Source of the DNA: Pontibacter sp. SGAir0037
GTDB lineage: Bacteria > Bacteroidota > Bacteroidia > Cytophagales > Hymenobacteraceae
Reading direction: 5' to 3'
NCBI RefSeq assembly: GCF_005491705.1
Contig: NZ_CP028092.1
Coordinates: forward strand, 992,001-1,056,000
DNA: 64,000 nt
Below the pieces are notes generated by a model. The model ran no database searches, had not been told where the DNA came from, and was given only the letters and a program-made list of their open reading frames with translations. Every line of letters begins with the position of its first letter. Within the stretch, counting starts at the first letter, position 1. Positions 1 through 64,000 of this stretch are shown here, piece by piece. A program made the position numbers and the translations under genes.

Positions 1-77
1 AAACGCTGGGAGGCAGCATTGCCGTGGAGAGTGAAGCAAACAAAGGAGCCCACTTTATCCTGACCTTTAAAAGTTAG
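1..77 (+). CDS. C-terminal end of a sensor histidine kinase (partial)
   Basis: Reading from base 3, the last 24 codons give a protein end of the form LGGSIAVES...GAHFILTFKS followed by a TAG stop. This is the typical last strand of a HATPase_c domain, where a G-G-x-I-x-V-x-S segment precedes a G-x-x-F-x-x-x-F ending. The rest of the gene lies left of the window, so sensor domain and partner regulator cannot be seen. Assignment rests only on this short tail. Confidence 0.6.
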   Translation, partial: TLGGSIAVESEANKGAHFILTFKS

Positions 78-106
78 AGTCTTGTAGAAAATGGTACAAT
101 CCATAT

Positions 107-144
107 AAAAAAGCGGCCTGCCATTCTATAAATGGCAGGCCGCT
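107..144 (-). terminator. Rho-independent terminator
   Basis: A perfect 14-bp stem (112-125 with 131-144) closes a 5-base loop. On the minus strand it is followed by a run of T (the A run at 107-112), so it terminates the minus-strand gene ending at 170. It could also stop the kinase gene entering from the left. Confidence 0.85.
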
Positions 145-169
145 GAAAAGTATGAGGGGTTATTAATTC

Positions 170-556
170 TTACTTGGTCACCTGGGTGAGCTGCACGGTC
201 TGGTTGGTGATGAAGGCGTTCAGCTGCTTTTCGGTGAGGATATCGGTAACGGCCTGGGCGTAGGTGTTCACCAGTTCCTGGGCCTTGGCGTCCAGCTCAG
301 CCGATGCCAGCAGGAGCTGGGAAGACTGGGTATCGCGCTTGAACTTGCGGTTGAGCTCCTTAAGTTTGATGTACTGCATCTCGTTGAGCTCCAGCTCCAG
401 GATCAGGTCGCGGTTGATCTCTTTCTGCAACAGCATCGTCACAACCCTCTTCTCGGTAGAGGAGAGCGTAGACACCGAACCGCTGGCAAAGGCAGAGGAC
501 ACGTTCACGAATGCTGCCAGGGCTACTATTGCTAGAAAGGTCAGGTACTTCTTCAT
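170..556 (-). CDS. Small secreted CpxP/Spy-like protein
   Basis: A 128-residue protein with a clear signal peptide (K2-K3, hydrophobic 5-20, probable cleavage after the A-F-A at 22-24). The mature part is predicted mostly helical and charged, with two LTxxQ-like motifs (LNEMQ at 57-61 and LTEKQ at 107-111), the hallmark of the periplasmic Spy/CpxP chaperone superfamily. That motif is the only support for the family; overall similarity cannot be tested here. It is monocistronic, ends in a strong terminator and faces away from its neighbours. A role as a periplasmic stress or chaperone protein is inference. Confidence 0.6.
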   Translation of the reverse strand: MKKYLTFLAIVALAAFVNVSSAFASGSVSTLSSTEKRVVTMLLQKEINRDLILELELNEMQYIKLKELNRKFKRDTQSSQLLLASAELDAKAQELVNTYAQAVTDILTEKQLNAFITNQTVQLTQVTK

Positions 557-1203
557 GGAATCGGTTGTTAAAAACTTGTACTACTTTAGGCTTGTCTCCC
601 TATATTCAACTCTGATGCCAAATTCACAAAACCTTCTATATAGTGTTTAAAGCCATATTTAGAGCTTTGCCTGTCTTTGATATTTCCCATGGTGGGAATG
701 ATAAAATTGCAAATGGGAAAAATAACCTTTATAGGAAGTCGTTCAGCGGAGAAGGTTGATTAAGATTTTAATTATTTTAAATATTTTTTGCATTTCAATC
801 AGACTATAAATCAGTCTTTTTATCGGAATAAACAGCCTGTCTTGTTCCAATCCAGTAGTCTATAGGTTATTAAAAGCCGGAAAGCTTTCATCATTCCATA
901 ATCCGGTAGAAAGCATGCTGAAGCACGGCATGAGATATGCTTCATCCGTTCGAAGTAACGCGTGCCATAGACATGAATGAGCTGCGGCGAAAGATTTTAA
1001 ATAAGAGTATAATTTATTGAATTGCAGCGTTATAATAGTGGGTAAAGCAATCAGGACAGACTTAAAGGATATACCGGGAATAGTAGATTCAGATGGAAAT
1101 GAGCAAGATAAAGCCTTCGAAGAGTTTGGAAAGAGATTAGTGTTTTCTCTTTAAAGTGTATGCATAGTAAGATGATGAAAGCTGCGGGTTTTAAGTATAG
1201 TTT
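557..1203. other. Intergenic region, no gene seen
   Basis: 647 bases between divergent genes. It is AT-rich and holds no convincing reading frame. An imperfect inverted repeat (TTTCCCAT near 683-690 and ATGGGAAA near 712-719) is the only structure noticed. It presumably carries the promoters of both flanking genes. Confidence 0.5.
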
Positions 1204-2217
1204 ATGAATAAGGATACCAAGCCGTATCGTTTTTTGGTGATAGAAGATAATCCTAAAGATTTTATGCTGCTGGTACATTACCTGTTGAAGCATATATCGA
1301 ATCCATCCATTGACCAGGCCAGGAGTTTTGAAGAAGCGGCCTCGTGTCTTCAGTCCAGCAAGCGTGGGAAGTATGATATCTTATTTCTCGATTTAACACT
1401 TCCCGATAAAAGCGGCGAGGAACTCATCAGCAGCATTGTCGGCCTCTGCTCCTGGTGCCCTGTTATCGTGCTTACCGGCTATACCGACTTTGTGTTTAGC
1501 ACCAAATCGCTTGCCCTTGGTGTTTCTGATTATTTGCTGAAAGAAGAGCTTACCCCTTTTAACCTGTACAAAAGCGTTGTTTACAATATTGAGCACAAGC
1601 ACATCCTAAGTGAGCTGGAAGAGTCGGAGAGCCGGTACAGTAAATTATTCCATTTTAGTCCGCAGCCAATATGGGTATATGAAACTGATACCTATAGGTT
1701 TCTGGATGTAAACCAGGCCGCGCTGGATCACTATGGCTATAGCCGGAAAGAATTTCTGGCCATGACTGTAATGGATATCAGGCCACCCGAGGATATTCCG
1801 CAGCTAAAAGCAGCTGCAAAGAATTTCCAACAGAAAAAAACAACTTTTGCAGGTGTTTTCAGGCACCTGAAGAAGAATCGGGAGATCATACAGGTGGAGA
1901 TTTACTGCAATACCATTCAGTACAAAGGAGAGGATGCTAAAATTGTGTTAGCACATGATATTTCGGAAAACCTGAAGAATATCAAAGCGATCAGAAGTCA
2001 GAATCAGAAGCTGAAAGAAATTGCCTGGATTCAATCCCATGTGGTAAGGGCACCATTGGCTAGGTTAATGGGGCTGGTTAAGCTTTTAAAGATCCAAAAG
2101 GAAAAGGACCAGGTGCAGCAGGAGTTTTTCGACATGATCATGGATTCTGCCACAGAACTTGATGACGTTATACATGAAATTACCCGTAAATCTGAACAAA
2201 TCAGCCTGGAAGAGTAA
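1204..2217 (+). CDS. Receiver-PAS-HisKA protein without ATPase domain
   Basis: A 337-residue signalling protein. Residues 9-130 form a response-regulator receiver with the acidic pocket (E15-D16), phosphoacceptor D63 (FLDLTLPD), switch T91 and conserved K113. Residues 142-255 are a PAS domain (SRYSKLFHFSPQPIWVYE onward). Residues 265-330 look like a HisKA dimerisation helix pair with H279 in SHVVRAPLARLMG. The protein stops there: the HATPase_c domain needed for autophosphorylation is absent, and no downstream frame supplies it. It may act as a phospho-acceptor or adaptor for another kinase, but that is inference. Monocistronic; 187 bases separate it from the next gene. Confidence 0.85.
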   Translation: MNKDTKPYRFLVIEDNPKDFMLLVHYLLKHISNPSIDQARSFEEAASCLQSSKRGKYDILFLDLTLPDKSGEELISSIVGLCSWCPVIVLTGYTDFVFSTKSLALGVSDYLLKEELTPFNLYKSVVYNIEHKHILSELEESESRYSKLFHFSPQPIWVYETDTYRFLDVNQAALDHYGYSRKEFLAMTVMDIRPPEDIPQLKAAAKNFQQKKTTFAGVFRHLKKNREIIQVEIYCNTIQYKGEDAKIVLAHDISENLKNIKAIRSQNQKLKEIAWIQSHVVRAPLARLMGLVKLLKIQKEKDQVQQEFFDMIMDSATELDDVIHEITRKSEQISLEE

Positions 2218-2284
2218 TTGCCACTTTGCCAGTTGCTTATAAACTCACAAGCCTGTAAAAGCCCCTTCTCTGTTTAAATTGTGA

Positions 2285-2325
2285 TGCAATTTTGTTGCAA
2301 AATAGATTGCTTCTTTCTAACATTG
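2285..2325 (+). promoter_or_regulatory. Promoter with TGCA-N7-TGCA operator
   Basis: Operator palindrome TGCAATTTTGTTGCA at 2285-2299. A Bacteroidota-type promoter overlaps it: TTG at 2295-2297, a 20-base spacer, then TAACATTG at 2318-2325 (7 of 8 match to TAnnTTTG with its two free positions). It lies 84 bases upstream of the small secreted protein gene at 2409. Binding here would block the -33 contact. Confidence 0.6.
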
Positions 2326-2408
2326 CAGCATAAGTCTCTTCAGGCCTTCGTAAGTATGAAAGTACTTCGGCGGCTCTCTAATACTAAGAGCAAGCTTTTT
2401 TTCTGAAC

Positions 2409-2723
2409 ATGTACGGCCGACAGATATATACCGCTTATTTGCTATTGGTGCTCTTCCTCAGAGTACTGGCGCCAGAAGCTGCGGTTCTGTCTCTGCACCG
2501 GCACACGCATACAGAAGATGTACTACAAGCAGGGCAAACCGTTGGGCAAGCGCACATACATTGCCATGTAGATGATTTGTTTAACAAGCCTTTCTTATCC
2601 TCCTGTTTCTCCTTAGAGCTTTGTCTCATGCCACCGGCAGGCTGTTATGTGCAGCCCTATGACTTTGCCTGGAAATTTACCTATCCTAACAATACCTATC
2701 TGCGCGGGCCTCCTGTGGCCTGA
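2409..2723 (+). CDS. Small His/Cys secreted protein ending in RGPPVA
   Basis: A 104-residue protein with one hydrophobic N-terminal segment (8-28), then potential metal ligands: H30, H32, H34, H49, H51, C52, H53 and C66, C72, C79. It ends R-G-P-P-V-A. Two other genes in the window share this layout of N-terminal membrane segment, His/Cys middle and (G/P)PP tail: 21333-21677 and 34950-35306. Each stands first behind a TGCA-N7-TGCA operator and upstream of metal-uptake genes. I do not recognise a named family. A role in binding or handing over metal at the envelope is inferred from composition and context. The next gene is the receptor at 3091. Confidence 0.65.
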   Translation: MYGRQIYTAYLLLVLFLRVLAPEAAVLSLHRHTHTEDVLQAGQTVGQAHIHCHVDDLFNKPFLSSCFSLELCLMPPAGCYVQPYDFAWKFTYPNNTYLRGPPVA

Positions 2724-3090
2724 CCTTTTGTTGCTCAGTAAGTGTAGGCGCTTCAGTAGAAGGGCACAGCTACAGGTATACCGATAGTTGTGTGTATCGC
2801 TATAATTACTGCATTATCTTAAACATATAGCTGCAGGAGGTGCCAGAGCCGTTCCGGCCATAGCATTGTTTGCAGGCAAAGCTGTACTGCTATTCATTAA
2901 AAGCAGATGGTGCTACTCTGAAGTATAAGTACCGGCCAATGATTACCTGGATAAGCCTGTGCTTATGGCGCAACGCACCTCCGTCAGCAGTCAGCGCAAG
3001 GGTTTTTTCTACAGCAACCTCATTCATCTATAAGTATACCATCATCCATACACTATCGCCGCAGCAGGAGCATAAATCTCCAACCAAACC
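2724..3090 (+). other. Spacer between small protein and receptor genes
   Basis: 367 bases with no supported gene. I found no copy of the TGCA-N7-TGCA operator here and no convincing TAnnTTTG promoter, so the receptor may be transcribed with the small protein gene. No terminator hairpin was seen. Confidence 0.4.
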
Positions 3091-5529
3091 ATGTATATGA
3101 GAAAATTTTTGAGTTTTTTATGGCTGCTTCTGATGCAGCTTAGCGTGCAGGCGCAAAGCGCGGGCACAATCAGTGGCAAAGTAACAGCGGGCAACGGAGC
3201 AGGCCTGGAGGGTATATCGGTGGTGCTTCAGGAAAGCAACCAGAGGACACTGACAGCGGCAGACGGCACTTTCAGAATCAGTAATCTGGGGCTGGGCACG
3301 TACACGGTAGTGGCGAAGGCCGTGGGCTACGACGCACAGGTAAGGCAGGTACAGCTGAGTGAAGCGAATCCCGCCGCTGTAATTAACTTTGCATTAGAAC
3401 AAAACACCAATGCACTGCAGGAGGTGGAGGTACTGGGCCGAAAAGAAACCACCTACAAAAGCGAGTACAGCTTTATAGGCACTAAAACAGCCAGCCTGGT
3501 GATGGATGTGCCGCAAACCATTTCTACAGTTACGAAGGAACTGCTGGAAGACCAGCAGGCCTTTACCCTGAATGAGGTGGTGCAGAACCTGGCGGGCGTA
3601 AATCAGTACTCCAGCTACGACGACATCACAGTGCGCGGCTTCCGTAACGGCTACGAGAGCGGCTTCAGGCTGGTGAACGGCCTGCGCTCGGGCTATAGCT
3701 ATGGCAATGGCTTTTTCCGGGTGCCGCTTACCGTAAACCTGGAGCGGGTGGAGGTGCTGAAAGGTCCGGGAGCGGCCTTGTTTGGTGATGTAAATCCCGG
3801 CGGCACCATTAACATGGTAACCAAAAAGCCGCTGGAGGAGGAACGCAAGGCGGTGAACTTCTCGGCGGGCAGCTTTCAGACGATGCGCTCCACCTTAGAC
3901 TTCACCGGCCCCCTGAATGCAGACAAAACCTTGCTCTACCGCCTGAATGTTGGCTATGAAGACACCAAAACCTTCCGCGACCGAAACGACCGCAGCTCAT
4001 TATTAATCGCGCCAACCGTTACCTTTCGCCCCACCGAAAACACCACCCTGAATGCCGAAGTGGTATTCAGCAGCTTTAACGGCTACCTGGACCGCGGCCT
4101 GCCTATACAAGGGGGCGATTTGTTTGCGCTGCCTTTGTCGTTTGCCGTAAACCAGCCCAACGACCATTATAATGTGCATGACCTGTCGCTGAACGCCTCG
4201 CTGAACCACCGCATCAATAACTGGCTGTCGTTTAACCTGGCTTACATGAAGTTTTCCTATGCCGAAGACATTCGGGAGCACCGCACACGCAACCAGTTTG
4301 TGGATGCGCCGCGGAACACTGTCATGTATGTGCGCTACTTTGAGCGGCTGGCAAAAGAATATACCAACAATGCCTCGGCTTACCTTTCGCTAACGGGCAA
4401 TACCGGCCGCATCAGCCACAAAGTGGCCCTGGGTACTGATTTTGTGCGCTTCGACACCGACAAAAACAGCAGCATGGTGGAGGTATGGAACCAGACGGTG
4501 AACGGAGAAGTGGTGCCGCTTTCCTTCGACCTGAAAAATCCTGTTTATGAAATCAAAAGCACCAGCAACTACATACGCCGCCCGGTGCCGCAGTTCTTCA
4601 TCGATTACCTGAACAACGTGTACCAAACCACCGGTTTGTATGTGCAGGACCAGCTGGATATTACCGACAGATTGGGCCTGTTGCTGGGGCTGCGCTACGA
4701 GATGTTCCGCGACCGGCGCGACTACGGCGCAGGGGAAGAACGCATTGCGCAGAATGTGCTGCTGCCACGTGCCGGCTTAACTTTCTCGCTGCGCGATAAC
4801 CTGAACTACTTTGCCAGCTACAGCCAGGGCTTCAGGCCCCTTAACCCGCAGTACATAAAGTACCCGGAGCGCTATGGCCGCAGCGAGCCTTTTAAAAACG
4901 AGACCAGCTACCAACTGGAAACAGGTTTGAAAGGTGAGTTTTTCCAGAAGGCGCTGTTTGCCACACTTTCGCTTTACCAGATCGAGAAGCGCAACACCTT
5001 GTTACAGACCTTTGAGGTGACCGAAGCAGGTAACCCGATCTTCAGGCAAAACGGCAGTACACTGTCGCAAGGCGGAGAGTTGGAACTGGTTGGAAACTTA
5101 GTGCCTAACTTCAGCCTGAACGCGAACTATGCCTATAACCACACCGAAGTGCGGAGCGCCGACCTGATCAGTGAAAACGGTATGATGGCAGCCAACGCAC
5201 CAAAGCATTCGGCAGGATTTTGGGCGAAGTACACCTTTACTATACCCGGCATACGCGGTGTGGGAGTGGGGGCAGGGGGCAACTACGTTAGCCTCCGCAG
5301 GATGGAAACCCAGGTAATCCAGGCCAACACCGGTGAAACCATCTGGGATTACTGGCCATGTTATACGGTGGCAAATGCCGCGCTGTACTACAATGTGAAC
5401 AAGTTTAAGTTTGCCTTTAACCTGAACAACCTGCTGAACGAGCGCTACTTTGTAGGTGGCTACGATTATTTCCGTGCCAGCCCGGGCGCAGGCCGCAACT
5501 ACATGACTTCGATCGGCTATACTTTTTAA
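3091..5529 (+). CDS. TonB-dependent siderophore-type receptor
   Basis: An 812-residue outer-membrane receptor. It has a signal peptide (1-22; the second Met at 3097 is an equally good start), a carboxypeptidase-regulatory-like domain (about 26-105), a plug (about 125-245) with the VRGF and LKGPGAALFGDVNPGGTIN motifs, and a beta barrel ending in ...IGYTF with the terminal Phe needed for BAM assembly. The plug sequence is of the ferric-siderophore (FhuA/FoxA-like) class, so the ligand is probably a metal chelate. It is followed 186 bases later by an ABC-2 transporter. Operator context points to metal starvation, possibly a zinc chelate; the ligand is unknown. Confidence 0.9.
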   Translation: MYMRKFLSFLWLLLMQLSVQAQSAGTISGKVTAGNGAGLEGISVVLQESNQRTLTAADGTFRISNLGLGTYTVVAKAVGYDAQVRQVQLSEANPAAVINFALEQNTNALQEVEVLGRKETTYKSEYSFIGTKTASLVMDVPQTISTVTKELLEDQQAFTLNEVVQNLAGVNQYSSYDDITVRGFRNGYESGFRLVNGLRSGYSYGNGFFRVPLTVNLERVEVLKGPGAALFGDVNPGGTINMVTKKPLEEERKAVNFSAGSFQTMRSTLDFTGPLNADKTLLYRLNVGYEDTKTFRDRNDRSSLLIAPTVTFRPTENTTLNAEVVFSSFNGYLDRGLPIQGGDLFALPLSFAVNQPNDHYNVHDLSLNASLNHRINNWLSFNLAYMKFSYAEDIREHRTRNQFVDAPRNTVMYVRYFERLAKEYTNNASAYLSLTGNTGRISHKVALGTDFVRFDTDKNSSMVEVWNQTVNGEVVPLSFDLKNPVYEIKSTSNYIRRPVPQFFIDYLNNVYQTTGLYVQDQLDITDRLGLLLGLRYEMFRDRRDYGAGEERIAQNVLLPRAGLTFSLRDNLNYFASYSQGFRPLNPQYIKYPERYGRSEPFKNETSYQLETGLKGEFFQKALFATLSLYQIEKRNTLLQTFEVTEAGNPIFRQNGSTLSQGGELELVGNLVPNFSLNANYAYNHTEVRSADLISENGMMAANAPKHSAGFWAKYTFTIPGIRGVGVGAGGNYVSLRRMETQVIQANTGETIWDYWPCYTVANAALYYNVNKFKFAFNLNNLLNERYFVGGYDYFRASPGAGRNYMTSIGYTF

Positions 5530-5715
5530 AGATAGGAAAAATGTCTCCCTTAGGGGACTACAAGGGTGTGAAAGGTATAGATCACCCCTATAATTCTTCC
5601 AGGAATGTTTAACATGAGTACATGCTGGTGTGAGCTTGCAGCCCATGCCAGCAAAAGGATGAAAAACAGCTAGAAAAACTAAAAGAATACCATTAGAAAT
5701 CAAAGTAAAAACACT

Positions 5716-6426
5716 ATGCATAATGTACTAGAAGCAAAAGACCTCCGAAAGCAGTACCAGGACAAGCTGGCGCTGAAAGGCTTGAACCTGCAGATTAAGG
5801 CAGGAGAGATATTTTGCCTGCTGGGTCAGAACGGAGCAGGTAAATCAACTACTATCAACCTGTTCCTGGGCTTTATACAGCCAACCTCAGGTGCTGCCTT
5901 TGTAAACGGGCTGGAGGTTGCCACGAATATCACAAAGGTAAAGGAACACCTGGCCTATATACCTGAAAATGTGATGCTATACCCTAACCTGACAGGCCTG
6001 GAAAACCTGGCGCTGTTCAGCAGCCTGGCCGGGTTCGATTACTCGAAAGAGGAGTTGATGACCTACCTGGTACGTGCAGGATTGCCTGCTGATGCGGCCA
6101 GCCGCAGGGTAGGGGGCTATTCCAAAGGCATGCGCCAGAAAGTGGGTATAGCCATTGCAGTAGCCAAGCATGCCAAGGTGCTGCTGCTCGATGAACCTAC
6201 TTCGGGTCTTGACCCTAAAGCCAGCAACGAGTTTTCGGAACTGCTGCTGCAACTCAGTGCAGCCGGTACCGGCATCTTTATGGCCACACACGACATCTTC
6301 CGGTCTAAAGAAGTGGGCACCAGGATAGGCATTATGCGCGAAGGCGAGCTGGTGGATGTGTTGCCCGCGGCCAATCTGGATGCAAACGAACTGGAAAAAC
6401 TATACCTCAACTATATGCACGTGTAA
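5716..6426 (+). CDS. ABC transporter ATP-binding protein (ABC-2 type)
   Basis: A 236-residue ATPase with Walker A GQNGAGKST (37-45), signature YSKGMRQK (135-142), Walker B LLLDEP (156-161), D-loop GLD and switch H192. It belongs to the CcmA/NosF-like class that pairs with ABC-2 permeases. The two permease genes follow at once (2- and 3-base gaps), giving a three-gene transporter. It is clearly paralogous to 21955-22650. Substrate and direction cannot be read from sequence. The pairing with a TonB receptor behind a shared operator recalls the Zur-controlled znuGHI/znuK arrangement described in Caulobacter (recalled, not checked). Confidence 0.92.
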   Translation: MHNVLEAKDLRKQYQDKLALKGLNLQIKAGEIFCLLGQNGAGKSTTINLFLGFIQPTSGAAFVNGLEVATNITKVKEHLAYIPENVMLYPNLTGLENLALFSSLAGFDYSKEELMTYLVRAGLPADAASRRVGGYSKGMRQKVGIAIAVAKHAKVLLLDEPTSGLDPKASNEFSELLLQLSAAGTGIFMATHDIFRSKEVGTRIGIMREGELVDVLPAANLDANELEKLYLNYMHV

Positions 6427-6428
6427 GG

Positions 6429-7850
6429 ATGGTAAAAAACATAGCTAAAAAAGAATTTATCAGCACCCTCCGCGACAGCCGCTTTGTGGCACTCAGCATC
6501 ATGGTGCTGCTGCTGTTGCTGGCTGCTACGGTGGTAGGGCTGCACAGTTATAATACCCTGCAGGAAGAGCGGGAGGTGGCACAGCAAACAGTTAACGACC
6601 AGTTTGCCAATTCCGCAGACCGGCACCCGCACCGCATGGCGCATTACGGTTCTTACGCCTTCAGGCCTAAGTCCAGCGTTAGTTTCCTCGATTTCGGGTT
6701 AGATTCCTATACCGGAGCTTCTGTATTTATGGAGGCCCACCGGCAAAACAGCGCCAACTTCAGCCAGGCGCAGCAGTCATCTTCGCTTATTCGTTTTGGG
6801 GAGATGACGGTGGCCTTTGTGCTGCAGATGCTCATTCCGCTGCTTATTATTTTTCTTTGCTTCGGCGCCTTTACCCAGGAGAGGGAAACCGGAACGCTGA
6901 AAATCCTGCTGAGCCAGGGCATATCGTTGCGGCAGGTGGCCTGGGCTAAAGTAGCCGGCTACAGCAAAGTGGTAGCCCTGGTAGTGGCACCTGCCTTAGT
7001 GCTGGCCAGCCTGCTCTTGTTTGGCAGAGGCGGCTTCGATGTAGATGGGGACGTGTTGCTGCGGCTGTTGCTTTTTATGTTTTTCTACCTGGTATACTTC
7101 TTCATTTTTGTGGTATTATCGGTGGTGGTGTCAGCGTTGCATCAGCGGTCCAGCACTGCTCTGGTTACCCTGCTGGGCATCTGGATTCTCTGCTGCGTAA
7201 TTATACCCAAAGCATCGGCTAACCTTGGGGCTACACTTTATACCACGCCAACCAAGGCCCAGATGGATGCCGATGTGCACGAGGAGGTAGCCAAGGGCAT
7301 AGACGGTCATAGTGCGGAGGACGAACGTACGGAGGCACTGAAGCAGGAGCTGCTGGAAAAGTACAAAGTGTCTTCTGTGGAAGAATTGCCGGTTAATTTC
7401 GATGGTATACGCATGGCAGCAGGAGAGGAGCATAGTACGCGCGTGTACCAGGAGCATTTCGAGGAGCTAACCGATATTTTCGAAAGTCAGAACCGCATTT
7501 CAGAGTATGCGGGTTTTCTGAACCCTTACCTGGCTGTGCGCCACCTTTCTATGGGGATGGCTGGGTCTGATTTCAGCCACTATATTCATTTTCAGAACCA
7601 GGCGGAGCAATACCGCTACCACCTGGCCCAGGAGCTGAACCACATCCAGACGACACAGCTAAAGTATGGCGATAAAGAAACGCGCCTGAGCAGCGACACC
7701 TGGAAAGCATTTGAGCCTTTCAGGTATGAAGCACCCCAGGCAGGCTGGGCACTTGGCAGGCATGTGGTGTCGTTGGTTGCGCTGCTGGTGTGGCTGGCGC
7801 TGGTATGTGTGTTGGGGCTAAGGCTGATTGATAATACTAATGTTGTTTAA
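6429..7850 (+). CDS. ABC-2 permease, DUF3526-like (first of pair)
   Basis: A 473-residue membrane protein with an N-terminal transmembrane helix (about 18-40), a long extracytoplasmic stretch, then a cluster of helices from about 125 to 265, a second soluble region and a last helix near the C terminus (about 447-466). This layout fits the DUF3526 ABC-2 permease family. The motif (E)RETGTLKILLSQG after the second helix is shared with its paralogue at 22801-24225 (ERASGTLKLLQSQG). It starts 2 bases after the ATPase gene and is translated with it. Confidence 0.85.
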   Translation: MVKNIAKKEFISTLRDSRFVALSIMVLLLLLAATVVGLHSYNTLQEEREVAQQTVNDQFANSADRHPHRMAHYGSYAFRPKSSVSFLDFGLDSYTGASVFMEAHRQNSANFSQAQQSSSLIRFGEMTVAFVLQMLIPLLIIFLCFGAFTQERETGTLKILLSQGISLRQVAWAKVAGYSKVVALVVAPALVLASLLLFGRGGFDVDGDVLLRLLLFMFFYLVYFFIFVVLSVVVSALHQRSSTALVTLLGIWILCCVIIPKASANLGATLYTTPTKAQMDADVHEEVAKGIDGHSAEDERTEALKQELLEKYKVSSVEELPVNFDGIRMAAGEEHSTRVYQEHFEELTDIFESQNRISEYAGFLNPYLAVRHLSMGMAGSDFSHYIHFQNQAEQYRYHLAQELNHIQTTQLKYGDKETRLSSDTWKAFEPFRYEAPQAGWALGRHVVSLVALLVWLALVCVLGLRLIDNTNVV

Positions 7851-7853
7851 GCG

Positions 7854-9236
7854 ATGAAGAGATTCCGGATACTGATAAAATACGAGTGGCTCAATTTCAG
7901 GGCCGACAAAGGGTTGCTGATTCTGACCATGCTGACGCTGTTTGCCGGACTATACGGCATCTACTACGGCAGCACCGAAGTGGCAAGGCAGCGGGAGAAC
8001 ATTGCCGCCCTGGAGGTGCTGACAGAGCACAACATAGCGGAGCTGAAAGCAAAATACCCGGAAGGGACAGACGCAGGCGACATTGGCTATTATCATTCCA
8101 CCTTTGCTGTAAACCACCCCGACTCCTGGGCCAGCCTCTCTATAGGCCAGCGCGATGTGAACCCGTACTATATCAAACTTCGCCTGCTTAACCTGCAGTC
8201 GCAGCTCTATGATACCGAGAACATTAACCCGCTGAAGGTGCTGTCGGGTAACTTTGACCTGAGCTTTGTGCTGGTATACCTGTTCCCGTTGCTCATTATC
8301 GGGCTGAGCTTTAACATACTGTCGGTGGAGAAAGAGCAGGGCACTTTGCCGCTGCTGCTCTCGCAGCCCATTGGTTTACCTGTAATTGTTGGCGCCAAGC
8401 TTACTTTCCGAATGATGATCGTGCTGGGGTTGGCGCTGCTGCTATCCGCAGTGGCTATGGTGTGGGGGCAGGTGGTGCCCGATGAGCGGGTGGCGCTGTG
8501 GCTGGGTGTGGTGGTGCTCTATGCGCTTTTCTGGTTTGGAGTAGCTTTTGTGGTGGCGGCCTTGCAGAAGAATTCAGCCTTCAATGCTGTTACGCTGCTT
8601 GGTGTATGGCTGCTGCTGACCATTATTATACCTGCTCTGTTAAACGTGTACGTGGCCGTAAAGCAGCCGGTGCCGCAGGCGCTGGCATTAACTATAAAAC
8701 AGCGGGAGGTAGTACATGGGGGCTGGGATAAGCCGAAGCGCGAAACCATGGACAAGTTTTTTGCCCTGTACCCGCAGTACACGGATACTACTGAAATAAA
8801 AGGGCGGTTTGCCTGGCGCTGGTATTATGCCTTTCATCAGTTGGGAGACGAAGCTGTGGCCGATCTTGCCCACGATTACCAGGCAGGGCTGCAGGCGCGG
8901 CATCAGTTGGTGGAGCGGCTGAATGTGTTGTCGGTGCCTGTAAACGTACAGAGCATATTTAACGCGATGGCTGGTTCCGATCTACCGTCTTACCTGGGCT
9001 TTCTGCAGAGTGCCACACAATACCACGATGCGCTGCGGGAGTTTTACTACCCATTCCTGTTCAACCAGGTAAACTTCACATCTGCCGATTATGCGAAAGA
9101 ACCAAGGCACAGCTTTACCAGCCAGCCAGACTTTGCTACTGTTTTTGCAGGTATAAATAAGTTGCTGGTAAGTGTGATACTTGTTTTCGGAATCGGCTTC
9201 TTTATTTTCAGAAAAGTACCAGCTGTTGTAAAGTAA
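7854..9236 (+). CDS. ABC-2 permease, DUF3526-like (second of pair)
   Basis: A 460-residue permease with the same topology as its upstream neighbour: helix near 18-37, soluble loop, helix cluster about 130-275, soluble loop and terminal helix about 435-453. The EKEQGTLPLLLSQP segment matches the ERETGTLKILLSQG segment of the first permease, and LSIGQ(R/K)D is shared with its paralogue at 24222-25613. It presumably forms the membrane heterodimer of the transporter. The start ATG is 3 bases past the previous stop. A terminator follows. Confidence 0.85.
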   Translation: MKRFRILIKYEWLNFRADKGLLILTMLTLFAGLYGIYYGSTEVARQRENIAALEVLTEHNIAELKAKYPEGTDAGDIGYYHSTFAVNHPDSWASLSIGQRDVNPYYIKLRLLNLQSQLYDTENINPLKVLSGNFDLSFVLVYLFPLLIIGLSFNILSVEKEQGTLPLLLSQPIGLPVIVGAKLTFRMMIVLGLALLLSAVAMVWGQVVPDERVALWLGVVVLYALFWFGVAFVVAALQKNSAFNAVTLLGVWLLLTIIIPALLNVYVAVKQPVPQALALTIKQREVVHGGWDKPKRETMDKFFALYPQYTDTTEIKGRFAWRWYYAFHQLGDEAVADLAHDYQAGLQARHQLVERLNVLSVPVNVQSIFNAMAGSDLPSYLGFLQSATQYHDALREFYYPFLFNQVNFTSADYAKEPRHSFTSQPDFATVFAGINKLLVSVILVFGIGFFIFRKVPAVVK

Positions 9237-9256
9237 GTAGTGAACATATCTAAACA

Positions 9257-9300
9257 GAAAAGCCGGAGCAAGATCATATCACATCCTGCCCCGGCTTTCT
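9257..9300. terminator. Bidirectional terminator between convergent genes
   Basis: AAAGCCGG (about 9259-9266) pairs with CCGGCTTT (9291-9298), with further internal pairing. It lies between the end of the transporter operon and the end of the reductase pseudogene, and could serve both. Confidence 0.65.
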
Positions 9301-9322
9301 TGCAAAAGAACCTGTAACTTAT

Positions 9323-10231
9323 CTAAAAGCTTTCATCAATTAAAACTTTATTCATAATTGCGCCTGCTTTGGTTCCGGCAGCTGTGGCCACAGCAACAGC
9401 ACGGAACATGGTGGTATTATCGCCGGCTGCAAATACACCTGGTACTGTTGTTTTCTGAAATTCGTCTATCTGCACGAAGCCCTGCTCCGTAAGCTCACAG
9501 CCCAGTTGCTCTGCTATATCGCTGTGCTGCCTGAAGTCTACTCTGGCGAAAATGGCTGAAACCTTGTGTTTGCTTCCATCCTGCAGCACCATATACTGAA
9601 CCTGCCCGTGCTCCTGTTCCAGTTCTGAGATTTCAGTTTCAACAATTTTGATATTCCTGCTTTGTAGTTTTTAGATTTGTTCAGCCGTTAAAGTGGCGCT
9701 GCCGTTGGTGAAAAGAATAAGGTCTTTACTCCAGTTGCTCAGGAGCTTACTTAATTCGTAACCCATTTCGCCATTCCCTATTAAACCCAGTGTCTGGTGG
9801 CTCACCTCATACCCGTGGCAGTAGGGGCAATGCAATACCGAAATTCCCCAGCACGCAGCAAAGCCCTTGATAGGTGGCATCAGATCCTTAATCCCGGTTG
9901 CAAGCAGAAGCTTTGAGGCATAGAATGTTTCAGCTGTATCTGTTTCGATTACAAACCCGGTTTCTGTTTTTTTACCTGTCACAGCCAGTCCCTGGTAGAA
10001 ACTGACAGTGCTGTAGTTCAGGGCCTGCCGCTTTGCTTCCTCCGCAATTTGCTTCGGTGGTTTCCCATCATTTGTAAGGAAGTTGTGGGAGTGTGGCGTT
10101 TGCCTGTTGCAGGGCAGGCCGCTGTCGATGATAAGTACCTGCCTGAGCGAGCGCCCTAAGGCCATAGCAGCCGAAAGTCCGGCATAGCTGCCACCGATGA
10201 TAATGACATCGTAATTTTTTTTATCTGCCAT
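9323..10231 (-). pseudogene. Thioredoxin-reductase-like flavoprotein, internal stop
   Basis: Start chosen at MADKKNYDVIIIGG (10231) because the frame upstream lies in the promoter. The first 186 codons carry the FAD-binding GGSYAG motif (13-18), a redox-type CPYC at 135-138 and the second dinucleotide motif (GNGEMG). An in-frame TAA at 9671-9673 then interrupts the gene. The same frame continues for 115 codons with the conserved FAD end (PGVFAAGDNT). The match of frame on both sides points to a single nonsense mutation (or read error) in a TrxB-like NAD(P)/FAD oxidoreductase of about 302 residues. A TGCA-N7-TGCA operator lies upstream. Confidence 0.85.
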
Positions 10232-10323
10232 AATGTAGCGTATGATGTGTGAACAGGCAGAAAAACAATAAGCAGATTTTAAAATAATGGATACCTGCTT
10301 TTGCAATTGCTGCTCTGGTGCAG

Positions 10324-10364
10324 GCAAGATAAAATAAATTTTTTCTATATGCAATATTGTTGCA
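10324..10364 (-). promoter_or_regulatory. Promoter with TGCA-N7-TGCA operator (reductase)
   Basis: Operator TGCAATATTGTTGCA at 10350-10364, inside a wider palindrome (ATATGCA...TGCATAT). On the minus strand TTG (10354-10352) is followed after about 20 bases by TATCTTGC, a partial match to TAnnTTTG. It serves the flavoprotein pseudogene starting at 10231. Confidence 0.55.
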
Positions 10365-10408
10365 TATAGAAAAAATTTGTGTATCAGTTAAAAAGGGTAG
10401 GGTCGATC

Positions 10409-10975
10409 TTATTCAGCAGCGTCTAAACTTCGGATGACACGACACGGATTCCCTGCTGCAAAAACATCAGAAGGGATATCTTTGGTGACCACGCTTCCTG
10501 CCCCAATAACGGTGCGATCACCAATCGTGACACCTGGGCAGATCACCACGCTGCCGCCTACCCATACATCTTCGCCAATGGAGATTGGTTTGGCAAACTC
10601 AAGTCCGGAAGCTCTTTCCTTGTAGTTCATGGGATGCGTAGCTGTATAGATCTGCACATTCGGACCAAATAAGGTTCTGCTGCCAATCGTTACCTGCATC
10701 ACGTCCAGCACCACGCAGTTAAAGTTGAAGAATACCTTTTCCCCCACCTTGATGTTGGTCCCGTAGTCGCAATAAAAGGGTGGTTGCAACCATAGGTCAG
10801 GACCGGCATCCGGAATCAGTTCGTTCAGGATACGTATCCGTTCCTCGGCCTGATCTTCTCTGCTATCATTTAATTCTTTTAAAAGCAGTCTCGCCTTTAA
10901 CCTTTCATCGGAGAGCTGTACATCAAGCGCATTATACAATTCACCTGACAGCATTTTTTCTTTTTCTGTTTTCAT
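10409..10975 (-). CDS. Sugar O-acetyltransferase (LacA/Maa-like)
   Basis: A 188-residue protein with the N-terminal maltose-acetyltransferase segment (EKMLSGELYNA, 6-16) followed by left-handed beta-helix hexapeptide repeats (about 72-180: IGEDVW, VVICPG, VTIGDR, TVIGAG, SVVTKD). H114 in TATHPMN is the catalytic His of this family. It should transfer acetyl from acetyl-CoA to a sugar or galactoside hydroxyl. It is full length and has no visible operon partner; the operator at 10350-10364 lies downstream of it. Confidence 0.92.
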   Translation of the reverse strand: MKTEKEKMLSGELYNALDVQLSDERLKARLLLKELNDSREDQAEERIRILNELIPDAGPDLWLQPPFYCDYGTNIKVGEKVFFNFNCVVLDVMQVTIGSRTLFGPNVQIYTATHPMNYKERASGLEFAKPISIGEDVWVGGSVVICPGVTIGDRTVIGAGSVVTKDIPSDVFAAGNPCRVIRSLDAAE

Positions 10976-11338
10976 GTACTAAAGCAAGAAAAGAATTCTA
11001 TAGATAACAAGTATGTGGCTGATTCTTACTACTATTTAAACCAGCAGCACAGGGTTTTTAACAGTCTTCAAAGAAAACGTACACGCGTGATCAGGAGTAG
11101 GGAGCGCTTTCGGGCAGGCTTAAGCTATGCAGTCATCCGGCAATTTAAGCAGAGGCTATAGCCTGTCAAATTAATTAATATTTTGCTGGATGTTGCAGAA
11201 GTATAAGTGACACGGTATTTTAGCGATGAAAATAAGTGATACTTTGGTAAAGAATAAATACCGGCTGCCAGCCCGAGGATAAAGGGTGCAACTAATTTAT
11301 TCTGGAACGTACTGACTACGCATCTAAAACAATCATAT
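10976..11338. other. Intergenic region, no gene seen
   Basis: 363 AT-rich bases between divergent genes. No operator copy, hairpin or credible small gene was noticed. Confidence 0.4.
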
Positions 11339-12310
11339 ATGAACAATATTCAACAATACGCCATCGGTGTAGATATCGGAGGAACTAATACAAAATACGG
11401 CATTGTGAATCACCGCGGTGTTATTAGTCACAATGGCAGGCTGTCCACCGCCGAATATGCTACAGCAGAAGCGTTTGTAGAAGCGTTGTATGCTGCCTTG
11501 GAGCCATCTATTGAAGAGGTTGGCAAACAACATATCAAAGGCATCGGTATTGGGGCTCCCAATGCCAATTACTTTACAGGTTCTATAGAACATGCCCCTA
11601 ACCTGAACTGGAAGGGCATTGTCCCTTTTGCCAACATGATCAGCGAAAAGTTCGGTTTGCCTTGCTCTATCACCAACGATGCCAATGCGGCAGCTGTGGG
11701 TGAAATGACCTATGGCGCCGGAAGAGGGATGAATGATATAATTGTTATTACGCTTGGTACAGGAGTTGGAAGTGGTATAGTGGCAGGCGGCCACCTGATC
11801 TATGGTCATGATGGTTTTGCTGGTGAATTAGGCCATACGATCATCCGGCCGGGCGGTCGGAAGCATTGGTCTACCGGCCTGTGCGGTTCCCTGGAGGCTT
11901 ATGCATCAGCCACAGGTATTGCCATTACAGCCAAAGAAATGCTCGCAGAAGCCAAAAGCCCAAGCTTGCTGCACGAGTACCCGCTGGAGGCAATCGACTC
12001 TAAAGCTGTTTTTGAGTGTGCGCAAAAAGGAGATGCCCTGGCAAAAGAAGTATATCGCTTTACCGGACAAATTTTAGGTGAATCGCTGGCTAACTTTGTC
12101 ATGTTTTCATCGCCTGAGGCTATCATTCTGTTTGGAGGTGTAACCAAAGCCGGTGATATGATTATGCAGCCTGTGCGCGAGCACATGGAGAAGAACCTGC
12201 TGCCGGTGTTCAGAAACAAAGTGCTGTTAACATTCAGCGAATTGCACGAAGCCGATGCTGCTATTCTGGGCGCAAGCGCTCTGGTATGGGCCATGAAGCT
12301 GAAGTCTTAA
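11339..12310 (+). CDS. ROK-family sugar kinase lacking most zinc cysteines
   Basis: A 323-residue ROK kinase: ATP-binding DIGGTNTKYG (12-21), sugar-binding ND at 113-114, GTGVGSG (140-146) and GELGH (162-166). It probably phosphorylates glucose or a related hexose. The usual structural zinc motif C-x-C-G-x2-G-C-x-E, expected about 174-186, reads RKHWSTGLCGSLE here, so only C182 remains. The fold may be stabilised without zinc. No TGCA-N7-TGCA operator precedes it, so a link to zinc starvation is only suggestive. It is convergent with the COG0523 gene. Confidence 0.88.
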   Translation: MNNIQQYAIGVDIGGTNTKYGIVNHRGVISHNGRLSTAEYATAEAFVEALYAALEPSIEEVGKQHIKGIGIGAPNANYFTGSIEHAPNLNWKGIVPFANMISEKFGLPCSITNDANAAAVGEMTYGAGRGMNDIIVITLGTGVGSGIVAGGHLIYGHDGFAGELGHTIIRPGGRKHWSTGLCGSLEAYASATGIAITAKEMLAEAKSPSLLHEYPLEAIDSKAVFECAQKGDALAKEVYRFTGQILGESLANFVMFSSPEAIILFGGVTKAGDMIMQPVREHMEKNLLPVFRNKVLLTFSELHEADAAILGASALVWAMKLKS

Positions 12311-12348
12311 GAGCAGCTAATGCCCAAAATGCCCCTTGCTTAGGTAAA

Positions 12349-12380
12349 CCAGGCTGAACAACTGCGGTTGTTCAGCCTGG
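12349..12380. terminator. Hairpin between convergent genes
   Basis: A perfect 14-bp stem (12349-12362 with 12367-12380) and a 4-base loop between the ROK kinase and the COG0523 gene. There is no clear T tract on either side, so it may stop transcription only weakly. Confidence 0.55.
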
Positions 12381-12419
12381 CTGCCAGATAACCTGGATGA
12401 ACTTCTCATCTGTATAATA

Positions 12420-13616
12420 TTAAACAGGCCACTCATCCTGCTGAGGAAAGAGGCCCTGCTGCATGGCGGCTATCTCTGGTTTAGTGCACAGGCAGCTTTC
12501 GAGTTCCTGCCTGATTTCTGCTTCATCCAGTTCCTGCCCAATAATCACCAGCTCATTCTGCCGGTCACCAAACTCTTTACTCCACCTCGACTCTATGGCT
12601 TGCCGGTGTTCCAGGTAAGACTCGTACTGCATGCGTTCTGCAAAAGGCATGGAAGCCCACCAGACGCCGGCACTCTCTGCACGCAGCGAGCCACCGGCCT
12701 GACTCCAGTTCAGTGCCTGGGCCGGCCTGGAGGCGATCCAGAACAACCCTTTGCTACGGATAATGTTGGCCGGGAAATTGGTGTTGATGTACTGCCAGAA
12801 GCGCTCCGGGTGAAAGGGACGCTGATCGCGGAAAACAAAAGAACCAATGCCGTACTCCTCGGTTTCAGGTTTATGCGTGCCTCCCTCCAGTTCTTTTTGC
12901 CATCCCGCATAAGATCCTGCCCGGTTAAAGTCGAAAAGGGCGGTATGTAATATTTCTTTAGGGTTTACCTTACTAAAACTGGACCGGATGATTTTTGCCT
13001 GCGGATTCAGTTTTTTTATAGCGGCTTCCATTAAGCCCGCCTGTTGGGGTGTTACCAGGTCCGTTTTGTTTAGTAGAATGATATCAGCAAATTCAACCTG
13101 GTCGGTGAGCAGGTTTACAATGGTGCGATGGTCACCATCCATATCTGTCATTTGCCGGTCCTGAAGGGTATCTATGCTGCCAAAATCTTTTAAGAAATGA
13201 AAGCAGTCTACAACCGTTACCATACTATCAATATAGCTGAAGCGCGTGAGGTCGATGCCGCTCTGTTCGTCGACATAAGAAAATGTCTGAGCCACTGGTA
13301 CGGGTTCTGAAATGCCGGTACTCTCAATGAGCAGGTAGTCGAAGCGATTTTCTTTCGCCAGCTTTTCAACCTCCAGCAGGAGGTCTTCCCGTAAGGTGCA
13401 GCAAATGCAGCCGTTGCTCATTTCCACCAGCTTTTCTTCGGTACGGGAGAGGGCTGTCTGGCTTTGCACAAGCCGGGCATCCATATTCACTTCGCTCATA
13501 TCATTTACAATTACAGCTACTTTTAAGCCCTCCCGGTTGTTCAGGATGTGGTTGAGCAATGTAGTTTTGCCGCTCCCCAGGAAGCCGCTCAGGACAGTGA
13601 CAGGAAGTTTTTTCAT
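12420..13616 (-). CDS. COG0523 GTPase, zinc metallochaperone type
   Basis: A 398-residue G3E-family GTPase with Walker A GSGKTT (14-19), the metal-binding CxCC motif NGCICC (68-73), ESTG switch region (98-101) and NKTD specificity motif (183-186), then a CobW C-terminal domain (about 255-370). This architecture is that of ZigA/YciC/ZagA-like proteins, which deliver zinc to client enzymes in starvation and are among the most frequent Zur targets. A TGCA-N7-TGCA operator lies on the -33 element of its promoter 59 bases upstream. It stands alone. Confidence 0.92.
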
Positions 13617-13648
13617 GTAAGTCAGGTTGGTTTAAATGTATGAAAGCC

Positions 13649-13689
13649 CAAACATACATGGTTGGTTTATTGTTTGCAACTATGTTGCA
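13649..13689 (-). promoter_or_regulatory. Promoter with TGCA-N7-TGCA operator (COG0523)
   Basis: Operator TGCAACTATGTTGCA at 13675-13689. On the minus strand TTG (13679-13677), 20 bases, then TATGTTTG (13656-13649), a full match to TAnnTTTG. This is one of the clearest operator/promoter overlaps in the window. Confidence 0.75.
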
Positions 13690-13788
13690 AATAATAAGCC
13701 AACTGCTTCAGATTGTCAGGCTGGCTTAGATTTTCTGTTAAATTTTTGGATGAACTGGATGCGCCTTGTTGTTTAATAAAAAAAAATA

Positions 13789-13803
13789 TGCACCTTTGTT
13801 GCA
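13789..13803. promoter_or_regulatory. TGCA-N7-TGCA operator copy
   Basis: TGCACCTTTGTTGCA, 100 bases beyond the COG0523 operator and 183 bases upstream of the thioredoxin-like gene at 13986. No good TAnnTTTG element was found at the expected spacing on either strand, so its target is uncertain. Confidence 0.45.
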
Positions 13804-13985
13804 TATGTAACAGGGCATTTTCTTTTCTGAAAATGCTGGTATGCTTGGATTAATGAGACGGAAGAAGCTATACCTATGCGCTTAACCTTTAGTGAATAGT
13901 GTGCCAGTAAAAGCTTAGCTGCTGACGGAGCCAGATGAACAGGAGAAGATAAAATTTAGAATCAAACAATAACTTAACCACAGAT

Positions 13986-14638
13986 ATGATAAAGTCAATC
14001 AGCTTGCTATTTTTTGCCTTTCTTCTGTTCATTTCTAAAGGAAACGCTCAGAGCGTTTGCTTTGAAAACTACATGGAAAAGATTGTAATACCTTCTCAGA
14101 AAGCCTTGGAAACGGCTAAGACTGATAAAGAGCGCGACTCTTTAAGATTTGCGCCGTCGGATGAATTAAAAAGGCTGGTAGGTTGCACAATGCCAGACTT
14201 TACGGCGCAAACCTTAGAGGGGAAATCCATTAGCAGGCAATCATTAAAAGGTAAAGTAGTGGTGATGAACTTCTGGTTTATTGGGTGCAAACCCTGCCTG
14301 GCAGAGCTTCCTGCCTTAAATACACTGGCAGACCAATATAAAGATAAAGAAGTGGTCTTTATTGCTTTTGGGAGAGACTCTCAGCAGCGGATTACGGAGG
14401 AATTCCTGACTAAGCACGAGTTTAAATTTCAGCACGTTGCAGATGGTAAAAACTATGCCGACAAGTTCCTGGCTTCGGCAGCCGGATTTCCTTTGAGTCT
14501 GGTATTCGACCAGAACATTGCAATACGTTTATTCAGGTGGTTATATAGATGAAAGAGCAAAGACAGCTATTTTCAAACAGGTTTCGCCTGTGATTGCCCA
14601 ATTGCTCGGTTCTGTAACCGGCAAATAAGCGAAGGTTC
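13986..14638 (+). pseudogene. TlpA-like thioredoxin protein, frameshifted near C terminus
   Basis: Signal peptide (1-21), then an AhpC/TSA-like thioredoxin fold (about 66-180) with CKPC at 101-104 in FWFIGCKPCLAELP. The frame runs from 13986 and ends at 14552 shortly after SLVFDQN. Shifting frame near 14535 restores a sensible ending (GGYIDERAKTAIFK ... SVTGK) that stops at 14638. The original protein was therefore about 217 residues and a single indel has cut it, unless this is a read error. The catalytic part is intact. An operator copy lies 183 bases upstream. Confidence 0.75.
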
Positions 14639-14767
14639 CTTAAAGTTTACCTGATAGTACTGCAGGTTCATACAATCTCAAAAATTTTCTGCCAATACAT
14701 AACTCCGGCAGTTAATTAAGCTTCTTCTTTGCCGTAGCAATCTCCCCGATTTTATAACTACTCCTAT

Positions 14768-14809
14768 ACAAAGACCGCCCTACTCCCACAGCGTAGGGCG
14801 GTCTTTGTG
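14768..14809. terminator. Strong bidirectional terminator
   Basis: A GC-rich hairpin with arms 14768-14783 and 14793-14808 (ACAAAGACCGCCCTAC and its complement), between the convergent thioredoxin-like and MerC-like genes. Confidence 0.8.
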
Positions 14810-14869
14810 TTATCAATTTTTGAAAGTCAGGTAAGGAGAAGAACTGCCAGTACAGTGAAGCCGGGCATC

Positions 14870-15286
14870 TTAAAACGGTTCGAGTTGCTTTCCCGGTTTT
14901 GGTTGGTATTTCTTGCATTGCCGGATGTGCAGGAGGTGGCACCCTATCAACCCAAAGGAGGCGGCGTAAGCTGCATATTCAAAAACTGGGATAGCTTCGT
15001 GCAGCAGGAGTGCTATAGTTAACAATGCAAAAAAGGACCAGAATAGCACCACAAGGCTACCAGAAGTACACGTGCGGGTGGTCATGAAACAGGCAACGAA
15101 GCTGAAAATCAGAAAAGCATAACTATAATGCTGCCAGTATTCGTGGTCGTTTGTTGTAAAACCGAACGGCAGGAGAAGCAGGAGTGGGGGCAGTATGCAG
15201 TGTACCAGGCACAGGCCTGCACTTAATATGCCTAACCAGTCGGGGGTAGTTTTTTTGCTTTGGAGTCTAAGAACTTTATCTTTCAT
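14870..15286 (-). CDS. MerC-domain membrane protein
   Basis: About 138 residues if started at MKDKVLRLQ (15286), the Met that mirrors the start of the divergent gene. Upstream Mets at 15292 and 15295 lie on the predicted transcription start. Four transmembrane segments are visible (about 17-38, 50-67, 72-95, 98-120). The first holds the Cys/His pair ...GLCLVHCILPP typical of MerC-like proteins, and the tail adds C-H-L-L-H-I-R-Q-C. MerC proteins carry metal ions across the inner membrane. With the shared operator, zinc or another divalent metal is a better guess than mercury. It is driven from one half of the 71-bp palindrome. Confidence 0.75.
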   Translation of the reverse strand: MKDKVLRLQSKKTTPDWLGILSAGLCLVHCILPPLLLLLPFGFTTNDHEYWQHYSYAFLIFSFVACFMTTRTCTSGSLVVLFWSFFALLTIALLLHEAIPVFEYAAYAASFGLIGCHLLHIRQCKKYQPKPGKQLEPF

Positions 15287-15296
15287 TGTCATCATG

Positions 15297-15367
15297 CCAC
15301 AAATCTACAAAACAGTTTTTCTTTTGCAACATAGTTGCAAAAGAAAAACTGTTTTGTAGATTTGTGG
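15297..15367. promoter_or_regulatory. 71-bp perfect palindrome: mirrored divergent promoters
   Basis: Left arm 15297-15330 and right arm 15334-15367 are exact 34-base reverse complements around the centre ATA. The centre holds operator TGCAACATAGTTGCA (15325-15339). Each arm holds a promoter: TTG at 15335-15337, 19 bases, TAGATTTG at 15357-15364 on the plus strand, and the mirror image on the minus strand (TAGATTTG at 15307-15300). Start codons sit symmetrically about 47 bases from the centre (15379 and 15286). A single bound dimer would block both promoters. Confidence 0.85.
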
Positions 15368-15378
15368 AAAAAGAAAGT

Positions 15379-16005
15379 ATGATCAGAACACAAGCACTTC
15401 GGTACAGGTACCCACAGAGCAGAGACATGGCTTTTCCGGATCTTGCCTGTGGAGCGGGGGAACATTTGTTGCTGTTGGGAAGATCGGGTATCGGCAAGAC
15501 CACCCTGTTGCATTTACTGGCAGGGCTTATACTTCCGCAGGAGGGGGAAATCTGGATCAACGGTACAGATATCACTAACTTAAGTACGACAAAGCTTGAT
15601 AAATTCCGGGGGCAGCATATTGGGCTGGTTTTCCAGCGTCCGCACTTTATGCAGGCATTATCGGTGAGGGAGAATCTGCTGCTGGCGCAACACCTGGCCG
15701 GTTTAAAGCAGCAGGAAGAGCGGGTAGAAGAACTGCTCTTCCGCCTGGGTTTGCCAGGAAAATCAAACCGACGGGTACAGGAGCTGAGCCTGGGTGAGCA
15801 GCAGCGGATAGCTATAGCCCGCGCTTTAATAAACACGCCAGGTGTAATTATCGCCGATGAGCCTACCTCTAATCTGGACGATCACCATTGCCTGCAGGTT
15901 GCCACCCTGCTAGAGGAGCAGGCCCAACTGGAACAGGCAGCACTACTCATTGTCACACATGATCAGCGCCTCAAAGACAGGTTTGTAAATCAGGTACATC
16001 TATGA
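15379..16005 (+). CDS. LolD-like ABC transporter ATPase
   Basis: 208 residues from the Met at 15379; the frame upstream runs through the palindrome and is not coding. Walker A GRSGIGKTT (34-42), signature LSLGEQ (136-141), Walker B IIADEPTSNLD (157-167) and switch THD. This is the LolD/MacB class that works with FtsX-like permeases. The permease gene overlaps its stop codon. In gamma-proteobacteria a zinc-repressed operon of the same type (ABC ATPase, permease, DUF3299 protein; zrg genes of Vibrio, recalled and not checked) supports zinc uptake, and the context here fits that role. Confidence 0.88.
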   Translation: MIRTQALRYRYPQSRDMAFPDLACGAGEHLLLLGRSGIGKTTLLHLLAGLILPQEGEIWINGTDITNLSTTKLDKFRGQHIGLVFQRPHFMQALSVRENLLLAQHLAGLKQQEERVEELLFRLGLPGKSNRRVQELSLGEQQRIAIARALINTPGVIIADEPTSNLDDHHCLQVATLLEEQAQLEQAALLIVTHDQRLKDRFVNQVHL

Positions 16006-17273
16006 ATTTAATCAAACTGAGCCAGCGCCATTTACTGGCAAAGCCATTGGGCACATTTCTAAGTATTTTATTGCTTACCCTGGGAGCAGGCATCATCTCA
16101 TTTCTGATCCTGCTGCACCTGAGTCTGGAAGACCGCTTAAACCGCAACATTAGCGGCATTGATATGGTAGTGGGTGCCAAGGGCAGTCCGCTGCAGCTTA
16201 TTCTATGGAGCATTTACCACCTGGATTCCCCTACAGGCAACATCCCGCTGCATGAAGCAGAAAAATTTGTTAGCAATCCTTCTGTTGAAAAAGCCATTCC
16301 TCTTGCTTATGGAGATAATTTTCAGGGATACCCTATCGTTGGCACCACCATTCAGTACGTGGAGCACTATAATGGAGAAGTGGCAGCGGGGCATTTATGG
16401 CAGCAGCCTTTCGACGCCTGTGTGGGTGCCGCAGTAGCCGAGCGCCTGCAGCTGCAGATTGGAGACACTTTTTCAGGCACACATGGACTTGCTGCCGAGG
16501 GCGGTCATGTGCATAACGAAAGGGCCTATCGTATAGTGGGCATTCTGGCTCCGGCTAACTCAGTTCTCGATCAGCTGGTGCTAACAGCTATGGAAAGTAT
16601 CTGGCTTTTGCATGAGCACGACAGCCACAGTGTAGAGGAGCCAATCGAAGTGGCGTCTGCAACAGATCATGCAAATGAGGACGAGCGGCACCATCCTGCA
16701 GAAGAAGTGCATGCACCTGGTGCCAGGCAGGAAATTACTGCCATGCTAGTTAAATTCCGTAACCCAATGGCAGCTTTGCAATTGCCAAAAAAGATTAACA
16801 CAGAGAGTAATATACAGGCGGCTTTGCCTGCTATTGAGGTAAACCGCCTCTTCACACTACTAGGCTTTAGCGTGGAGGTGTTACAGGCAATAGGCCTGCT
16901 CATTATGGCTGTTGCAGGCATTAGTGTGTTTGTGTCGCTGTATAATTCTTTAAAAGACCGTCAATACGAATTAGCTATTATGCGCACTTTGGGCGCCTCC
17001 CGTTTCGATTTGTTTGCCATGGTGATGCTGGAAGCATTGCATCTTTCTATAGCTGGTTTTGTGGCCGGTCTGCTCCTGAGCCGCCTGGGCATATTCATCC
17101 TTTATAACATACTGGCAGATATGGTGCACGGAAACCTGTATCGACTGGGCCTGCAGGCAGATGAAATTTACCTGCTGTTGATTTGCCTTTTGATTGGCTT
17201 TATGGCCGCCTTACTGCCTGCCTGTCAGGCTTTATCTACTAATATTTCCAAAACACTTTCTCATGCATCATAA
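16002..17273 (+). CDS. FtsX-like ABC permease with His-rich loop
   Basis: A 423-residue permease with the four-helix FtsX/MacB plan: helix at about 16-40, a large periplasmic MacB-like domain, then helices at about 290-312, 338-365 and 388-408. The periplasmic domain contains an acidic His-rich insertion (H204, H206, H209, H223, H230, H231, H237, interspersed with D/E), the kind of loop seen in zinc transporters. The start ATG overlaps the ATPase stop (ATGA), which implies translational coupling. Together they would form a mechanotransmission-type or importer-like complex for metal handling; direction is not known. Confidence 0.88.
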   Translation: MNLIKLSQRHLLAKPLGTFLSILLLTLGAGIISFLILLHLSLEDRLNRNISGIDMVVGAKGSPLQLILWSIYHLDSPTGNIPLHEAEKFVSNPSVEKAIPLAYGDNFQGYPIVGTTIQYVEHYNGEVAAGHLWQQPFDACVGAAVAERLQLQIGDTFSGTHGLAAEGGHVHNERAYRIVGILAPANSVLDQLVLTAMESIWLLHEHDSHSVEEPIEVASATDHANEDERHHPAEEVHAPGARQEITAMLVKFRNPMAALQLPKKINTESNIQAALPAIEVNRLFTLLGFSVEVLQAIGLLIMAVAGISVFVSLYNSLKDRQYELAIMRTLGASRFDLFAMVMLEALHLSIAGFVAGLLLSRLGIFILYNILADMVHGNLYRLGLQADEIYLLLICLLIGFMAALLPACQALSTNISKTLSHAS

Positions 17274-17718
17274 ACTGAAAAAAATTCTTGGTCTGGTGTT
17301 CGTGCTCTGCTTGTTTATAGGAGCAGAAAGCCAGGCACAGCAAAAAATAAGCTGGGAGCAACTGCAAGACGTTAAGTTTAAGCGGAGGTACAATGCAACA
17401 TATGATGCCTTCTTTCACTACCCCGTTTTCGGCAACAAAGTGAAAGCACTGGAAGGCAAAGACGTAATTCTGACCGGCTATATGATTCCGCTTGATGTTG
17501 CAGCCGGGATGTATGCCCTCTCCGCCGTGCCGTACAGCATGTGCTTTTTCTGTGGAGGAGCCGGACCAGAAAGTGTTTTAGGCCTGATCTTCAAAAAGCC
17601 CGGCAGAAGGTACAGGACTGATGAATACATTTCCTTCAGGGGTACATTCCGCCTAAATGCTGCTGATGTAGAAAACTTTAACTATATTCTGGAAGAGGCA
17701 GTGCTGGTGCCTTCCTAA
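17263..17718 (+). CDS. DUF3299-like secreted protein
   Basis: 151 residues from the Met at 17263, chosen because it gives a signal peptide (K-L-K-K, hydrophobic 9-20, cleavage near 24) and overlaps the permease end by 11 bases. The mature part has the block GKDVILTGYMIPLD (about 63-76), SMCFFCGGAGPES with paired Cys, and a C-terminal beta segment, as in DUF3299 proteins. Such proteins are often encoded with LolD/FtsX-like zinc-responsive transporters. The Cys pair could bind metal. Last gene of the operon started at the palindrome. Confidence 0.7.
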   Translation: MHHKLKKILGLVFVLCLFIGAESQAQQKISWEQLQDVKFKRRYNATYDAFFHYPVFGNKVKALEGKDVILTGYMIPLDVAAGMYALSAVPYSMCFFCGGAGPESVLGLIFKKPGRRYRTDEYISFRGTFRLNAADVENFNYILEEAVLVPS

Positions 17719-17809
17719 TATTAACCTGCTTTACTTTCTTTTATCTGTGCCAGACAGCAAAAGCATCTGGTCGGATAAGGAAATCATAACAATTCCTTAA
17801 CTTTATAAT

Positions 17810-17824
17810 TGCAACATAATTGCA
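17810..17824 (+). promoter_or_regulatory. TGCA-N7-TGCA operator upstream of alkaline phosphatase
   Basis: TGCAACATAATTGCA, 49 bases upstream of the phosphatase start codon. No full TAnnTTTG match was found at 19-20 bases from its TTG; TATATTG near 17834-17840 is closer than usual. Confidence 0.5.
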
Positions 17825-17873
17825 GTAAGGGTATATATTGCTCTGGCATTCCTTATTACGAACACATAATATC

Positions 17874-19295
17874 ATGAAAAGGCGCGATATCTTACGCAAT
17901 GGTTTATTAACCACTCTGGGGTTTACCCTGGCACCCGGCTTCAAATCGCTGGCAGAAACGGCAGGTAAAAAAAGGCCGGCTGCAGGAAAGTCTAAAAACA
18001 TTATCCTGCTGGTAAGTGACGGCATGAGCATGGGTACCCTGAACATGGCCGACCTGCTGTTGCAGCGAAAGGAGGGGAAAGGCTCGCACTGGCTTCAACT
18101 CTACCGTGAGAACAAGGGCCACCGTGCGTTGATGGATACGGCTTCGGCCAATTCTTTAGTCACTGATTCGGCAGCAGCCAGTTCTTCCTGGGGAGGCGGC
18201 ATGCGTGTAAACAATGGCAGCCTTAATGTAGGACCTAAAGGAGAGAAGCCGCAACCGATCTGGCAGAAATTCAAGGCAGCCGGAAAGGCGGTAGGCTGCG
18301 TTACGACTGTACCCATTACGCATGCCACACCGGCCGGCTTCTGTGTGAACAGCTCCAGCCGGAATGCCCAGCCCGAAATTGCCCTGGAGTACCTGAAGCT
18401 GCAGTTCGATGTAATGATGGGTGGGGGACTGGAATACTTCAGTCCGGCAAAACGCGAAGACAAACAGGACCTGCTGCAGGCGTTCCGTGCCCATAACTTT
18501 GATGTAGCCACCACACGACAGCAGATGCTGCAGCTAAAGGGGCAAAAGCCGGTACTGGGGGTTTTTCATGAAAACGGGTTGCCTTATGCCTTAGACCGTG
18601 CAAACGACAAGCAACTGCTGGACAAAACGCCTAGCCTGGCCGAAATGACGCAAACTGCCATCAACCTGATGAAGCGAAACAAGAATGGCTTTGTGCTGCA
18701 GGTAGAAGGCGGTAAGGTGGATTGGGCCGCACATGCCAATGATGCTGGCGGGCTGTTATACGACCAGCTGGCTTTTGATGAAGCAGTGGGCATAGCACTC
18801 GATTTTGCCGAAAAGGACAGAGAAACGCTGGTTATCATGACCACCGATCATGGTAATGCCAACCCGGGCCTGATTTACGGCCAGGATGTGAACAAGCATT
18901 TCGATACCATTCAGCAGCACCGGCACACCAACGAATGGGTGCTGAACCAGCTGACAAAATCCTCAAAGGTAAGTATGGTGCAGGATTTATTTGCTGAGGC
19001 GCAGGGCATCCGGATGAAAGAGGAAGATGTAAAGCTATTGCTGAGCCACTACGATGCCATAAATGATGTAGATATTTATAACCCTCGCAAACTTCCTTAC
19101 AAGCTGCTCGCCGATATACAGCGCCAGTATACCCAGGTGGGGTGGGCCAGCATGGACCATTCTGCCGACTATGTGGAGCTGGTGATGCATGGCCCCGGAA
19201 GCGAACTGTTACCCCCGTTTCTGAAGAACTACGAACTGCACAATTTCATGCTGCGGGTAGCGGCCATGGAAGAGCGTTATCTGACGGTTGGGTAA
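17874..19295 (+). CDS. Tat-exported alkaline phosphatase (PhoA family)
   Basis: 473 residues from MKRRDILRNG at 17874, chosen for its twin-arginine signal (R3-R4, then a hydrophobic stretch to about 24). The PhoA core is present: metal-binding SDGMS (48-52), nucleophile S99 in VTDSAAAS, later DxxxH-type ligands (VDWAAHANDAGG, TTDHGN) and a terminal H in SMDHSADYVE. It hydrolyses phosphate monoesters outside the inner membrane with two zinc ions and one magnesium. An operator copy stands upstream, which is odd for a zinc-requiring enzyme. The metal preference deserves attention. Confidence 0.9.
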   Translation: MKRRDILRNGLLTTLGFTLAPGFKSLAETAGKKRPAAGKSKNIILLVSDGMSMGTLNMADLLLQRKEGKGSHWLQLYRENKGHRALMDTASANSLVTDSAAASSSWGGGMRVNNGSLNVGPKGEKPQPIWQKFKAAGKAVGCVTTVPITHATPAGFCVNSSSRNAQPEIALEYLKLQFDVMMGGGLEYFSPAKREDKQDLLQAFRAHNFDVATTRQQMLQLKGQKPVLGVFHENGLPYALDRANDKQLLDKTPSLAEMTQTAINLMKRNKNGFVLQVEGGKVDWAAHANDAGGLLYDQLAFDEAVGIALDFAEKDRETLVIMTTDHGNANPGLIYGQDVNKHFDTIQQHRHTNEWVLNQLTKSSKVSMVQDLFAEAQGIRMKEEDVKLLLSHYDAINDVDIYNPRKLPYKLLADIQRQYTQVGWASMDHSADYVELVMHGPGSELLPPFLKNYELHNFMLRVAAMEERYLTVG

Positions 19296-19313
19296 TTTCT
19301 ATGCATGTAAAAA

Positions 19314-19338
19314 AGCCGTGGCTGTGAAAGGCGCGGCT
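19314..19338 (+). terminator. Probable terminator after phosphatase gene
   Basis: AGCCGTGGC pairs imperfectly with GCGCGGCT, flanked by A runs on the left and AAAAA on the right, so it could also work on the minus strand. Confidence 0.45.
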
Positions 19339-19444
19339 AAAAACAGTCACTTCCTATTTTCTATAAAAAATCTGAATACTGCTGACAAACTGTTGTCATT
19401 ACAGGCCTGTAGCTTTGAGGTATCGTTTCATCAAAAGCAAAAAA

Positions 19445-19939
19445 ATGGATACAACAGTTAAAACAATGGGAAAAGCGACCGTTATTACCTCTGCTGAATT
19501 GCTGGAGCACTGGCAGGGCCATAGGGGGCTGACCCGACGTGTGATTGAAGCTTTTCCGGAAAAGGAGCTTTACGAGTACTCCCTGGGCGGCATGCGCCCC
19601 TTCGGAGATATGGTACAGGAACTGCTCGCCATCGCAGTGCCGGGCATCAGGCAAATAGCAGGCGGCCAAACTGAAGCCCTGCACGAACAACTGGAGCAGG
19701 CTAAAACCAAAGCCGGCATACTTAGGCTTTGGGATGAGGCGACAGCAGAATTGAATAAGTACTGGGCGCAGGTGCCGGATGAGAAATTCCAGGAGCGTAT
19801 ACTGGCCTTTGGACAATACGAGGGAACAGTATTGTCTACCGTCTTATACTTTATCGATAATGAAATTCATCATCGGGCGCAGGGGTATGTATATCTGCGA
19901 ACCTTGGGGATTGAGCCACCTTTCTTTTGGGAGAGATAG
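19445..19939 (+). CDS. DinB/YfiT-like four-helix protein
   Basis: 164 residues from MDTTVKTMG (19445); the longer frame at 19415 starts in the promoter. It has the DinB-superfamily plan: an N-terminal helix with E-H-W-x-x-H, a helix near 45-60 and the closing NEIHHRAQGYVYLR motif, whose His residues complete the usual metal site. Function in this family is seldom known (thiol transferases, damage-inducible). It is followed 12 bases later by a small gene and then by a convergent WYL regulator, a grouping that may be one stress unit. Confidence 0.75.
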   Translation: MDTTVKTMGKATVITSAELLEHWQGHRGLTRRVIEAFPEKELYEYSLGGMRPFGDMVQELLAIAVPGIRQIAGGQTEALHEQLEQAKTKAGILRLWDEATAELNKYWAQVPDEKFQERILAFGQYEGTVLSTVLYFIDNEIHHRAQGYVYLRTLGIEPPFFWER

Positions 19940-19951
19940 ATTGAGCTTATC

Positions 19952-20173
19952 ATGAAGACAGTGCTTGTATTTAAAACATCGGTCTCTACTTGCTGCTGTG
20001 CGCTGCAGGTGAAGCCTTTGCTGGACGAGCTGATGGGCAGTGGAGAAACCTGGAACTTTGATCTGGAGGATTGCGACCGCATCCTCCGGGTCGAAGCTGT
20101 TTCGCTACAGGCTTCCATCATCATTCGCAGTCTGAACGAAGCGGGCTTTGCCTGTGAGGAACTGGAGGATTGA
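19952..20173 (+). CDS. Small protein with CCC motif, HMA-like fold
   Basis: A 73-residue protein. Its beginning MKTVLVFKTSVSTCCCALQV and regular strand-helix pattern look like a heavy-metal-associated (ferredoxin-like) domain in which the usual CxxC is replaced by three adjacent Cys (14-16). It is cotranscribed with the DinB-like gene (12-base gap). Function unknown; metal or thiol binding is plausible. Confidence 0.65.
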   Translation: MKTVLVFKTSVSTCCCALQVKPLLDELMGSGETWNFDLEDCDRILRVEAVSLQASIIIRSLNEAGFACEELED

Positions 20174-20185
20174 TAATCTGCAGCC

Positions 20186-21142
20186 TTACAGATTCGCTTT
20201 AGCACTTTCCAGCAGTTGGCTGACCCGTTCCCGAAAGCTTTCGGGTTCTACAATTTCAGCGCAATCGGCAAACATGAGGTACCATCGGGGCAGTGCGTCC
20301 TGTATGTCTGAAGTCATGAAGGTCATCTCCACCTGGTCCGCCAGAATTTTCTCTTCCACAAAGCCATAGTATTTGCGCCCCGTGCTCACGTATTTGGCCA
20401 CCTCTTTATCTACCCGGATAATGACCTTTATGCTTTTAGGAGGAAGATTGGTTTTCCGGTGGTCGGCCAGGGTGCCATGGTCTTTTGTAAAGGCGTTTTG
20501 TGTGAGCTTTATCCGCATCATGCGGTCGGTGCGGAATTGCCGGTAATCGGATCGCAGGTGACAGTAGGCCAGCACATACCAAAAGTTATTTTCGTGAAAA
20601 AGACCCACCGGCTCAATAATGCGTTCAGTTTGGTCATCGGTATAGGATGCCTGGTACTGCAGGCTAACCTGCTTTTTTTCAGCAATGCTGTCGATAAGCA
20701 CGTTTAGCGCATCCGGGGCATGTTTGTTGAACAGTTCTTGCGAGGAATCTACCCATATCTGCGCCTCCAGCGCAGCCACCCGCTCCCGGGCATGGCTCTT
20801 CAGCACAGATTTTACTTTATACATAGCCGACTCGTAGTGGGCACCAAGAGCCCTGTCGCTGAACTTCTGCATCAGTTTTTCGGCAGCGACAAAACTGGCA
20901 GCTTCCTCAGGCGTGAACAGTACGGGAGGAAGGCGATATCCTTCTACCAGGGAGTAGCCAACACCAGCCTCTCCTGTAACAGGAACCCCTGCTGCCTCCA
21001 GCGACCGCACATCCCTGTAAATGGTGCGCAGGCTTACCTCAAAACGGTTGGCCAGTTCCTGCGCCTTAATCACTCGCCCTGACTGCAGGTGAATTAAAAT
21101 CGCTACAATGCGATCAAAACGATTTAGATTTTCCTTTTCCAT
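20186..21142 (-). CDS. YafY-type HTH/WYL transcriptional regulator
   Basis: 318 residues from MEKENLNRFD (21142). The 68 upstream codons overlap the promoter and operator at 21277-21312 and are rejected. Residues 5-60 form an HTH_11 domain (ANRFEVSLRTIYRDVRSLEA). A WYL domain follows (about 130-215, FWYVLAYCHLRSDYRQFR), then a C-terminal beta domain. WYL proteins sense small ligands or nucleic acids. It converges on the DinB-like pair, 12 bases from it, and probably controls that pair. Confidence 0.9.
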   Translation of the reverse strand: MEKENLNRFDRIVAILIHLQSGRVIKAQELANRFEVSLRTIYRDVRSLEAAGVPVTGEAGVGYSLVEGYRLPPVLFTPEEAASFVAAEKLMQKFSDRALGAHYESAMYKVKSVLKSHARERVAALEAQIWVDSSQELFNKHAPDALNVLIDSIAEKKQVSLQYQASYTDDQTERIIEPVGLFHENNFWYVLAYCHLRSDYRQFRTDRMMRIKLTQNAFTKDHGTLADHRKTNLPPKSIKVIIRVDKEVAKYVSTGRKYYGFVEEKILADQVEMTFMTSDIQDALPRWYLMFADCAEIVEPESFRERVSQLLESAKANL

Positions 21143-21276
21143 AGCGCCGCCAGTATTTGAATCAAAAATAACGTGAAGCAGCCAATGGGGCAAATTTAAT
21201 AAGGCTTTGGTGCCAGTTATGGTGGTTCTGTTTAAAGTGTATCGGTAGGAAAGTTTTCTTTCATCGATTGAGCTTA

Positions 21277-21312
21277 TTGTTTTTATGTTATAGAATATGC
21301 ATATTTGTTGCA
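21277..21312 (+). promoter_or_regulatory. Promoter with operator on its -7 element
   Basis: TTG at 21277-21279, 20 bases, then CATATTTG at 21300-21307 (7 of 8 to TAnnTTTG). Operator TGCATATTTGTTGCA at 21298-21312 covers the -7 element here rather than the -33. It lies 20 bases upstream of the small protein start at 21333. Confidence 0.6.
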
Positions 21313-21332
21313 TGTGCAATAGAGTTTCAAAA

Positions 21333-21677
21333 ATGATGAAATGCATCGGGGTCTTAAATAAGGCTTCTGCGATACTCCTGTTGCTGATTTTTATATGGAC
21401 ACTAGCTGTTCCAGTTATACATACTCATCCAGATACCGAAGAATCAAGTTCTTCTTATCATGAAGAAATTGAGCAGGCTTCGGTGCACAAGCAGTATATA
21501 AAATGTATGTTCTGCGAAAGCATGTTGCACAAGCATAAAGAACAGTATACCTTAAGCCATTCTTTGGCATTTACCGTTTTCAAAGCACCTGTAATAAAAA
21601 GTGTCATCACGTACAAAGCAGGTGTCTCCCAATTATCCTTTCTATCCTGGACAAACAAAGGGCCTCCGCAGGTATAG
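21333..21677 (+). CDS. Small His/Cys secreted protein ending in NKGPPQV
   Basis: 114 residues from the first of two Mets (MMKCIGVL) at 21333; an upstream in-frame Met at 21297 lies inside the operator. One hydrophobic segment (about 12-30) leads to H-T-H, then a polar acidic stretch, K-C-M-F-C and H-K-H motifs, and the ending N-K-G-P-P-Q-V. It is a paralogue in layout of the proteins at 2409-2723 and 34950-35306. Downstream stands the second ABC-2 transporter. Metal binding at the envelope is inferred. Confidence 0.65.
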   Translation: MMKCIGVLNKASAILLLLIFIWTLAVPVIHTHPDTEESSSSYHEEIEQASVHKQYIKCMFCESMLHKHKEQYTLSHSLAFTVFKAPVIKSVITYKAGVSQLSFLSWTNKGPPQV

Positions 21678-21954
21678 CCTTCTTCATGCCTGCCCGTAGG
21701 TACAGACTATATTTTTAGCCTTTTCATGCTTTAGCAGCGGGCTGTATCCCAATGCCTATGTAGGTATACAACAGCCTGCTTAATTGCCGATTCCTTTTTA
21801 TGCTGGCTTTTGGAGATTACTAGATTTTTTCTGCAAGGGAGCAGAGGATAAAGGGCTGAACCCACTCCTCCGAAATCCAATGAGCACCAGCAGGTATAGG
21901 CAGGCTTTCATGTTACCAAATTCCTTCCTTTATATTTAAGAAAAACAGCATCCT

Positions 21955-22650
21955 ATGTTAGAAGCTATTCAACTTACCAAAACGTACCAGAACCATACTG
22001 CGCTGCACAACCTGAACCTGCAGGTGAGGCCAGGGGAAATCTATTGCCTGCTGGGCCAAAACGGAGCCGGTAAAACTACCACCATCAACTTGTTTCTTGG
22101 TTTTACAGAAGCAAGCACTGGAAAAGCAAAAATTAATGGCGTGGAAGTAAAACCAGGCAGCCATGAAACCAAAGCCTTTGTCGCTTATATACCGGAGGTC
22201 GTGATGCTGTACGGAAACCTGAATAGTCTCGAGAACCTGGACTACTTCAGCCGGCTGGCAGGCTTTAAATACAGTAAGTCCGATCTTAGGCATTTCCTGG
22301 CGCTGGCGGGTTTGCAGCAGGATGCATTTCATAAACCGCTTGCGGGTTACAGCAAGGGCATGCGACAGAAAGTTGGTATTGCCATTGCCATTGCAAAACA
22401 GGCGGATGTCCTTTTGATGGATGAACCCACCTCGGGCCTGGACCCGAAGGCGACGGATGAATTTACCCGCACTGTGAAGCGACTCGGGGAAGAAGGCAAA
22501 GCGGTACTGATGGCGACGCACGATATTTTCAATGCCGTGAACGTGGGCAACAGAATCGGCATTATGCGGCGCGGGGAACTGGTGCACGAGCTTCCGGCTG
22601 GCCAGGTCGATGCCAGGCAATTACAGGAGCTCTACCTGGAAACCATCTGA
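21955..22650 (+). CDS. ABC transporter ATPase, second copy
   Basis: A 231-residue paralogue of 5716-6426 with Walker A GQNGAGKT (34-41), signature YSKGMRQK (132-139), Walker B LLMDEP (153-158) and the same THDIF switch. Long stretches are identical between copies (GQNGAGK, TTINLFLGF, GYSKGMRQKVGIAIA). It heads a transporter set with the two permeases that follow, though 150 bases separate it from the first permease, more than in the other copy. Confidence 0.9.
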   Translation: MLEAIQLTKTYQNHTALHNLNLQVRPGEIYCLLGQNGAGKTTTINLFLGFTEASTGKAKINGVEVKPGSHETKAFVAYIPEVVMLYGNLNSLENLDYFSRLAGFKYSKSDLRHFLALAGLQQDAFHKPLAGYSKGMRQKVGIAIAIAKQADVLLMDEPTSGLDPKATDEFTRTVKRLGEEGKAVLMATHDIFNAVNVGNRIGIMRRGELVHELPAGQVDARQLQELYLETI

Positions 22651-22800
22651 TAAGGGAAGGTTACAGAATGCTACTTCTTCTCCTTCACCGGCCTTTATTT
22701 AACTACAGATTTTGTACTGACGGGGAATAGCGAAGAAGACATTATAACCACTTTTACGCATCCCTTAGTTTTTAAAAGCTTATCCATATAAATATAGTTC

Positions 22801-24225
22801 ATGATGAAAATAGTGCTTATCGCTTTAAATGAATGGCGCGCTTTAACCCTCAGCCGTGCTTTTCTGATACTCGGAGGGCTGGTGCTGGTACTTACCGCCT
22901 ATACCATTGTGGCTGGAGCCATGCAGTACAAGCAGGTGCATGCGCACCGGGAAGAGGCACGAGGGTTTATGCGGCAAAAGTTCCTGGGGCAGGGGGAGGT
23001 GAACCCCCACAGCGCCGCACACTACGGGCATTTTGTATTTAAGCCGCACGCTTTCCTGCATGTGTTTGATCCTGGTGTAGAGAAGTATGTTGGCACTACC
23101 CTACGGTTGGAGGGGCACCGGCAGAATGAAGCAGCTTTTGCCACCAGCCAGAGCCAGTCTTCCCTGGTTCGTTTCGGAGAGCTCGCGTTTGTGTTGCTCC
23201 TGCAGGTTATTTTCCCGCTGCTTATCATTTTTACCTGCCACCGCGCGGTGGTGGATGAACGGGCCAGTGGCACCTTAAAGCTGCTGCAGTCACAGGGAAT
23301 TACGATGCGGCAGTTGCTGTGGGGTAAAATTTTCGGTTACACGCTTGTGTACCTGTTGCTGCTGCTGGTTTGCGTAGTGCTGTTCCTGCTCGTGATCCGT
23401 TTTATTTCCGTAGAACCGCAAGGTGCAGGTTGGCAGCTGTTGCTGTTGCCAGGCATCTACGGCATATATTATTTTATCCTGATCATGCTGACGGTATACC
23501 TGTCGGCCTGGGCCCGTACTGCCGGAGCTGTTCTGGTGAACATGCTGGGCATCTGGTTCCTGTTTACAGTTATTGTGCCGAAAGCGGCTGCTAACATAGG
23601 AGAACAACTCGCGCCTTTGCCTTCTAAATTGGCGGTGGATAGCTGGATACAGGAGGCGAACCGCAACGGCATCGATGGCCACGACCCGAAAAACAAACGA
23701 GTAGAGGAGCTTAAAGAGGCGCTGCTGACCAAGTATGGGGTGGAGGACCTGAAAGCACTTCCAGTGAATGCCGACGGCGTTATCATGCAGGAAGATGAGG
23801 AGTACCACAACATGGTGTACGACAGGAGTTTTGGTGCGCTTCAGGATACCATACGCAGGCAGAACAGCATTGGCAGCCTGGCTGCTGTTGCAGCCCCTTT
23901 CCTGGCTATCCGCAATTTGTCGATGGCAGTGGCCCAGACAGATGTGTACCACCATTTCCATTTCCTGCAGGAGGCAGAAAACTACCGCAGACACCTGATT
24001 AAACAGCTCAACGATGAGCATGCCTACGGGGGCTCCAGAACGGGCGACTGGGACTGGAAGGTAAGTGCCTCCTACTGGCAGGGAATAGAGGATTTCACCT
24101 ACCAACCACCTGGCATTAGCTGGGCTCTGTCGCAGCGCATGCCGGAACTAATGGCACTCGGTATCTGGGTACTGGGGCTGCTACTTCTTATTCAGTTCAC
24201 ATCACCTAAAATACCTGTTTTATGA
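22801..24225 (+). CDS. ABC-2 permease, DUF3526-like, second copy (first)
   Basis: A 474-residue paralogue of 6429-7850: N-terminal helix (about 18-40), the RQNxAxF...QSSLVRFGE block before the helix cluster (about 135-270), ERASGTLKLLQSQG, and a terminal helix (about 452-468). Its stop overlaps the start of the next gene (ATGA). Same presumed role as the first copy. Confidence 0.85.
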   Translation: MMKIVLIALNEWRALTLSRAFLILGGLVLVLTAYTIVAGAMQYKQVHAHREEARGFMRQKFLGQGEVNPHSAAHYGHFVFKPHAFLHVFDPGVEKYVGTTLRLEGHRQNEAAFATSQSQSSLVRFGELAFVLLLQVIFPLLIIFTCHRAVVDERASGTLKLLQSQGITMRQLLWGKIFGYTLVYLLLLLVCVVLFLLVIRFISVEPQGAGWQLLLLPGIYGIYYFILIMLTVYLSAWARTAGAVLVNMLGIWFLFTVIVPKAAANIGEQLAPLPSKLAVDSWIQEANRNGIDGHDPKNKRVEELKEALLTKYGVEDLKALPVNADGVIMQEDEEYHNMVYDRSFGALQDTIRRQNSIGSLAAVAAPFLAIRNLSMAVAQTDVYHHFHFLQEAENYRRHLIKQLNDEHAYGGSRTGDWDWKVSASYWQGIEDFTYQPPGISWALSQRMPELMALGIWVLGLLLLIQFTSPKIPVL

Positions 24226-25613
24226 GCCTCTGGAAATTAATCTGGCAATATGAATTTATAGCGCTGTGCCGTCGGAAAGGCCTGTTGCTGGGCCTTATAC
24301 TGCTTTTTTTGTCAGGACTTTACGCTATTCATTATGGTCATAGTTTCGTAGAACATCAGCGGGATGTGCTGTACCAGGTGGATACTTTGCAGACAGCTAA
24401 TTATTCCAAAACCTTTCAGAAGCTCTCCGAAGACACAGTTGCCTTTCCTAAAAAGCAGCCCTACAATGCCTACATGAGCGACTGGGGTACGCAAAAAATG
24501 GTAACGTATGCTCCTTCGGGTTTTGCAGCGCTTTCTATCGGGCAGAAGGACAATTTTTCTTTCTACCACAATGTGTTTATCCTCAACAGTGTGTTCAACA
24601 ACAAACTGCAGGAGATCCGGAACCCTGACAAGCTGCTGGCCGGCAATTTTGACCTGGCATTTGTGATACTGTACCTGTTCCCGTTGCTGGTGATTGCGCT
24701 TGGCTATAACGTGCTGTCGGAGGAGAAGGAAAGCTATACCTACAAGCTTTTGAAGGTACATGCACCTTCAGTGCACCGGGTGGTGGTGCATAAACTTACG
24801 TTTCGCTTTTTTGTCACCTTTCTGTTGCTGTTCGTTCTGAGTCTGATTGGGTTTGTCGTGAACAGGATTGATGTCGGGGGACAGATGGTAATCTGGCTGC
24901 TGGCAAGTAAGCTGTACTTGTTGTTCTGGTATTCGCTGGTATACCTGTTCACTTCCTTCAACACCAATGGTACGGCTAATGCACTCGCCTTGCTTGCCTC
25001 CTGGATCCTGGTGCTCCTGTTTATACCGACAACTGTAAACTTTGCCGCCAACCATGATGAGGGGAGCGGACACCTGGAGCTGGTATCGGTGGGCCGGGAA
25101 AATAGCAGCATCTACAGCTGGCCTACCCGGCAACTGCTGGACTCCTTATATATAAAATCCCCTGCTTTCAGTAAAGCGAACTATAGCATTAAAGATTCCA
25201 CTAACCTCAAGCTGGTAGGGTATGTGGAGATGTCGCATGCCCGGTACAATAGCGAAGGCCTCGGGTTACTCGAGCAGCAGCGGCAAACATACGAGCGCAC
25301 GCTGGATTTCAACATGATTAATCCTGCCTATACCGTGCTCCATGTATTGAACCAGGTGGCGCAGACAGAGCTCAACCATTACCAGCACTATATGAAAGCC
25401 GCGCTTGAGTACCAGCAGGCCCGGCGCTACTACATTTTTGATTACCTGCTGGCCGGAAGAACCTTTGGGGCCGATGACTACAAAGGATTCCCACAGTTCG
25501 AACTGCAGTTGCCTTCTTACGGGCTAAGTCAAGCCTTCAGGAGCCTTCTGCCGCTCTTTTTCCTGGTGCTGCTGTTTGCAGGTGCAGGTTATTTGTTCTA
25601 CCGAAAAGTTTAG
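24222..25613 (+). CDS. ABC-2 permease, DUF3526-like, second copy (second)
   Basis: A 463-residue paralogue of 7854-9236 with the same topology and the shared blocks (E/K)xxLLAGNFDLAFVILYLFPLL and LSIGQKDNFSFY. Its ATG overlaps the previous stop codon, so the pair is translationally coupled. A perfect terminator hairpin follows at 25624. Confidence 0.85.
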   Translation: MSLWKLIWQYEFIALCRRKGLLLGLILLFLSGLYAIHYGHSFVEHQRDVLYQVDTLQTANYSKTFQKLSEDTVAFPKKQPYNAYMSDWGTQKMVTYAPSGFAALSIGQKDNFSFYHNVFILNSVFNNKLQEIRNPDKLLAGNFDLAFVILYLFPLLVIALGYNVLSEEKESYTYKLLKVHAPSVHRVVVHKLTFRFFVTFLLLFVLSLIGFVVNRIDVGGQMVIWLLASKLYLLFWYSLVYLFTSFNTNGTANALALLASWILVLLFIPTTVNFAANHDEGSGHLELVSVGRENSSIYSWPTRQLLDSLYIKSPAFSKANYSIKDSTNLKLVGYVEMSHARYNSEGLGLLEQQRQTYERTLDFNMINPAYTVLHVLNQVAQTELNHYQHYMKAALEYQQARRYYIFDYLLAGRTFGADDYKGFPQFELQLPSYGLSQAFRSLLPLFFLVLLFAGAGYLFYRKV

Positions 25614-25623
25614 TTGTTGTTGT

Positions 25624-25656
25624 AGCTGCTGCAAACATTGTTTGCAGCAGCTCTTT
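25624..25656 (+). terminator. Rho-independent terminator
   Basis: Perfect 13-bp arms (25624-25636 and 25640-25652) around a 3-base loop, followed by CTTTT. It closes the second transporter operon. Confidence 0.85.
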
Positions 25657-25787
25657 TGCTCCTTATGAAGAATTTATGCTTGCTTCTATCCTAGAGGGTA
25701 ATTTGAAAGCAGAGAGCTAACATGTCCTTTGCCTGCCTTAGAAGCTTCACCAGGTATTCCTGATAAAGCCAGGTAACACCACACGTT

Positions 25788-26306
25788 TTGCCTTCATACT
25801 GTTCCTCATGCTGGGGCTTGCTTCAGTACCGCAGTCATAGCAGCTATTCCATAGCAGGAGCAGTTACTGACAGGGCAGGTAATCCGCTGGAAGGAGCGAC
25901 GGTTAGGTTAAGAGCGTTGCCTGGTAACAGTTATCGCAGTCTGATAACGGACGTTCCCGGGAGCTATCGATTCGATAAGCTGCAGGCTGGGAAGTATGTA
26001 TTGTTTGCTACTTACTTAGGTACGGAAGGCTTTGTTAGTGATACCCTTCTGCTCGATCACAACCTCGAAGAGAAAGCTCTCCCACTGCACATTATACTTT
26101 TCGAGAAACAGCATCTTTGCAGGAAGTAACGGTAAAGGCAAAAAGAGAGCGTATTGAGATGGACAAAGTCGCTCTCCAGCGCAACGAATTACCACTACTA
26201 TGACCGACCGGACTCCCAACGCATCGGGTTGTCGGTGCTGTACCACTTAGGCGGGAAGATGCTAAATAAAAAGGGAAATAGAATTGAAGAACAGGACAGA
26301 CTATAA
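25788..26306 (+). pseudogene. Collapsed TonB-dependent receptor
   Basis: The frame at 25788 encodes a carboxypeptidase-like domain (IAGAVTDRAGNPLEGATVRL ... GSYRFDKLQAGKYVL). A one-base slip near 26105 moves the sense frame to ETASLQEVTVKAKRERIEMDKV, the usual lead into the plug. A second junction near 26186 leaps to NYHYYDRPDSQRIGLSVLYH and a typical receptor end that stops at 26306. Nearly all of the plug and barrel are missing. In the first transporter cluster a complete receptor accompanies the transporter; here only both ends survive. Confidence 0.8.
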
Positions 26307-26411
26307 ACTACTGCTCTTCCAAGTTAAAAATTAGAAATCATGAATTAGAAATGAAACGCTAATCATTGCAACTTGGGCAAATACCGTACGTGATAAAACG
26401 GCTGAACTCTC

Positions 26412-26798
26412 TTATAAAAACCCCTTTGGCAGCTTAACAGGCTGAATGCGATGCTCCTGCAGGAAATAAAAATTATTGCAGCGGGTACAATTAAAATGTA
26501 TCTGCTGTTGCCCGTTTTCATGCTGCGGTGCAAAGATGTAGGCAGGGGTCCCATTGGCATCAAGCACCTTACAGAGTACGTTTTTCTTCACAAGCGTGAT
26601 CAATAGCCTGTGTAAAGTACTTCGCTCCATCCGGTTTTCCAAGGCCCGGGCAATACAGGCTTTGGAGGTGGCTTCCCGTCGTGAAGCGATAAAGGCCAGA
26701 ACAAGGAGGCGGGGCGATGTCTTCTTGAGCCCGCTTTTCTCCAAAAGATTTGGAAGGTCTGAGTAATCTATTTTTTCGAAGCTAGGGTCTGTTTTCAT
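26412..26798 (-). CDS. Fur-family regulator, candidate Zur
   Basis: A 128-residue Fur-family protein: winged helix (about 15-82, recognition region MERSTLHRLLITLVKK) and a short dimerisation part with HFNCTRC (101-107) and H116. Only one CxxC is present; the second CxxC that forms the structural zinc site in many Fur/Zur proteins is missing, as the protein ends soon after. It is the only Fur-family gene in the window and lies in the middle of the genes preceded by TGCA-N7-TGCA. I therefore propose it as the repressor, probably zinc-sensing; iron cannot be excluded by sequence alone. Confidence 0.8.
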   Translation of the reverse strand: MKTDPSFEKIDYSDLPNLLEKSGLKKTSPRLLVLAFIASRREATSKACIARALENRMERSTLHRLLITLVKKNVLCKVLDANGTPAYIFAPQHENGQQQIHFNCTRCNNFYFLQEHRIQPVKLPKGFL

Positions 26799-27015
26799 AA
26801 GTTTAAGTTTTTAACCATGAGCCATAAGGTGCATCTTCTGCATATGAAAAAAGCAATTAGTCTATTGCCAGGGCGTTTTCACCTGTAGCATCACCTGCCT
26901 GAAAAACAGTAAAGCAATCAGGACTCTCCTTCATGAGCGAAAGGCCCGATTGCGTGAACTGCAGAATCTATGACGTACTTGACCGGAATAAACTTCAGAG
27001 ATTTTGAACTTGGCT

Positions 27016-27891
27016 CTAATCTTTGTTGGCAGTTTTTGGTAAAACCGCATGCTGCATTAATTCTAGGGCCCGCACCTTTCCATCAGGTTGTGTATACTGC
27101 TCGCGTAGCTGCTTATATTGCTCCAGTACTTTCCCTGCCAGGTGATAAACAGCAGAGTCTGCTGCGGCAGGGGTATAATCCTTTGGGAGCGCATACACAA
27201 AATGACCATCTTTGCCGCTGTAAACCGGAATCTGGAAGAAGTTCCGCTTCACAAACTGCCCGTCTTTCTCCTGGCTCTGACTTGCCCCTACAAAGAAATT
27301 GACAGCATGCGGTGGATATCCGAACAAATGCCCATAACCCCGGAAACGGTCGTTCTTCTTCTCAAACTCTACCGTGTTGATGAGAACCTCGGGCGACACA
27401 CCCGGTACAAAGCCATACTGTCCGAAGAAAGACTGGTATTCGCGTATCATGCGGTCAACAGCTGATCGGCGGTACACATTGATCTGGATAGCGCGGTCGG
27501 TTTTAGAGTAGGCTTTAAAGGGCGACATGATAAATGCCACATCACCAAAATCCAGGGCATTGACCACGCGCTGAAAACGAGCTAGTTTTTCGAGTTGCTG
27601 CTGATGCTGCTGGAGGTTAAGTACAGTGGCAGTGCCATCGGGCAGGGAATCGGGTTTGGCTATAGGCAGGTATAAGGTGGTAATGCTGCTCATGGGCTTG
27701 AGGTCCGACAGCAAGGTATAGAGCGCCTCGTTGTCGAGACCCAGCAAAAGCAGGGAGTCTGCCAATGCCAGGTCTTGCGGAGACAGCCCGGTGTCTGCGC
27801 CTGTGGTACTTGGTAGCGTAGCAACCGGGCGATTTGGAGCACAGCCTGCCAACATCAGAAGAAAAGCAAGTATAGGGAATAGGTTTTTCAT
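27016..27891 (-). CDS. Lipoprotein of unknown function
   Basis: 291 residues with a lipoprotein signal (LMLAGC, lipidated Cys 17), a low-complexity linker, then a mixed alpha/beta domain with no family I recognise. Blocks worth searching are RFQRVVNALDFGDVAFIMSP and YGHLFGYPPHAVNFF. It is the last gene of the run starting with the small protein at 35306 and follows the barrel gene after 30 bases, so it is probably an envelope partner of the receptor system. Confidence 0.65.
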   Translation of the reverse strand: MKNLFPILAFLLMLAGCAPNRPVATLPSTTGADTGLSPQDLALADSLLLLGLDNEALYTLLSDLKPMSSITTLYLPIAKPDSLPDGTATVLNLQQHQQQLEKLARFQRVVNALDFGDVAFIMSPFKAYSKTDRAIQINVYRRSAVDRMIREYQSFFGQYGFVPGVSPEVLINTVEFEKKNDRFRGYGHLFGYPPHAVNFFVGASQSQEKDGQFVKRNFFQIPVYSGKDGHFVYALPKDYTPAAADSAVYHLAGKVLEQYKQLREQYTQPDGKVRALELMQHAVLPKTANKD

Positions 27892-27921
27892 TAAATTGTC
27901 TTTTAAAAGAAGGTCTTAAGA

Positions 27922-29397
27922 TTAATAGTAAAAACTGATAGAGGAATTCCATCGGGAGCGCGAACCCTGAATGCTGCCTGGTTGTAAGTGCTGCATGCCC
28001 AGGCTTAGCCGAACACGCTGTTCTGTCTTAACCGGCACATCCAAATAAGTTAGAAGCCCGCTTTGCCAATAGCTGGCTGAGAGCACACGGTAATCAGGGG
28101 CGGTGATCTGGCGTACGATGATGTTATTGCGGAAAGCCTCAAATGTAGCTGCCGGTACATGGTTATAGCCTGCTTCCGGTTGCAAGGTTAGTGTTGCATA
28201 CCTGAACAGCTGAAACCGGACATGACCTTTTAGGGTGGCGCTGGCACTCGTGATATCATAACTAACGCGTGCTGTGCGGTCCTCCACAAGAAGTTGCGCG
28301 ATTTGAGGCTGAAGACTTAGCCCCCAGACAGGTGTAGCATTCATGATCTCTCCGTGAGCTATACCTAATACTGCGCTTATTATCTGGCTGCTATGCAGGG
28401 CATTGGCCGTAAAGAAGACCGGATCTATGCCTTGTCCGTTGGTATAGGTATAGCGCAGGTTGGCAAAGAGCAGGTGCCGCTCCCCTTGCAGGCTGAAGTC
28501 GGCATTGGCCTCGGCAGCCAGTTCTTTAAAAGTACCGGCTGGTAAGGGCTGCATAGCCTTTTCCTGTACCTCTTCGCGGCGCTGTTGTACCTGGGCATTC
28601 AGCTGCAACCGTTTTGCCTGCCAGTGCGCTTCGTACTGTATACCTGTCGCTTGCCTACTCCCGTTCGTTTGGCGCTCTGCATTTACCAATGGGGTGCGCG
28701 TAAAAGTGCCGGCCCCCCGAATACGATAAACCAGCGCATTCTCCCTCGAGTAAAACCCCATTTCCTGTTCTTCGAAGGTATAGCGCACCTCTGCGAAAGC
28801 GCCCAGCAACTTTCCTTCGGACAACCGGTAGGTTAACCCTGGGCGTAGCGCCAGATCGCGGGAACGAAAGAAGGGCTTTGGCTCGAGTGCACGCGCCCCT
28901 TGGCCGATGCGGTAGTGTATGCCTATACCTGCTTTTAGCCTACCAAAAAGGGACGGGCTGCTTACCTGCAGGTTTGTTTCCAGAAAGTCCTTGGCCCAGT
29001 CGCCGCTCAGGCTATCGGCCCAGGTAAAGGGGTTGCCGCTAAGCGGGTTATCAGTGCCTGCCCAGCCTAACTCCTGTTGCCAGCGTTTGCCATAGCTGAA
29101 GTCACCGTAATAGCTCCAGCCGCCCAAGTGGCGCAGGCCTTCAGCATACAGCCCAGCCTGCAGGTCTGTGGCCGCTTCCTGCACGCGTCTGAACCTGCCC
29201 TGGCTGCCATTGGCAAATGCGGTGGCTACTCCATATTCGGGCAGGGTGGCTCCAGACAGAGCAGCGGGATTCTGTGATCTTACCCAAAGCGAAACAGGCT
29301 GCAGCGGTAAGCGGTAAAGCAAACTGTCGAGCCTGCTCTGCGCCTTTGTTGGCAGGCAGAGCAGCAGCAGGATAATCAGGCTATAAAATTTATTCAT
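27922..29397 (-). CDS. Outer-membrane beta-barrel, DUF6850-like
   Basis: 491 residues with a signal peptide (1-19) and a mature sequence of alternating amphipathic strands (YTFEEQEMGFYSR, LQLNAQVQQRREE), ending in ...WNSSISFYY with an aromatic last residue, as outer-membrane barrels do. Order and neighbours (receptor, DUF4876 lipoprotein, barrel) match gene sets I recall from Bacteroidota, where this protein is annotated DUF6850; the family name is from memory. Ligand unknown. Confidence 0.65.
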   Translation of the reverse strand: MNKFYSLIILLLLCLPTKAQSRLDSLLYRLPLQPVSLWVRSQNPAALSGATLPEYGVATAFANGSQGRFRRVQEAATDLQAGLYAEGLRHLGGWSYYGDFSYGKRWQQELGWAGTDNPLSGNPFTWADSLSGDWAKDFLETNLQVSSPSLFGRLKAGIGIHYRIGQGARALEPKPFFRSRDLALRPGLTYRLSEGKLLGAFAEVRYTFEEQEMGFYSRENALVYRIRGAGTFTRTPLVNAERQTNGSRQATGIQYEAHWQAKRLQLNAQVQQRREEVQEKAMQPLPAGTFKELAAEANADFSLQGERHLLFANLRYTYTNGQGIDPVFFTANALHSSQIISAVLGIAHGEIMNATPVWGLSLQPQIAQLLVEDRTARVSYDITSASATLKGHVRFQLFRYATLTLQPEAGYNHVPAATFEAFRNNIIVRQITAPDYRVLSASYWQSGLLTYLDVPVKTEQRVRLSLGMQHLQPGSIQGSRSRWNSSISFYY

Positions 29398-29412
29398 AGT
29401 AAAAACAATAAG

Positions 29413-29446
29413 GAGCAGGCATGCTCCAAAGTTGGCAAGCCTGCTC
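29413..29446 (-). terminator. Possible attenuator hairpin inside operon
   Basis: GAGCAGGC (29413-29420) pairs with GCCTGCTC (29439-29446) in the 67-base gap between two operon genes. T-rich sequence flanks it on both sides, so it could reduce downstream expression or protect an mRNA end. Confidence 0.45.
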
Positions 29447-29464
29447 TTTTAGATCAGAAACTGC

Positions 29465-30676
29465 TTAATTGAAACCTTTCGGAGTTGGCTTTGCCAGCTT
29501 CTCAAAATCGTTGGCGGTGTTGTTGGTGTTTTGCAGCACGCGGCGGCCATTTACCGTGTTGCTCGTTTTGCGGCGGAAGTTTTCCATGGTATAGGTGTCG
29601 GAGGCGTATACAAAGCCTGCGTCCAGGGCAGTCGGAATGCGCTTAAAGTTGCCGCTCTCCGCATTCTGGAGTCCTTCAAAGGCATCGAGTATCAGGCTGT
29701 TGGGGATTTTAATCCGCTCTGAAGTCGAAGAGCCAGGTATAGCCACCTTCTCCAGCGAATTGAAGTCTTCTATTTTGAAGATTACCAGCGCAGGACCAAA
29801 AACCGGTACATTCCAGTCGAAGCCGCCTGTAAAGTAGAGCCTCTCCAGATTCGGAACATTTGGTGCGTCTGCGTCTCTGCCGTCCGGACGTTCGTTGTAG
29901 GTTTCCCACTCAGCATTCGAAAGGTCTACTGGGCTTGTTGCGTTAGCTTCTTTGTGGTTGATGCCGTCTTGCGCAATGATGATGCTTTGGCCTGGTTGTA
30001 ACGGACGCTGCGTGCCGGTGCCAGGTATGCGCCAAACAGAGCTTGCATATACGTGGTTTCTATCGCTTTTAAATGGAGTAGGCTCGGAATTGGTGTTTAT
30101 CTGGCCGGACACGCCATAGATATCGGCAATGCACAGGTTATCGAGGTAAATTACTTCGTCTGAATTGTTGTAAATTTCTACAAACTGGTCAGAGAAATAC
30201 GTGCCGCCGCTCGGGGTTCTGGAGCCGGTATAGTATACTTCTTTAAATACCAGTGCGCTGATAATCGAACTACCCAATTGCAGCTCCACTTCTGAAATCG
30301 GGTTTTGTGGCACCACCATCACACCCGTCTGGCTGGCGTTCAACTCAGTTTTCTGACGCGCACCAGTCAAGGTATAGGCCTCCTCCGGTGAAAGTGAGCG
30401 CGTGGCAGCTACGGTATAAGTACCAGGAATTACATCGGTAAAAATAGCTACACCATTCTGAGTGGCGTCTCCGATGGTGATTGTTTTTACTTCCCCATTG
30501 TCGCTACCTGTAAGCGTAACCTTGGTGTTGGTGGCAACGGACTGGCTGTAGTTGTCAGGGTTGGTAACGCTTACCTGCACCGTTACGGTAGGTATAGCAT
30601 CATCTTTTTTCTCGCAAGACCAAAAGGCTACGACTGCGAGCAACAGCATAAGAATGGAGGCTGCTTTTTTCATCAT
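29465..30676 (-). CDS. DUF4876-like lipoprotein
   Basis: 403 residues with a lipoprotein signal (FWSC, Cys 20). An N-terminal immunoglobulin-like beta domain (about 30-110, VTLTGSDNGEVKTITIGDATQ) resembles a carboxypeptidase-like fold, then comes the longer DUF4876 part with FVEIYNNSDEVIYLDNLCIADIYG, a lamin-tail-like motif. It follows the receptor gene by 49 bases. It is likely a surface lipoprotein acting with the receptor. Assignment to DUF4876 is by recalled features. Confidence 0.7.
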   Translation of the reverse strand: MMKKAASILMLLLAVVAFWSCEKKDDAIPTVTVQVSVTNPDNYSQSVATNTKVTLTGSDNGEVKTITIGDATQNGVAIFTDVIPGTYTVAATRSLSPEEAYTLTGARQKTELNASQTGVMVVPQNPISEVELQLGSSIISALVFKEVYYTGSRTPSGGTYFSDQFVEIYNNSDEVIYLDNLCIADIYGVSGQINTNSEPTPFKSDRNHVYASSVWRIPGTGTQRPLQPGQSIIIAQDGINHKEANATSPVDLSNAEWETYNERPDGRDADAPNVPNLERLYFTGGFDWNVPVFGPALVIFKIEDFNSLEKVAIPGSSTSERIKIPNSLILDAFEGLQNAESGNFKRIPTALDAGFVYASDTYTMENFRRKTSNTVNGRRVLQNTNNTANDFEKLAKPTPKGFN

Positions 30677-30725
30677 GGTAATTGGGTTTTAAATTGAATT
30701 GTGTATTAGAAAAGTATTGAATGAT

Positions 30726-33437
30726 TTACAGTGTAATGTGCAACTCAGAGCCAAAAAACAGCACCGGGTTGCGCTGGCTGAACGTGTTTGTGCGTGGGCT
30801 TTGGTAATAAGGGCGGTGTGCCACAAAATTGTTGGCATAGAAAGAGAAGCCGTAGCCTTTTCCCCATTCCTTGGTTAGCCGCACATTGAAGAGCCAAAGT
30901 GGAGGCTGCTTTTCCCAGGTGCTGTAGGTGATGCCTATACCGCGCCGCAGGTTTGTGTACTCGTCTTGCATGGCCTCCTCCGGACTTAGCTTCACCACTT
31001 CTCCGCCTGGCTTGATGTAGGCCACCGGGTAGGGGCTCAGATCGTTCGACTTGTTGCGGTCTATCCAGATGGTTTGCGCCAGTGCCGAGAATACAAAGCG
31101 CAACTCAGGTATGCGGTGTATCAGGCGCACACTGGTGTTCAGGCGCTCCGACACCACATCACGGCCTGTCCGGTAAACTGGCACCCGCTCCGGGTTTTGG
31201 TTAGAAGCGCTGAGTACACGGTTAAAATCCGGGAATTCGCCACTGTCGAAACTGTTGGTGCGCAACCAGGCCCCGTTGATGTTGAAGGAGGTGCGGATAG
31301 CCCGAATCTCGGGTATGTTCAGGCTATACTCTATACCTGTATTGTTTGAATTTCCGGTGTTTGCAGAGGTATCGTAGGCCCCAAAAGCTTCCTGCTTGCG
31401 ATTCGGGTCCACGGCCAGCACAGGAGGCTGCCCCTCCGGTGTTTCAACGGCATACAGCACGGGCATGATAAAGCCCAGTAGTTCACGGCGCATCCCATAG
31501 CCGTTCCGTAGTTTCTCGCTAAAAAAGGTTACAGTGCCGGACCAGTCGCCGCGCCGGAAATCCAAGCCCACTTCATTTTTGGCAGAGGTGGCAGAGGTAA
31601 AATGCCTCGTCTGTGGCTCTATTACATAAGTAGTCATCACCACCAACCGCTCCGCAGGGTTGCGGGCATAGTAGTTGAAGTTTACGAAGTCGAAGTAACG
31701 GTTGCCCGGATACAGGAATTGCAGGGGCGGCGCTTTGGAGGTAAGGCCATGCCCGGCGCGCAGCCAGATAGCAGGCAGTATTTCCAGCGAGGCATTCAGG
31801 CGTGGGGCCAGCACCCTGCCATAGTGCACGATGTTGTCGTGGCGCAGACCTATTTGCAGCAAATAATTTTTGTTTAGCATGGAGCCGGATATCTGGTCTT
31901 CCAGATAAAATGCCAGTTGGTGAAGTGGCGGAACCTCCCGGTACGAACGAGGCCTGTCACCGGCGCTGTAGTTCTGGCGCGGTGGTCGGGTCGGATCAAA
32001 CTGGCGGCCATCCCCGAAGTTGGCGTCGGTGCGCCACTCGCTGCCCAGGCTCAGGCGGTGGCGTGTGCCCAGCAGCTCACGCACGGCATTCAGTTCCAGC
32101 CGGCCATAAAGGTTCAGTGGCTTGCCCGACACACTGGTTGTGTTCAGGTATTCACTCTCACCGTAGCGGGCCACCTTTGTAGTATTGTGCATGGCGTCTG
32201 TTACCGGAAAAATATCCCGTGTTACCAGGTCCTGGAAATAGCTGTCTTGTTGGCTGTAGGAGCCCGATAAGGTATACTGCACCTGCTGAAGCCAGCCAGT
32301 ACCCACCTGCCACCTGCCGTTGGAGCTGAGTAGCAGGCCGCGGTCGTTGGCATAGTGCCTGGTCTGGTAGCGGAGGTCGTTGGGGTCTTGTTTTTGCTGG
32401 TCGAGGGTGCCGTAGAGCATGAGTTTGGTGGTGGTGCTGAGCTGGCGCTCCGGCAACCAGAAGCGTGTCCATTTCAAGTCGGTGCTCAGGCGCTGGTAGC
32501 GCTCGGTGGGGTTGCGGACCTCGTCCTGCGCCGTGGTCAGGTCAGCCTCTATGTTCAGGATGTCACGGTCACCCAGCTTAAAGCCGGCTCCGAATGCTGT
32601 CTGTATCATTTGCGGATTAAAGCGGCCACGGAGCTGCGGGCGAAAAGCCCCCGCGCGGGTATTGACCAACACGGCTCCCGAAGTCAGGTCACCGTGGCGG
32701 GCAGAAGGTATTCCCCGGATCACCTCCACTGACTCGATATTTTCAGCCGGAATCTGGCGCAGGTCCATACCGCGACCGGCCACCGAGGAGAAAGGGGGCA
32801 GGGCAGTGGGGCCTGAGTTTAGGATGGTGACATTGCTCTGCAGGTTCGCATTGTTGGATAGGGGTACATTGTCGAGCACAATGGCCGTGCCGAGCGCGTT
32901 CATGCGGGCTGCCTCCGGATCGGAAGTGGGAGCCTGGCGCAGTAGCGCCTGCTGGGCCACACTCAGGTTTGGGTTTGTTGCCAGCTGGCCGGGTAGTAAT
33001 TGCAGCACATCAGCCAGGTTGGTTGGCTGTACGTGTTCAATGGCTTTGCGCTCGATCATGGAAGTCGAACCGACTTTCGCCTCCGTCGCCGTGATCTGCA
33101 CTTCTTTAAGTGCAAGCGAGTTAACCTCCAACTGTACAGTTACCTGCGTCTCGGGTTGGCTGAACTGCAGCGTGTGCAGTTTGGTGGCATAGCCGATTCG
33201 CTTGGCCTGCAGCACTGCCTCCCCATAAGGCACCCCTTCAAATCGAAACTGGCCATCGGTATTGCTGATGGCCCAGCGATCGGTGCCCTGCAGTTGCAGC
33301 ATCACATCAGCCAATGGCTCCTGGGTATCGGCACTGAGTACGATACCCGTAATAGCTCCACGCGTTTGAGCAACAGTTGTGTGGCAAAGCAGTAACAGGA
33401 GGGGCAATAAAGCTAAAAAAGGGTATTTATTTCGCAT
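30726..33437 (-). CDS. TonB-dependent receptor (operon with MATE, DUF4876)
   Basis: A 903-residue receptor: signal peptide (1-23), carboxypeptidase-regulatory-like domain (26-110, GAITGIVLSADTQEPLADVMLQL), plug (about 130-260, with IESVEVIRGIPSARHGDLTSGAVLVNTR) and barrel to the end. It begins 18 bases after the MATE stop codon and is followed by DUF4876, so exporter and receptor share one transcript. That pairing would suit export and re-uptake of a metallophore, but no biosynthetic gene is present in the window. Confidence 0.9.
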   Translation of the reverse strand: MRNKYPFLALLPLLLLLCHTTVAQTRGAITGIVLSADTQEPLADVMLQLQGTDRWAISNTDGQFRFEGVPYGEAVLQAKRIGYATKLHTLQFSQPETQVTVQLEVNSLALKEVQITATEAKVGSTSMIERKAIEHVQPTNLADVLQLLPGQLATNPNLSVAQQALLRQAPTSDPEAARMNALGTAIVLDNVPLSNNANLQSNVTILNSGPTALPPFSSVAGRGMDLRQIPAENIESVEVIRGIPSARHGDLTSGAVLVNTRAGAFRPQLRGRFNPQMIQTAFGAGFKLGDRDILNIEADLTTAQDEVRNPTERYQRLSTDLKWTRFWLPERQLSTTTKLMLYGTLDQQKQDPNDLRYQTRHYANDRGLLLSSNGRWQVGTGWLQQVQYTLSGSYSQQDSYFQDLVTRDIFPVTDAMHNTTKVARYGESEYLNTTSVSGKPLNLYGRLELNAVRELLGTRHRLSLGSEWRTDANFGDGRQFDPTRPPRQNYSAGDRPRSYREVPPLHQLAFYLEDQISGSMLNKNYLLQIGLRHDNIVHYGRVLAPRLNASLEILPAIWLRAGHGLTSKAPPLQFLYPGNRYFDFVNFNYYARNPAERLVVMTTYVIEPQTRHFTSATSAKNEVGLDFRRGDWSGTVTFFSEKLRNGYGMRRELLGFIMPVLYAVETPEGQPPVLAVDPNRKQEAFGAYDTSANTGNSNNTGIEYSLNIPEIRAIRTSFNINGAWLRTNSFDSGEFPDFNRVLSASNQNPERVPVYRTGRDVVSERLNTSVRLIHRIPELRFVFSALAQTIWIDRNKSNDLSPYPVAYIKPGGEVVKLSPEEAMQDEYTNLRRGIGITYSTWEKQPPLWLFNVRLTKEWGKGYGFSFYANNFVAHRPYYQSPRTNTFSQRNPVLFFGSELHITL

Positions 33438-33455
33438 ATAGATTAAGCATATAGA

Positions 33456-34814
33456 TTAATAAGAACTTAAAGAAGCGGGTATAGCTAAATGATCAGGTTT
33501 TCTGTACCTGCTCCTGAAACCCCAACTCAGCAAGCCTGCACGCAGCAGCATCCAGACGAAGTAGGCGATCCATATACCAGCCAGTTTCAGGTGTAGGGCA
33601 TCGAGGGTATAGAGGACAGGGACAAATCCCATCATAATGGTGATGAAAAGAGAATTACGCAGAAAAGTAGTGTCGCCTGCGCCTTCCAGTGCACCATCCA
33701 AAATAAAGGCAATTGCATGCAGTGGCTGGCAGAGGATGATGACCCAAAAGGAGTTTTCGAATAGCGTTATCACCTCCGGGTCCTGGGTAAAGAAGCTGCT
33801 CATGCGCCAGTAGAGAAGCAGGTATAAAACAGCCAACATCAGGGATATTCCCATACCAGACTGCAGGGTGAGCAGCATCGTATCATACAATCTCCTGAAT
33901 TGCTTTTTCCCTTTTAAGTTGCCTGAAAGTGCAGCCGCAGCGGAGGCGTAACCATCCAGCAGAAAAGAGGAGAACAGCCACAGGTTCATACCTATAGTAT
34001 AAGCGGCGAGGCTGGAGGTGCCATAATGAGTGGCAAACCTGCTTCCCAAAACATAAGCTATATTCAGAGAAATTGTGCGCAACATCAGGTTGAAACTCAG
34101 CAGGTGTAATTGGCGCAACTGTGAGTGCGGGTGCCATAAGCAGCAAATAGAAATTTTAGTTTGCCGGAGCAGGCATGCAAATGCGAGCATGAAAACTAGC
34201 AACTGGGCTCCAACGGTAGCAAAGGCAGCTCCTTCTGTTCCCAGTGCAGGTATAGCGCCCGGTATACCTAATATCAGTAACCAGTCGAGCAGGACGTTCA
34301 GTAAAGCACCTGCCAGGCTAATGACCATGGCCCAGGAGGTATTTTGCATGCCTCGGAATATGCCATACAGTGTAAGGGTGCCAAGGGAGAGGGGAAGTGC
34401 CCAGGCTCTGATACGGAAGTATTGTGCTGCTTCCTGCAACAGTTGACCCTCAGCTCCATAAAGCCTGAAAATTTCCTGAGAGAACTGCATAGTGATAACG
34501 CTGACTATCAGTCCGATCAGCAAAGCCAGTAGCACAGCCTGCAGCATAAACTGGCGCAATTTGCTAATGGGCTCATGTCCGGCCTGTTGTGCTACAATAG
34601 AAGATACAGCCCCACGCAAAGCGGAGAGCGCCCAGAGTAGGAGCATGTAAAATGAGGCTGCAATGCCAACTGCAGCCACTTCTACTGAACCTAAATGGCC
34701 TACAATAGCAGTATCAGTCAGCGCCAGAACAGGTTCTGTAATGCTGGTGGCCATAGCGGGCAATGCCAGAGCATGTATTTGGCGTAAGATCTTCTTCGCC
34801 TTCCTGGAAAGCAT
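33456..34814 (-). CDS. MATE-family exporter (DinF-like)
   Basis: 452 residues from MLSRKAKKILRQ (34814); the 13 codons upstream look non-coding. It has twelve hydrophobic segments and the MATE hallmarks near the start of each half (ALPAMATSITEPVLALTDTAIVGHLG, and LDGALEGAGDTTFLRNS in the second half), closest to the DinF branch. MATE proteins expel organic cations or drugs by sodium or proton antiport. Placement between the small metal-type protein and a receptor suggests a specific exported compound. Confidence 0.9.
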   Translation of the reverse strand: MLSRKAKKILRQIHALALPAMATSITEPVLALTDTAIVGHLGSVEVAAVGIAASFYMLLLWALSALRGAVSSIVAQQAGHEPISKLRQFMLQAVLLALLIGLIVSVITMQFSQEIFRLYGAEGQLLQEAAQYFRIRAWALPLSLGTLTLYGIFRGMQNTSWAMVISLAGALLNVLLDWLLILGIPGAIPALGTEGAAFATVGAQLLVFMLAFACLLRQTKISICCLWHPHSQLRQLHLLSFNLMLRTISLNIAYVLGSRFATHYGTSSLAAYTIGMNLWLFSSFLLDGYASAAAALSGNLKGKKQFRRLYDTMLLTLQSGMGISLMLAVLYLLLYWRMSSFFTQDPEVITLFENSFWVIILCQPLHAIAFILDGALEGAGDTTFLRNSLFITIMMGFVPVLYTLDALHLKLAGIWIAYFVWMLLRAGLLSWGFRSRYRKPDHLAIPASLSSY

Positions 34815-34949
34815 AAATTGTAAAGATTTGCTGTAAACCGGAAATAGGCACAAGCAGGCACATGTATCTGGTAAACAGGAACAGAAAGATTTTAAAGGAA
34901 ACTATGAGCTGCTGCTGAACAAGGCAGCAGGTAATCAGGAGGTGTTGTG

Positions 34950-35306
34950 TTATAAGAACTGTGGTGGAGGGGAAGTAAAAGAAAGAACACCATCTGGCAG
35001 GCAGCATGCTGAGTTAACAGATGTATGCTCCAGATCAGCTATGGTTCCGGAGAAAGTAATCATGAAGTTTTCAGGAACGGTATAAATGCCTGTATCACTC
35101 GTGAAGAAATGCGCAGCAAGTGGTGTATTGGCTGCAGCAGCATTTAGTCGGCAAAGTACCTCATCGGCATTTTCCATAGCACACTTGCCTGGGAAATTGC
35201 CTGTATGGCTGAACTGATGCAGAATGGGAAGCATCAACTGCAGCAACAGGAAGAGCTGCAGCATAACCAGTGACAGACGTACGCGATATGAGCCTTTTTT
35301 CTTCAA
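34950..35306 (-). CDS. Small secreted protein ending in TSPPPQFL
   Basis: 118 residues with a basic start (KKK at 2-4), a hydrophobic segment (11-29), H30 and H34, Cys 42 and 52, a C-C pair at 101-102 and the ending S-P-P-P-Q-F-L. Its layout and position match the small proteins at 2409 and 21333. It is the first gene of the probable operon running to 27016, behind its own operator. The gap to the MATE gene is 135 bases. Confidence 0.62.
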   Translation of the reverse strand: MKKKGSYRVRLSLVMLQLFLLLQLMLPILHQFSHTGNFPGKCAMENADEVLCRLNAAAANTPLAAHFFTSDTGIYTVPENFMITFSGTIADLEHTSVNSACCLPDGVLSFTSPPPQFL

Positions 35307-35322
35307 CCGTTATTTGTCAATG

Positions 35323-35352
35323 CAAATATTTGTAAATGCATTATAGTTGCAA
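35323..35352 (-). promoter_or_regulatory. Promoter with TGCA-N7-TGCA operator (six-gene operon)
   Basis: Operator TGCATTATAGTTGCA at 35337-35351. On the minus strand TTG (35352-35350), 19 bases, then AATATTTG (35330-35323), 7 of 8 to TAnnTTTG. It would drive the small protein, MATE, receptor, DUF4876, barrel and lipoprotein genes. Confidence 0.6.
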
Positions 35353-35703
35353 ATATAGAGAGATAATCTGTTTGTGCAATAAAGTTATATATTTAAATTA
35401 TGACCGTGACTTTTTCACTTAATAGGAGTGCAGCAATCTAACTTTGCCTCTAAAAACCTTTGTTACTGGAGTTTATTTTATGAGCTTTCGGCTTATTCTC
35501 TTGGGCAGATTCGGATGCAGCCAGAAATAACTCAATAGGGGGAGAGAATTTCTCTTGTTTCATGTGAGATTGCTGATTAAAGGAGGAGGCGCTTCTAATA
35601 AGTAGTTACTTTGATACCGCAGGTTTATCTGTTGTGTTGAATATGTTTAATTTTCTATTAAAGATCATATTAAACATACGGGTTGTATGGTGACTTTTGA
35701 ACG
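35353..35703. other. Intergenic region, no gene seen
   Basis: About 350 AT-rich bases between the six-gene operon and the secreted protein gene. No operator copy or gene was noticed. Confidence 0.4.
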
Positions 35704-35737
35704 AAAAAAACACTAGCCACTTTTACAGTAGCTGGTG
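35704..35737 (-). terminator. Rho-independent terminator
   Basis: On the minus strand CACCAGC pairs with GCTAGTG (one mismatch) and is followed by seven T. It ends the gene at 35791. Confidence 0.65.
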
Positions 35738-35790
35738 CCTGTAATTGTACTCTATTCTTGCACAACAGCTCTTGCTGCCAGATAGGGAGG

Positions 35791-37215
35791 CTATGTCTTA
35801 ACTGCCTTATTTAATGTTGCTAAGTTTTTCTTTTGGAGGCTCTTGTCTTCCAGATGATAGTTATAGTTCAGGAACAGGTAATACATCAGTATTCTGTTGT
35901 AATCGTCCAGCTGCTGATCTGATATGATATCGAACATGGCTTGCTGTATCTTCTCTGACTGCGCTGTTTCAGATAAGGCCCTTCCTAAGCGGCTTATGTT
36001 TCCGTTATAATGGGTTTTTTCTGCGTTATCGATTCTCATGCTGATCCCGAAGAGCAGGTCCGGCACATTGATATCCAGCACCTCCAGTTCGCGGATATAG
36101 GTTTTGCGCCCGGCCCAGGCATAGCTGCCATCTGAAGCCCTGTCAAACCGGTCATTCATGATGTCCAGGTGTGCCCTTAGGAATGTTTCCCAATGAGCTG
36201 ACTCTGCCGAAAGCATAGCAATGTTCAGAGCATGTATCCTGGGGCTGTCATCCATGCTGCAAGTTCCGACTACCTGTCGACCTCGCTTTAGTTCCAGGGC
36301 TGCTTTCTTTGAATAGAAGTGTGCGGCATATTCCTCTAGTTCATCATCTGAGCCTCCTTTCTCCAAGGCAGCTTCTACCGCTGCCGCCATTAACATTTGA
36401 AATTTATCTTGCTGCACAAGTCGGCTTTCTGTCATTCTTTTACCTGGTTCTGGCTTGTCCGTCTCCTGGTGCACAAAGTTCAGAAACTGGGTTACGGCCT
36501 CAGGCTTTTTTGGAGACTGCCTGAAGGCATTAGCTTTTTCAAGGAAGATCTGGGTTGTCGTATCCACCATATAATTTGAATACTGCACCATCCGGGCATA
36601 CTTCAGGGGCAGTGGCTGTAACTTCAACTCTTCTAACAGGTAAAAGGCGGCCAAAGATTCTGCTGAGTAGACCGAGGCAGGCAAATAGCTTATAATCCAG
36701 CGGCCTTTGATCGGGTTCTCATACTGATGTGTACTTTCTTTGAAACTGATGTTATACGCACCCGTTTCATCAAATGGCACACTGCTAAATTCAAGTACCT
36801 TTTGCCCATCGTAGTTAGTATAAGTAGATCTAACCAGCAACAGGTCTTTGTCAATTGTTGCTTTAGGATATCGCAGTAAAAATTCCTCCAATGGCATCTG
36901 CCGCTCCAGATCTCTTTGGGCTCCCTTCACATTCCCTTCCTCCAGCCTAACAAAATGTGCGTGGGTCTGGGCTTTTGATAAATAGGTCTTATGCAGCTCA
37001 CAGGTTTTGAACTTCAGGTTAAGTGAGTCCACAATAAACTTGAGCTGGCCAATAGTTTCCTCCCCATAAAGCAACCCGTTGCTGTTCTTTTTGAACTCCT
37101 GTACCTGTCCAAAGCTGAATTGCCCGATAAGCAGGAGAGACAGTAGCAGGAAAATAACCGTTACGTTTGCATACGTAGCGGGTACTGGTCTGCAAATTGT
37201 TCTGCGTGATTTCAT
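35791..37215 (-). CDS. Secreted protein of unknown function
   Basis: 474 residues. A positively charged start (KSRR) leads to a hydrophobic signal segment (about 17-33) and the cleavage-like F-S-F-G-Q. The rest is soluble and mainly helical, with no motif I can name; MDDSPRIHALNIAMLSAES and YIRELEVLDINVPDL are distinctive blocks. It stands alone with its own terminator. Confidence 0.6.
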   Translation of the reverse strand: MKSRRTICRPVPATYANVTVIFLLLSLLLIGQFSFGQVQEFKKNSNGLLYGEETIGQLKFIVDSLNLKFKTCELHKTYLSKAQTHAHFVRLEEGNVKGAQRDLERQMPLEEFLLRYPKATIDKDLLLVRSTYTNYDGQKVLEFSSVPFDETGAYNISFKESTHQYENPIKGRWIISYLPASVYSAESLAAFYLLEELKLQPLPLKYARMVQYSNYMVDTTTQIFLEKANAFRQSPKKPEAVTQFLNFVHQETDKPEPGKRMTESRLVQQDKFQMLMAAAVEAALEKGGSDDELEEYAAHFYSKKAALELKRGRQVVGTCSMDDSPRIHALNIAMLSAESAHWETFLRAHLDIMNDRFDRASDGSYAWAGRKTYIRELEVLDINVPDLLFGISMRIDNAEKTHYNGNISRLGRALSETAQSEKIQQAMFDIISDQQLDDYNRILMYYLFLNYNYHLEDKSLQKKNLATLNKAVKT

Positions 37216-37568
37216 TAACGTTCTGGTTTAGCTGACAAATTCCTTTTTATACCAGATGAAAGGCTTAGCTTTTTTCCATAAAGAAATAAAAGGTACATGT
37301 GCTTTTTATTCCCGCTTGTCAGCATTGAGCTATGCAGGCACCACGCAGTGTAGATTAATATTTCCTGCATCCAATACAATCCCCGATTCTCAGGCTTGGC
37401 CTATGACATTACGTATTTTTGGCTTTAATTTGGGTATGGAGCTGATGTTTTGCTTGTGATGGTGCTGATCATGCCGTGGCCTGGATGGCGGCAGCGGCCA
37501 TTGCGGCTTACAGCTCGGGAAGAAAAAAAAGCTGTTTTGATTTACATTTGATCTACTTATAGCAATTA
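37216..37568. other. Intergenic region, no gene seen
   Basis: 353 bases between divergent genes. I found no TGCA-N7-TGCA operator, so the following receptor appears outside the proposed regulon. Confidence 0.4.
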
Positions 37569-39833
37569 ATGAAAGAACTCTCTTTACTGCTGTTACTGGT
37601 GCTTCTGTTGCCTGTTGCGGCCATGGCACACCTGGAAGGCAGTATTACAGGTACAGTGGTGCAGGAAGGAACGCTTGCCCCCTTGCAGGGCGTTAGCATC
37701 AGCCTTAAAGATCCGGCCCGAACCGCGCAAACTGATGCCCTGGGTCGGTACCGGTTCGATAACTTAGCGGCCGGCGCTAATACCCTGGAAGTGGCACACC
37801 TGGGCTTTGCACGGCAGGTAGTAGCGGTAATGGTGCAGGAAGACCAGACCACCGCGCTCCGGATTACCCTGCTGGCTGCTCCTGTTGCGCTAAGCGAGGT
37901 GAACATTACGGCGCAGCAGCCCGAAGAACAGCAATTACTCAGTAGCCTCGATATGCAGCTGCGCCCGATCCGGAATTCGCAGGAAATGCTGAGGTTGGTG
38001 CCTGGCCTGTTTATCGGGCAGCATGCAGGCGGTGGTAAGGCCGAGCAGATCTTCCTGCGCGGCTTCGACCTCGACCACGGCACCGACATTCGCCTGAGCG
38101 TGGATGGCATGCCCGTAAACATGGTGTCGCATGCGCACGGTCAGGGTTACGCCGACCTGCATTTTGTGATACCGGAGCTGGTGCAGGCCGTGGATTTTGG
38201 CAAGGGGCCATACCATGCGGAGCAGGGCAACCTGGCAACAGCGGGTTACGTGAACCTGCGCACCCGCACCTCCCTCGACAGCAGCATGGTAAAGCTGGAG
38301 CTGGGCCAGTACGACACCTACAGGGCTGTAGGGCTCTTTAATTTGCTGGGCCAGCGTGGAAAGGAGAAGCAACAGTCGGCTTACCTTGCCTCTGAGTATT
38401 CCTTCACGAACGGATACTTCGATAATCCGCAGCACTTTAACCGCCTTAACTTGCTGGGTAAATACCACACGCACTTGTCGCCGACAACGCGCTTCACCCT
38501 GACGGCCTCTACCTTTTACAGCCGCTGGAACCACTCCGGCCAGATTCCGGACCGTGCCGTTGCGTCGGGCCTGATCGGCTTTTTCGGTTCCATCGATCCG
38601 AACGAAGGCGGCGAAACCAGCCGCAGCAACCTGAACGCTGAACTGGTTACGGTAACGCCCGGTAATAATGTAATAAAGCACCAACTGTTTTACAGCAACT
38701 ATAACTTTGAGCTGTACTCCAATTTCACCTTCTTTTTAGAAGATCCGGAAAACGGCGATCAAATCCGCCAAAAAGAGGGGCGGCACCTGTTCGGCTACAA
38801 CGGCAGCTTTACAAACAACAGTACCCTGGGCAGCAAAGCTCTTAGCTCCACCATCGGCCTGAACTACCGCCACGATGTAACAAGTGGCTCCGAGCTTTCA
38901 CATAGCCTGAACCGCACACAAACGCTGGAGCAGTACCAACTGGGCAACATAAACGAACTCAACGCCGGGCTGTATGTAGAGGAAACGCTGCAGATATCTC
39001 CACGCTTTACTGCCAGTGCCGGTGCCAGGCTGGATGTATTCCGCAACCAGTATGAAGACCTGCTACAAAGCCCCGCTACCACAGCGGTGGCCACGGCAGC
39101 CATTGTGTCGCCAAAACTAAACCTGACCTATACTCCGTCTACGCAACTGCAGCTGTACCTGAAGTCGGGCAAGGGCTTTCATTCCAACGACACGCGGGTA
39201 GTGGTGCCGCAGCAGGGGCGGGAAATACTGCCTGCTGCTTATGGCAGCGACCTGGGCTTTATCTGGAAACCTGTGCCCCGCCTGTTGCTGAACGTTGCCG
39301 CCTGGTATCTGTGGCTGGAGCAGGAGTTTGTGTACGTGGGCGATGCCGGCGTAGTAGAGCCCAGCGGGCAGTCGCGTCGCCGCGGACTGGACCTTTCGGC
39401 GCGTTACCAGCTGAACCGCTACCTGTATGCCGACCTGGATGTAAGTGCTGCCAGACCACAGGCATTGGGAGAAGCGGAAGGCGAAAACTACCTGCCCCTG
39501 GCCCCAACCTTTACTTCGGTGGGCGGGCTGAGCCTGCAGCAATGGAAACGCTTCAGCGGTTCTTTGCGCTACCGTTACATGGCCGATCGCCCGGCAAACG
39601 AGGATAACTCTATTGTGGCCGAAGGTTATTTTGTGAGCGACCTGCAGGTAAACTATAGTTACAGTCGACATCAGCTGGGCTTGTCGGTGGAGAACCTGTT
39701 TAACACCCGCTGGAAAGAAACACAGTTCGCGACAGAAAGCCGCCTGCAGTACGAAGCAAGGCCGGTAGAAGAAATTCACTTCACGCCTGGCGCTCCCTTC
39801 TACGCCCGCTTGAGCTGGGCCTATAAATGGTAA
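37569..39833 (+). CDS. TonB-dependent receptor with HAHGQGYAD plug motif
   Basis: A 754-residue receptor with signal peptide (1-20), carboxypeptidase-like domain (24-105, GSITGTVVQEGTLAPLQGVS), plug (about 125-225) and barrel ending ...RLSWAYKW. The plug includes VDGMPVNMVSHAHGQGYAD, a His-containing motif of one receptor subclass that I recall but cannot tie to a ligand. It shows no operon with its neighbours and no TGCA-N7-TGCA operator upstream. Confidence 0.9.
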   Translation: MKELSLLLLLVLLLPVAAMAHLEGSITGTVVQEGTLAPLQGVSISLKDPARTAQTDALGRYRFDNLAAGANTLEVAHLGFARQVVAVMVQEDQTTALRITLLAAPVALSEVNITAQQPEEQQLLSSLDMQLRPIRNSQEMLRLVPGLFIGQHAGGGKAEQIFLRGFDLDHGTDIRLSVDGMPVNMVSHAHGQGYADLHFVIPELVQAVDFGKGPYHAEQGNLATAGYVNLRTRTSLDSSMVKLELGQYDTYRAVGLFNLLGQRGKEKQQSAYLASEYSFTNGYFDNPQHFNRLNLLGKYHTHLSPTTRFTLTASTFYSRWNHSGQIPDRAVASGLIGFFGSIDPNEGGETSRSNLNAELVTVTPGNNVIKHQLFYSNYNFELYSNFTFFLEDPENGDQIRQKEGRHLFGYNGSFTNNSTLGSKALSSTIGLNYRHDVTSGSELSHSLNRTQTLEQYQLGNINELNAGLYVEETLQISPRFTASAGARLDVFRNQYEDLLQSPATTAVATAAIVSPKLNLTYTPSTQLQLYLKSGKGFHSNDTRVVVPQQGREILPAAYGSDLGFIWKPVPRLLLNVAAWYLWLEQEFVYVGDAGVVEPSGQSRRRGLDLSARYQLNRYLYADLDVSAARPQALGEAEGENYLPLAPTFTSVGGLSLQQWKRFSGSLRYRYMADRPANEDNSIVAEGYFVSDLQVNYSYSRHQLGLSVENLFNTRWKETQFATESRLQYEARPVEEIHFTPGAPFYARLSWAYKW

Positions 39834-40066
39834 TTCTGAAATCTTACAAAAAGCATGTTCATCAGACATCATTTTTTCAGCTTGCGCGTAACGTTAACGT
39901 CTTTATACAATGCCAAAGCCGCTTTATAAAAGCTCATATGCCTGGTTAGAAAAGCAGGCTCTTTAGCTTTTGGTTATGTTGAAATATTATGTGTAATTTA
40001 TTTAACATTAGTAATTTACCTGAGTGTTTTGGCAGGATCGTAAAAGAGTAATTTCAGTAACAGCAA

Positions 40067-40096
40067 TTTGTAACAAAGAGCAGAAGCTTAGCTTTG
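40067..40096 (+). promoter_or_regulatory. Bacteroidota-type promoter
   Basis: TTTG at 40067-40070, 18 bases, then TAGCTTTG at 40089-40096, a full match. It lies 29 bases upstream of the lipoprotein start codon at 40125. Confidence 0.6.
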
Positions 40097-40124
40097 TTAT
40101 CTGGAATAGCAAATAGCCTTTAGC

Positions 40125-40775
40125 ATGAAAACACGACTTTATTTCCTGATTTTTTGTATACTTTTTTCGTGCGGAGAGAGTTCATTGTCTGATTCGGAGC
40201 AGGAAACTGACCGCAATGCCCAAACCGACTCCACTGCAGAACTGGCCATTGGCTCTTCTGATACATCACGTCAGTTGAAGAACATAGAGGACATCAGAAA
40301 GGAGTACAGTCGCGTTATTTCTATGGCAGAAAAAAACAGTTTGGATTCCAGTTTCTTCAACTACGACTGTTATGGCGAAAAAAAGGGGAGAGTCGTGTTT
40401 TTTTCGGATGAAGAGGGGCTTCGGCTGATCAGGCATACCTACAATGAATACAGTCACTTTTCAGCAACAGATGAGTATTTCGTTAAAGACAGTTCTTTGT
40501 TTTTTGCTTTCTATCATCATGTATCCTGGCGCTTTGAGGGAGAGGGTGAAACCAGGGATGACGTAACGGAAAAAAGATTTTACCTGCTTCATGGAAAGGC
40601 GCTGAAGTGCCTGGAAAAGAAATTCACCGTCAAATCGTCCTCTTCCGGAAACCTGCAACCCGAGATGGTAGCCAACAAAGAAACTGACTGTTCTTCGTTA
40701 GAGGCGGTATTAGATAAGTTTGACTTGCTTACCAAATACAAGGGCAGTGCTACAGCTCCGAGCTGCCTTGAGTAG
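40125..40775 (+). CDS. Lipoprotein of unknown function
   Basis: 216 residues with a lipoprotein signal (LFSC, Cys 16), an acidic Ser/Thr-rich linker and a compact domain with several aromatic strands (LFFAFYHHVSWRFEGEG). No family recognised. Strongly predicted promoter upstream; no operon partner. Confidence 0.65.
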   Translation: MKTRLYFLIFCILFSCGESSLSDSEQETDRNAQTDSTAELAIGSSDTSRQLKNIEDIRKEYSRVISMAEKNSLDSSFFNYDCYGEKKGRVVFFSDEEGLRLIRHTYNEYSHFSATDEYFVKDSSLFFAFYHHVSWRFEGEGETRDDVTEKRFYLLHGKALKCLEKKFTVKSSSSGNLQPEMVANKETDCSSLEAVLDKFDLLTKYKGSATAPSCLE

Positions 40776-40971
40776 TAAACAAAAGATGTTTGCAGCATCG
40801 CCCAAACAACATTTCAATGCTAAACCCGCCCAAACTGTATAGTATCTGTTGAATTGCTTATGCAACACTTCAGTTTGCATGGGTAAAATACTATTCTATG
40901 TTGAGATGAGAGCCAACGGGGCAAATTACCAGGCAGCTACAGCAGTAATACAGTAAAAGGCTGCTAAACTT

Positions 40972-41583
40972 CTACACCCGTGCTGCCTCCAAAAGGTTGC
41001 TGATCCCGGTTATAACCATATCTACCCCGATGGCACCCAGAAAGAAGCCGTTGATGCGCAGAAGCAGCTCCATGTTTTTATCAAAGGCTGTCTGTACTTT
41101 TTTAGAACGCATGCTGCGGCGTATAAACTTAAGCCCCATGATGGCCATAAAGTTAACGAGCATGATGATGACCAGTGACAGGGCTCCCTGCCATAGTTCC
41201 AACTGTTCAGACATCAGGATGGTAAGGGAAATGGTGCCTGCGCCAACCATGAAAGGCAGTGCAATTTCGGAGGCTAGGTCGTGGAGGTCGCCCTTGATCT
41301 GAATGAAGGCTTTTTTGCCCTGCACGATAAAAATATAAGCAAAGGAAAACAACACAATGCCGCCAAAGATCCTGAAAGACTCAAAGTTGATGCGAAACAC
41401 TTTCTGAAAAACGATGTCCCCGAAAAGCAGAAACACCAGGTATATAAAAAAGGAAATCATGGAGGCTTTTAGAAACACCGTCCGAAAATCAGCGTCGGAC
41501 AAGTCTTTCATGACAGGCTTAAGGTACAGGAAAAGTGCAAAAGGGTTCAGCATGACCAGAAAACTGAATATGGCTGCAATCAT
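40972..41583 (-). CDS. MarC-family integral membrane protein
   Basis: 203 residues with six hydrophobic segments and the MarC/UPF0056 pattern: MLNPFALFLYLKPV near the start, IFGGIVLFSFAYIF, and G-A-G-T-I-S-L-T in the middle, with GAIGVDMVITGI at the end. The family was named for a multiple-antibiotic locus but its transport role is unproven. Monocistronic. Confidence 0.88.
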   Translation of the reverse strand: MIAAIFSFLVMLNPFALFLYLKPVMKDLSDADFRTVFLKASMISFFIYLVFLLFGDIVFQKVFRINFESFRIFGGIVLFSFAYIFIVQGKKAFIQIKGDLHDLASEIALPFMVGAGTISLTILMSEQLELWQGALSLVIIMLVNFMAIMGLKFIRRSMRSKKVQTAFDKNMELLLRINGFFLGAIGVDMVITGISNLLEAARV

Positions 41584-41742
41584 AAATTGTAAAGTAATTT
41601 TGTGTTCTACCTGTTACGGGCTAACTTAGATATAGATGTTTTATTCGGCTGAAGAGCGACTAAGCCTGGATCAGATTCTTTCCTGATAAGGAAGTGATAT
41701 CACTTAACCTGCCAGGGAGTAAATTACTTTAACAGCTATGTT

Positions 41743-41955
41743 ATGAATTACTTTAACTTCAAAAGAAGAAGCCTTTTTTCAGGGCCACATTTACTAGGGT
41801 TTCTATTTATAGCTGTTGGAATATTCTCAATCGTTAGTCCTGCCATTTTTGCAAACGACACCTCCTTTGAAAGAGCTCTTGTTGTTGGTGCAGTGGCTGC
41901 AATTTTTGGAGCAATGATCGCATCAACAGCACAACCTTCATTTACTTACCCTTAA
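41743..41955 (+). CDS. Small two-helix membrane protein
   Basis: 70 residues with two hydrophobic helices (about 17-36 and 45-62) and a polar N terminus. Unknown family. It lies 12 bases upstream of the AraC-type gene and is probably cotranscribed with it. Confidence 0.6.
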   Translation: MNYFNFKRRSLFSGPHLLGFLFIAVGIFSIVSPAIFANDTSFERALVVGAVAAIFGAMIASTAQPSFTYP

Positions 41956-41967
41956 AGCACCTCCGAA

Positions 41968-42705
41968 ATGAAGAAACAAATAAACAATCCCTTCATTCTT
42001 GCTCTTAAAGCCCATAATCTCACAGTAGAAATTCATCACCATTCTGCCTATCAGATTGTGTTATCCAATGATAATCCTTTTACTTCGACGATTAATGGAC
42101 AGTTGTGCGAACATATTCACGGCTTCTTAATTAAACCGCATGTACCTCATTATTGTGTTGCCGAAAAAGGAACCTTAAATGTGTTAAACATTGAGCCTTA
42201 CTCTACGGTTGGTTTAGAGCTTTCAGGCAGGTTTAATGCTAACCAGGATTATATTGTTTTTGATTCACTAAGCGAAACGAGCGCTTTCTTTGGAACAGGT
42301 GAAGACACGTTTGATATTTACACCATTATACATGCACTGCTGGCAAAACTACCAACAATTCGCTACGATGAAAGAGTCTCAAAAATAGTGGAATACATAA
42401 AAGCAAATTACTTTCAGCAGGACATATCCCCCCAGACTTTTGCCGATATCGTTTTTCTTTCTCCCTCTCGTTTAGCATCCCTGTTTAAAGCACAAACCGG
42501 CAGTAGCTTGTCTAAATACTTGTTGTGGACCAGGTTACGCCAGGTGATCTACCTTGCGCTGACGGAAAAAGACAGAAGCCTTACCGACATTGCTTATGAC
42601 ACGGGTTTTTATGACCTGCCGCAACTAAATAAGTACATGTACGAGATGTTCGGGATGCCGCCTAAAGCCTTAAAACACAACAGTGATCTGATACAAGTTT
42701 ACTAG
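41968..42705 (+). CDS. AraC-family regulator
   Basis: 245 residues: an N-terminal cupin-like sensor domain (about 10-110, HIHGFLIKPHVPHYC) and two C-terminal HTH motifs (about 140-235: TFADIVFLSPSRLASLFKAQTG and SLTDIAYDTGFYDLPQLNKYM). It probably controls the quinone reductase and old-yellow-enzyme genes that follow in the same direction, as a response to reactive electrophiles, but the inducer is unknown. Its last 23 bases recur downstream at 43715. Confidence 0.9.
   Translation: MKKQINNPFILALKAHNLTVEIHHHSAYQIVLSNDNPFTSTINGQLCEHIHGFLIKPHVPHYCVAEKGTLNVLNIEPYSTVGLELSGRFNANQDYIVFDSLSETSAFFGTGEDTFDIYTIIHALLAKLPTIRYDERVSKIVEYIKANYFQQDISPQTFADIVFLSPSRLASLFKAQTGSSLSKYLLWTRLRQVIYLALTEKDRSLTDIAYDTGFYDLPQLNKYMYEMFGMPPKALKHNSDLIQVY
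42680..42702 (+). repeat. 23-bp direct repeat, copy 1
   Basis: ACAGTGATCTGATACAAGTT plus TAC, within the 3' end of the AraC gene. A copy with one mismatch lies at 43715-43737, just after the quinone reductase stop codon. The two copies bracket that gene. Confidence 0.85.
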
Positions 42706-42756
42706 CCCGTTTGTTTCCAACTTTGTGCTATTCATAAACAACTTAAAAATAGCACC

Positions 42757-43701
42757 ATGAAAGCAATAGCCTATCAGAAATTTGGAAACATAGATGTTTT
42801 GCAAAATGTAGAAGAGCCAAGGCCTTCTGTTCAAGCCAACCAGGTATTGGTAAAGGTAAAAGCCGTTTCAATCAACCCAATGGATTGGAAGATTAGAAAA
42901 GGCGAAATGAAGCTCATGTCCGGCTTAAAATTCCCGAAACATACAGGTGTGGACTTTGCCGGCTTTGTGGAAGAAGCCGGAAGCGCTGTAACTGGATTTA
43001 AAAAAGGGGATGAAGTTTTCGGAGTAGTAAAAAACAATATGAAAGAAGGGGCCTTAGCGGAATACGTGGCGGTGCCTTCAGCAAATGTCTGGAAAAAGCC
43101 GGCACATATCAGTTTTGCCCAGGCGGCTTCAATCCCGATAGTAGGTGCCGCTGCCGTTACGGCGTTGCACAAAATGGGCACCATCCATCCGCAATCTAAG
43201 ATTTTAGTGAATGGTGCCACCGGTGGCTTTGGGATGTTTTTGCTGCAATTACTAAAACAACAGAAAGCAGATGTAACGGCGGTTACCAGCACCAAAGCCA
43301 TTGACTATGCCAGCACATGGGGCGCCAGTGTAGTTGTAGATTACACAAAAGAAGATATGCTTTCAAAAAATGTAGTCTATGATATTGTTGTTGACTTATC
43401 AGGCAAGATGGGCTATGACAACGCCAGACGAATCATGAAACCCAGGGCCTTGTTCTTGAATCCTACCCCCAGGCCCATTGAAATACCCACATCGCTTTTT
43501 AAAAACTTGTTCTCACGCAAAAAGCATGTGGCAGTACTCTCTCATCCATCTAAAGAAAACATGGAGGTTTTGTTGAATGCTATCAACAACGGGTTGCAGA
43601 TTGAGGTAAGCCAGGTATTTCCGTTTTCTCAATTCAACCAGGCCTACCAGTATGCAGAACAAGGCGGTTTTATTGGCAAAGTAGCCATAGAAATCGATTG
43701 A
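42757..43701 (+). CDS. NAD(P)-dependent quinone oxidoreductase (MDR family)
   Basis: 314 residues of the medium-chain dehydrogenase/reductase family. It has a GroES-like N-terminal half (V-K-A-V-S-I-N-P-M-D-W-K at 33-44) and a Rossmann half with NGATGGFGMFLLQ. The catalytic and structural zinc ligands of alcohol dehydrogenases are absent, which places it with zinc-free quinone/enone reductases. It lies between an AraC regulator and an old yellow enzyme, and is flanked by a 23-bp direct repeat, as if inserted as a unit. Confidence 0.9.
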   Translation: MKAIAYQKFGNIDVLQNVEEPRPSVQANQVLVKVKAVSINPMDWKIRKGEMKLMSGLKFPKHTGVDFAGFVEEAGSAVTGFKKGDEVFGVVKNNMKEGALAEYVAVPSANVWKKPAHISFAQAASIPIVGAAAVTALHKMGTIHPQSKILVNGATGGFGMFLLQLLKQQKADVTAVTSTKAIDYASTWGASVVVDYTKEDMLSKNVVYDIVVDLSGKMGYDNARRIMKPRALFLNPTPRPIEIPTSLFKNLFSRKKHVAVLSHPSKENMEVLLNAINNGLQIEVSQVFPFSQFNQAYQYAEQGGFIGKVAIEID

Positions 43702-43714
43702 GCCTTTACCCGGA

Positions 43715-43737
43715 ACAGTGATCTGATACAAGTTCAC
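43715..43737 (+). repeat. 23-bp direct repeat, copy 2
   Basis: Second copy of the AraC 3' end sequence, 13 bases after the quinone reductase stop codon, with one base different. Confidence 0.85.
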
Positions 43738-43799
43738 CCACCTCTATTTAAACATTTTTGCATTGTAAACAATTAGCAACATTTAAAATAATGATTATC

Positions 43800-44882
43800 A
43801 TGAAATTACTTCAAGAAATACAAGTAGGGGATTTAACTCTTAAAAACCGAATGGTAATGTCTGCCATGACCAGAAGCCGTGCCGACATAAACGGAGTGGT
43901 TGGTAATTTAACTGTTCAGTACTATACACAGCGAGCAAGTGCTGGACTAATATTTACCGAAGCAATTAATATTAGTGAGCAGGCAATAGGAAGTCCATTC
44001 ACACCAGGTCTTTATACAAGAGAACAAATTGAAGCCTGGAAAAAAGTTACCCAATCGGTGCATAACAACGGTGGAATTATAGTTGCTCAGCTTTGGCATA
44101 CTGGCCGGGCAGGGCATTCCATTGACCGAAAAGGTGTTTTACCAGTTGCCCCATCAGCGGTGGCCATTACAGGGATGAAGCATTTTACCTCGCAGGGAAT
44201 GCAGGAATATGAAATACCCCATGAACTTTCTGAGGAGGAAATCAACCAAATAATAAAGGACTACGGGCAAGCTGCAAAGAATGCAATGGAAGCAGGTTTT
44301 GATGGTGTTGAGTTACACGCGGCAAATGGCTATTTACCCAATCAATTTTTGGCAGAAAGTGCTAACCAGAGAACCGACAAGTACGGAGGAAGCATTGAGA
44401 ATAAAGCTCGTTTTGTGTTAGAAGTAATGCAGGAATTAATCAGTGCTGTTGGTGGAAACAAGGTTGGTATAAAAATATCTCCTTTACACCCTTACGGCGA
44501 CATTATGTTAGATAATCCCGTTGCAACATATACTTACTTAGTTGAGGAGCTTAACAAACTGGACATTGCTTATGTAGAATTAATGAAGCGTAGCCCCATG
44601 TTTCCGCCGGTTCCGGGTTATCCTACTGAGGATGAAATAGAGGTATTTGGAAAACTAATAAAGCATACCCTGATTGCCAACACAGCTTATGATAAGACAA
44701 CTGCCGAAACTGAACTTGAAAAAGGCATAGCCAAAATTATTTCTTTTGGGGTATTGTTCCTGGCTAACCCCGACCTTCCAAAACGTTTTGAAAATGGTGC
44801 AGCGCTTAATCAGCCTGATAGGGCAACCATGTTTGGCGGTGGAGAACAAGGCTATATTGATTATCCATTTTTAACCTACTAA
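43800..44882 (+). CDS. Old yellow enzyme (alkene reductase)
   Basis: 360 residues from MKLLQEIQVGDL (43800); upstream Mets at 43758 and 43791 lack family similarity. FMN-binding TIM barrel of the NemA/OYE type: LKNRMVMSAMTRSRA (20-34), QLWHTGRAGH, substrate-proton HAAN pair in VELHAANGYLPNQFL, and R-T-D-x-Y-G-G-S. It reduces activated alkenes such as enones with NAD(P)H. It follows the quinone reductase and probably shares its inducer. Confidence 0.92.
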   Translation: MKLLQEIQVGDLTLKNRMVMSAMTRSRADINGVVGNLTVQYYTQRASAGLIFTEAINISEQAIGSPFTPGLYTREQIEAWKKVTQSVHNNGGIIVAQLWHTGRAGHSIDRKGVLPVAPSAVAITGMKHFTSQGMQEYEIPHELSEEEINQIIKDYGQAAKNAMEAGFDGVELHAANGYLPNQFLAESANQRTDKYGGSIENKARFVLEVMQELISAVGGNKVGIKISPLHPYGDIMLDNPVATYTYLVEELNKLDIAYVELMKRSPMFPPVPGYPTEDEIEVFGKLIKHTLIANTAYDKTTAETELEKGIAKIISFGVLFLANPDLPKRFENGAALNQPDRATMFGGGEQGYIDYPFLTY

Positions 44883-45001
44883 AGCACTGCAAAAAGTATT
44901 ATTTCTTCTCTTTAGCTACAGCCAGGAAACCGCTGTTGATAATGGAGATGTAGGAGCGCGCTCTACTGCTGCGTTATTCTTGTTCAGCATGAAAGCTTTG
45001 C

Positions 45002-45160
45002 TTACTTCGTCGTCAGGTAAGAGGTGGCGAACGCAACCTGCACCAGCTTCCACTTCTCGCTTTTAGGTGTAGCAGGAAAGTAAGGTATAGCATCTTGCAT
45101 CGAAGCGAAATCCAAAATTCCCTTACCAGTTGAAGTATAAGTACTACGAACATGTTCTCC
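45002..45160 (-). pseudogene. Possible C-terminal gene fragment
   Basis: An open minus-strand stretch of about 50 codons without a start ends ...DAIPYFPATPKSEKWKLVQV and a TAA at 45002-45004. Codon use looks protein-like, but there is no full gene around it and no family that I recognise. It lies in a stretch from 44883 to 45770 that otherwise holds no intact gene. Confidence 0.3.
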
Positions 45161-45163
45161 TCT

Positions 45164-45428
45164 GGAGGGAGTAGGGGAGGATTACTCGTGCTGGACCGAT
45201 CTTACCTATTCGTTGCTTGATCAGTTATTTATTTTGTGGTAAAAGTATCTGTTTCCTCAGCGGCATTTGTCATCCCCCAACCCCCTTCGAAGGGGGACTT
45301 ATTATCAGTACCGTTTGCTTTATGAACGGTTGCATGAAGAGTGCCTGAACTATGACTTAGTTGTGCTGAACTTGCAACAGCCTCGGGTCCCCCTTTGGAG
45401 GGGGTTGGGGGAGGATTACTCGTGCTGG
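45164..45428. repeat. Short intergenic repeats (GGGGGTTGGGGGAGG type)
   Basis: Two direct copies of a 31-32 base unit, G-rich then GATTACTCGTGCTGG, lie at 45164-45194 and 45397-45428. A related inverted copy (CCCCCAACCCCC TTCGAAGGGGG) lies at 45273-45297. Such pieces are common between genes in some Bacteroidota. Short frames read through them are not genes. Confidence 0.7.
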
Positions 45429-45771
45429 TCAGGTCATTCTCCTCTGATGTAGTTTCTGGAGATTGTGCTGTAGATAAGGTACTTCACCTTCGGCAGCATT
45501 TGGCATTGGCCGGAGCAGTAGCGCTTGTCGCTCCTGCTTCGATGGCCGCGTCGCACTGGGTGCATGTTCTCAAGTAACATTTAACTTACCAGAGTTTATA
45601 CCCGCATATACTCGCGTATAAACACGGCTACAGGCTTTAAGACTTAGTCTTGCGGCAGGTAAACAACTAATTTAAGATGGATTAATATGATCAACTGCCC
45701 GTTCTGTTTCTCAACCCGCTGTACCATGAGAGTTAACTCTTTATCCGCACCTGGTATAAATTTGATTCCTT

Positions 45772-45891
45772 TATTGCCAAACCTCTAAAAGAGGCTGTCT
45801 GGATCATTGGCCTGATAAGACCACCAAGATCTACACCCACATCACCACCCATGCCTTGGATAAAATCGTCAGCCCGCTGGATAATCTGTAG
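45772..45891 (+). pseudogene. C terminus of a tyrosine recombinase (integrase relic)
   Basis: The frame ending at the TAG 45889-45891 reads DHWPDKTTKIYTHITTHA then LDKIVSPLDNL. This is the tail of a tyrosine recombinase: the L-G-H-x-x-x-x-T-T region, the catalytic Tyr in IYTH and the SPLD ending shared by IntI-like and some phage-like integrases. Nothing upstream completes the protein. It lies 80 bases before the first attC-like site and points toward the cassettes, so it is a plausible relic of the integron integrase. Confidence 0.65.
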
Positions 45892-45971
45892 TATTTTGCT
45901 ATATTAGCTAAAACATATACGACTATGCACCTATCAAGCAATTCTACAGGTTACAGCCGGCAAACAAGCTT

Positions 45972-46029
45972 CAGCAACTCTGTACATAGTGCAGATAAGC
46001 GTATGTTTACGTATATCCGCTAGTTAGGT
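45972..46029 (+). other. attC-like (or attI/attC hybrid) site A
   Basis: Core GTTAGGT at 46023-46029 fits GTTRRRY and lies 16 bases before the next start codon. A left box CAGCAAC stands at 45972-45978. The middle (TGCAGATAAGCGTATGTT) is shared with site 54467-54530 in the opposite orientation. Confidence 0.5.
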
Positions 46030-46045
46030 GTCAAAAAAACTATAA

Positions 46046-46822
46046 ATGAAAACAGCTTCATTAGCAACTTTTGCTTTGCTCTCATTGGTACTTGGTTGTT
46101 CAAAGGCACCCAGCGAAGAAATTCTTCAGAATACCCCATCAGAAACAGGAAAAACTGTTGAAGTGTCTCTTGTCAATGATAAAATAGACTCTTTATTAGT
46201 TGAAACAATCACAATTGACTTAAATAATGATTCTGTTGCCGACACCATTCAGTTAAGAAACCCACCTGCAGATGGAGACCCAGGTATATATGGAACGGTA
46301 ATGATAGCTCTATCAAATGGTACAAAAAAAGCTTTTACGGCTAAAGACATCTGGGCTAGCGTAGATGAAGATTTCCTAAAAGAGCATAAGAATGGTGTGA
46401 GTTCTCCCAATGTTTTTGTCTTTAAACAGCCAAAGCAGACCATTCTGGTGTTGTTTGGTTTTCATTATGGCTCAGGACGTGAAGAGCTAACTGTAATAGG
46501 GATTCAGGAAAATGATGTTAGGCTAGTTTTTAATGAGCCGTATGACTACTTACTCAAGTTAGAAGATTTGGACAAGGACGGTAAGAATGAATTGATAGTA
46601 AGAAACGCTCATGAGATGTTTGGTGTGGTAGATAGCTTGAAAGCGGAAATTGGTGTTTACTCCCCATACTTAATTTATACACTAGACAAAGAATCAAGGC
46701 TAAATCAAGAGCTATCAGAAAGCTATAACAGAGAAAACTATGTGTTTGCTGGGCTTAAATACAACGAGAAAATTCGTGTGCTTTACCCTTGGAATGGAGA
46801 TAAACCAAGAATACTAGAATAA
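46046..46822 (+). CDS. Cassette lipoprotein, unknown function
   Basis: 258 residues with a lipoprotein signal (VLGC, Cys 18), then a soluble domain with VCBS/FG-GAP-like calcium-loop patterns (DLNNDSVADTIQL at about 58-70; DLDKDGKNELIV near 172-183). The gene begins 16 bases after one attC-like core and ends 8 bases before the next, the spacing expected of an integron cassette. Its own 5' core GTTAGGT is the exact complement of its own R'' box ACCTAAC. More AT-rich than the genes to the left. Confidence 0.7.
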   Translation: MKTASLATFALLSLVLGCSKAPSEEILQNTPSETGKTVEVSLVNDKIDSLLVETITIDLNNDSVADTIQLRNPPADGDPGIYGTVMIALSNGTKKAFTAKDIWASVDEDFLKEHKNGVSSPNVFVFKQPKQTILVLFGFHYGSGREELTVIGIQENDVRLVFNEPYDYLLKLEDLDKDGKNELIVRNAHEMFGVVDSLKAEIGVYSPYLIYTLDKESRLNQELSESYNRENYVFAGLKYNEKIRVLYPWNGDKPRILE

Positions 46823-46830
46823 ATTTCAGC

Positions 46831-46898
46831 ACCTAACCACGTGTATACTCTATGCTTCGGCTGATGCCTCGCACATTGTCTACACCAGCACGTTAGGG
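46831..46898 (+). other. attC-like recombination site
   Basis: R'' ACCTAAC (46831-46837), L'' GTGTA (46841-46845), L' TACAC (46881-46885), R' GTTAGGG (46892-46898). The 68-bp imperfect inverted repeat lies between two small same-direction genes. The middle contains CTTCGGCT..GCCTCG, shared with the next site. Confidence 0.65.
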
Positions 46899-46919
46899 GT
46901 AAATAAATTTATAGAAGAA

Positions 46920-47141
46920 ATGGAGTTTTTACTTTTTGATATCATACAGGCTGGATTTGGTAGACTGTACCTATTCATAAGGTATAGGAAGAAAGAACTC
47001 ATCAATATAGTGTTGGAAGAAAAGTATGAAGGAAGCTATAGTAATGCAGGTAAACTTCTATCATTGAGTTTTTTTGCTGTACTCTTCGGAGTCCTAATTA
47101 TTGGTTTCTTAGGAAGCGTATTCATTACATCTTTGAAGTAA
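46920..47141 (+). CDS. Small cassette protein with one membrane helix
   Basis: 73 residues with one strong hydrophobic helix near the C terminus (about 48-70) after a basic, Arg-rich middle. No family recognised. Starts 22 bases after an attC-like core. Its 5' core GTTAGGGG pairs with its own 3' box CCTCTAAC with a single G-U pair, as expected for one mobile cassette. Confidence 0.6.
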   Translation: MEFLLFDIIQAGFGRLYLFIRYRKKELINIVLEEKYEGSYSNAGKLLSLSFFAVLFGVLIIGFLGSVFITSLK

Positions 47142-47223
47142 GACAATAAACTGTATTAGATAAAAGGCATAGCAAAAGGAGAATAAAACAATAGAACTTG
47201 AAGCTTAAAAGAAGAATATCTTC

Positions 47224-47280
47224 CTCTAACAAGGCACAAAAGTTATCCTTCAGCTACGCCTCGTTCACCTTTTGTACTAG
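47224..47280 (+). other. attC-like site, right half degenerate
   Basis: R'' CTCTAAC (47224-47230), L'' ACAAAAG (47236-47242), L' CTTTTGT (47269-47275). The final core reads TACTAGAC rather than GTTRRRY. It adjoins the IS110-type fragment, which may have damaged it. Confidence 0.5.
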
Positions 47281-47312
47281 ACGAAAACTATGAATAAAAC
47301 AATGGTTTTGCT

Positions 47313-47792
47313 CTAAATATTCTTCAATTTCAGTTCATAGGGCGTTCCGCGTTTCACCGCGGCCACGATCTGGTGGAGGAGCTTGTTTCTCACTGCGTTG
47401 ATGACGCTCATCTTGCTCTTTCCTTCCCCGACTTTCCGTTCGTAGTATAGCCTGAGCTCTTCATTAAAACGGACGCTGTTGATAGCAGCCATGTGGAGAA
47501 AGTGCTTGAGCTCTTTGTTGGCGAACTTGGACACACCTGTCCTGCCCATCACGCTCGTGCCGCTGCGGTACTCAAAAGGGGCCACGCCGCAATAGCAGGC
47601 CAGCTTTCTTGCGTCATCCATTCTGGTAAAGCCCTGGGTGTAGACCAGCAGCGAGATGGCCAGTACCTTGCCCACGCCTTTGATTGATGTGAGTAGGTCG
47701 TATTTCTTCTTTAGCTCATCGTCTTTGGCGATAAAGAGTTGCATCTTCTCTTCCACCTGCTCCATGCTTTTCTCTATTCCCTTAATGGCTGC
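47313..47792 (-). pseudogene. IS110-family transposase, C-terminal remnant
   Basis: About 160 codons, open back to a stop at 47793-47795, corresponding to the Transposase_20 (C-terminal) domain: LLTSIKGVGKVLAISLLVYTQGF ... LACYCGVAPFEYRSGTSV ... NAVRNKLLHQIVAAVKRGTPY. The N-terminal DEDD catalytic half is missing. On the minus strand the sense frame begins right after the attC-like core GTTAGGC (47797-47791). IS110-group elements that target attC sites are known (IS1111-attC), so an old insertion into this site, later truncated, is plausible. Confidence 0.8.
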
Positions 47793-47863
47793 CTAACAAA
47801 AAGCCTCCAGTAAACTGTTGCAATTCCAATTATGCCTTCTACCGTAAAGGTGTGGTTGGCAGC
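47788..47863 (-). other. attC-like recombination site (minus orientation)
   Basis: On the minus strand R'' GCTGCCAAC (47863-47855) pairs with R' GTTAGGCAGC (47797-47788) across 76 bp. It begins 8 bases after the TonB-like gene stop codon. The TonB cassette's own 5' core GTTGGCAG (48578-48571) is the exact complement of this R'' box. Confidence 0.65.
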
Positions 47864-47870
47864 AGGGCTT

Positions 47871-48554
47871 CTATTTCTTCTTTCTTTTGTCTTCGCCAAA
47901 CCTGATAGGCACAGTGTATCGCACTGGCACTTTCTTGCCTGCCTGCATACCTGGGTAGAATTCCAGAAGTTCAGTCACCCTTAGCGCTTCCTTGTCTGCC
48001 CCATCTGAAAGACTTTTTATTATCATAGGTTCGGTTACTCTCCCAGTTGTGTCAATGACAAAAGAAGTGACCACCACTCCGTTAAAGCTTTTACCGGAAG
48101 GGTACTGCAAGTTCTTCTGGATGAATTCCAGCAGGCCCTTTTCACCTCCATGCTTATAGACGGGCATTGCCTCCACAAACATCCCATAAGCCTGCTCTGA
48201 CTGCGCTTTATCGTGGTTATGGTTGCTGTTAGTGCAACTGACTGCCTGGGCTTGTAAACCTCGGCTGAAGGCACTAAACCCGAGTGCCAGCAGAACGCTG
48301 GCAAACACTCGCTTAAGGTGGAACGGCTTTTTACTCGGAGTCTGGAGTAGCTGTGATTTATGAAAGCGCCCACATACCTGCCCCTCTTGTTCCAGCACTG
48401 CATGCAGTTCCTCCATGCCTTTGTTTGTGAAGTCTACTACTGTTTTGTCACAGTCTGAACAGTGCCTGCCGCTGCTGCAAGGCATCATCTTATTCCAATC
48501 CCTGTCACAGATAAAAGAAAGATTGATGTTTTCTATAGGTGTTCTCTCATTCAT
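47871..48554 (-). CDS. TonB-like energy transducer with Cys-rich N terminus
   Basis: 227 residues. The N-terminal cytoplasmic part has Cys 16, 26, 32, 35 and 61 in a zinc-ribbon-like arrangement found in Bacteroidota energy transducers. A single membrane helix follows (about 83-98), a periplasmic linker, and a TonB C-terminal domain (about 142-222, FIQKNLQYPSGKSFNGVVV ... VRYTVPIRF). It should energise outer-membrane receptors from the proton gradient. It is bounded by attC-like cores, so it may be an integron cassette. Confidence 0.82.
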   Translation of the reverse strand: MNERTPIENINLSFICDRDWNKMMPCSSGRHCSDCDKTVVDFTNKGMEELHAVLEQEGQVCGRFHKSQLLQTPSKKPFHLKRVFASVLLALGFSAFSRGLQAQAVSCTNSNHNHDKAQSEQAYGMFVEAMPVYKHGGEKGLLEFIQKNLQYPSGKSFNGVVVTSFVIDTTGRVTEPMIIKSLSDGADKEALRVTELLEFYPGMQAGKKVPVRYTVPIRFGEDKRKKK

Positions 48555-48570
48555 AATCGAATTTACCTTA

Positions 48571-48578
48571 CTGCCAAC
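48571..48578 (-). other. attC-type core before the TonB-like gene
   Basis: On the minus strand GTTGGCAG, 17 bases before the start codon. The matching left half of this site after the reductase gene could not be resolved, so only the core is marked. Confidence 0.4.
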
Positions 48579-48659
48579 AATTGGCAGCTACCCGCAGGCA
48601 GAGGTTTTAGCACAGACCTTTCTACGAAGAACTGAACTTAAATTTAGCGCTTTCCTGTC

Positions 48660-49244
48660 TTAAGAAGTAAGAAACTCTTGCTCGCGTGTAGGTGCTGTTG
48701 GCGGTTCGTTGTTCATTTCCCGCTTGAAATGCAGTTGTGTCAATCCCGTTTCAAATGTTTTAGCTTCGATAAATTCAAGTATTTGCTCAGGTCTATCGTC
48801 TTTAAAAAGCCTTGTTCCATTTCCTAATAAAACTGGTATAACTGATATTATAAACTCGTCTATTAAGTCGTGTTTCAATAGCTCATTTATTACTTCTGCA
48901 CCACCGTCACAATAAATATTTTTCCCTTTTTCAGACTTTAGTCGTTTTACTAACTCGGTTATGTTTCCTGTATAGAAAACCGTTCTACCTACTTGCGGTC
49001 TTTCAGTTCTTGTTATAACATAAACATCTCGTTGTCCGTTGTCGTAATGAGATGGGCCAATTTCTTTAAGCACATAATCATAGGTTCTTCTACCAATAAT
49101 TAATGTGTCAATTGTGTTTGTAAATGCTGCATAACCATAGTCCTCGCCTTCCTTTTCAACGAGTTTTAAAAAACTAAGGTCGTCATTTGGTTTTGCAATA
49201 TAACCATCTAAGCTCATAGCAATGAAAAGAGATATTTTGCGCAT
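48660..49244 (-). CDS. Dihydrofolate-reductase-like (RibD C-terminal) protein
   Basis: 194 residues of the RibD_C/DHFR fold: MRKISLFIAMSLDGYIA at the start, IIGRRTYD, and the NADPH-binding IYCDGGAEVINELL near 118-131. Such YwjB/YyaP-like proteins are common in Bacteroidota, often beside an AraC-type gene as here (72-base gap). Substrate unknown; it may confer antifolate tolerance, but nothing here shows that. Confidence 0.85.
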   Translation of the reverse strand: MRKISLFIAMSLDGYIAKPNDDLSFLKLVEKEGEDYGYAAFTNTIDTLIIGRRTYDYVLKEIGPSHYDNGQRDVYVITRTERPQVGRTVFYTGNITELVKRLKSEKGKNIYCDGGAEVINELLKHDLIDEFIISVIPVLLGNGTRLFKDDRPEQILEFIEAKTFETGLTQLHFKREMNNEPPTAPTREQEFLTS

Positions 49245-49316
49245 CTGTTTTGAATTTTAATGTTTCCGCAAAATTAGTTTTTGACAACCAGCTGCACTTT
49301 GTAAAAATGCGACAAG

Positions 49317-50051
49317 TTAAAGTAGTGATGGTGAAAGTCCAGTATTTCGTTTGATTTCATTGCTGAGATGTGAGTGGTCATAATAGCCACATTCAAATGC
49401 AATATCTAATAAGCTCCGGTTTTGCTTTGAATTTTTGATTAAACTCAAAGCATTCTGAAAACGAATAATATTTGAATATTCTTTTGGGGACAGTCCAATG
49501 AGCTTTTTAAAATTTCGCTCCAACTGTCTTACCGTAGTGCAATTACGTTTCGATAGCTCGGAAATACTGATTTGGCCGTTTGTTGCGTGTATATCGTTGA
49601 TAGCTGATTGTATCGGATTGTTTTTACTTTTTATTTTCTCTGAAAAGAAATGGTCAAAGTAGTTGAATGGATCATCAAATGTTCTATCAATATTAAATGA
49701 ATTAGATTTTTCAAATTCAACGGTGTCGTTAGTCAACTCATTTTGTGAGGCATAATTATAGAAATTTGCAAAAGCTGCAGGTTTTAGGCACGCACCAATT
49801 AAATGTGTATCGGTGTCAATAAAGCTGTCCTTAAAGGATGTCATTGCACCAACTACGTAAGTTTTCCCAAACTCCAATAAAGTCGAGCCGTTGTCAGTCA
49901 AACAAGTATTTCCCAAATTCATTACTATACCAGCACAGCCATCTGGGAAAACCCGTTCCCACTGTCCTTCCAGCTCGTTTCCTTTCAGTTTCCAATAGAA
50001 ATGGATAAAGGGTTCTAATTTTTTGTAAGGTTTTACTTTATTGTACTTCAT
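49317..50051 (-). CDS. AraC-family regulator (DUF6597-type N terminus)
   Basis: 244 residues: an N-terminal sensor domain (FIHFYWKLKG ... RVFPDGCAGIVMNLG) and a C-terminal double HTH (about 150-240: SISELSKRNCTTVRQLERNFKKLIG, SLLDIAFECGYYDHSHLSNEI). It precedes and probably regulates the reductase gene. It starts about 30 bases after the attC-type site at 50083. Confidence 0.88.
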   Translation of the reverse strand: MKYNKVKPYKKLEPFIHFYWKLKGNELEGQWERVFPDGCAGIVMNLGNTCLTDNGSTLLEFGKTYVVGAMTSFKDSFIDTDTHLIGACLKPAAFANFYNYASQNELTNDTVEFEKSNSFNIDRTFDDPFNYFDHFFSEKIKSKNNPIQSAINDIHATNGQISISELSKRNCTTVRQLERNFKKLIGLSPKEYSNIIRFQNALSLIKNSKQNRSLLDIAFECGYYDHSHLSNEIKRNTGLSPSLL

Positions 50052-50082
50052 TAGTTTCTGCAGTGTTGTTGGTTACAATGAA

Positions 50083-50127
50083 AGGTAACAGCTTTGCTAT
50101 GGTGCGTTTATGCACTATAGGTTTTGT
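50083..50127 (-). other. attC-like site split by a group II intron
   Basis: Removing 50128-53833 joins GT to TGGGC and restores, on the minus strand, R'' GCCCAAC (RYYYAAC exactly), L'' CTATAGTGC, L' GCACCATAG and an R' GTTACCT (50089-50083). The inserted intron therefore lies inside the recombination core. The R'' box belongs to the leucine-rich gene on the right. Confidence 0.65.
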
Positions 50128-50603
50128 GTGCGCCCAGTATGGGCACCTGGTACTGAAGGTATCAAATTATTCCAGAGGGTGCAAGTCCCTTACAGGCGAG
50201 TTGGTGAAGCCTGTTAGCAAGCCGCAAGCTGGTTCGTCGTGAGGCGTGCAGTGAAGAAAGCGGGACTGCAAAATCCGGTACTGACGGACAGAAACTGCAT
50301 AAGAGGCAGGGAGTCGTGGGTAAGCAAGCACATCTTTGTAAAGCCCCTGACCAACAAGCGACTTTGTGTAGATGCAGCAGGAATCGGAGGAAGGAATGTG
50401 CTCTTACCTGGGGAGGTCTCCCTCTGTCGTGAACACAGGGAGAAGTCAGCAGAGGCCATAGTAGGTAGAGGTAACGAGCCGGGAAGCACCCGGAGGTCTC
50501 ACAAGCTACCGAAGGGCCGAACGTTAAGTTGCTCTTAATTCGGCAAGGAGGCTCAGCCAGCCTTGCCTTAAGCGGGGCAGAGATTACAGTAAAAGTAGTA
50601 AAG

Positions 50604-51917
50604 ATGATAGAGAAGGTACTCCACCGGGGCAACATGCTCAAGGCATACACGCACGTGCTGGCCAACAAAGGTTCGGCCGGTGTGGACGGTATGCCGGTAG
50701 AGAAGCTGGCTACGCACCTGAAACAAAACAGGGACGCCATCGCTACCGACATCTGCAACGGCAGGTACCTGCCTCCACCCATCCTAGGGGTAGCCATACC
50801 CAAGAGCAACGGTAAGAATCGCCTGCTGGGCATTCCCACCGTCACCGACCGCGTACTGCAACAGGCCGTTAATCAGGTGATAGCACCGCTCTTTGAGCTT
50901 GATTTTACCCAGCACAGCTACGGCTTCCGCCCCAACCGCAATGCCCACCAGGCCCTGCAGCAGGCACACAGGCACATCCACGAGGGCTATCAGCACATCG
51001 TGGACATCGACCTGCAGAACTTCTTCGATGAAGTGGATCATTGCCTGCTGCTGCAACTGCTTTACCGGAAGGTAAAATGCCCCCTCGCCCTACGCCTCAT
51101 CCGCAAATGGCTCCGGGCCCCCATCCTTATCAACGGGAGACTGGTCAAACGTCGGAAGGGCGTGCCGCAGGGAAGCCCGCTCTCACCGCTGCTCTCCAAT
51201 ATCATGCTCCACGAGCTGGATAAGGAACTGGAGCGGCAGGGGCTGCGCTACGTGCGCTATGCCGACGACTTCAGCGTCTACACCAAAAGTGAAGATGAAG
51301 CTCGAAAAGTAGGCAACGCTGTATTCCTCTTCCTGCGGAACAGGCTCAAGCTGCCTATCAACAGGGAGAAGAGCGGCATCAGGCGGCCAGTAGACTTTCA
51401 GATTCTGGGTCACGGATTCGTGCCCACCTATAAGAAGGGAGATAAGGGCAAATACCAGCTGGTAGTGGCAAAGAAGGGATGGGAAAGGTTAAAGCAAAAG
51501 CTAAAGAGCATCACCCGCAAAACAACGCCCTGCTCTTTTGAGCAGCGTGTCCGGGAACTGAAAGAGGCGCAGCGAGGCTGGGTCCACTACTTCCGTTTGG
51601 CAAGTATACAGGGCAAACTCAAAGAGGTCGACAGCTGGATACGAAACAGGCTCAGGCACTGCATCTGGCATGACTGGAAACGACCGGACCGGAAAAGGAA
51701 GAACCTGATTCGGCTGGGCGTTCCCAAGTGGCAGGCGTATGCCTGGAGCAGGACCAGGAAAGGAGGATGGGCAGTAGCTCAAAGTCCAATCCTGATAACG
51801 ACGGTAACGGTGAAACGGCTTGTCCGCAGGGGGTATGAATCAATGCTTGACTACTACAAGAAAGTAGCTCCACAGCTTAACGAACCGCTGTATGCGAGAA
51901 CCGCTTGTACAGTGGTG
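50604..51917 (+). CDS. Group II intron reverse transcriptase/maturase (outer)
   Basis: 438 residues from MIEKVLHRGNM (50604) to the codon GTG at 51915-51917. The frame now runs on for 39 extra codons into intron 2, stopping at 52037, because intron 2 separates the last codon from the original TGA (now 53788-53790). Reverse transcriptase motifs are present (GIPTVTDRVLQQ, GFRPNRNAHQAL, VDIDLQNFFDEV, GVPQGSPLSPLLSN, YADDFSVY) along with a GIIM maturase domain (WVHYFRLASIQ...). No HNH endonuclease is present. The 3' end of the gene is part of the domain V RNA. Confidence 0.88.
51882..51917 (+). ncRNA. Domain V of intron 1
   Basis: A 36-base hairpin GAACCGCTGTATGCG... to ...ACAGTGGTG, equivalent to the catalytic domain V, translated in part as NEPLYARTACTVV at the end of the maturase. 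Confidence 0.7.
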
Positions 51918-52460
51918 GTGTGTCACGAACGAAGGACGCTTTTAGTGTCCTTTGGTGCTGTGCAAATGATGAGGGCAGGCCCCTCGGAGCCGGTAGTCAG
52001 GTGCAGGCTCCAAACCGCCTTGTGCGGCTTTGCTTAAAAGGCATGGTCGTGAGCGACAAGGAAAAGTTACCGGAAAGGTAGCAGGTAGGTGTTAAGGAGA
52101 CGAACGCAAGTGAACTGCTGAAGAAGTGTCGTTAGCGAATAAGTGATGTCAAAACCGGGAGTCACCACTGTCCCGGGATAAGCATGAGGGCAACCTGGCT
52201 ACTGCTCATGCGGCATCCGGCATTAAGGCAGCGTGACCTTAACACAGGCATTTGCACGGAACGTGAGAACGTGTCGTCCTGATGAGAAGGGAGAAGCTCA
52301 AGTGGCAGACCCACAAGAGTAAGAGTACCGAGGCAGGGCACGCGGGCGGAACATCCCGTAGTAGCGTGGAAGTCCCTGTAATGGGGATGGAGCCAAGGGG
52401 ATGTATTATCCGGTTTTTATCACAAAGAAAACTGCAGGTAAGCCTGCAGGAGGTACTGAC

Positions 52461-53699
52461 ATGATTAAGACAAAACCATTTACCATCTCAAAGCACATCG
52501 TGCACCAGGCTTACCTGCGTGTAAAACAAAACGGAGGTAGCGCAGGTGTGGATGGGCTAAACCTCGAGGAGTTCGACCAGGACAGCAGAAATCACCTTTA
52601 CCGGTTATGGAACCGAATGAGCTCGGGAAGCTATATGCCCGCACCCGTCTTACTGGTGGAAATTCCCAAGAGCGGCGGGGGCACCCGTCCACTAGGAATA
52701 CCCACTGTTACGGATCGTATTGCCCAGATGGTAGTCACCATGACATTGGCACCAGTACTGGAGCCTGTGTTCCATGACGACTCCTATGGGTACAGGCCGG
52801 GCAAAAGCGCACTGGAAGCGGTGGGCAAAGCCAGGCAGCGGTGCTGGCGGCAGGACTGGGTTCTGGACCTGGACATCAAAGGCTTCTTCGACAGCATCCC
52901 GCACGAGTTGCTCCTAAAAGCAGTGCGCAGGCACACAGACTGCAAATGGGTGCTGCTCTACATCGAGCGGTGGCTCAAAACACCTGTGCAGCAAAGAAAC
53001 GGCATAACCACAGAAAGGACAAAGGGCACTCCGCAGGGAGCAGTCATCAGTCCGCTGCTGGCCAACCTGTTTCTGCACTACTGCATGGACGAGTGGCTGC
53101 GGATAAAGTATCCCGGTTGCCCGTTCGAGCGCTACGCAGACGACTGTGTGATACACTGCAGCACCGAGCAGCAGGCGATAGCGCTTAAAGAAGCACTGGC
53201 AGAAAGGCTAAAGGCATGTGGCTTGGAGATGCACCCGGAGAAGACCAAAATTGTTTACTGCAGGGACGAGGACCGACGCAAAAGTTACCCGAACATGTCT
53301 TTTGAATTTCTGGGCTATACATTCAGAAGCAGGAAGTCACGGAATAAGCAGGGTAAATATTTTATCGGATTCTTACCGGCAGTTGGCGATAAAGCCAGGA
53401 AGGCAATCCGGGAAAGGATAAGGGCATGGAAGTTGACCAGCAGAAGCGGCAGCAGCCTGACAAGGCTGGCCGAGGAAATCAACCCAGTTCTGAAAGGCTG
53501 GATTAACTACTACGGACACTTCTACAAATCGGAACTCTATGAGGTATTGAGATATTTGAACCTTGTACTCAAGAGCTGGGCCAGGCAGAAGTATAAGAAA
53601 CTGCAGGGCCATAAAATCAGAGCAAGCGATTGGCTGGGGAAGGTGGCTAAGGCCATTCCGAACCTGTTTGCGCACTGGCAGCTGGGAGTAAGGCCGTGA
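52461..53699 (+). CDS. Group II intron reverse transcriptase/maturase (inner)
   Basis: 412 residues from MIKTKPFTISK (52461). An AGGAGG Shine-Dalgarno sequence stands 6-7 bases before it, unusual in this phylum, and lies beside a small hairpin (CTGCAGG with CCTGCAG) that might hide it. Motifs: GIPTVTDRIAQM, SYGYRPGKSALEAV, LDLDIKGFFDSIP, GTPQGAVISPLLANL, YADDCVIH, then a GIIM domain (LKGWINYYGHF). No endonuclease domain. It is only distantly similar to the outer maturase, so the two introns come from different lineages. Confidence 0.9.
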   Translation: MIKTKPFTISKHIVHQAYLRVKQNGGSAGVDGLNLEEFDQDSRNHLYRLWNRMSSGSYMPAPVLLVEIPKSGGGTRPLGIPTVTDRIAQMVVTMTLAPVLEPVFHDDSYGYRPGKSALEAVGKARQRCWRQDWVLDLDIKGFFDSIPHELLLKAVRRHTDCKWVLLYIERWLKTPVQQRNGITTERTKGTPQGAVISPLLANLFLHYCMDEWLRIKYPGCPFERYADDCVIHCSTEQQAIALKEALAERLKACGLEMHPEKTKIVYCRDEDRRKSYPNMSFEFLGYTFRSRKSRNKQGKYFIGFLPAVGDKARKAIRERIRAWKLTSRSGSSLTRLAEEINPVLKGWINYYGHFYKSELYEVLRYLNLVLKSWARQKYKKLQGHKIRASDWLGKVAKAIPNLFAHWQLGVRP

Positions 53700-53713
53700 A
53701 GGTTGGATAATAG

Positions 53714-53747
53714 GAGCCGTGTAAGGCGAGAGTCTTACGCACGGTTC
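53714..53747 (+). ncRNA. Domain V of intron 2
   Basis: A 34-base hairpin from GAGCCGTGTAAGGCGAGAG to ACGGTTC, matching the bacterial domain V consensus, followed by domain VI (GGCGTAAGGG with CCCTTGCGCT) and the ACTCGAC end. Confidence 0.85.
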
Positions 53748-53790
53748 TGTGAGGGCGTAAGGGGGAGGTTCCCTTGCGCTACTCGACTGA

Positions 53791-53833
53791 GAGCCTCACC
53801 GTGAGTAATTTTGCTCACGGCGGGCTACTCGAT
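53791..53833 (+). ncRNA. Detached domain VI of intron 1
   Basis: GCCTCACCGTGAG pairs with CTCACGGCGGGC, followed by CTACTCGAT with the expected branch A. It lacks a domain V directly upstream; its domain V is 1.9 kb away on the other side of intron 2. Confidence 0.7.
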
Positions 53834-54453
53834 TGGGCGTTCGTTATTTTTCTTCTTTTTAGGTAATCTTCTACAAAGGTGTCTTTATGAGAATAGTGTC
53901 TCTTGTTCAGAAAACCTGCATTTTCCAACTTAGGATGTTGTAGAATGGGAGATAAGTCTCCATCCAATACATTACTATTCACAAACCTAAAGTCTTTTAA
54001 CTGTGGCAATTCTTTCAAAAACTTCAGGTTGTCAATAACACCACATTCATTAAAGCACAATACCCTTAGTTGGTTCAGGAGAGTAATCCTTTCATGGCTG
54101 GTTAGTTTCTTTGACTGGCTTATGTGAATGTGTTCAATTTCTTTATTCAAAGACTCTATTCCATCCAAGGTCTCCAGCTTTGTACAGTAGTGAAGTTCAA
54201 GTCTTTTAAGCTCTTTAAATTTAGAAAGTCCATTCAAAGATGTTGATCTTGACCAGTTAACTTCTAAATAGAGTAAGTTTGGAATGTCGGGGAGGTTGGA
54301 GAAATCTTTTTCTTTACTCTGGTGATGCCAAACAATTAGGTACTTGCAATTAGAGAAATCAATTGAAGCAATATCATCTTCTTTCCAGTCGAAGTTTATG
54401 TATTCTCCTGCTGGAATCTCTTCAAATTTGATATGGTTATTCTTCCAATTCAT
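53815..54453 (-). CDS. Leucine-rich-repeat-like protein, 3' end altered by intron
   Basis: 212 residues of irregular leucine-rich repeats (LPDIPNLLYLEVNWS, LSKFKELKRLELHYC, LNQLRVLCFNECG, LKELPQLKDFRFVNS) with no signal peptide. The last residues SSSPP are read from intron 1. Before the intron arrived the frame would have ended QQNL and TAG in the attC site. It begins 13 bases after an attC-like core. Its 5' core GTTGTGC and its R'' GCCCAAC are complementary with one mismatch, so it behaves as a cassette. Function unknown, perhaps protein binding or immunity. Confidence 0.7.
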   Translation of the reverse strand: MNWKNNHIKFEEIPAGEYINFDWKEDDIASIDFSNCKYLIVWHHQSKEKDFSNLPDIPNLLYLEVNWSRSTSLNGLSKFKELKRLELHYCTKLETLDGIESLNKEIEHIHISQSKKLTSHERITLLNQLRVLCFNECGVIDNLKFLKELPQLKDFRFVNSNVLDGDLSPILQHPKLENAGFLNKRHYSHKDTFVEDYLKRRKITNAQSSSPP

Positions 54454-54466
54454 ACTTTCTTATGCC

Positions 54467-54530
54467 GCACAACTACCCGCTAAACGTGAACATACGCTTA
54501 TCTGCATAATGTGCGGAGTAGCGTTTGGGT
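54467..54530 (-). other. attC-like site B
   Basis: On the minus strand ACCCAAAC (54530-54523) to core GTTGTGC (54473-54467). The middle TGCAGATAAGCGTATGTT is shared with site A at 45972-46029, in opposite orientation. It marks the right end of the cassette-like region. Confidence 0.5.
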
Positions 54531-55091
54531 GTATCTCCTGCATTAGGAAGTGCGGGAAAGGGTGAAGCCGTGCCTCAATATAGCAGATTCCGATCAAACT
54601 TCATCATTGCTGTCTTGTAAGATGCATGCAAGCAATTGCAAGTGTCTGTTTTTAAGCTAGCAACCGTGTTAATTGCTGGCAAACACCTGCTTTTTAGCCG
54701 GAAATAGCCTGCTTTAATTGCATAACATCTGTTTTCATATCTAAACAGCACCTTCTAATGAATTAGGATAGCCTGCAATGATTTTGCAATAGTTAACAAC
54801 CCCTTTGCAATGATGCTCCAAAGGGATTACAACGCTTTCCAATGCCTTTGCAAAAAAATCCCATGTCGGCGCAATGCTTTATGATGGCTGATAAAGCTTA
54901 TAATAGAGCTTTTGTCTCCTATTCCTGCGCTCTGGTTTCGAGCTGATCAGGTTGTCTAGACAGGGACCGCAAAAGAGGCTTCATCAGCAACTTACAGGAA
55001 ATTATTCCTATGGCCCCCATATAGATATCCCTTGCAAATAACTGCTCATTAGTTAAGATGTAGGTATGGCTTTCGGTTTCTATAATATTCC
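54531..55091. other. Region without recognisable gene
   Basis: 561 AT-rich bases between the last attC-like site and the PLD remnant. No frame, operator or hairpin stood out. Several short TGCAA/TTGCA words occur but do not form TGCA-N7-TGCA. Confidence 0.4.
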
Positions 55092-55522
55092 CTAAGCCTG
55101 ATGCGCTTTTTTCCAGTTCTTATACAGTATGGGGCGGCGGACACTCGTTTCACCCTTCGATGGTTCTCCTGAGTAGTGGCAGTAGCTTTCAGGGTAGTCT
55201 TCGTTGCCGAACTGGCTCCAGCTTTGGTAGGCGCTGTAGCTTAGAGGCTGTTCTGGATTAAAAGCAATCTTAACTCCCGTTCTAATACAGTAACCTGGCT
55301 GTCAAGATCGGTTATACTGAAGCTCTTACTCACCTGGCCTTCATGCTTCCCAAAGATGATGTTAATGTGTAGTCTTGGATTGTTGAGGTGCTTTTCAAAC
55401 AGGTTCTTAAAGTAATCCACAAGCTTAATGTAGGGCGACACAATCATCAAATCTCTCTTGGCCTCCCATATAATGTTATAAACAGCATCTTCCAGCTCTT
55501 TACCAGTAATAAATTTTGACAT
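55092..55522 (-). pseudogene. Phospholipase-D-like protein, internally deleted
   Basis: The first 70-odd codons from 55522 (MSKFITGKELEDAVYNIIWEA ... IVSPYIKLVDYFKNLFEKHL) match the start of Bacteroidota PLD-like nuclease-fold proteins, but the HxK catalytic part is missing. After a frame change near 55300 the sequence reads YCIRTGVKIAFNPEQPLSYS ... EDYPESYCHYSGEPSKGETS ... ILYKNWKKAHQA, the usual C terminus of the same proteins, stopping at 55092. An internal deletion has thus fused both ends out of frame. Confidence 0.75.
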
Positions 55523-55558
55523 TGTAGTTGATAAGATAATAGGTTTGTTCTCTGCGAT

Positions 55559-56218
55559 TTATGCCACGCTCATATCATACTCCTTATACCGCGCCTCTGC
55601 CTGCTCCATGATCTCGTCCAGTATCTCCTGCAGTTCGGCCTTCACTTTAAAGCGCAGCACCTTTTTCACGGCCAGCTGTAGCTGGGCTTTGGTATCGTCT
55701 TTTTTGTACCAGTCGGGTTGGGAGGCGCTTTTCTTTACTTCGGCCAGAATTTTCTGCACCAGCTCTTTTACCAGTTTAAAATCCTGCACGGCGTTGGGGT
55801 GATTGGCTAGTACTTCGTAAAAGGCTTCTTCTTCGTCGGTGAGGCCGAGCTGCAGGCGGCGCTCATCTTCCTCGTTTACTACCTTAGCTACCTGTACCAG
55901 CTTCTCCATGGCCACCAGGCTGTCGAAGAAGTGGTGGTAATCGGAGATGATGCGTTCTGCTTCCGCTTTCAGTTTTTTATACTTCACCAGGTTTTTTATA
56001 GAACGCACCTTGATCTCGTCGTTCAGGATCTGGCGCAGGAGTACCAGCTTCAGTTCGTTGCCTGACTTCTGTTCATTGGCAGTGGCCGGAAAATCGTAGT
56101 TAATGATGGGAATGTCGAAGCAGGTGAGCCTCATGTCGCGCACAATCACAAGCTGGAGCGGATCGCCCGAATCCTTGAAGCGGGCTTTTATACCTTCCAC
56201 CTGCTCTTTACTGCGCAC
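55559..56218 (-). pseudogene. hsdR remnant (type I restriction subunit)
   Basis: 219 codons that match two separated parts of HsdR: the helicase block VRSKEQVEGIKARFKDS ... QLVIVRDMRLTCFDIP (normally WLTGFD), then at once IINYDFPATANEQKSGNELK and the C-terminal DUF3387 helical domain (EIKVRSIKNLVKYKKLKAEAE ... LQEILDEIMEQAEARYKEYD). The segment between, and the whole N-terminal nuclease and motor, are missing; the frame extends slightly upstream without a start. The subunit cannot cut DNA. Confidence 0.85.
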
Positions 56219-56243
56219 GTGCGGGTGTGGTTTGTGAGGAATT

Positions 56244-57113
56244 TTAATGATGTAGCACGCGCAACTGGTTATATTGTTGCTGTACGGTTTCCTTTAGTTT
56301 TTTGAAGCGCTTAAATAGGCAGTGGAGGTAGTGCGTGTGTTCGGAGCTGAGATGAACAAGGTCTTTTTGGTCGGGGTGAAATATAAGTGCCGACATTGCT
56401 TCTTCTTTGTCTGGTGTGCCTGGGAAAATCTGAAAGAACTGTGCTGTAAACATGGTGCAGAGGTTCAATAACTTTGCCGGGCTATAATGTAGAGGAGCTG
56501 CAAAACCTGTTGCAGAGAAAAGGGCAGCCGATAGAAAACAGGTGGCGGCCTGTCGTAGTGCCAGCACCGTTTGTTGCCAGGCCTGCTCTTGCAGGTGTTG
56601 TGTCGCTTCCTGTATACAGCGGCATCCCTGGTCAAAAGCGGTTTGCCAGTAATAGCTGTCTTCGGGCATCCAGCTGCTGAGCTGCTCCGGAGCGATAGCA
56701 TCCGGCAGGGGTGAACTGCCATCGTGGTACAGGAGCAGTTCGCTACGACAAATACTGCCGTAAAAGCGGTCTCTGGCCTTAATTAACCGGCTGGCCTGGA
56801 TCAGCGGCATCGCCGTGATGACCGTAGTTTGCAAATCGGTCTGGCAGATGCGGTCCAGCTGGTCTTCTAGGTCTTCCAGTCTTGTGGTAACAGGTTCTTT
56901 CAGCAGTGCCAGCATGAAGAACAGCGAATCATAGTGGTACGTCCGATCCATAGCCGGAAAGCAGCTCCAGGATTCCGAAGCTTCTCGGGTGCTGCAGAGG
57001 TAGTATACCTGGCCGACGCCTTTAACAGAACGGGCAATAGCAGCAGCGGTATCTTCTGCCGTTTTACGGAGATCGTCGGGCAGGTTACGGAGGGAGAGGT
57101 ACATGTCGGGCAT
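56244..57113 (-). CDS. Nucleotidyltransferase-like/HEPN protein
   Basis: 289 residues. The N-terminal part (about 25-135, YHYDSLFFMLALLKEPVTT ... TVITAMPLIQASRLIKARD ... SELLLYHDG) fits the degenerate nucleotidyltransferase-like domain that in Bacteroidota precedes a HEPN domain. The C-terminal part (about 155-280, FDQGCRCIQEATQHL ... LALRQAATCFLSAALFSATG) is helical and HEPN-like. The usual RxxxxH active motif is not evident. It is divergent from the XRE gene; a role in RNA- or toxin-type defence is only a hypothesis. Confidence 0.55.
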   Translation of the reverse strand: MPDMYLSLRNLPDDLRKTAEDTAAAIARSVKGVGQVYYLCSTREASESWSCFPAMDRTYHYDSLFFMLALLKEPVTTRLEDLEDQLDRICQTDLQTTVITAMPLIQASRLIKARDRFYGSICRSELLLYHDGSSPLPDAIAPEQLSSWMPEDSYYWQTAFDQGCRCIQEATQHLQEQAWQQTVLALRQAATCFLSAALFSATGFAAPLHYSPAKLLNLCTMFTAQFFQIFPGTPDKEEAMSALIFHPDQKDLVHLSSEHTHYLHCLFKRFKKLKETVQQQYNQLRVLHH

Positions 57114-57272
57114 AGGCTGTTGCGGTTAGGGATACAGAACTGTGGTAAAATACGCACCGGTACAGGTTCTATACCATTCTCTAAGCTTCTAAAGCAGAAG
57201 GACAAGCGGATATCTTAGAAAGTCTTGCAACAGCTTTTTCAGGCCGGGGCTACAGGCCTGTCAGTATTTTGC

Positions 57273-57280
57273 TATATTTG
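57273..57280 (+). promoter_or_regulatory. Probable -7 element of the XRE gene
   Basis: TATATTTG fits TAnnTTTG and lies 17 bases upstream of the start codon. No clear -33 was seen. An inverted repeat CAGGCC...GGCCTG near 57240-57260 could be the regulator's own operator. Confidence 0.45.
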
Positions 57281-57297
57281 TTACAGCTTAAAATCTT

Positions 57298-57744
57298 ATG
57301 ATCATGACGACTACCGACAAACTTCCGAACCAGGTACACCAGGGCCGCAACGTAAAACGTTTCCGTGAAATGCTCGGTATGAAGCAGGAGGGGCTGGCAT
57401 CGGAACTGGGAGAGGAGTGGAGCCAGAAACGGGTATCGCTGCTGGAGAACCGGCAGACGCTGGAATCGGATTTACTCGCTCAGGTAGCTAAAGCGCTGCG
57501 TGTGCCGGAAGAAGCAATTAAGAACTTTGATGAGGAAGCGGCAGTGACTTATTTCAATACGTTTACTGATAACAATTTCAGTAGCGGCAGTGCAGGCGTC
57601 ATGAATGCTAATAATTGCTCATTTAATCCATTGGATAAACTAATTGAGTTGGTAGAGGAGAACAAAAAACTTTATGAGCGCCTGTTGAAGGCGGAGCAGA
57701 GTAAAAATGAGTTGCTGGAGCGGCTGTTGAAGGGGAGGGAGTAG
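57298..57744 (+). CDS. XRE-family transcriptional regulator
   Basis: 148 residues: HTH_3 domain (about 14-75, RNVKRFREMLGMKQEGLASELGEEWSQKRVSLLEN), a Ser/Asn-rich hinge and a C-terminal coiled coil (about 112-147, LDKLIELVEENKKLYERLLKAEQ). It probably binds DNA as a dimer and may control the divergent HEPN-type gene. A second Met at 57304 is also possible. Confidence 0.85.
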   Translation: MIMTTTDKLPNQVHQGRNVKRFREMLGMKQEGLASELGEEWSQKRVSLLENRQTLESDLLAQVAKALRVPEEAIKNFDEEAAVTYFNTFTDNNFSSGSAGVMNANNCSFNPLDKLIELVEENKKLYERLLKAEQSKNELLERLLKGRE

Positions 57745-57867
57745 ACGTTAAATTACTCCTGCTGCCGTTGGTGTTATCGTCGTTATACCTAGATTCGGCA
57801 ATATTATATGCGTAAGGCTGACGGGATAACGAATTTGATGTCATATATTTTGGGAGTGTAATTTAAC

Positions 57868-58708
57868 CTGTGTGCCTGTTGCACAACGCTCGCGTATCTT
57901 CTGAGCTTTATTCCTTTTTCAACGGCTACCCTTTTATCTCGTCAAAAATATAAGTAAAAAAGCACCTCCTGCTCTGGTCTGGGTAGGGCCATGACGGCTG
58001 TCTGGCTTCTTTTGGGGGTGAAGTGCAGCAATTTCTGCAGGTTATAAGCAGCGGCGGCCAGGAGCATCCCTTTGTGGGCCAGCTCCAGCCCCCGGGTGTT
58101 GACCCTTCGCATGCCCATGTGGTTTATTAATGTGCCCAGCACCGGCTCCACAGTGGCCTGCCGTAGCCGCTTCATGCGCCGGCCCCAGCGGCTATGCACG
58201 CGGGAGGTCGTACGTTCGTACTCGTCGCGGTAGGAGGTGATGGCAATTCTCTTCTCGGGCAGTTTGCCACAGCAGCTGGTCTTCAGGGGGCAATCCTTGC
58301 AATCCAAGCGGGTGGTCCGGGAGAGGGTCGAGTGCCAGGGCAGGGACTCTTCTAACTGGTAATTGAGTAAAGTACAAGAGGTCCAGGCGCAGACTGTAGT
58401 GCTCGATGAGGCGGCGGTCACTGGCGATGTTCTCCAGGTGAGCTACCAGGCAGAGTTTGAAGAAGACCACCGGGTCGATCGACTGCTGGCCGCAGCGGCC
58501 GTAGTAGGGAGCTGTCAGCTCGTAAAGAAATGAAAGATACAGCCTGTCCTTGAGCCGCCGGTAAAAGTTGTGTTCCGGCACATGTGCTGAGAGCGAGAAA
58601 CGCAGCTCCCGCTCGTCCTCGAAAGTTTTCCGGCCCTGCATGCCACTATCAGTTTGGTACTAATTCCTTTTACGGCTAACTTGGGTGAATTGTGCAACAG
58701 GCACACAG
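57868..58708 (-). mobile_element. Internally deleted IS1182-like element with intact ends
   Basis: An 841-bp element bounded by perfect 19-bp inverted repeats, CTGTGTGCCTGTTGCACAA at 57868-57886 and its complement at 58690-58708. It holds only pieces of a transposase. No clear target duplication was seen. With both ends preserved it could still move if a full-length relative supplied transposase. Confidence 0.85.
57942..58641 (-). pseudogene. IS1182-like transposase, broken
   Basis: The first frame from 58641 (MQGRKTFEDERELRFSLSAHV ... IDPVVFFKLCLVAHLENIASDRR ... YSLRLDLL) is the N-terminal DUF772-type region. The second frame (ending 57942) carries the C terminus with the Cys cluster CKDCPLKTSCC and VEPVLGTLINHMGMRRVNTR ... 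AAAAYNLQKLL. The central DDE catalytic core is deleted and the halves are out of frame. Confidence 0.82.
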
Positions 58709-58826
58709 TTTATATTACAACCTCTCTTTATTAGAACGCAAAGGTGTTCCACCTGAAGTTACCTTAGTGCAGAGTTTCCCTAATTTATATGTATTCCAGT
58801 TGGTCATGTTTTGGGATGTTGCCGTA

Positions 58827-60119
58827 TTAATTTTGGATAAGCAATATATCCTGTGCATTAGTTGCAGTTTTAGGTATTGCACCTAATTGAAGAGCCAATT
58901 CAACAGCACTATTACTAATTCTATATATTTTCATCCCATTTTCATCATAGGAATCGGTTTCTTCAATACCATAAAAAGCTAACGGTCCAATAGACTTTGA
59001 TGAACTATTCCATTTTGCTGCCATCCATCCAACAACGTTGTTTGCATCATTTACCCTACTTTTTGAATTTAAATATTGATTAATAGGGCCACCTGGAGCC
59101 CATTCACAAGATAAATGCCTGTACATTAATAGATCGCTGTTTTCTCTGAGCGCATTCCTTATAGCTTGTGAAAAAGTGTACCGGTAGTAATTTTCAAATC
59201 CTGGTAACTCATGAACTCCTGAACAGCAACAATCACTACTATCATAGGGCAGGAGATCTGTGTCAGCTGAAGAGTAGCTTATATTTACTTCTCTTGCTAC
59301 CTTTGCTAATTTCTTATGAACTAGAAGAGCATAATCTCGATTAACCAAAAACTCCAATCCCATTAATCTTCTTTCGGAATAATATTCCTGTATTTCCCTA
59401 CCTACTGCATTTGCTATTTGAGAAGTTAATTTAGAATATTCGGAAAGTGGAAGTTTTAGTAATTCTACTGATACATGTTTAACTCCCGATTTAGCTAGTG
59501 CTTTTATGGCCTCAATAGCTGAATCTAATTCTCCTGGAATTAAAGGCTGTAGTCTTGCAGAAACCCAACAAACTTCTGCAAGGCTTTTAATTACATTTAA
59601 TCTTTCTGAGGGTAAAGGTGTATTGAATTCTATCAGACTAGAAACTTTATCATCTAAGGAAGAAAAAGAGATTTGCGTCGTAACCAAACTTTGCGATAGA
59701 ATTTCTAAATACTCATCCTTTGTAATTAATGTTCCCTTAGTTGATATGATTGTTGGATAGCAGTAGTCACGTAGAACTTTTAATGTTTCTAAGGTTTTCT
59801 GCCCAAATTCCTCATATTGCATAAAAGGATCACTCATTCCCCCAAAGTGAATTGGTGTTCTCTTCTCCAATAACTGAGATATTACAGTCTTAGTCGATTC
59901 TTCACCTAGTTTTAAAGACTTGCATAAAAGTTTATCAACTGACTTATAATTTATAGTTTTTATACCCTTAGGGGGGTGATTACCACCTCTGTTTTTTGCG
60001 AAACAATAACTGCAACGATAGGAGCATTTAGAGTAAGAATCAAGCCGTAAAGGCAAACTACAATGTGGTAATTGTGAAGTGATACTCATCGAGTATCTAT
60101 AGTCCTTATTTTCGGCCAT
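58827..60119 (-). CDS. Radical SAM protein (SPL-like), unknown role
   Basis: 430 residues with a radical SAM core: C32-x3-C36-x2-C39 (CSYRCSYC) binds the 4Fe-4S cluster and GGMSDPF (93-99) stands in the SAM region, as in spore-photoproduct-lyase-like proteins. A later C297-C298-C299 and C338 in a downstream domain might hold another cluster. It differs from viperin (no CNYKCGFC-type motif). Its start overlaps the stop of the membrane-protein gene (TAATG), so the two are made together. AT-rich compared with the restriction genes. Substrate unknown. Confidence 0.8.
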   Translation of the reverse strand: MAENKDYRYSMSITSQLPHCSLPLRLDSYSKCSYRCSYCFAKNRGGNHPPKGIKTINYKSVDKLLCKSLKLGEESTKTVISQLLEKRTPIHFGGMSDPFMQYEEFGQKTLETLKVLRDYCYPTIISTKGTLITKDEYLEILSQSLVTTQISFSSLDDKVSSLIEFNTPLPSERLNVIKSLAEVCWVSARLQPLIPGELDSAIEAIKALAKSGVKHVSVELLKLPLSEYSKLTSQIANAVGREIQEYYSERRLMGLEFLVNRDYALLVHKKLAKVAREVNISYSSADTDLLPYDSSDCCCSGVHELPGFENYYRYTFSQAIRNALRENSDLLMYRHLSCEWAPGGPINQYLNSKSRVNDANNVVGWMAAKWNSSSKSIGPLAFYGIEETDSYDENGMKIYRISNSAVELALQLGAIPKTATNAQDILLIQN

Positions 60120-61186
60120 TATTTGGTTGAGGCTTTCTTGAGTTGTGATGTAGCTTGTTTAGCCGTAGTTGGCTTGGTTGCAGTAGTGTCTTTGAGTAAA
60201 CCTTTAACTATTGAATCACTTGCAGTAATGCTCTCTATAGCTGCAGTATTATCTTTATTCGTTGCATTCTGCTGTAACTGGTGAAATGTAGCTAATTTTG
60301 AATCTTGCTTTAAACTATCATGTAGTTCTCTGTTAGTCATATCTACAATCTCATGCCTATTGAATGGAAGTTTCTCTACTAGGCTATAACCAAAACTAAT
60401 TAATAAAGCTGTAACTGTAGCAAAAGCAGCATTCCTAGTACCAATCGATAATCTATCTGTCAGCTGTCTATCAAACTTGTTCTTGTATGCGTTGTGAACG
60501 AGTAACAAGTATGTATACCTTAGGTGCTGTATGAATATATCTTTATCTGAAGCTTTTATATAGTTGTTGAAATAAGCTTCAGCACCTTCTAAATAACCTA
60601 GCACACCTTTTTTGTTTGATTCTAAGTCTTTAGCACTTTTCTTTTTTTCGTTATCAGTAAAAGGTATTTTACTAACTCCTGGTACGCCGTGATAAAACCA
60701 CATCCAGCTGTTTCCTAGATAATTGAGCTTTTTAGCATCAATTTTTAAAAAGTGGTATCGATCTGACTTTGTTTGCCAATAATATGTGGTAATAATTCTG
60801 AAGCCTGTATAAATAATTATAACTAAACCTATTGCTATAGATGCACTTATTAATCCAACTATGGTCAAATTACTTGGACTTATATATCTAATAACAATAC
60901 CAAGGCCAGCAAGAGCTATAGTAAAGAGCTGTAAACCAGCTTTAAAGTAGTCGCCTCTTCTTTGGTCTAAAACTTTTGTTAAATCTAAATAATGTTTTAT
61001 TAGACCTTCTAAAAGCTTAATCTTGTCAACTTTCTTGGTTTTGTCTTCTTGGACTTCTTCATCTTGGAAACTATTTAAGCTATCGTATATAGCCTTTATT
61101 TTGGTGTTGGCTTCATTAAAAAATGCTTGATCTGGTTTTTGATCACCATTCCACCAATCTTCTGAATTAATATCGAAGTCTTTCAT
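60119..61186 (-). CDS. Membrane protein paired with radical SAM gene
   Basis: 355 residues: soluble acidic N terminus with helices (about 20-80), two adjacent transmembrane helices (83-102 and 107-130), a long cytoplasmic helical part, a third helix (about 250-268) and a Thr/Lys-rich tail. The helix pair between helical regions recalls SLATT-type effectors but the match is loose. It overlaps the radical SAM gene by one base and is embedded in a restriction locus, which hints at a two-component defence or modification system. Confidence 0.65.
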   Translation of the reverse strand: MKDFDINSEDWWNGDQKPDQAFFNEANTKIKAIYDSLNSFQDEEVQEDKTKKVDKIKLLEGLIKHYLDLTKVLDQRRGDYFKAGLQLFTIALAGLGIVIRYISPSNLTIVGLISASIAIGLVIIIYTGFRIITTYYWQTKSDRYHFLKIDAKKLNYLGNSWMWFYHGVPGVSKIPFTDNEKKKSAKDLESNKKGVLGYLEGAEAYFNNYIKASDKDIFIQHLRYTYLLLVHNAYKNKFDRQLTDRLSIGTRNAAFATVTALLISFGYSLVEKLPFNRHEIVDMTNRELHDSLKQDSKLATFHQLQQNATNKDNTAAIESITASDSIVKGLLKDTTATKPTTAKQATSQLKKASTK

Positions 61187-61259
61187 AAGCTTTATTTCAA
61201 TAAAGTTTGATAAACTGGTTTACGAAAAGTATAGTACACAAATAAAGCAAACAGCTTTC

Positions 61260-61467
61260 ATAACCCAAAACCAATTCCCTCCAGATTCTCCCGAATCCGC
61301 TTCTCCAGCAGGGCGCTTTCCTCAAACTGAGCCGCCAGTTCGGTAGTCAGTAGCTTCATCTTCTCTTCAAACGGAACGCCGTCGTCTTCCCCGGCTTCGG
61401 ATCCCACGTAGCGGCCCGGCGAGAGCACGTTTTGTTGGCGGCCACTTCGGCTAAGGTAGCGGCCTTG
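61260..61467 (-). pseudogene. Duplicated 3' end of hsdM
   Basis: This ~205-bp stretch repeats the last 70 codons of hsdM at 62514-62722 (LSPGRYVGSEA ... EEKMKLLTTELAAQFEESAL ... RENLEGIGFGL) with roughly nine in ten bases identical. A one-base deletion puts the first part out of frame. It lies directly downstream of the YhcG-type gene and overlaps its last codons. Confidence 0.88.
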
Positions 61468-62467
61468 TATCATCATCTAATAGCCTTTCGAGTTCCGCAG
61501 ATAGTTGTGCTTTATCGGGCAGGTATAGTTGGTATTTGCTTACAAATAGTTGGTTACTGATATTTTCCGTAGCATACTCTACTAAGATATGGTCTTTGTA
61601 ACCCCCTAATACAATGCCTATGGGTGGGTTATCTCCTTCCACATTTTCTTCTTTGGCAAAGTAGTTCAGGTATAGGTTCATCTGGCCGATGTCGTTGTGC
61701 TCTATTTCCCCTCTTTTCAGGTCAATTAGCACAAAGCATTTTAAGATGCGGTGGTAAAAAACCAGATCCACGTAGAAGTGCCGATTAGCCAAACTGATTT
61801 TGTATTGCCGCCCGATAAAAGCAAAGCCTTTACCCAAGTCTAACAGGAACTGCTCTAAATTTTGAATGAGCTTCTCTTCCAGTTCGCCCTCTTTGTAGTG
61901 GTACTGCTGCGGTATGCCTAAAAACTCAAATACATAGGGATCTTTTACAATGTCTTCTGCCTTCTCTACTTCGGCTCCCTGCTCCGCTATTTTCAAAACA
62001 CCGTCTTTGTCTTTGCTTAAAGCCAACCGGTGAAACAGCATGCTTTTCATCTGGCGTTTCAACTCCCGCACGCTCCAGTTTTCTTTTTCGCATTGCTTTG
62101 TATAGAAACTGATTTCCAGCTGGTTGTCGGCTTTTAATAATTCAACATAGTGGCTCCAGCTTAATTGTCCAGACAGTGTCTGGACTTTTGGAAACCTGAT
62201 ATATAACTGTCGAATTTGGAACAAATTGGATTGACTGAAGCCCTTGCCAAACGACAACGTCAGGTCCTTCGACAGGCGATCTAACAGTTCGGTGCCATAT
62301 TCGGCTTTAAGTTTTCCGCCCTGCTCAAACTCTACTATGTGTTTGCCAATTAGCCAATAGGTTTGCACCAGAATGGTATTGATGGCACGCCCTGCCTGTT
62401 CACGTCCGCTTTTTAGCAAATGCCCAATTTGCCCAACCAGTTCATTATATGGCACCAACTCTTTCAT
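61451..62467 (-). CDS. YhcG-type PDDEXK nuclease (DUF1016)
   Basis: 338 residues from MKELVPYNELVGQIG (62467). The N-terminal DUF1016_N helical domain is present (YWLIGKHIVEFEQGG, LSKDLTLSFGKGFSQSNL, LSWSHYVELL), as is a C-terminal PDDEXK nuclease (FYVDLVFYHRILKCFVLIDLK, with D and the D-x-K pair). YhcG-like proteins often accompany type I restriction genes as hitchhiking nucleases. The gene sits between the true hsdM end and a duplicate of that end, so it may have entered by a duplication event. Its last residues are encoded within the duplicate. Confidence 0.88.
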   Translation of the reverse strand: MKELVPYNELVGQIGHLLKSGREQAGRAINTILVQTYWLIGKHIVEFEQGGKLKAEYGTELLDRLSKDLTLSFGKGFSQSNLFQIRQLYIRFPKVQTLSGQLSWSHYVELLKADNQLEISFYTKQCEKENWSVRELKRQMKSMLFHRLALSKDKDGVLKIAEQGAEVEKAEDIVKDPYVFEFLGIPQQYHYKEGELEEKLIQNLEQFLLDLGKGFAFIGRQYKISLANRHFYVDLVFYHRILKCFVLIDLKRGEIEHNDIGQMNLYLNYFAKEENVEGDNPPIGIVLGGYKDHILVEYATENISNQLFVSKYQLYLPDKAQLSAELERLLDDDTRPLP

Positions 62468-62511
62468 ATAGTTTCTTCGCCAGGTTTTAAGCACTCTTCT
62501 TTTAAATCGGT

Positions 62512-64000
62512 TTACAACCCAAACCCAATCCCCTCCAAATTCTCCCGAATCCGCTTCTCCAGCAGGGCACTTTCCTCAAACTGGGCGGCCAGTTCGGTGG
62601 TCAGCAGCTTCATCTTCTCTTCAAACGGAACGCCGTCGTCCTCCTCAGCTTCGGAGCCCACGTAGCGGCCCGGCGAGAGCACGTAATTGTTGGCGGCCAC
62701 TTCGGCTAAAGTAGCGGCCTTGCAGAAGCCTCCGGTGTCGGAGTAGCTACCGCCGATGTTGCGCCAGGTATGGTAGGTGTCGGCAATACGGGCCACGTCG
62801 GCATCTTCGAACACGCGCAGGCGGCGGCTGGCCATGGTACCCAATTTGCGGGCATCTATAAAGAGAATCTCGTTTTTGCGCTCGCGGTGCTCGCCGTCGC
62901 GGCCGTCGCGGTTCTTGCTCAATATAAAGATACAGGCCGGTATGCCGGTGGTCAGGAACAGCTTGTCGGGCATCTGCACAATGCAGTCTACCATGCCTTG
63001 CTGTATCATGTGCTCGCGCACGTTCTTTTCACCGGCGCTTCCGGTGGTCATGGCGCCGTTGGCCATCACCACGCCCGCCGTGCCGCGCTCCGAGAGGTGG
63101 TGCCACAGCGTCTGAAACCACATGTAATTGGCGTTACCGGGGGTGGTAAAGGTATCTTTGGCCCCGAAGAGGCGCGGGTCGTTATCGGGCAGCAGCTCAG
63201 GGTGCCAGTTACTGATGTTGAACGGCGGGTTCATGAGGGCGTAGTCGGCCTTCAGGTCGGGGAAGCGGTCCTGCAGCAGCGAGTCGCCCAGCTTCACGTC
63301 GAAGGAGAGGTTGCGCAGCAGCAGGTTCATTTTGCAGAGGCGCAGCGTGCCTTCGTAGCGCTCCTGCCCGTAAATGGAAATGTCGTTTTTGTCGCCGCCG
63401 TGCGCCTGCAGAAACTTGAGGCTCTGCACAAACATACCACCCGAGCCGCAGGCCAGGTCCATGATGCGGCCCTTGAGTGGCTCCAGCATTTCCACGAGCA
63501 AACGCACCACAGAGCCCGGCGTAAAGAACTGCCCCGCACCGGAGCCTTCGGCCATGGCAAACTTGCCGATGTAGTACTCATACACGCGGCCGTAGATGTC
63601 GGATTCGGGGTTGTTGATCTCGGAAAACTTCTCTTTGGAGAACAGGTTGATGAGCCCGGCCACCTGCGTAGGGGAGAGCTGGCTCTTCACGAAGATCGGC
63701 TCCAGCACGCCTTTGTAGTCGGGGTTGCGCTTGCTTAGAATCTCGTCGATCAGCACAAAAGCCTGGTCCACCTTCACCTTGATGTCGTCCTGCTCGGCAT
63801 TCTCGCGCAGGTAAGCCCAGGTAGCTTCGCGGGGCAGGCGATACACGTTCTTTACCTGGTACTCCAGCTCGTCTTCCAGTACCTCCGTTTGGTCCTGTGC
63901 TTCCAGGCTATAGTAGTCGCTCTGCGGGTCGAAAAAGGAAAGCTGCAGCTCCTGCTTGCGCACTTCGTAGCGCTCTGCCAGATGCTTTAAGAACAGCAGT
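62512..64000 (-). CDS. hsdM: Type I DNA methyltransferase HsdM (partial)
   Basis: 496 or more codons; the gene continues past the right edge (upstream residues read LLFLKHLAERYEVRKQ). N6-adenine methyltransferase motifs: GQFFTPGSVVRLLVEML, SAM-binding DLACGSGGMF and catalytic NPPF in ALMNPPFNIS. With HsdS it would methylate adenines and guide HsdR, but no hsdS is found between it and the hsdR remnant. Any specificity subunit must lie outside the window or be lost. The YhcG-type gene follows after about 45 bases. Confidence 0.93.
   Translation of the reverse strand, partial: LLFLKHLAERYEVRKQELQLSFFDPQSDYYSLEAQDQTEVLEDELEYQVKNVYRLPREATWAYLRENAEQDDIKVKVDQAFVLIDEILSKRNPDYKGVLEPIFVKSQLSPTQVAGLINLFSKEKFSEINNPESDIYGRVYEYYIGKFAMAEGSGAGQFFTPGSVVRLLVEMLEPLKGRIMDLACGSGGMFVQSLKFLQAHGGDKNDISIYGQERYEGTLRLCKMNLLLRNLSFDVKLGDSLLQDRFPDLKADYALMNPPFNISNWHPELLPDNDPRLFGAKDTFTTPGNANYMWFQTLWHHLSERGTAGVVMANGAMTTGSAGEKNVREHMIQQGMVDCIVQMPDKLFLTTGIPACIFILSKNRDGRDGEHRERKNEILFIDARKLGTMASRRLRVFEDADVARIADTYHTWRNIGGSYSDTGGFCKAATLAEVAANNYVLSPGRYVGSEAEEDDGVPFEEKMKLLTTELAAQFEESALLEKRIRENLEGIGFGL

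Follow-up and report, generated by a model that had tools for sequence, protein, structure and literature searches.

A group II intron nested between domains V and VI of group IIC-like introns recurs in the genus Pontibacter

Results

Architecture of the locus

We analysed a stretch of 64,000 nt from Pontibacter sp. SGAir0037 (GCF_005491705.1, NZ_CP028092.1, positions 992,001-1,056,000, plus strand), here called the window; coordinates without a contig prefix are those of the window. Positions 50128-53833 are a twintron, and not a one-off. An outer group II intron (50128-51917 plus 53788-53833, plus strand) is interrupted by an inner one (51918-53787, plus strand), which lies in the one-base linker between the outer domains V (DV) and VI (DVI). 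The features are:

50124-50127, plus strand: 5' exon end (outer IBS1), TTGT; TGT/T in six of six copies, the 3' exon beginning with T 53834
50128-50603, plus strand: start of the outer intron with the domains preceding its ORF; Rfam matches, 5' end set where the flanks of six copies diverge
50604-51917, plus strand: outer maturase ORF, 438 codons, continuing through DV; stop TGA (53788-53790) after removal of the inner intron
51884-51916, plus strand: outer DV hairpin; fold of -17.0 kcal/mol, pair changes on both sides among 23 distinct DV-DVI sequences
51909-51917, plus strand: inner IBS1, i.e. 3' strand of outer DV plus linker G; 9/9 complementary to 52163-52171
51918-53787, plus strand: inner group II intron; absent without scar in relatives, with a 1870/1870 identical copy in another outer intron
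52155-52176, plus strand: inner EBS1 hairpin, from folding; EBS1 CACCACTGT at 52163-52171, the sole CACCAC of the inner intron
52401-53699, plus strand: inner maturase ORF, 432 aa; Pfam RVT_1 and GIIM, TIGR04416 425 bits
53712-53787, plus strand: inner domains V-VI; RF00029 62.2 bits and fold, putative branch A 53781
53788-53833, plus strand: outer DVI; consensus fold, putative bulged (branch) A 53827, base change GAG/CTC to GTG/CAC

The outer ends are fixed at 50128 and 53833 because the flanks of six identical copies diverge there: a search of the same genome (two contigs, 5.38 Mb) found the 3706-nt unit at six sites, and between pairs of these sites shared sequence extends for 3 to 10 bases on the upstream side and for 1 to 5 bases on the downstream side, with TGT before and T after the unit common to all. 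The inner ends follow from uninterrupted ORF-bearing relatives in 11 genomes, which pass directly and without gap from DV into DVI (from CAGTGGTG into TGAGAGG or TGTGAGG). Rfam matched the outer intron with RF02001 (50233-50403, 115.8 bits) and RF01998 (50404-50517, 44.8 bits), and the inner one with RF01999 and RF00029 (51971-52086 and 53712-53787). That is, a complete group II intron whose removal leaves no scar lies within another, as the sequence-only reading of this DNA had proposed. The joints it predicted, 51917/53788 and 50127/53834, are exactly those given by the six-copy flanks and the uninterrupted relatives. The main point beyond that reading is that the nesting is repeated and guided, and no single event.

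With the inner intron in place, the outer maturase frame reads on to 52037. Its removal puts TGA directly after GTG 51915-51917, the exact stop that had been proposed, and a stop right behind DV is kept in 10 of the 11 uninterrupted relatives (the one in genome G190 continues to codon 446). The linker between outer DV and DVI is a single G (51917), and the rejoined DVI has the standard ending that had been expected, CTACTCGAT with a bulged A, in the consensus fold. We compared 23 distinct DV-DVI sequences, three of them reconstructed by removing an inner intron. In several pairs both partners have changed, among them those at the foot of DVI beside the insertion point (GAG/CTC to GTG/CAC); some sequences have broken pairs in a few places, mostly at the DVI tip.

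The DVI of the window, shared by all six copies, is of a type otherwise found in ORF-less outer introns and unlike that of the 11 uninterrupted ORF-bearing relatives. This points to an exchange with an ORF-less outer intron before multiplication; homing alone would not explain it.

The outer maturase (TIGR04416 379 bits) matched the GsI-IIC reverse transcriptase with 342.8 bits over residues 1-418, versus 137.1 for LtrA and 118.8 for 6me0. Above the Pfam cut-off it has RVT_1 and GIIM only, as does the inner maturase. It is thus a class C maturase lacking an En domain, a class assigned by nearest solved relatives rather than by a class tree. The two maturases are 33% identical over 341 aa, which agrees with the distant relationship noted before. 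The inner intron may be of class D, or RmInt1-like (maturase of the RmInt1 class, IIB-like RNA). Among the matches listed, its maturase is 53.9% identical over 95% to that of a Sinorhizobium meliloti pSymB intron and 61.2% to that of a Neochlamydia plasmid intron. The pSymB intron is not RmInt1 itself, since its junction reads GATGAAA/GTGTG and the IBS1 of RmInt1 is given as GAUGAG at -7 to -2 (PMC3123198).

Filled and empty sites in the genus

A pattern of DV plus the inner 5' end was run on 50 genus genomes and located the intact inner 5' junction at the DV linker in five of them, at 11 places with six DV sequences in all. Seven of these places are in the SGAir0037 genome (G000) and one each in G167, G170, G171 and G183; a sixth genome, G160, holds the 3' part of the inner intron only. 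Since the inner intron recurs at the same linker in other genomes, chance is excluded. The empty state, in which the same DV is followed by DVI, was found at 34 places in 17 of the 50 genomes, some at contig ends. All seven DV sites found by the pattern in SGAir0037 are filled and none is empty; this genome has a further outer-like stretch (L018) in which no DV was recognisable. G167, G171 and G183 contain both filled and empty sites, so homing is not exhaustive outside SGAir0037. When 204 family genomes were searched with the 3706-nt unit, 39 matched at E <= 0.001, some over short stretches only.

In the seventh SGAir0037 copy (C1:2501624-2503581), the inner intron matches at 1870/1870 positions and the DVI (46 bases) is likewise identical; the host is an ORF-less outer intron that is 70% alike over the 5' part before DV. 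In a tree of 13 ORF-bearing outer introns, the filled one of G167 grouped with the empty one of G174 (support 86) and not with the filled one of G000; several other supports in this tree are low. The grouping is moderate evidence for separate gains, or losses, of the inner intron.

At two loci, L049 and L051 (G170 and G183), inner introns at the DV/DVI position have lost part or most of their maturase gene through internal deletions. G150 has eight empty DV places. Seven of them have one identical DV sequence, and two of these seven lie in tandem on a single contig of 3688 nt; apparently, then, the outer intron also multiplies on its own.

Outside the genus, the same junction was sought with an order-wide pattern built on Pontibacter DV, which other DV types would escape. 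Four of 390 order genomes matched at <=3 mismatches: G000 and G171 are genus members, and the 3-mismatch hits in G741 and G825 look unlike the twintron junction and were rejected.

Pairing of guide and target

The inner EBS1 CACCACTGT pairs over nine bases with ACAGTGGTG (51909-51917), and the loop of its hairpin holds CACCACTG of this guide. GTGGTG was present without mismatch at all 11 filled places, the pattern itself having required GTGGTG with <=2 mismatches. We extended the comparison to 23 loci of the inner-intron family, namely 20 of 43 relatives with a recognisable 5' end plus the window, L059 and L017; the 5' ends were picked by eye, guided by starts resembling GTGTG or GTGCG and by alignment with the inner intron. 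In 22 of these 23 loci the guide pairs with its own 5' exon at six of six positions (five of six in L072, a truncated copy), whereas 60 of 474 swapped guide-target pairs reached six, and none of 5000 permutations reached the observed mean match. In this scoring G-U pairs were counted and the position in the loop was free. The 23 loci comprise 14 distinct target hexamers, five loci having GTGGTG.

The 43 relatives of the inner intron lie largely in other mobile elements where the context is readable. Flanks were read by eye at 32 of the 43 loci, several of which gave no readable context. Relatives in Arenibacter and Salegentibacter (L069, L072, L085, L089) are located 349-403 nt behind the 5' end of an outer-like group II intron, those in Paenibacillus, Oceanobacillus and Sutcliffiella (L074, L083, L086, L092, L094, L095) after the RYADD codons of reverse transcriptase genes (the YADD readings), four others (L075, L079, L082, L084) in transposase-like genes and L088 in an HNH-like gene. 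When the phylum was searched with the inner maturase, matches at E <= 1e-120 came from 23 of 395 genomes, and a motif inspection of 25 loci from this search gave few possible 5' ends. At L089 3104-5400 (Salegentibacter), the 5' flank corresponds to the place inside the outer-like intron, the 3' flank is a DVI, and the outer DV is absent. It looks as if two inner copies had recombined with loss of the intervening stretch.

Target of the outer intron

The exons joined by removal of the outer intron read GTTGGGC, and the sequence-only reading had placed this intron inside an attC core. The target consensus of IIC-attC introns is TTGT/T (PMC7923331), and the outer intron resembles the introns described there in its TGT/T target (six of six sites) and its IIC-like maturase. 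As in group IIC introns, insertion is behind a hairpin with a short IBS1: five of the six sites have an upstream hairpin of at least 8 pairs, the sixth (L004) folds weakly, and z values at the six sites, each compared with 100 plain shuffles, lie between -1.6 and -4.9. A difference from IIC-attC introns as described in that source is that a limited scan turned up no canonical attC pair. This strict scan for attC hairpins (RYYYAAC...GTTRRRY) covered four of the six sites as joined flanks and gave none; L016 was cleared of the one-orientation copy only, which left the 295574 site interrupted, and the 1400058 site lay outside the scan. With a control stretch that also gave 0 and without a positive control, the scan is weak evidence against a canonical attC.

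Three of the six twintrons have a tyrosine recombinase resembling XerA or integron integrase nearby, at 0.7, 1.4 and 2.5 kb, and a fourth recombinase lies 11 kb from the last of these three:

G000 C1:2585544-2586356, C1:812329-813138 and C1:292288-293100: recombinases L130, L133 and L131, 196-204 bits to TIGR02249

The cut-off of TIGR02249 is 265 bits, and an integron integrase was rejected. Since this family gave matches below cut-off in all 14 control genomes, the resemblance says little and may be ordinary. Of the attC claim, the joined GTTGGGC and the TGT/T site stand, whereas the hairpin was not found by the strict scan at four of six sites and the recombinases fall below the integron-integrase cut-off; an attC target of the outer intron is only partly supported.

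Discussion

Site, recurrence, copy identity, guide-target pairing and the family-wide match of guide and target are established here at the level of sequence comparison. They are best explained by an inner mobile group II intron that homes into mobile elements and whose EBS1 is aimed at DV of Pontibacter group IIC-like introns; it would reverse-splice into the DV-DVI linker and splice first, the unit having spread to six sites. We hold this explanation, taken as a whole, to be very probable.

In mechanistic terms, complementarity of the inner EBS1 to the 3' strand of outer DV would direct reverse-splicing into the one-base linker. In RNA, EBS1 and the 5' half of outer DV would compete for the same nine bases, and outer DV would be unable to fold until the inner intron is gone, so that the inner intron would be spliced first. 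DV and DVI of the outer intron would then be joined, and its own splicing would restore the interrupted target site. The outer maturase, the frame of which runs through DV, would regain its usual stop once the inner intron is lost. A dependence of outer splicing on prior inner splicing, which had been expected from the window, is plausible because the very bases of the outer DV 3' strand are needed by the inner EBS1. Calculated energies alone do not decide the order: the guide duplex comes to -13.7 kcal/mol and is less stable than the DV hairpin at -17.0 kcal/mol. The unit may have reached its six sites as a whole, or the outer intron may have spread and then been homed into anew.

The first of these two routes competes with re-homing, not with guided insertion, and we consider it a serious contender that falls somewhat short of an even chance. 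Here, the twintron would move as one unit, the outer RNA reverse-splicing with the inner intron inside, and the distant DVI would be tolerated or release would be hydrolytic. Six copies identical over 3706 nt, a genome with no empty site, sites elsewhere that stay empty and one unusual DVI type common to all six copies would fit such movement. A point against our favoured explanation is that six filled identical copies are not simply expected from inner-first splicing, because a freed outer lariat would be empty. Against movement as one unit, the identical inner copy in an outer intron only 70% alike shows independent movement, or exchange, of the inner intron as well, and six recent re-homings would look alike.

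Alternative splicing, as in a zombie twintron, strikes us as quite unlikely. The outer 5' site would then use the inner DV-DVI and the inner 3' end (CTACTCGAC/T), or the whole unit would be removed in one step; the inner 3' end does resemble the outer one, and T follows both. Against this, the three filled outer introns that were joined retain intact pairing in both DV and DVI. This argument is a weak one, because empty outer introns (L026, L062) have the GTG/CAC variant of G167 too, and the variant may predate insertion. That a chance insertion simply killed the outer intron is highly improbable: the filled copies of G170, G183 and G160 are decayed, but six identical copies at six sites, insertion at the same place in several outer introns and the guide pairing already contradict a dead one-off. 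An assembly artefact is scarcely conceivable; although several copies in relatives end at contig ends, the SGAir0037 genome is in two contigs with six distinct flank pairs, and four further genomes show this junction as well.

Bacterial and archaeal twintrons are already known, as is homing into introns. In Thermosynechococcus elongatus, where TeI3 is nested in TeI4 and separate mobilisation was demonstrated for both introns (Mohr et al. 2010, PMC2882425), the account likewise describes a conserved site in other mobile group II introns and identical inner introns in diverged outers. Both traits are found in Pontibacter. There, by that account, the inner intron is ORF-less, of the same IIB family and located in domain IV between two start codons, whereas the Pontibacter inner intron lies between DV and DVI of a IIC-like intron and has its own distantly related maturase (432 aa, 33%) instead of being an ORF-less relative. 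The nested introns of Methanosarcina acetivorans (Dai and Zimmerly 2003, cited via PMC4424553) share repeated site-specific homing into group II introns; their target, going by the title, is intron ORFs, with nesting up to five deep, in contrast to a linker beside a catalytic domain. Nearest in position among known cases is the psbF twintron of Euglena gracilis (Copertino and Hallick 1991, cited via PMC8393795), in which the inner intron interrupts a group II DV; this is a plastid gene with the insertion inside DV, while the Pontibacter case is bacterial, recurrent, behind DV and guided. The Trichodesmium twintron (PMC4649490) is also bacterial, consists of two distantly related introns each with a maturase and was shown to splice sequentially, but as described its inner intron is in domain I, at one locus, in a protein gene. 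For the Porphyridium plastid mat1f (PMC4476101), one inner intron is described in two different outers and a third gene, the introns being IIB plastid introns in contrast to those studied here; the account consulted gives no location between DV and DVI for the inner one. In the open-licence literature searched we found no report of an insertion between DV and DVI, of its recurrence or of its guide, and no paper on Pontibacter with a group II intron.

A more far-reaching reading, which we regard as rather unlikely, is that the inner intron is specialised on the catalytic core of another ribozyme class. Its guide copies the DV 5' strand and might thereby invade many IIC-like introns of the genus and pair with and block outer DV in cis or trans; the inner intron would in that case act as a parasite governing how its host introns splice and spread.

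If our favoured explanation of guided homing is true, an intron guide targets what other introns conserve most, their catalytic part, and hosts would find this hard to change. Within the genus, naturally occurring pairs of empty and filled introns could serve to ask whether a ribozyme works with DV and DVI 1.9 kb apart. They would also bear on the order of splicing, and on whether a nested intron moves together with its host or invades it afresh.
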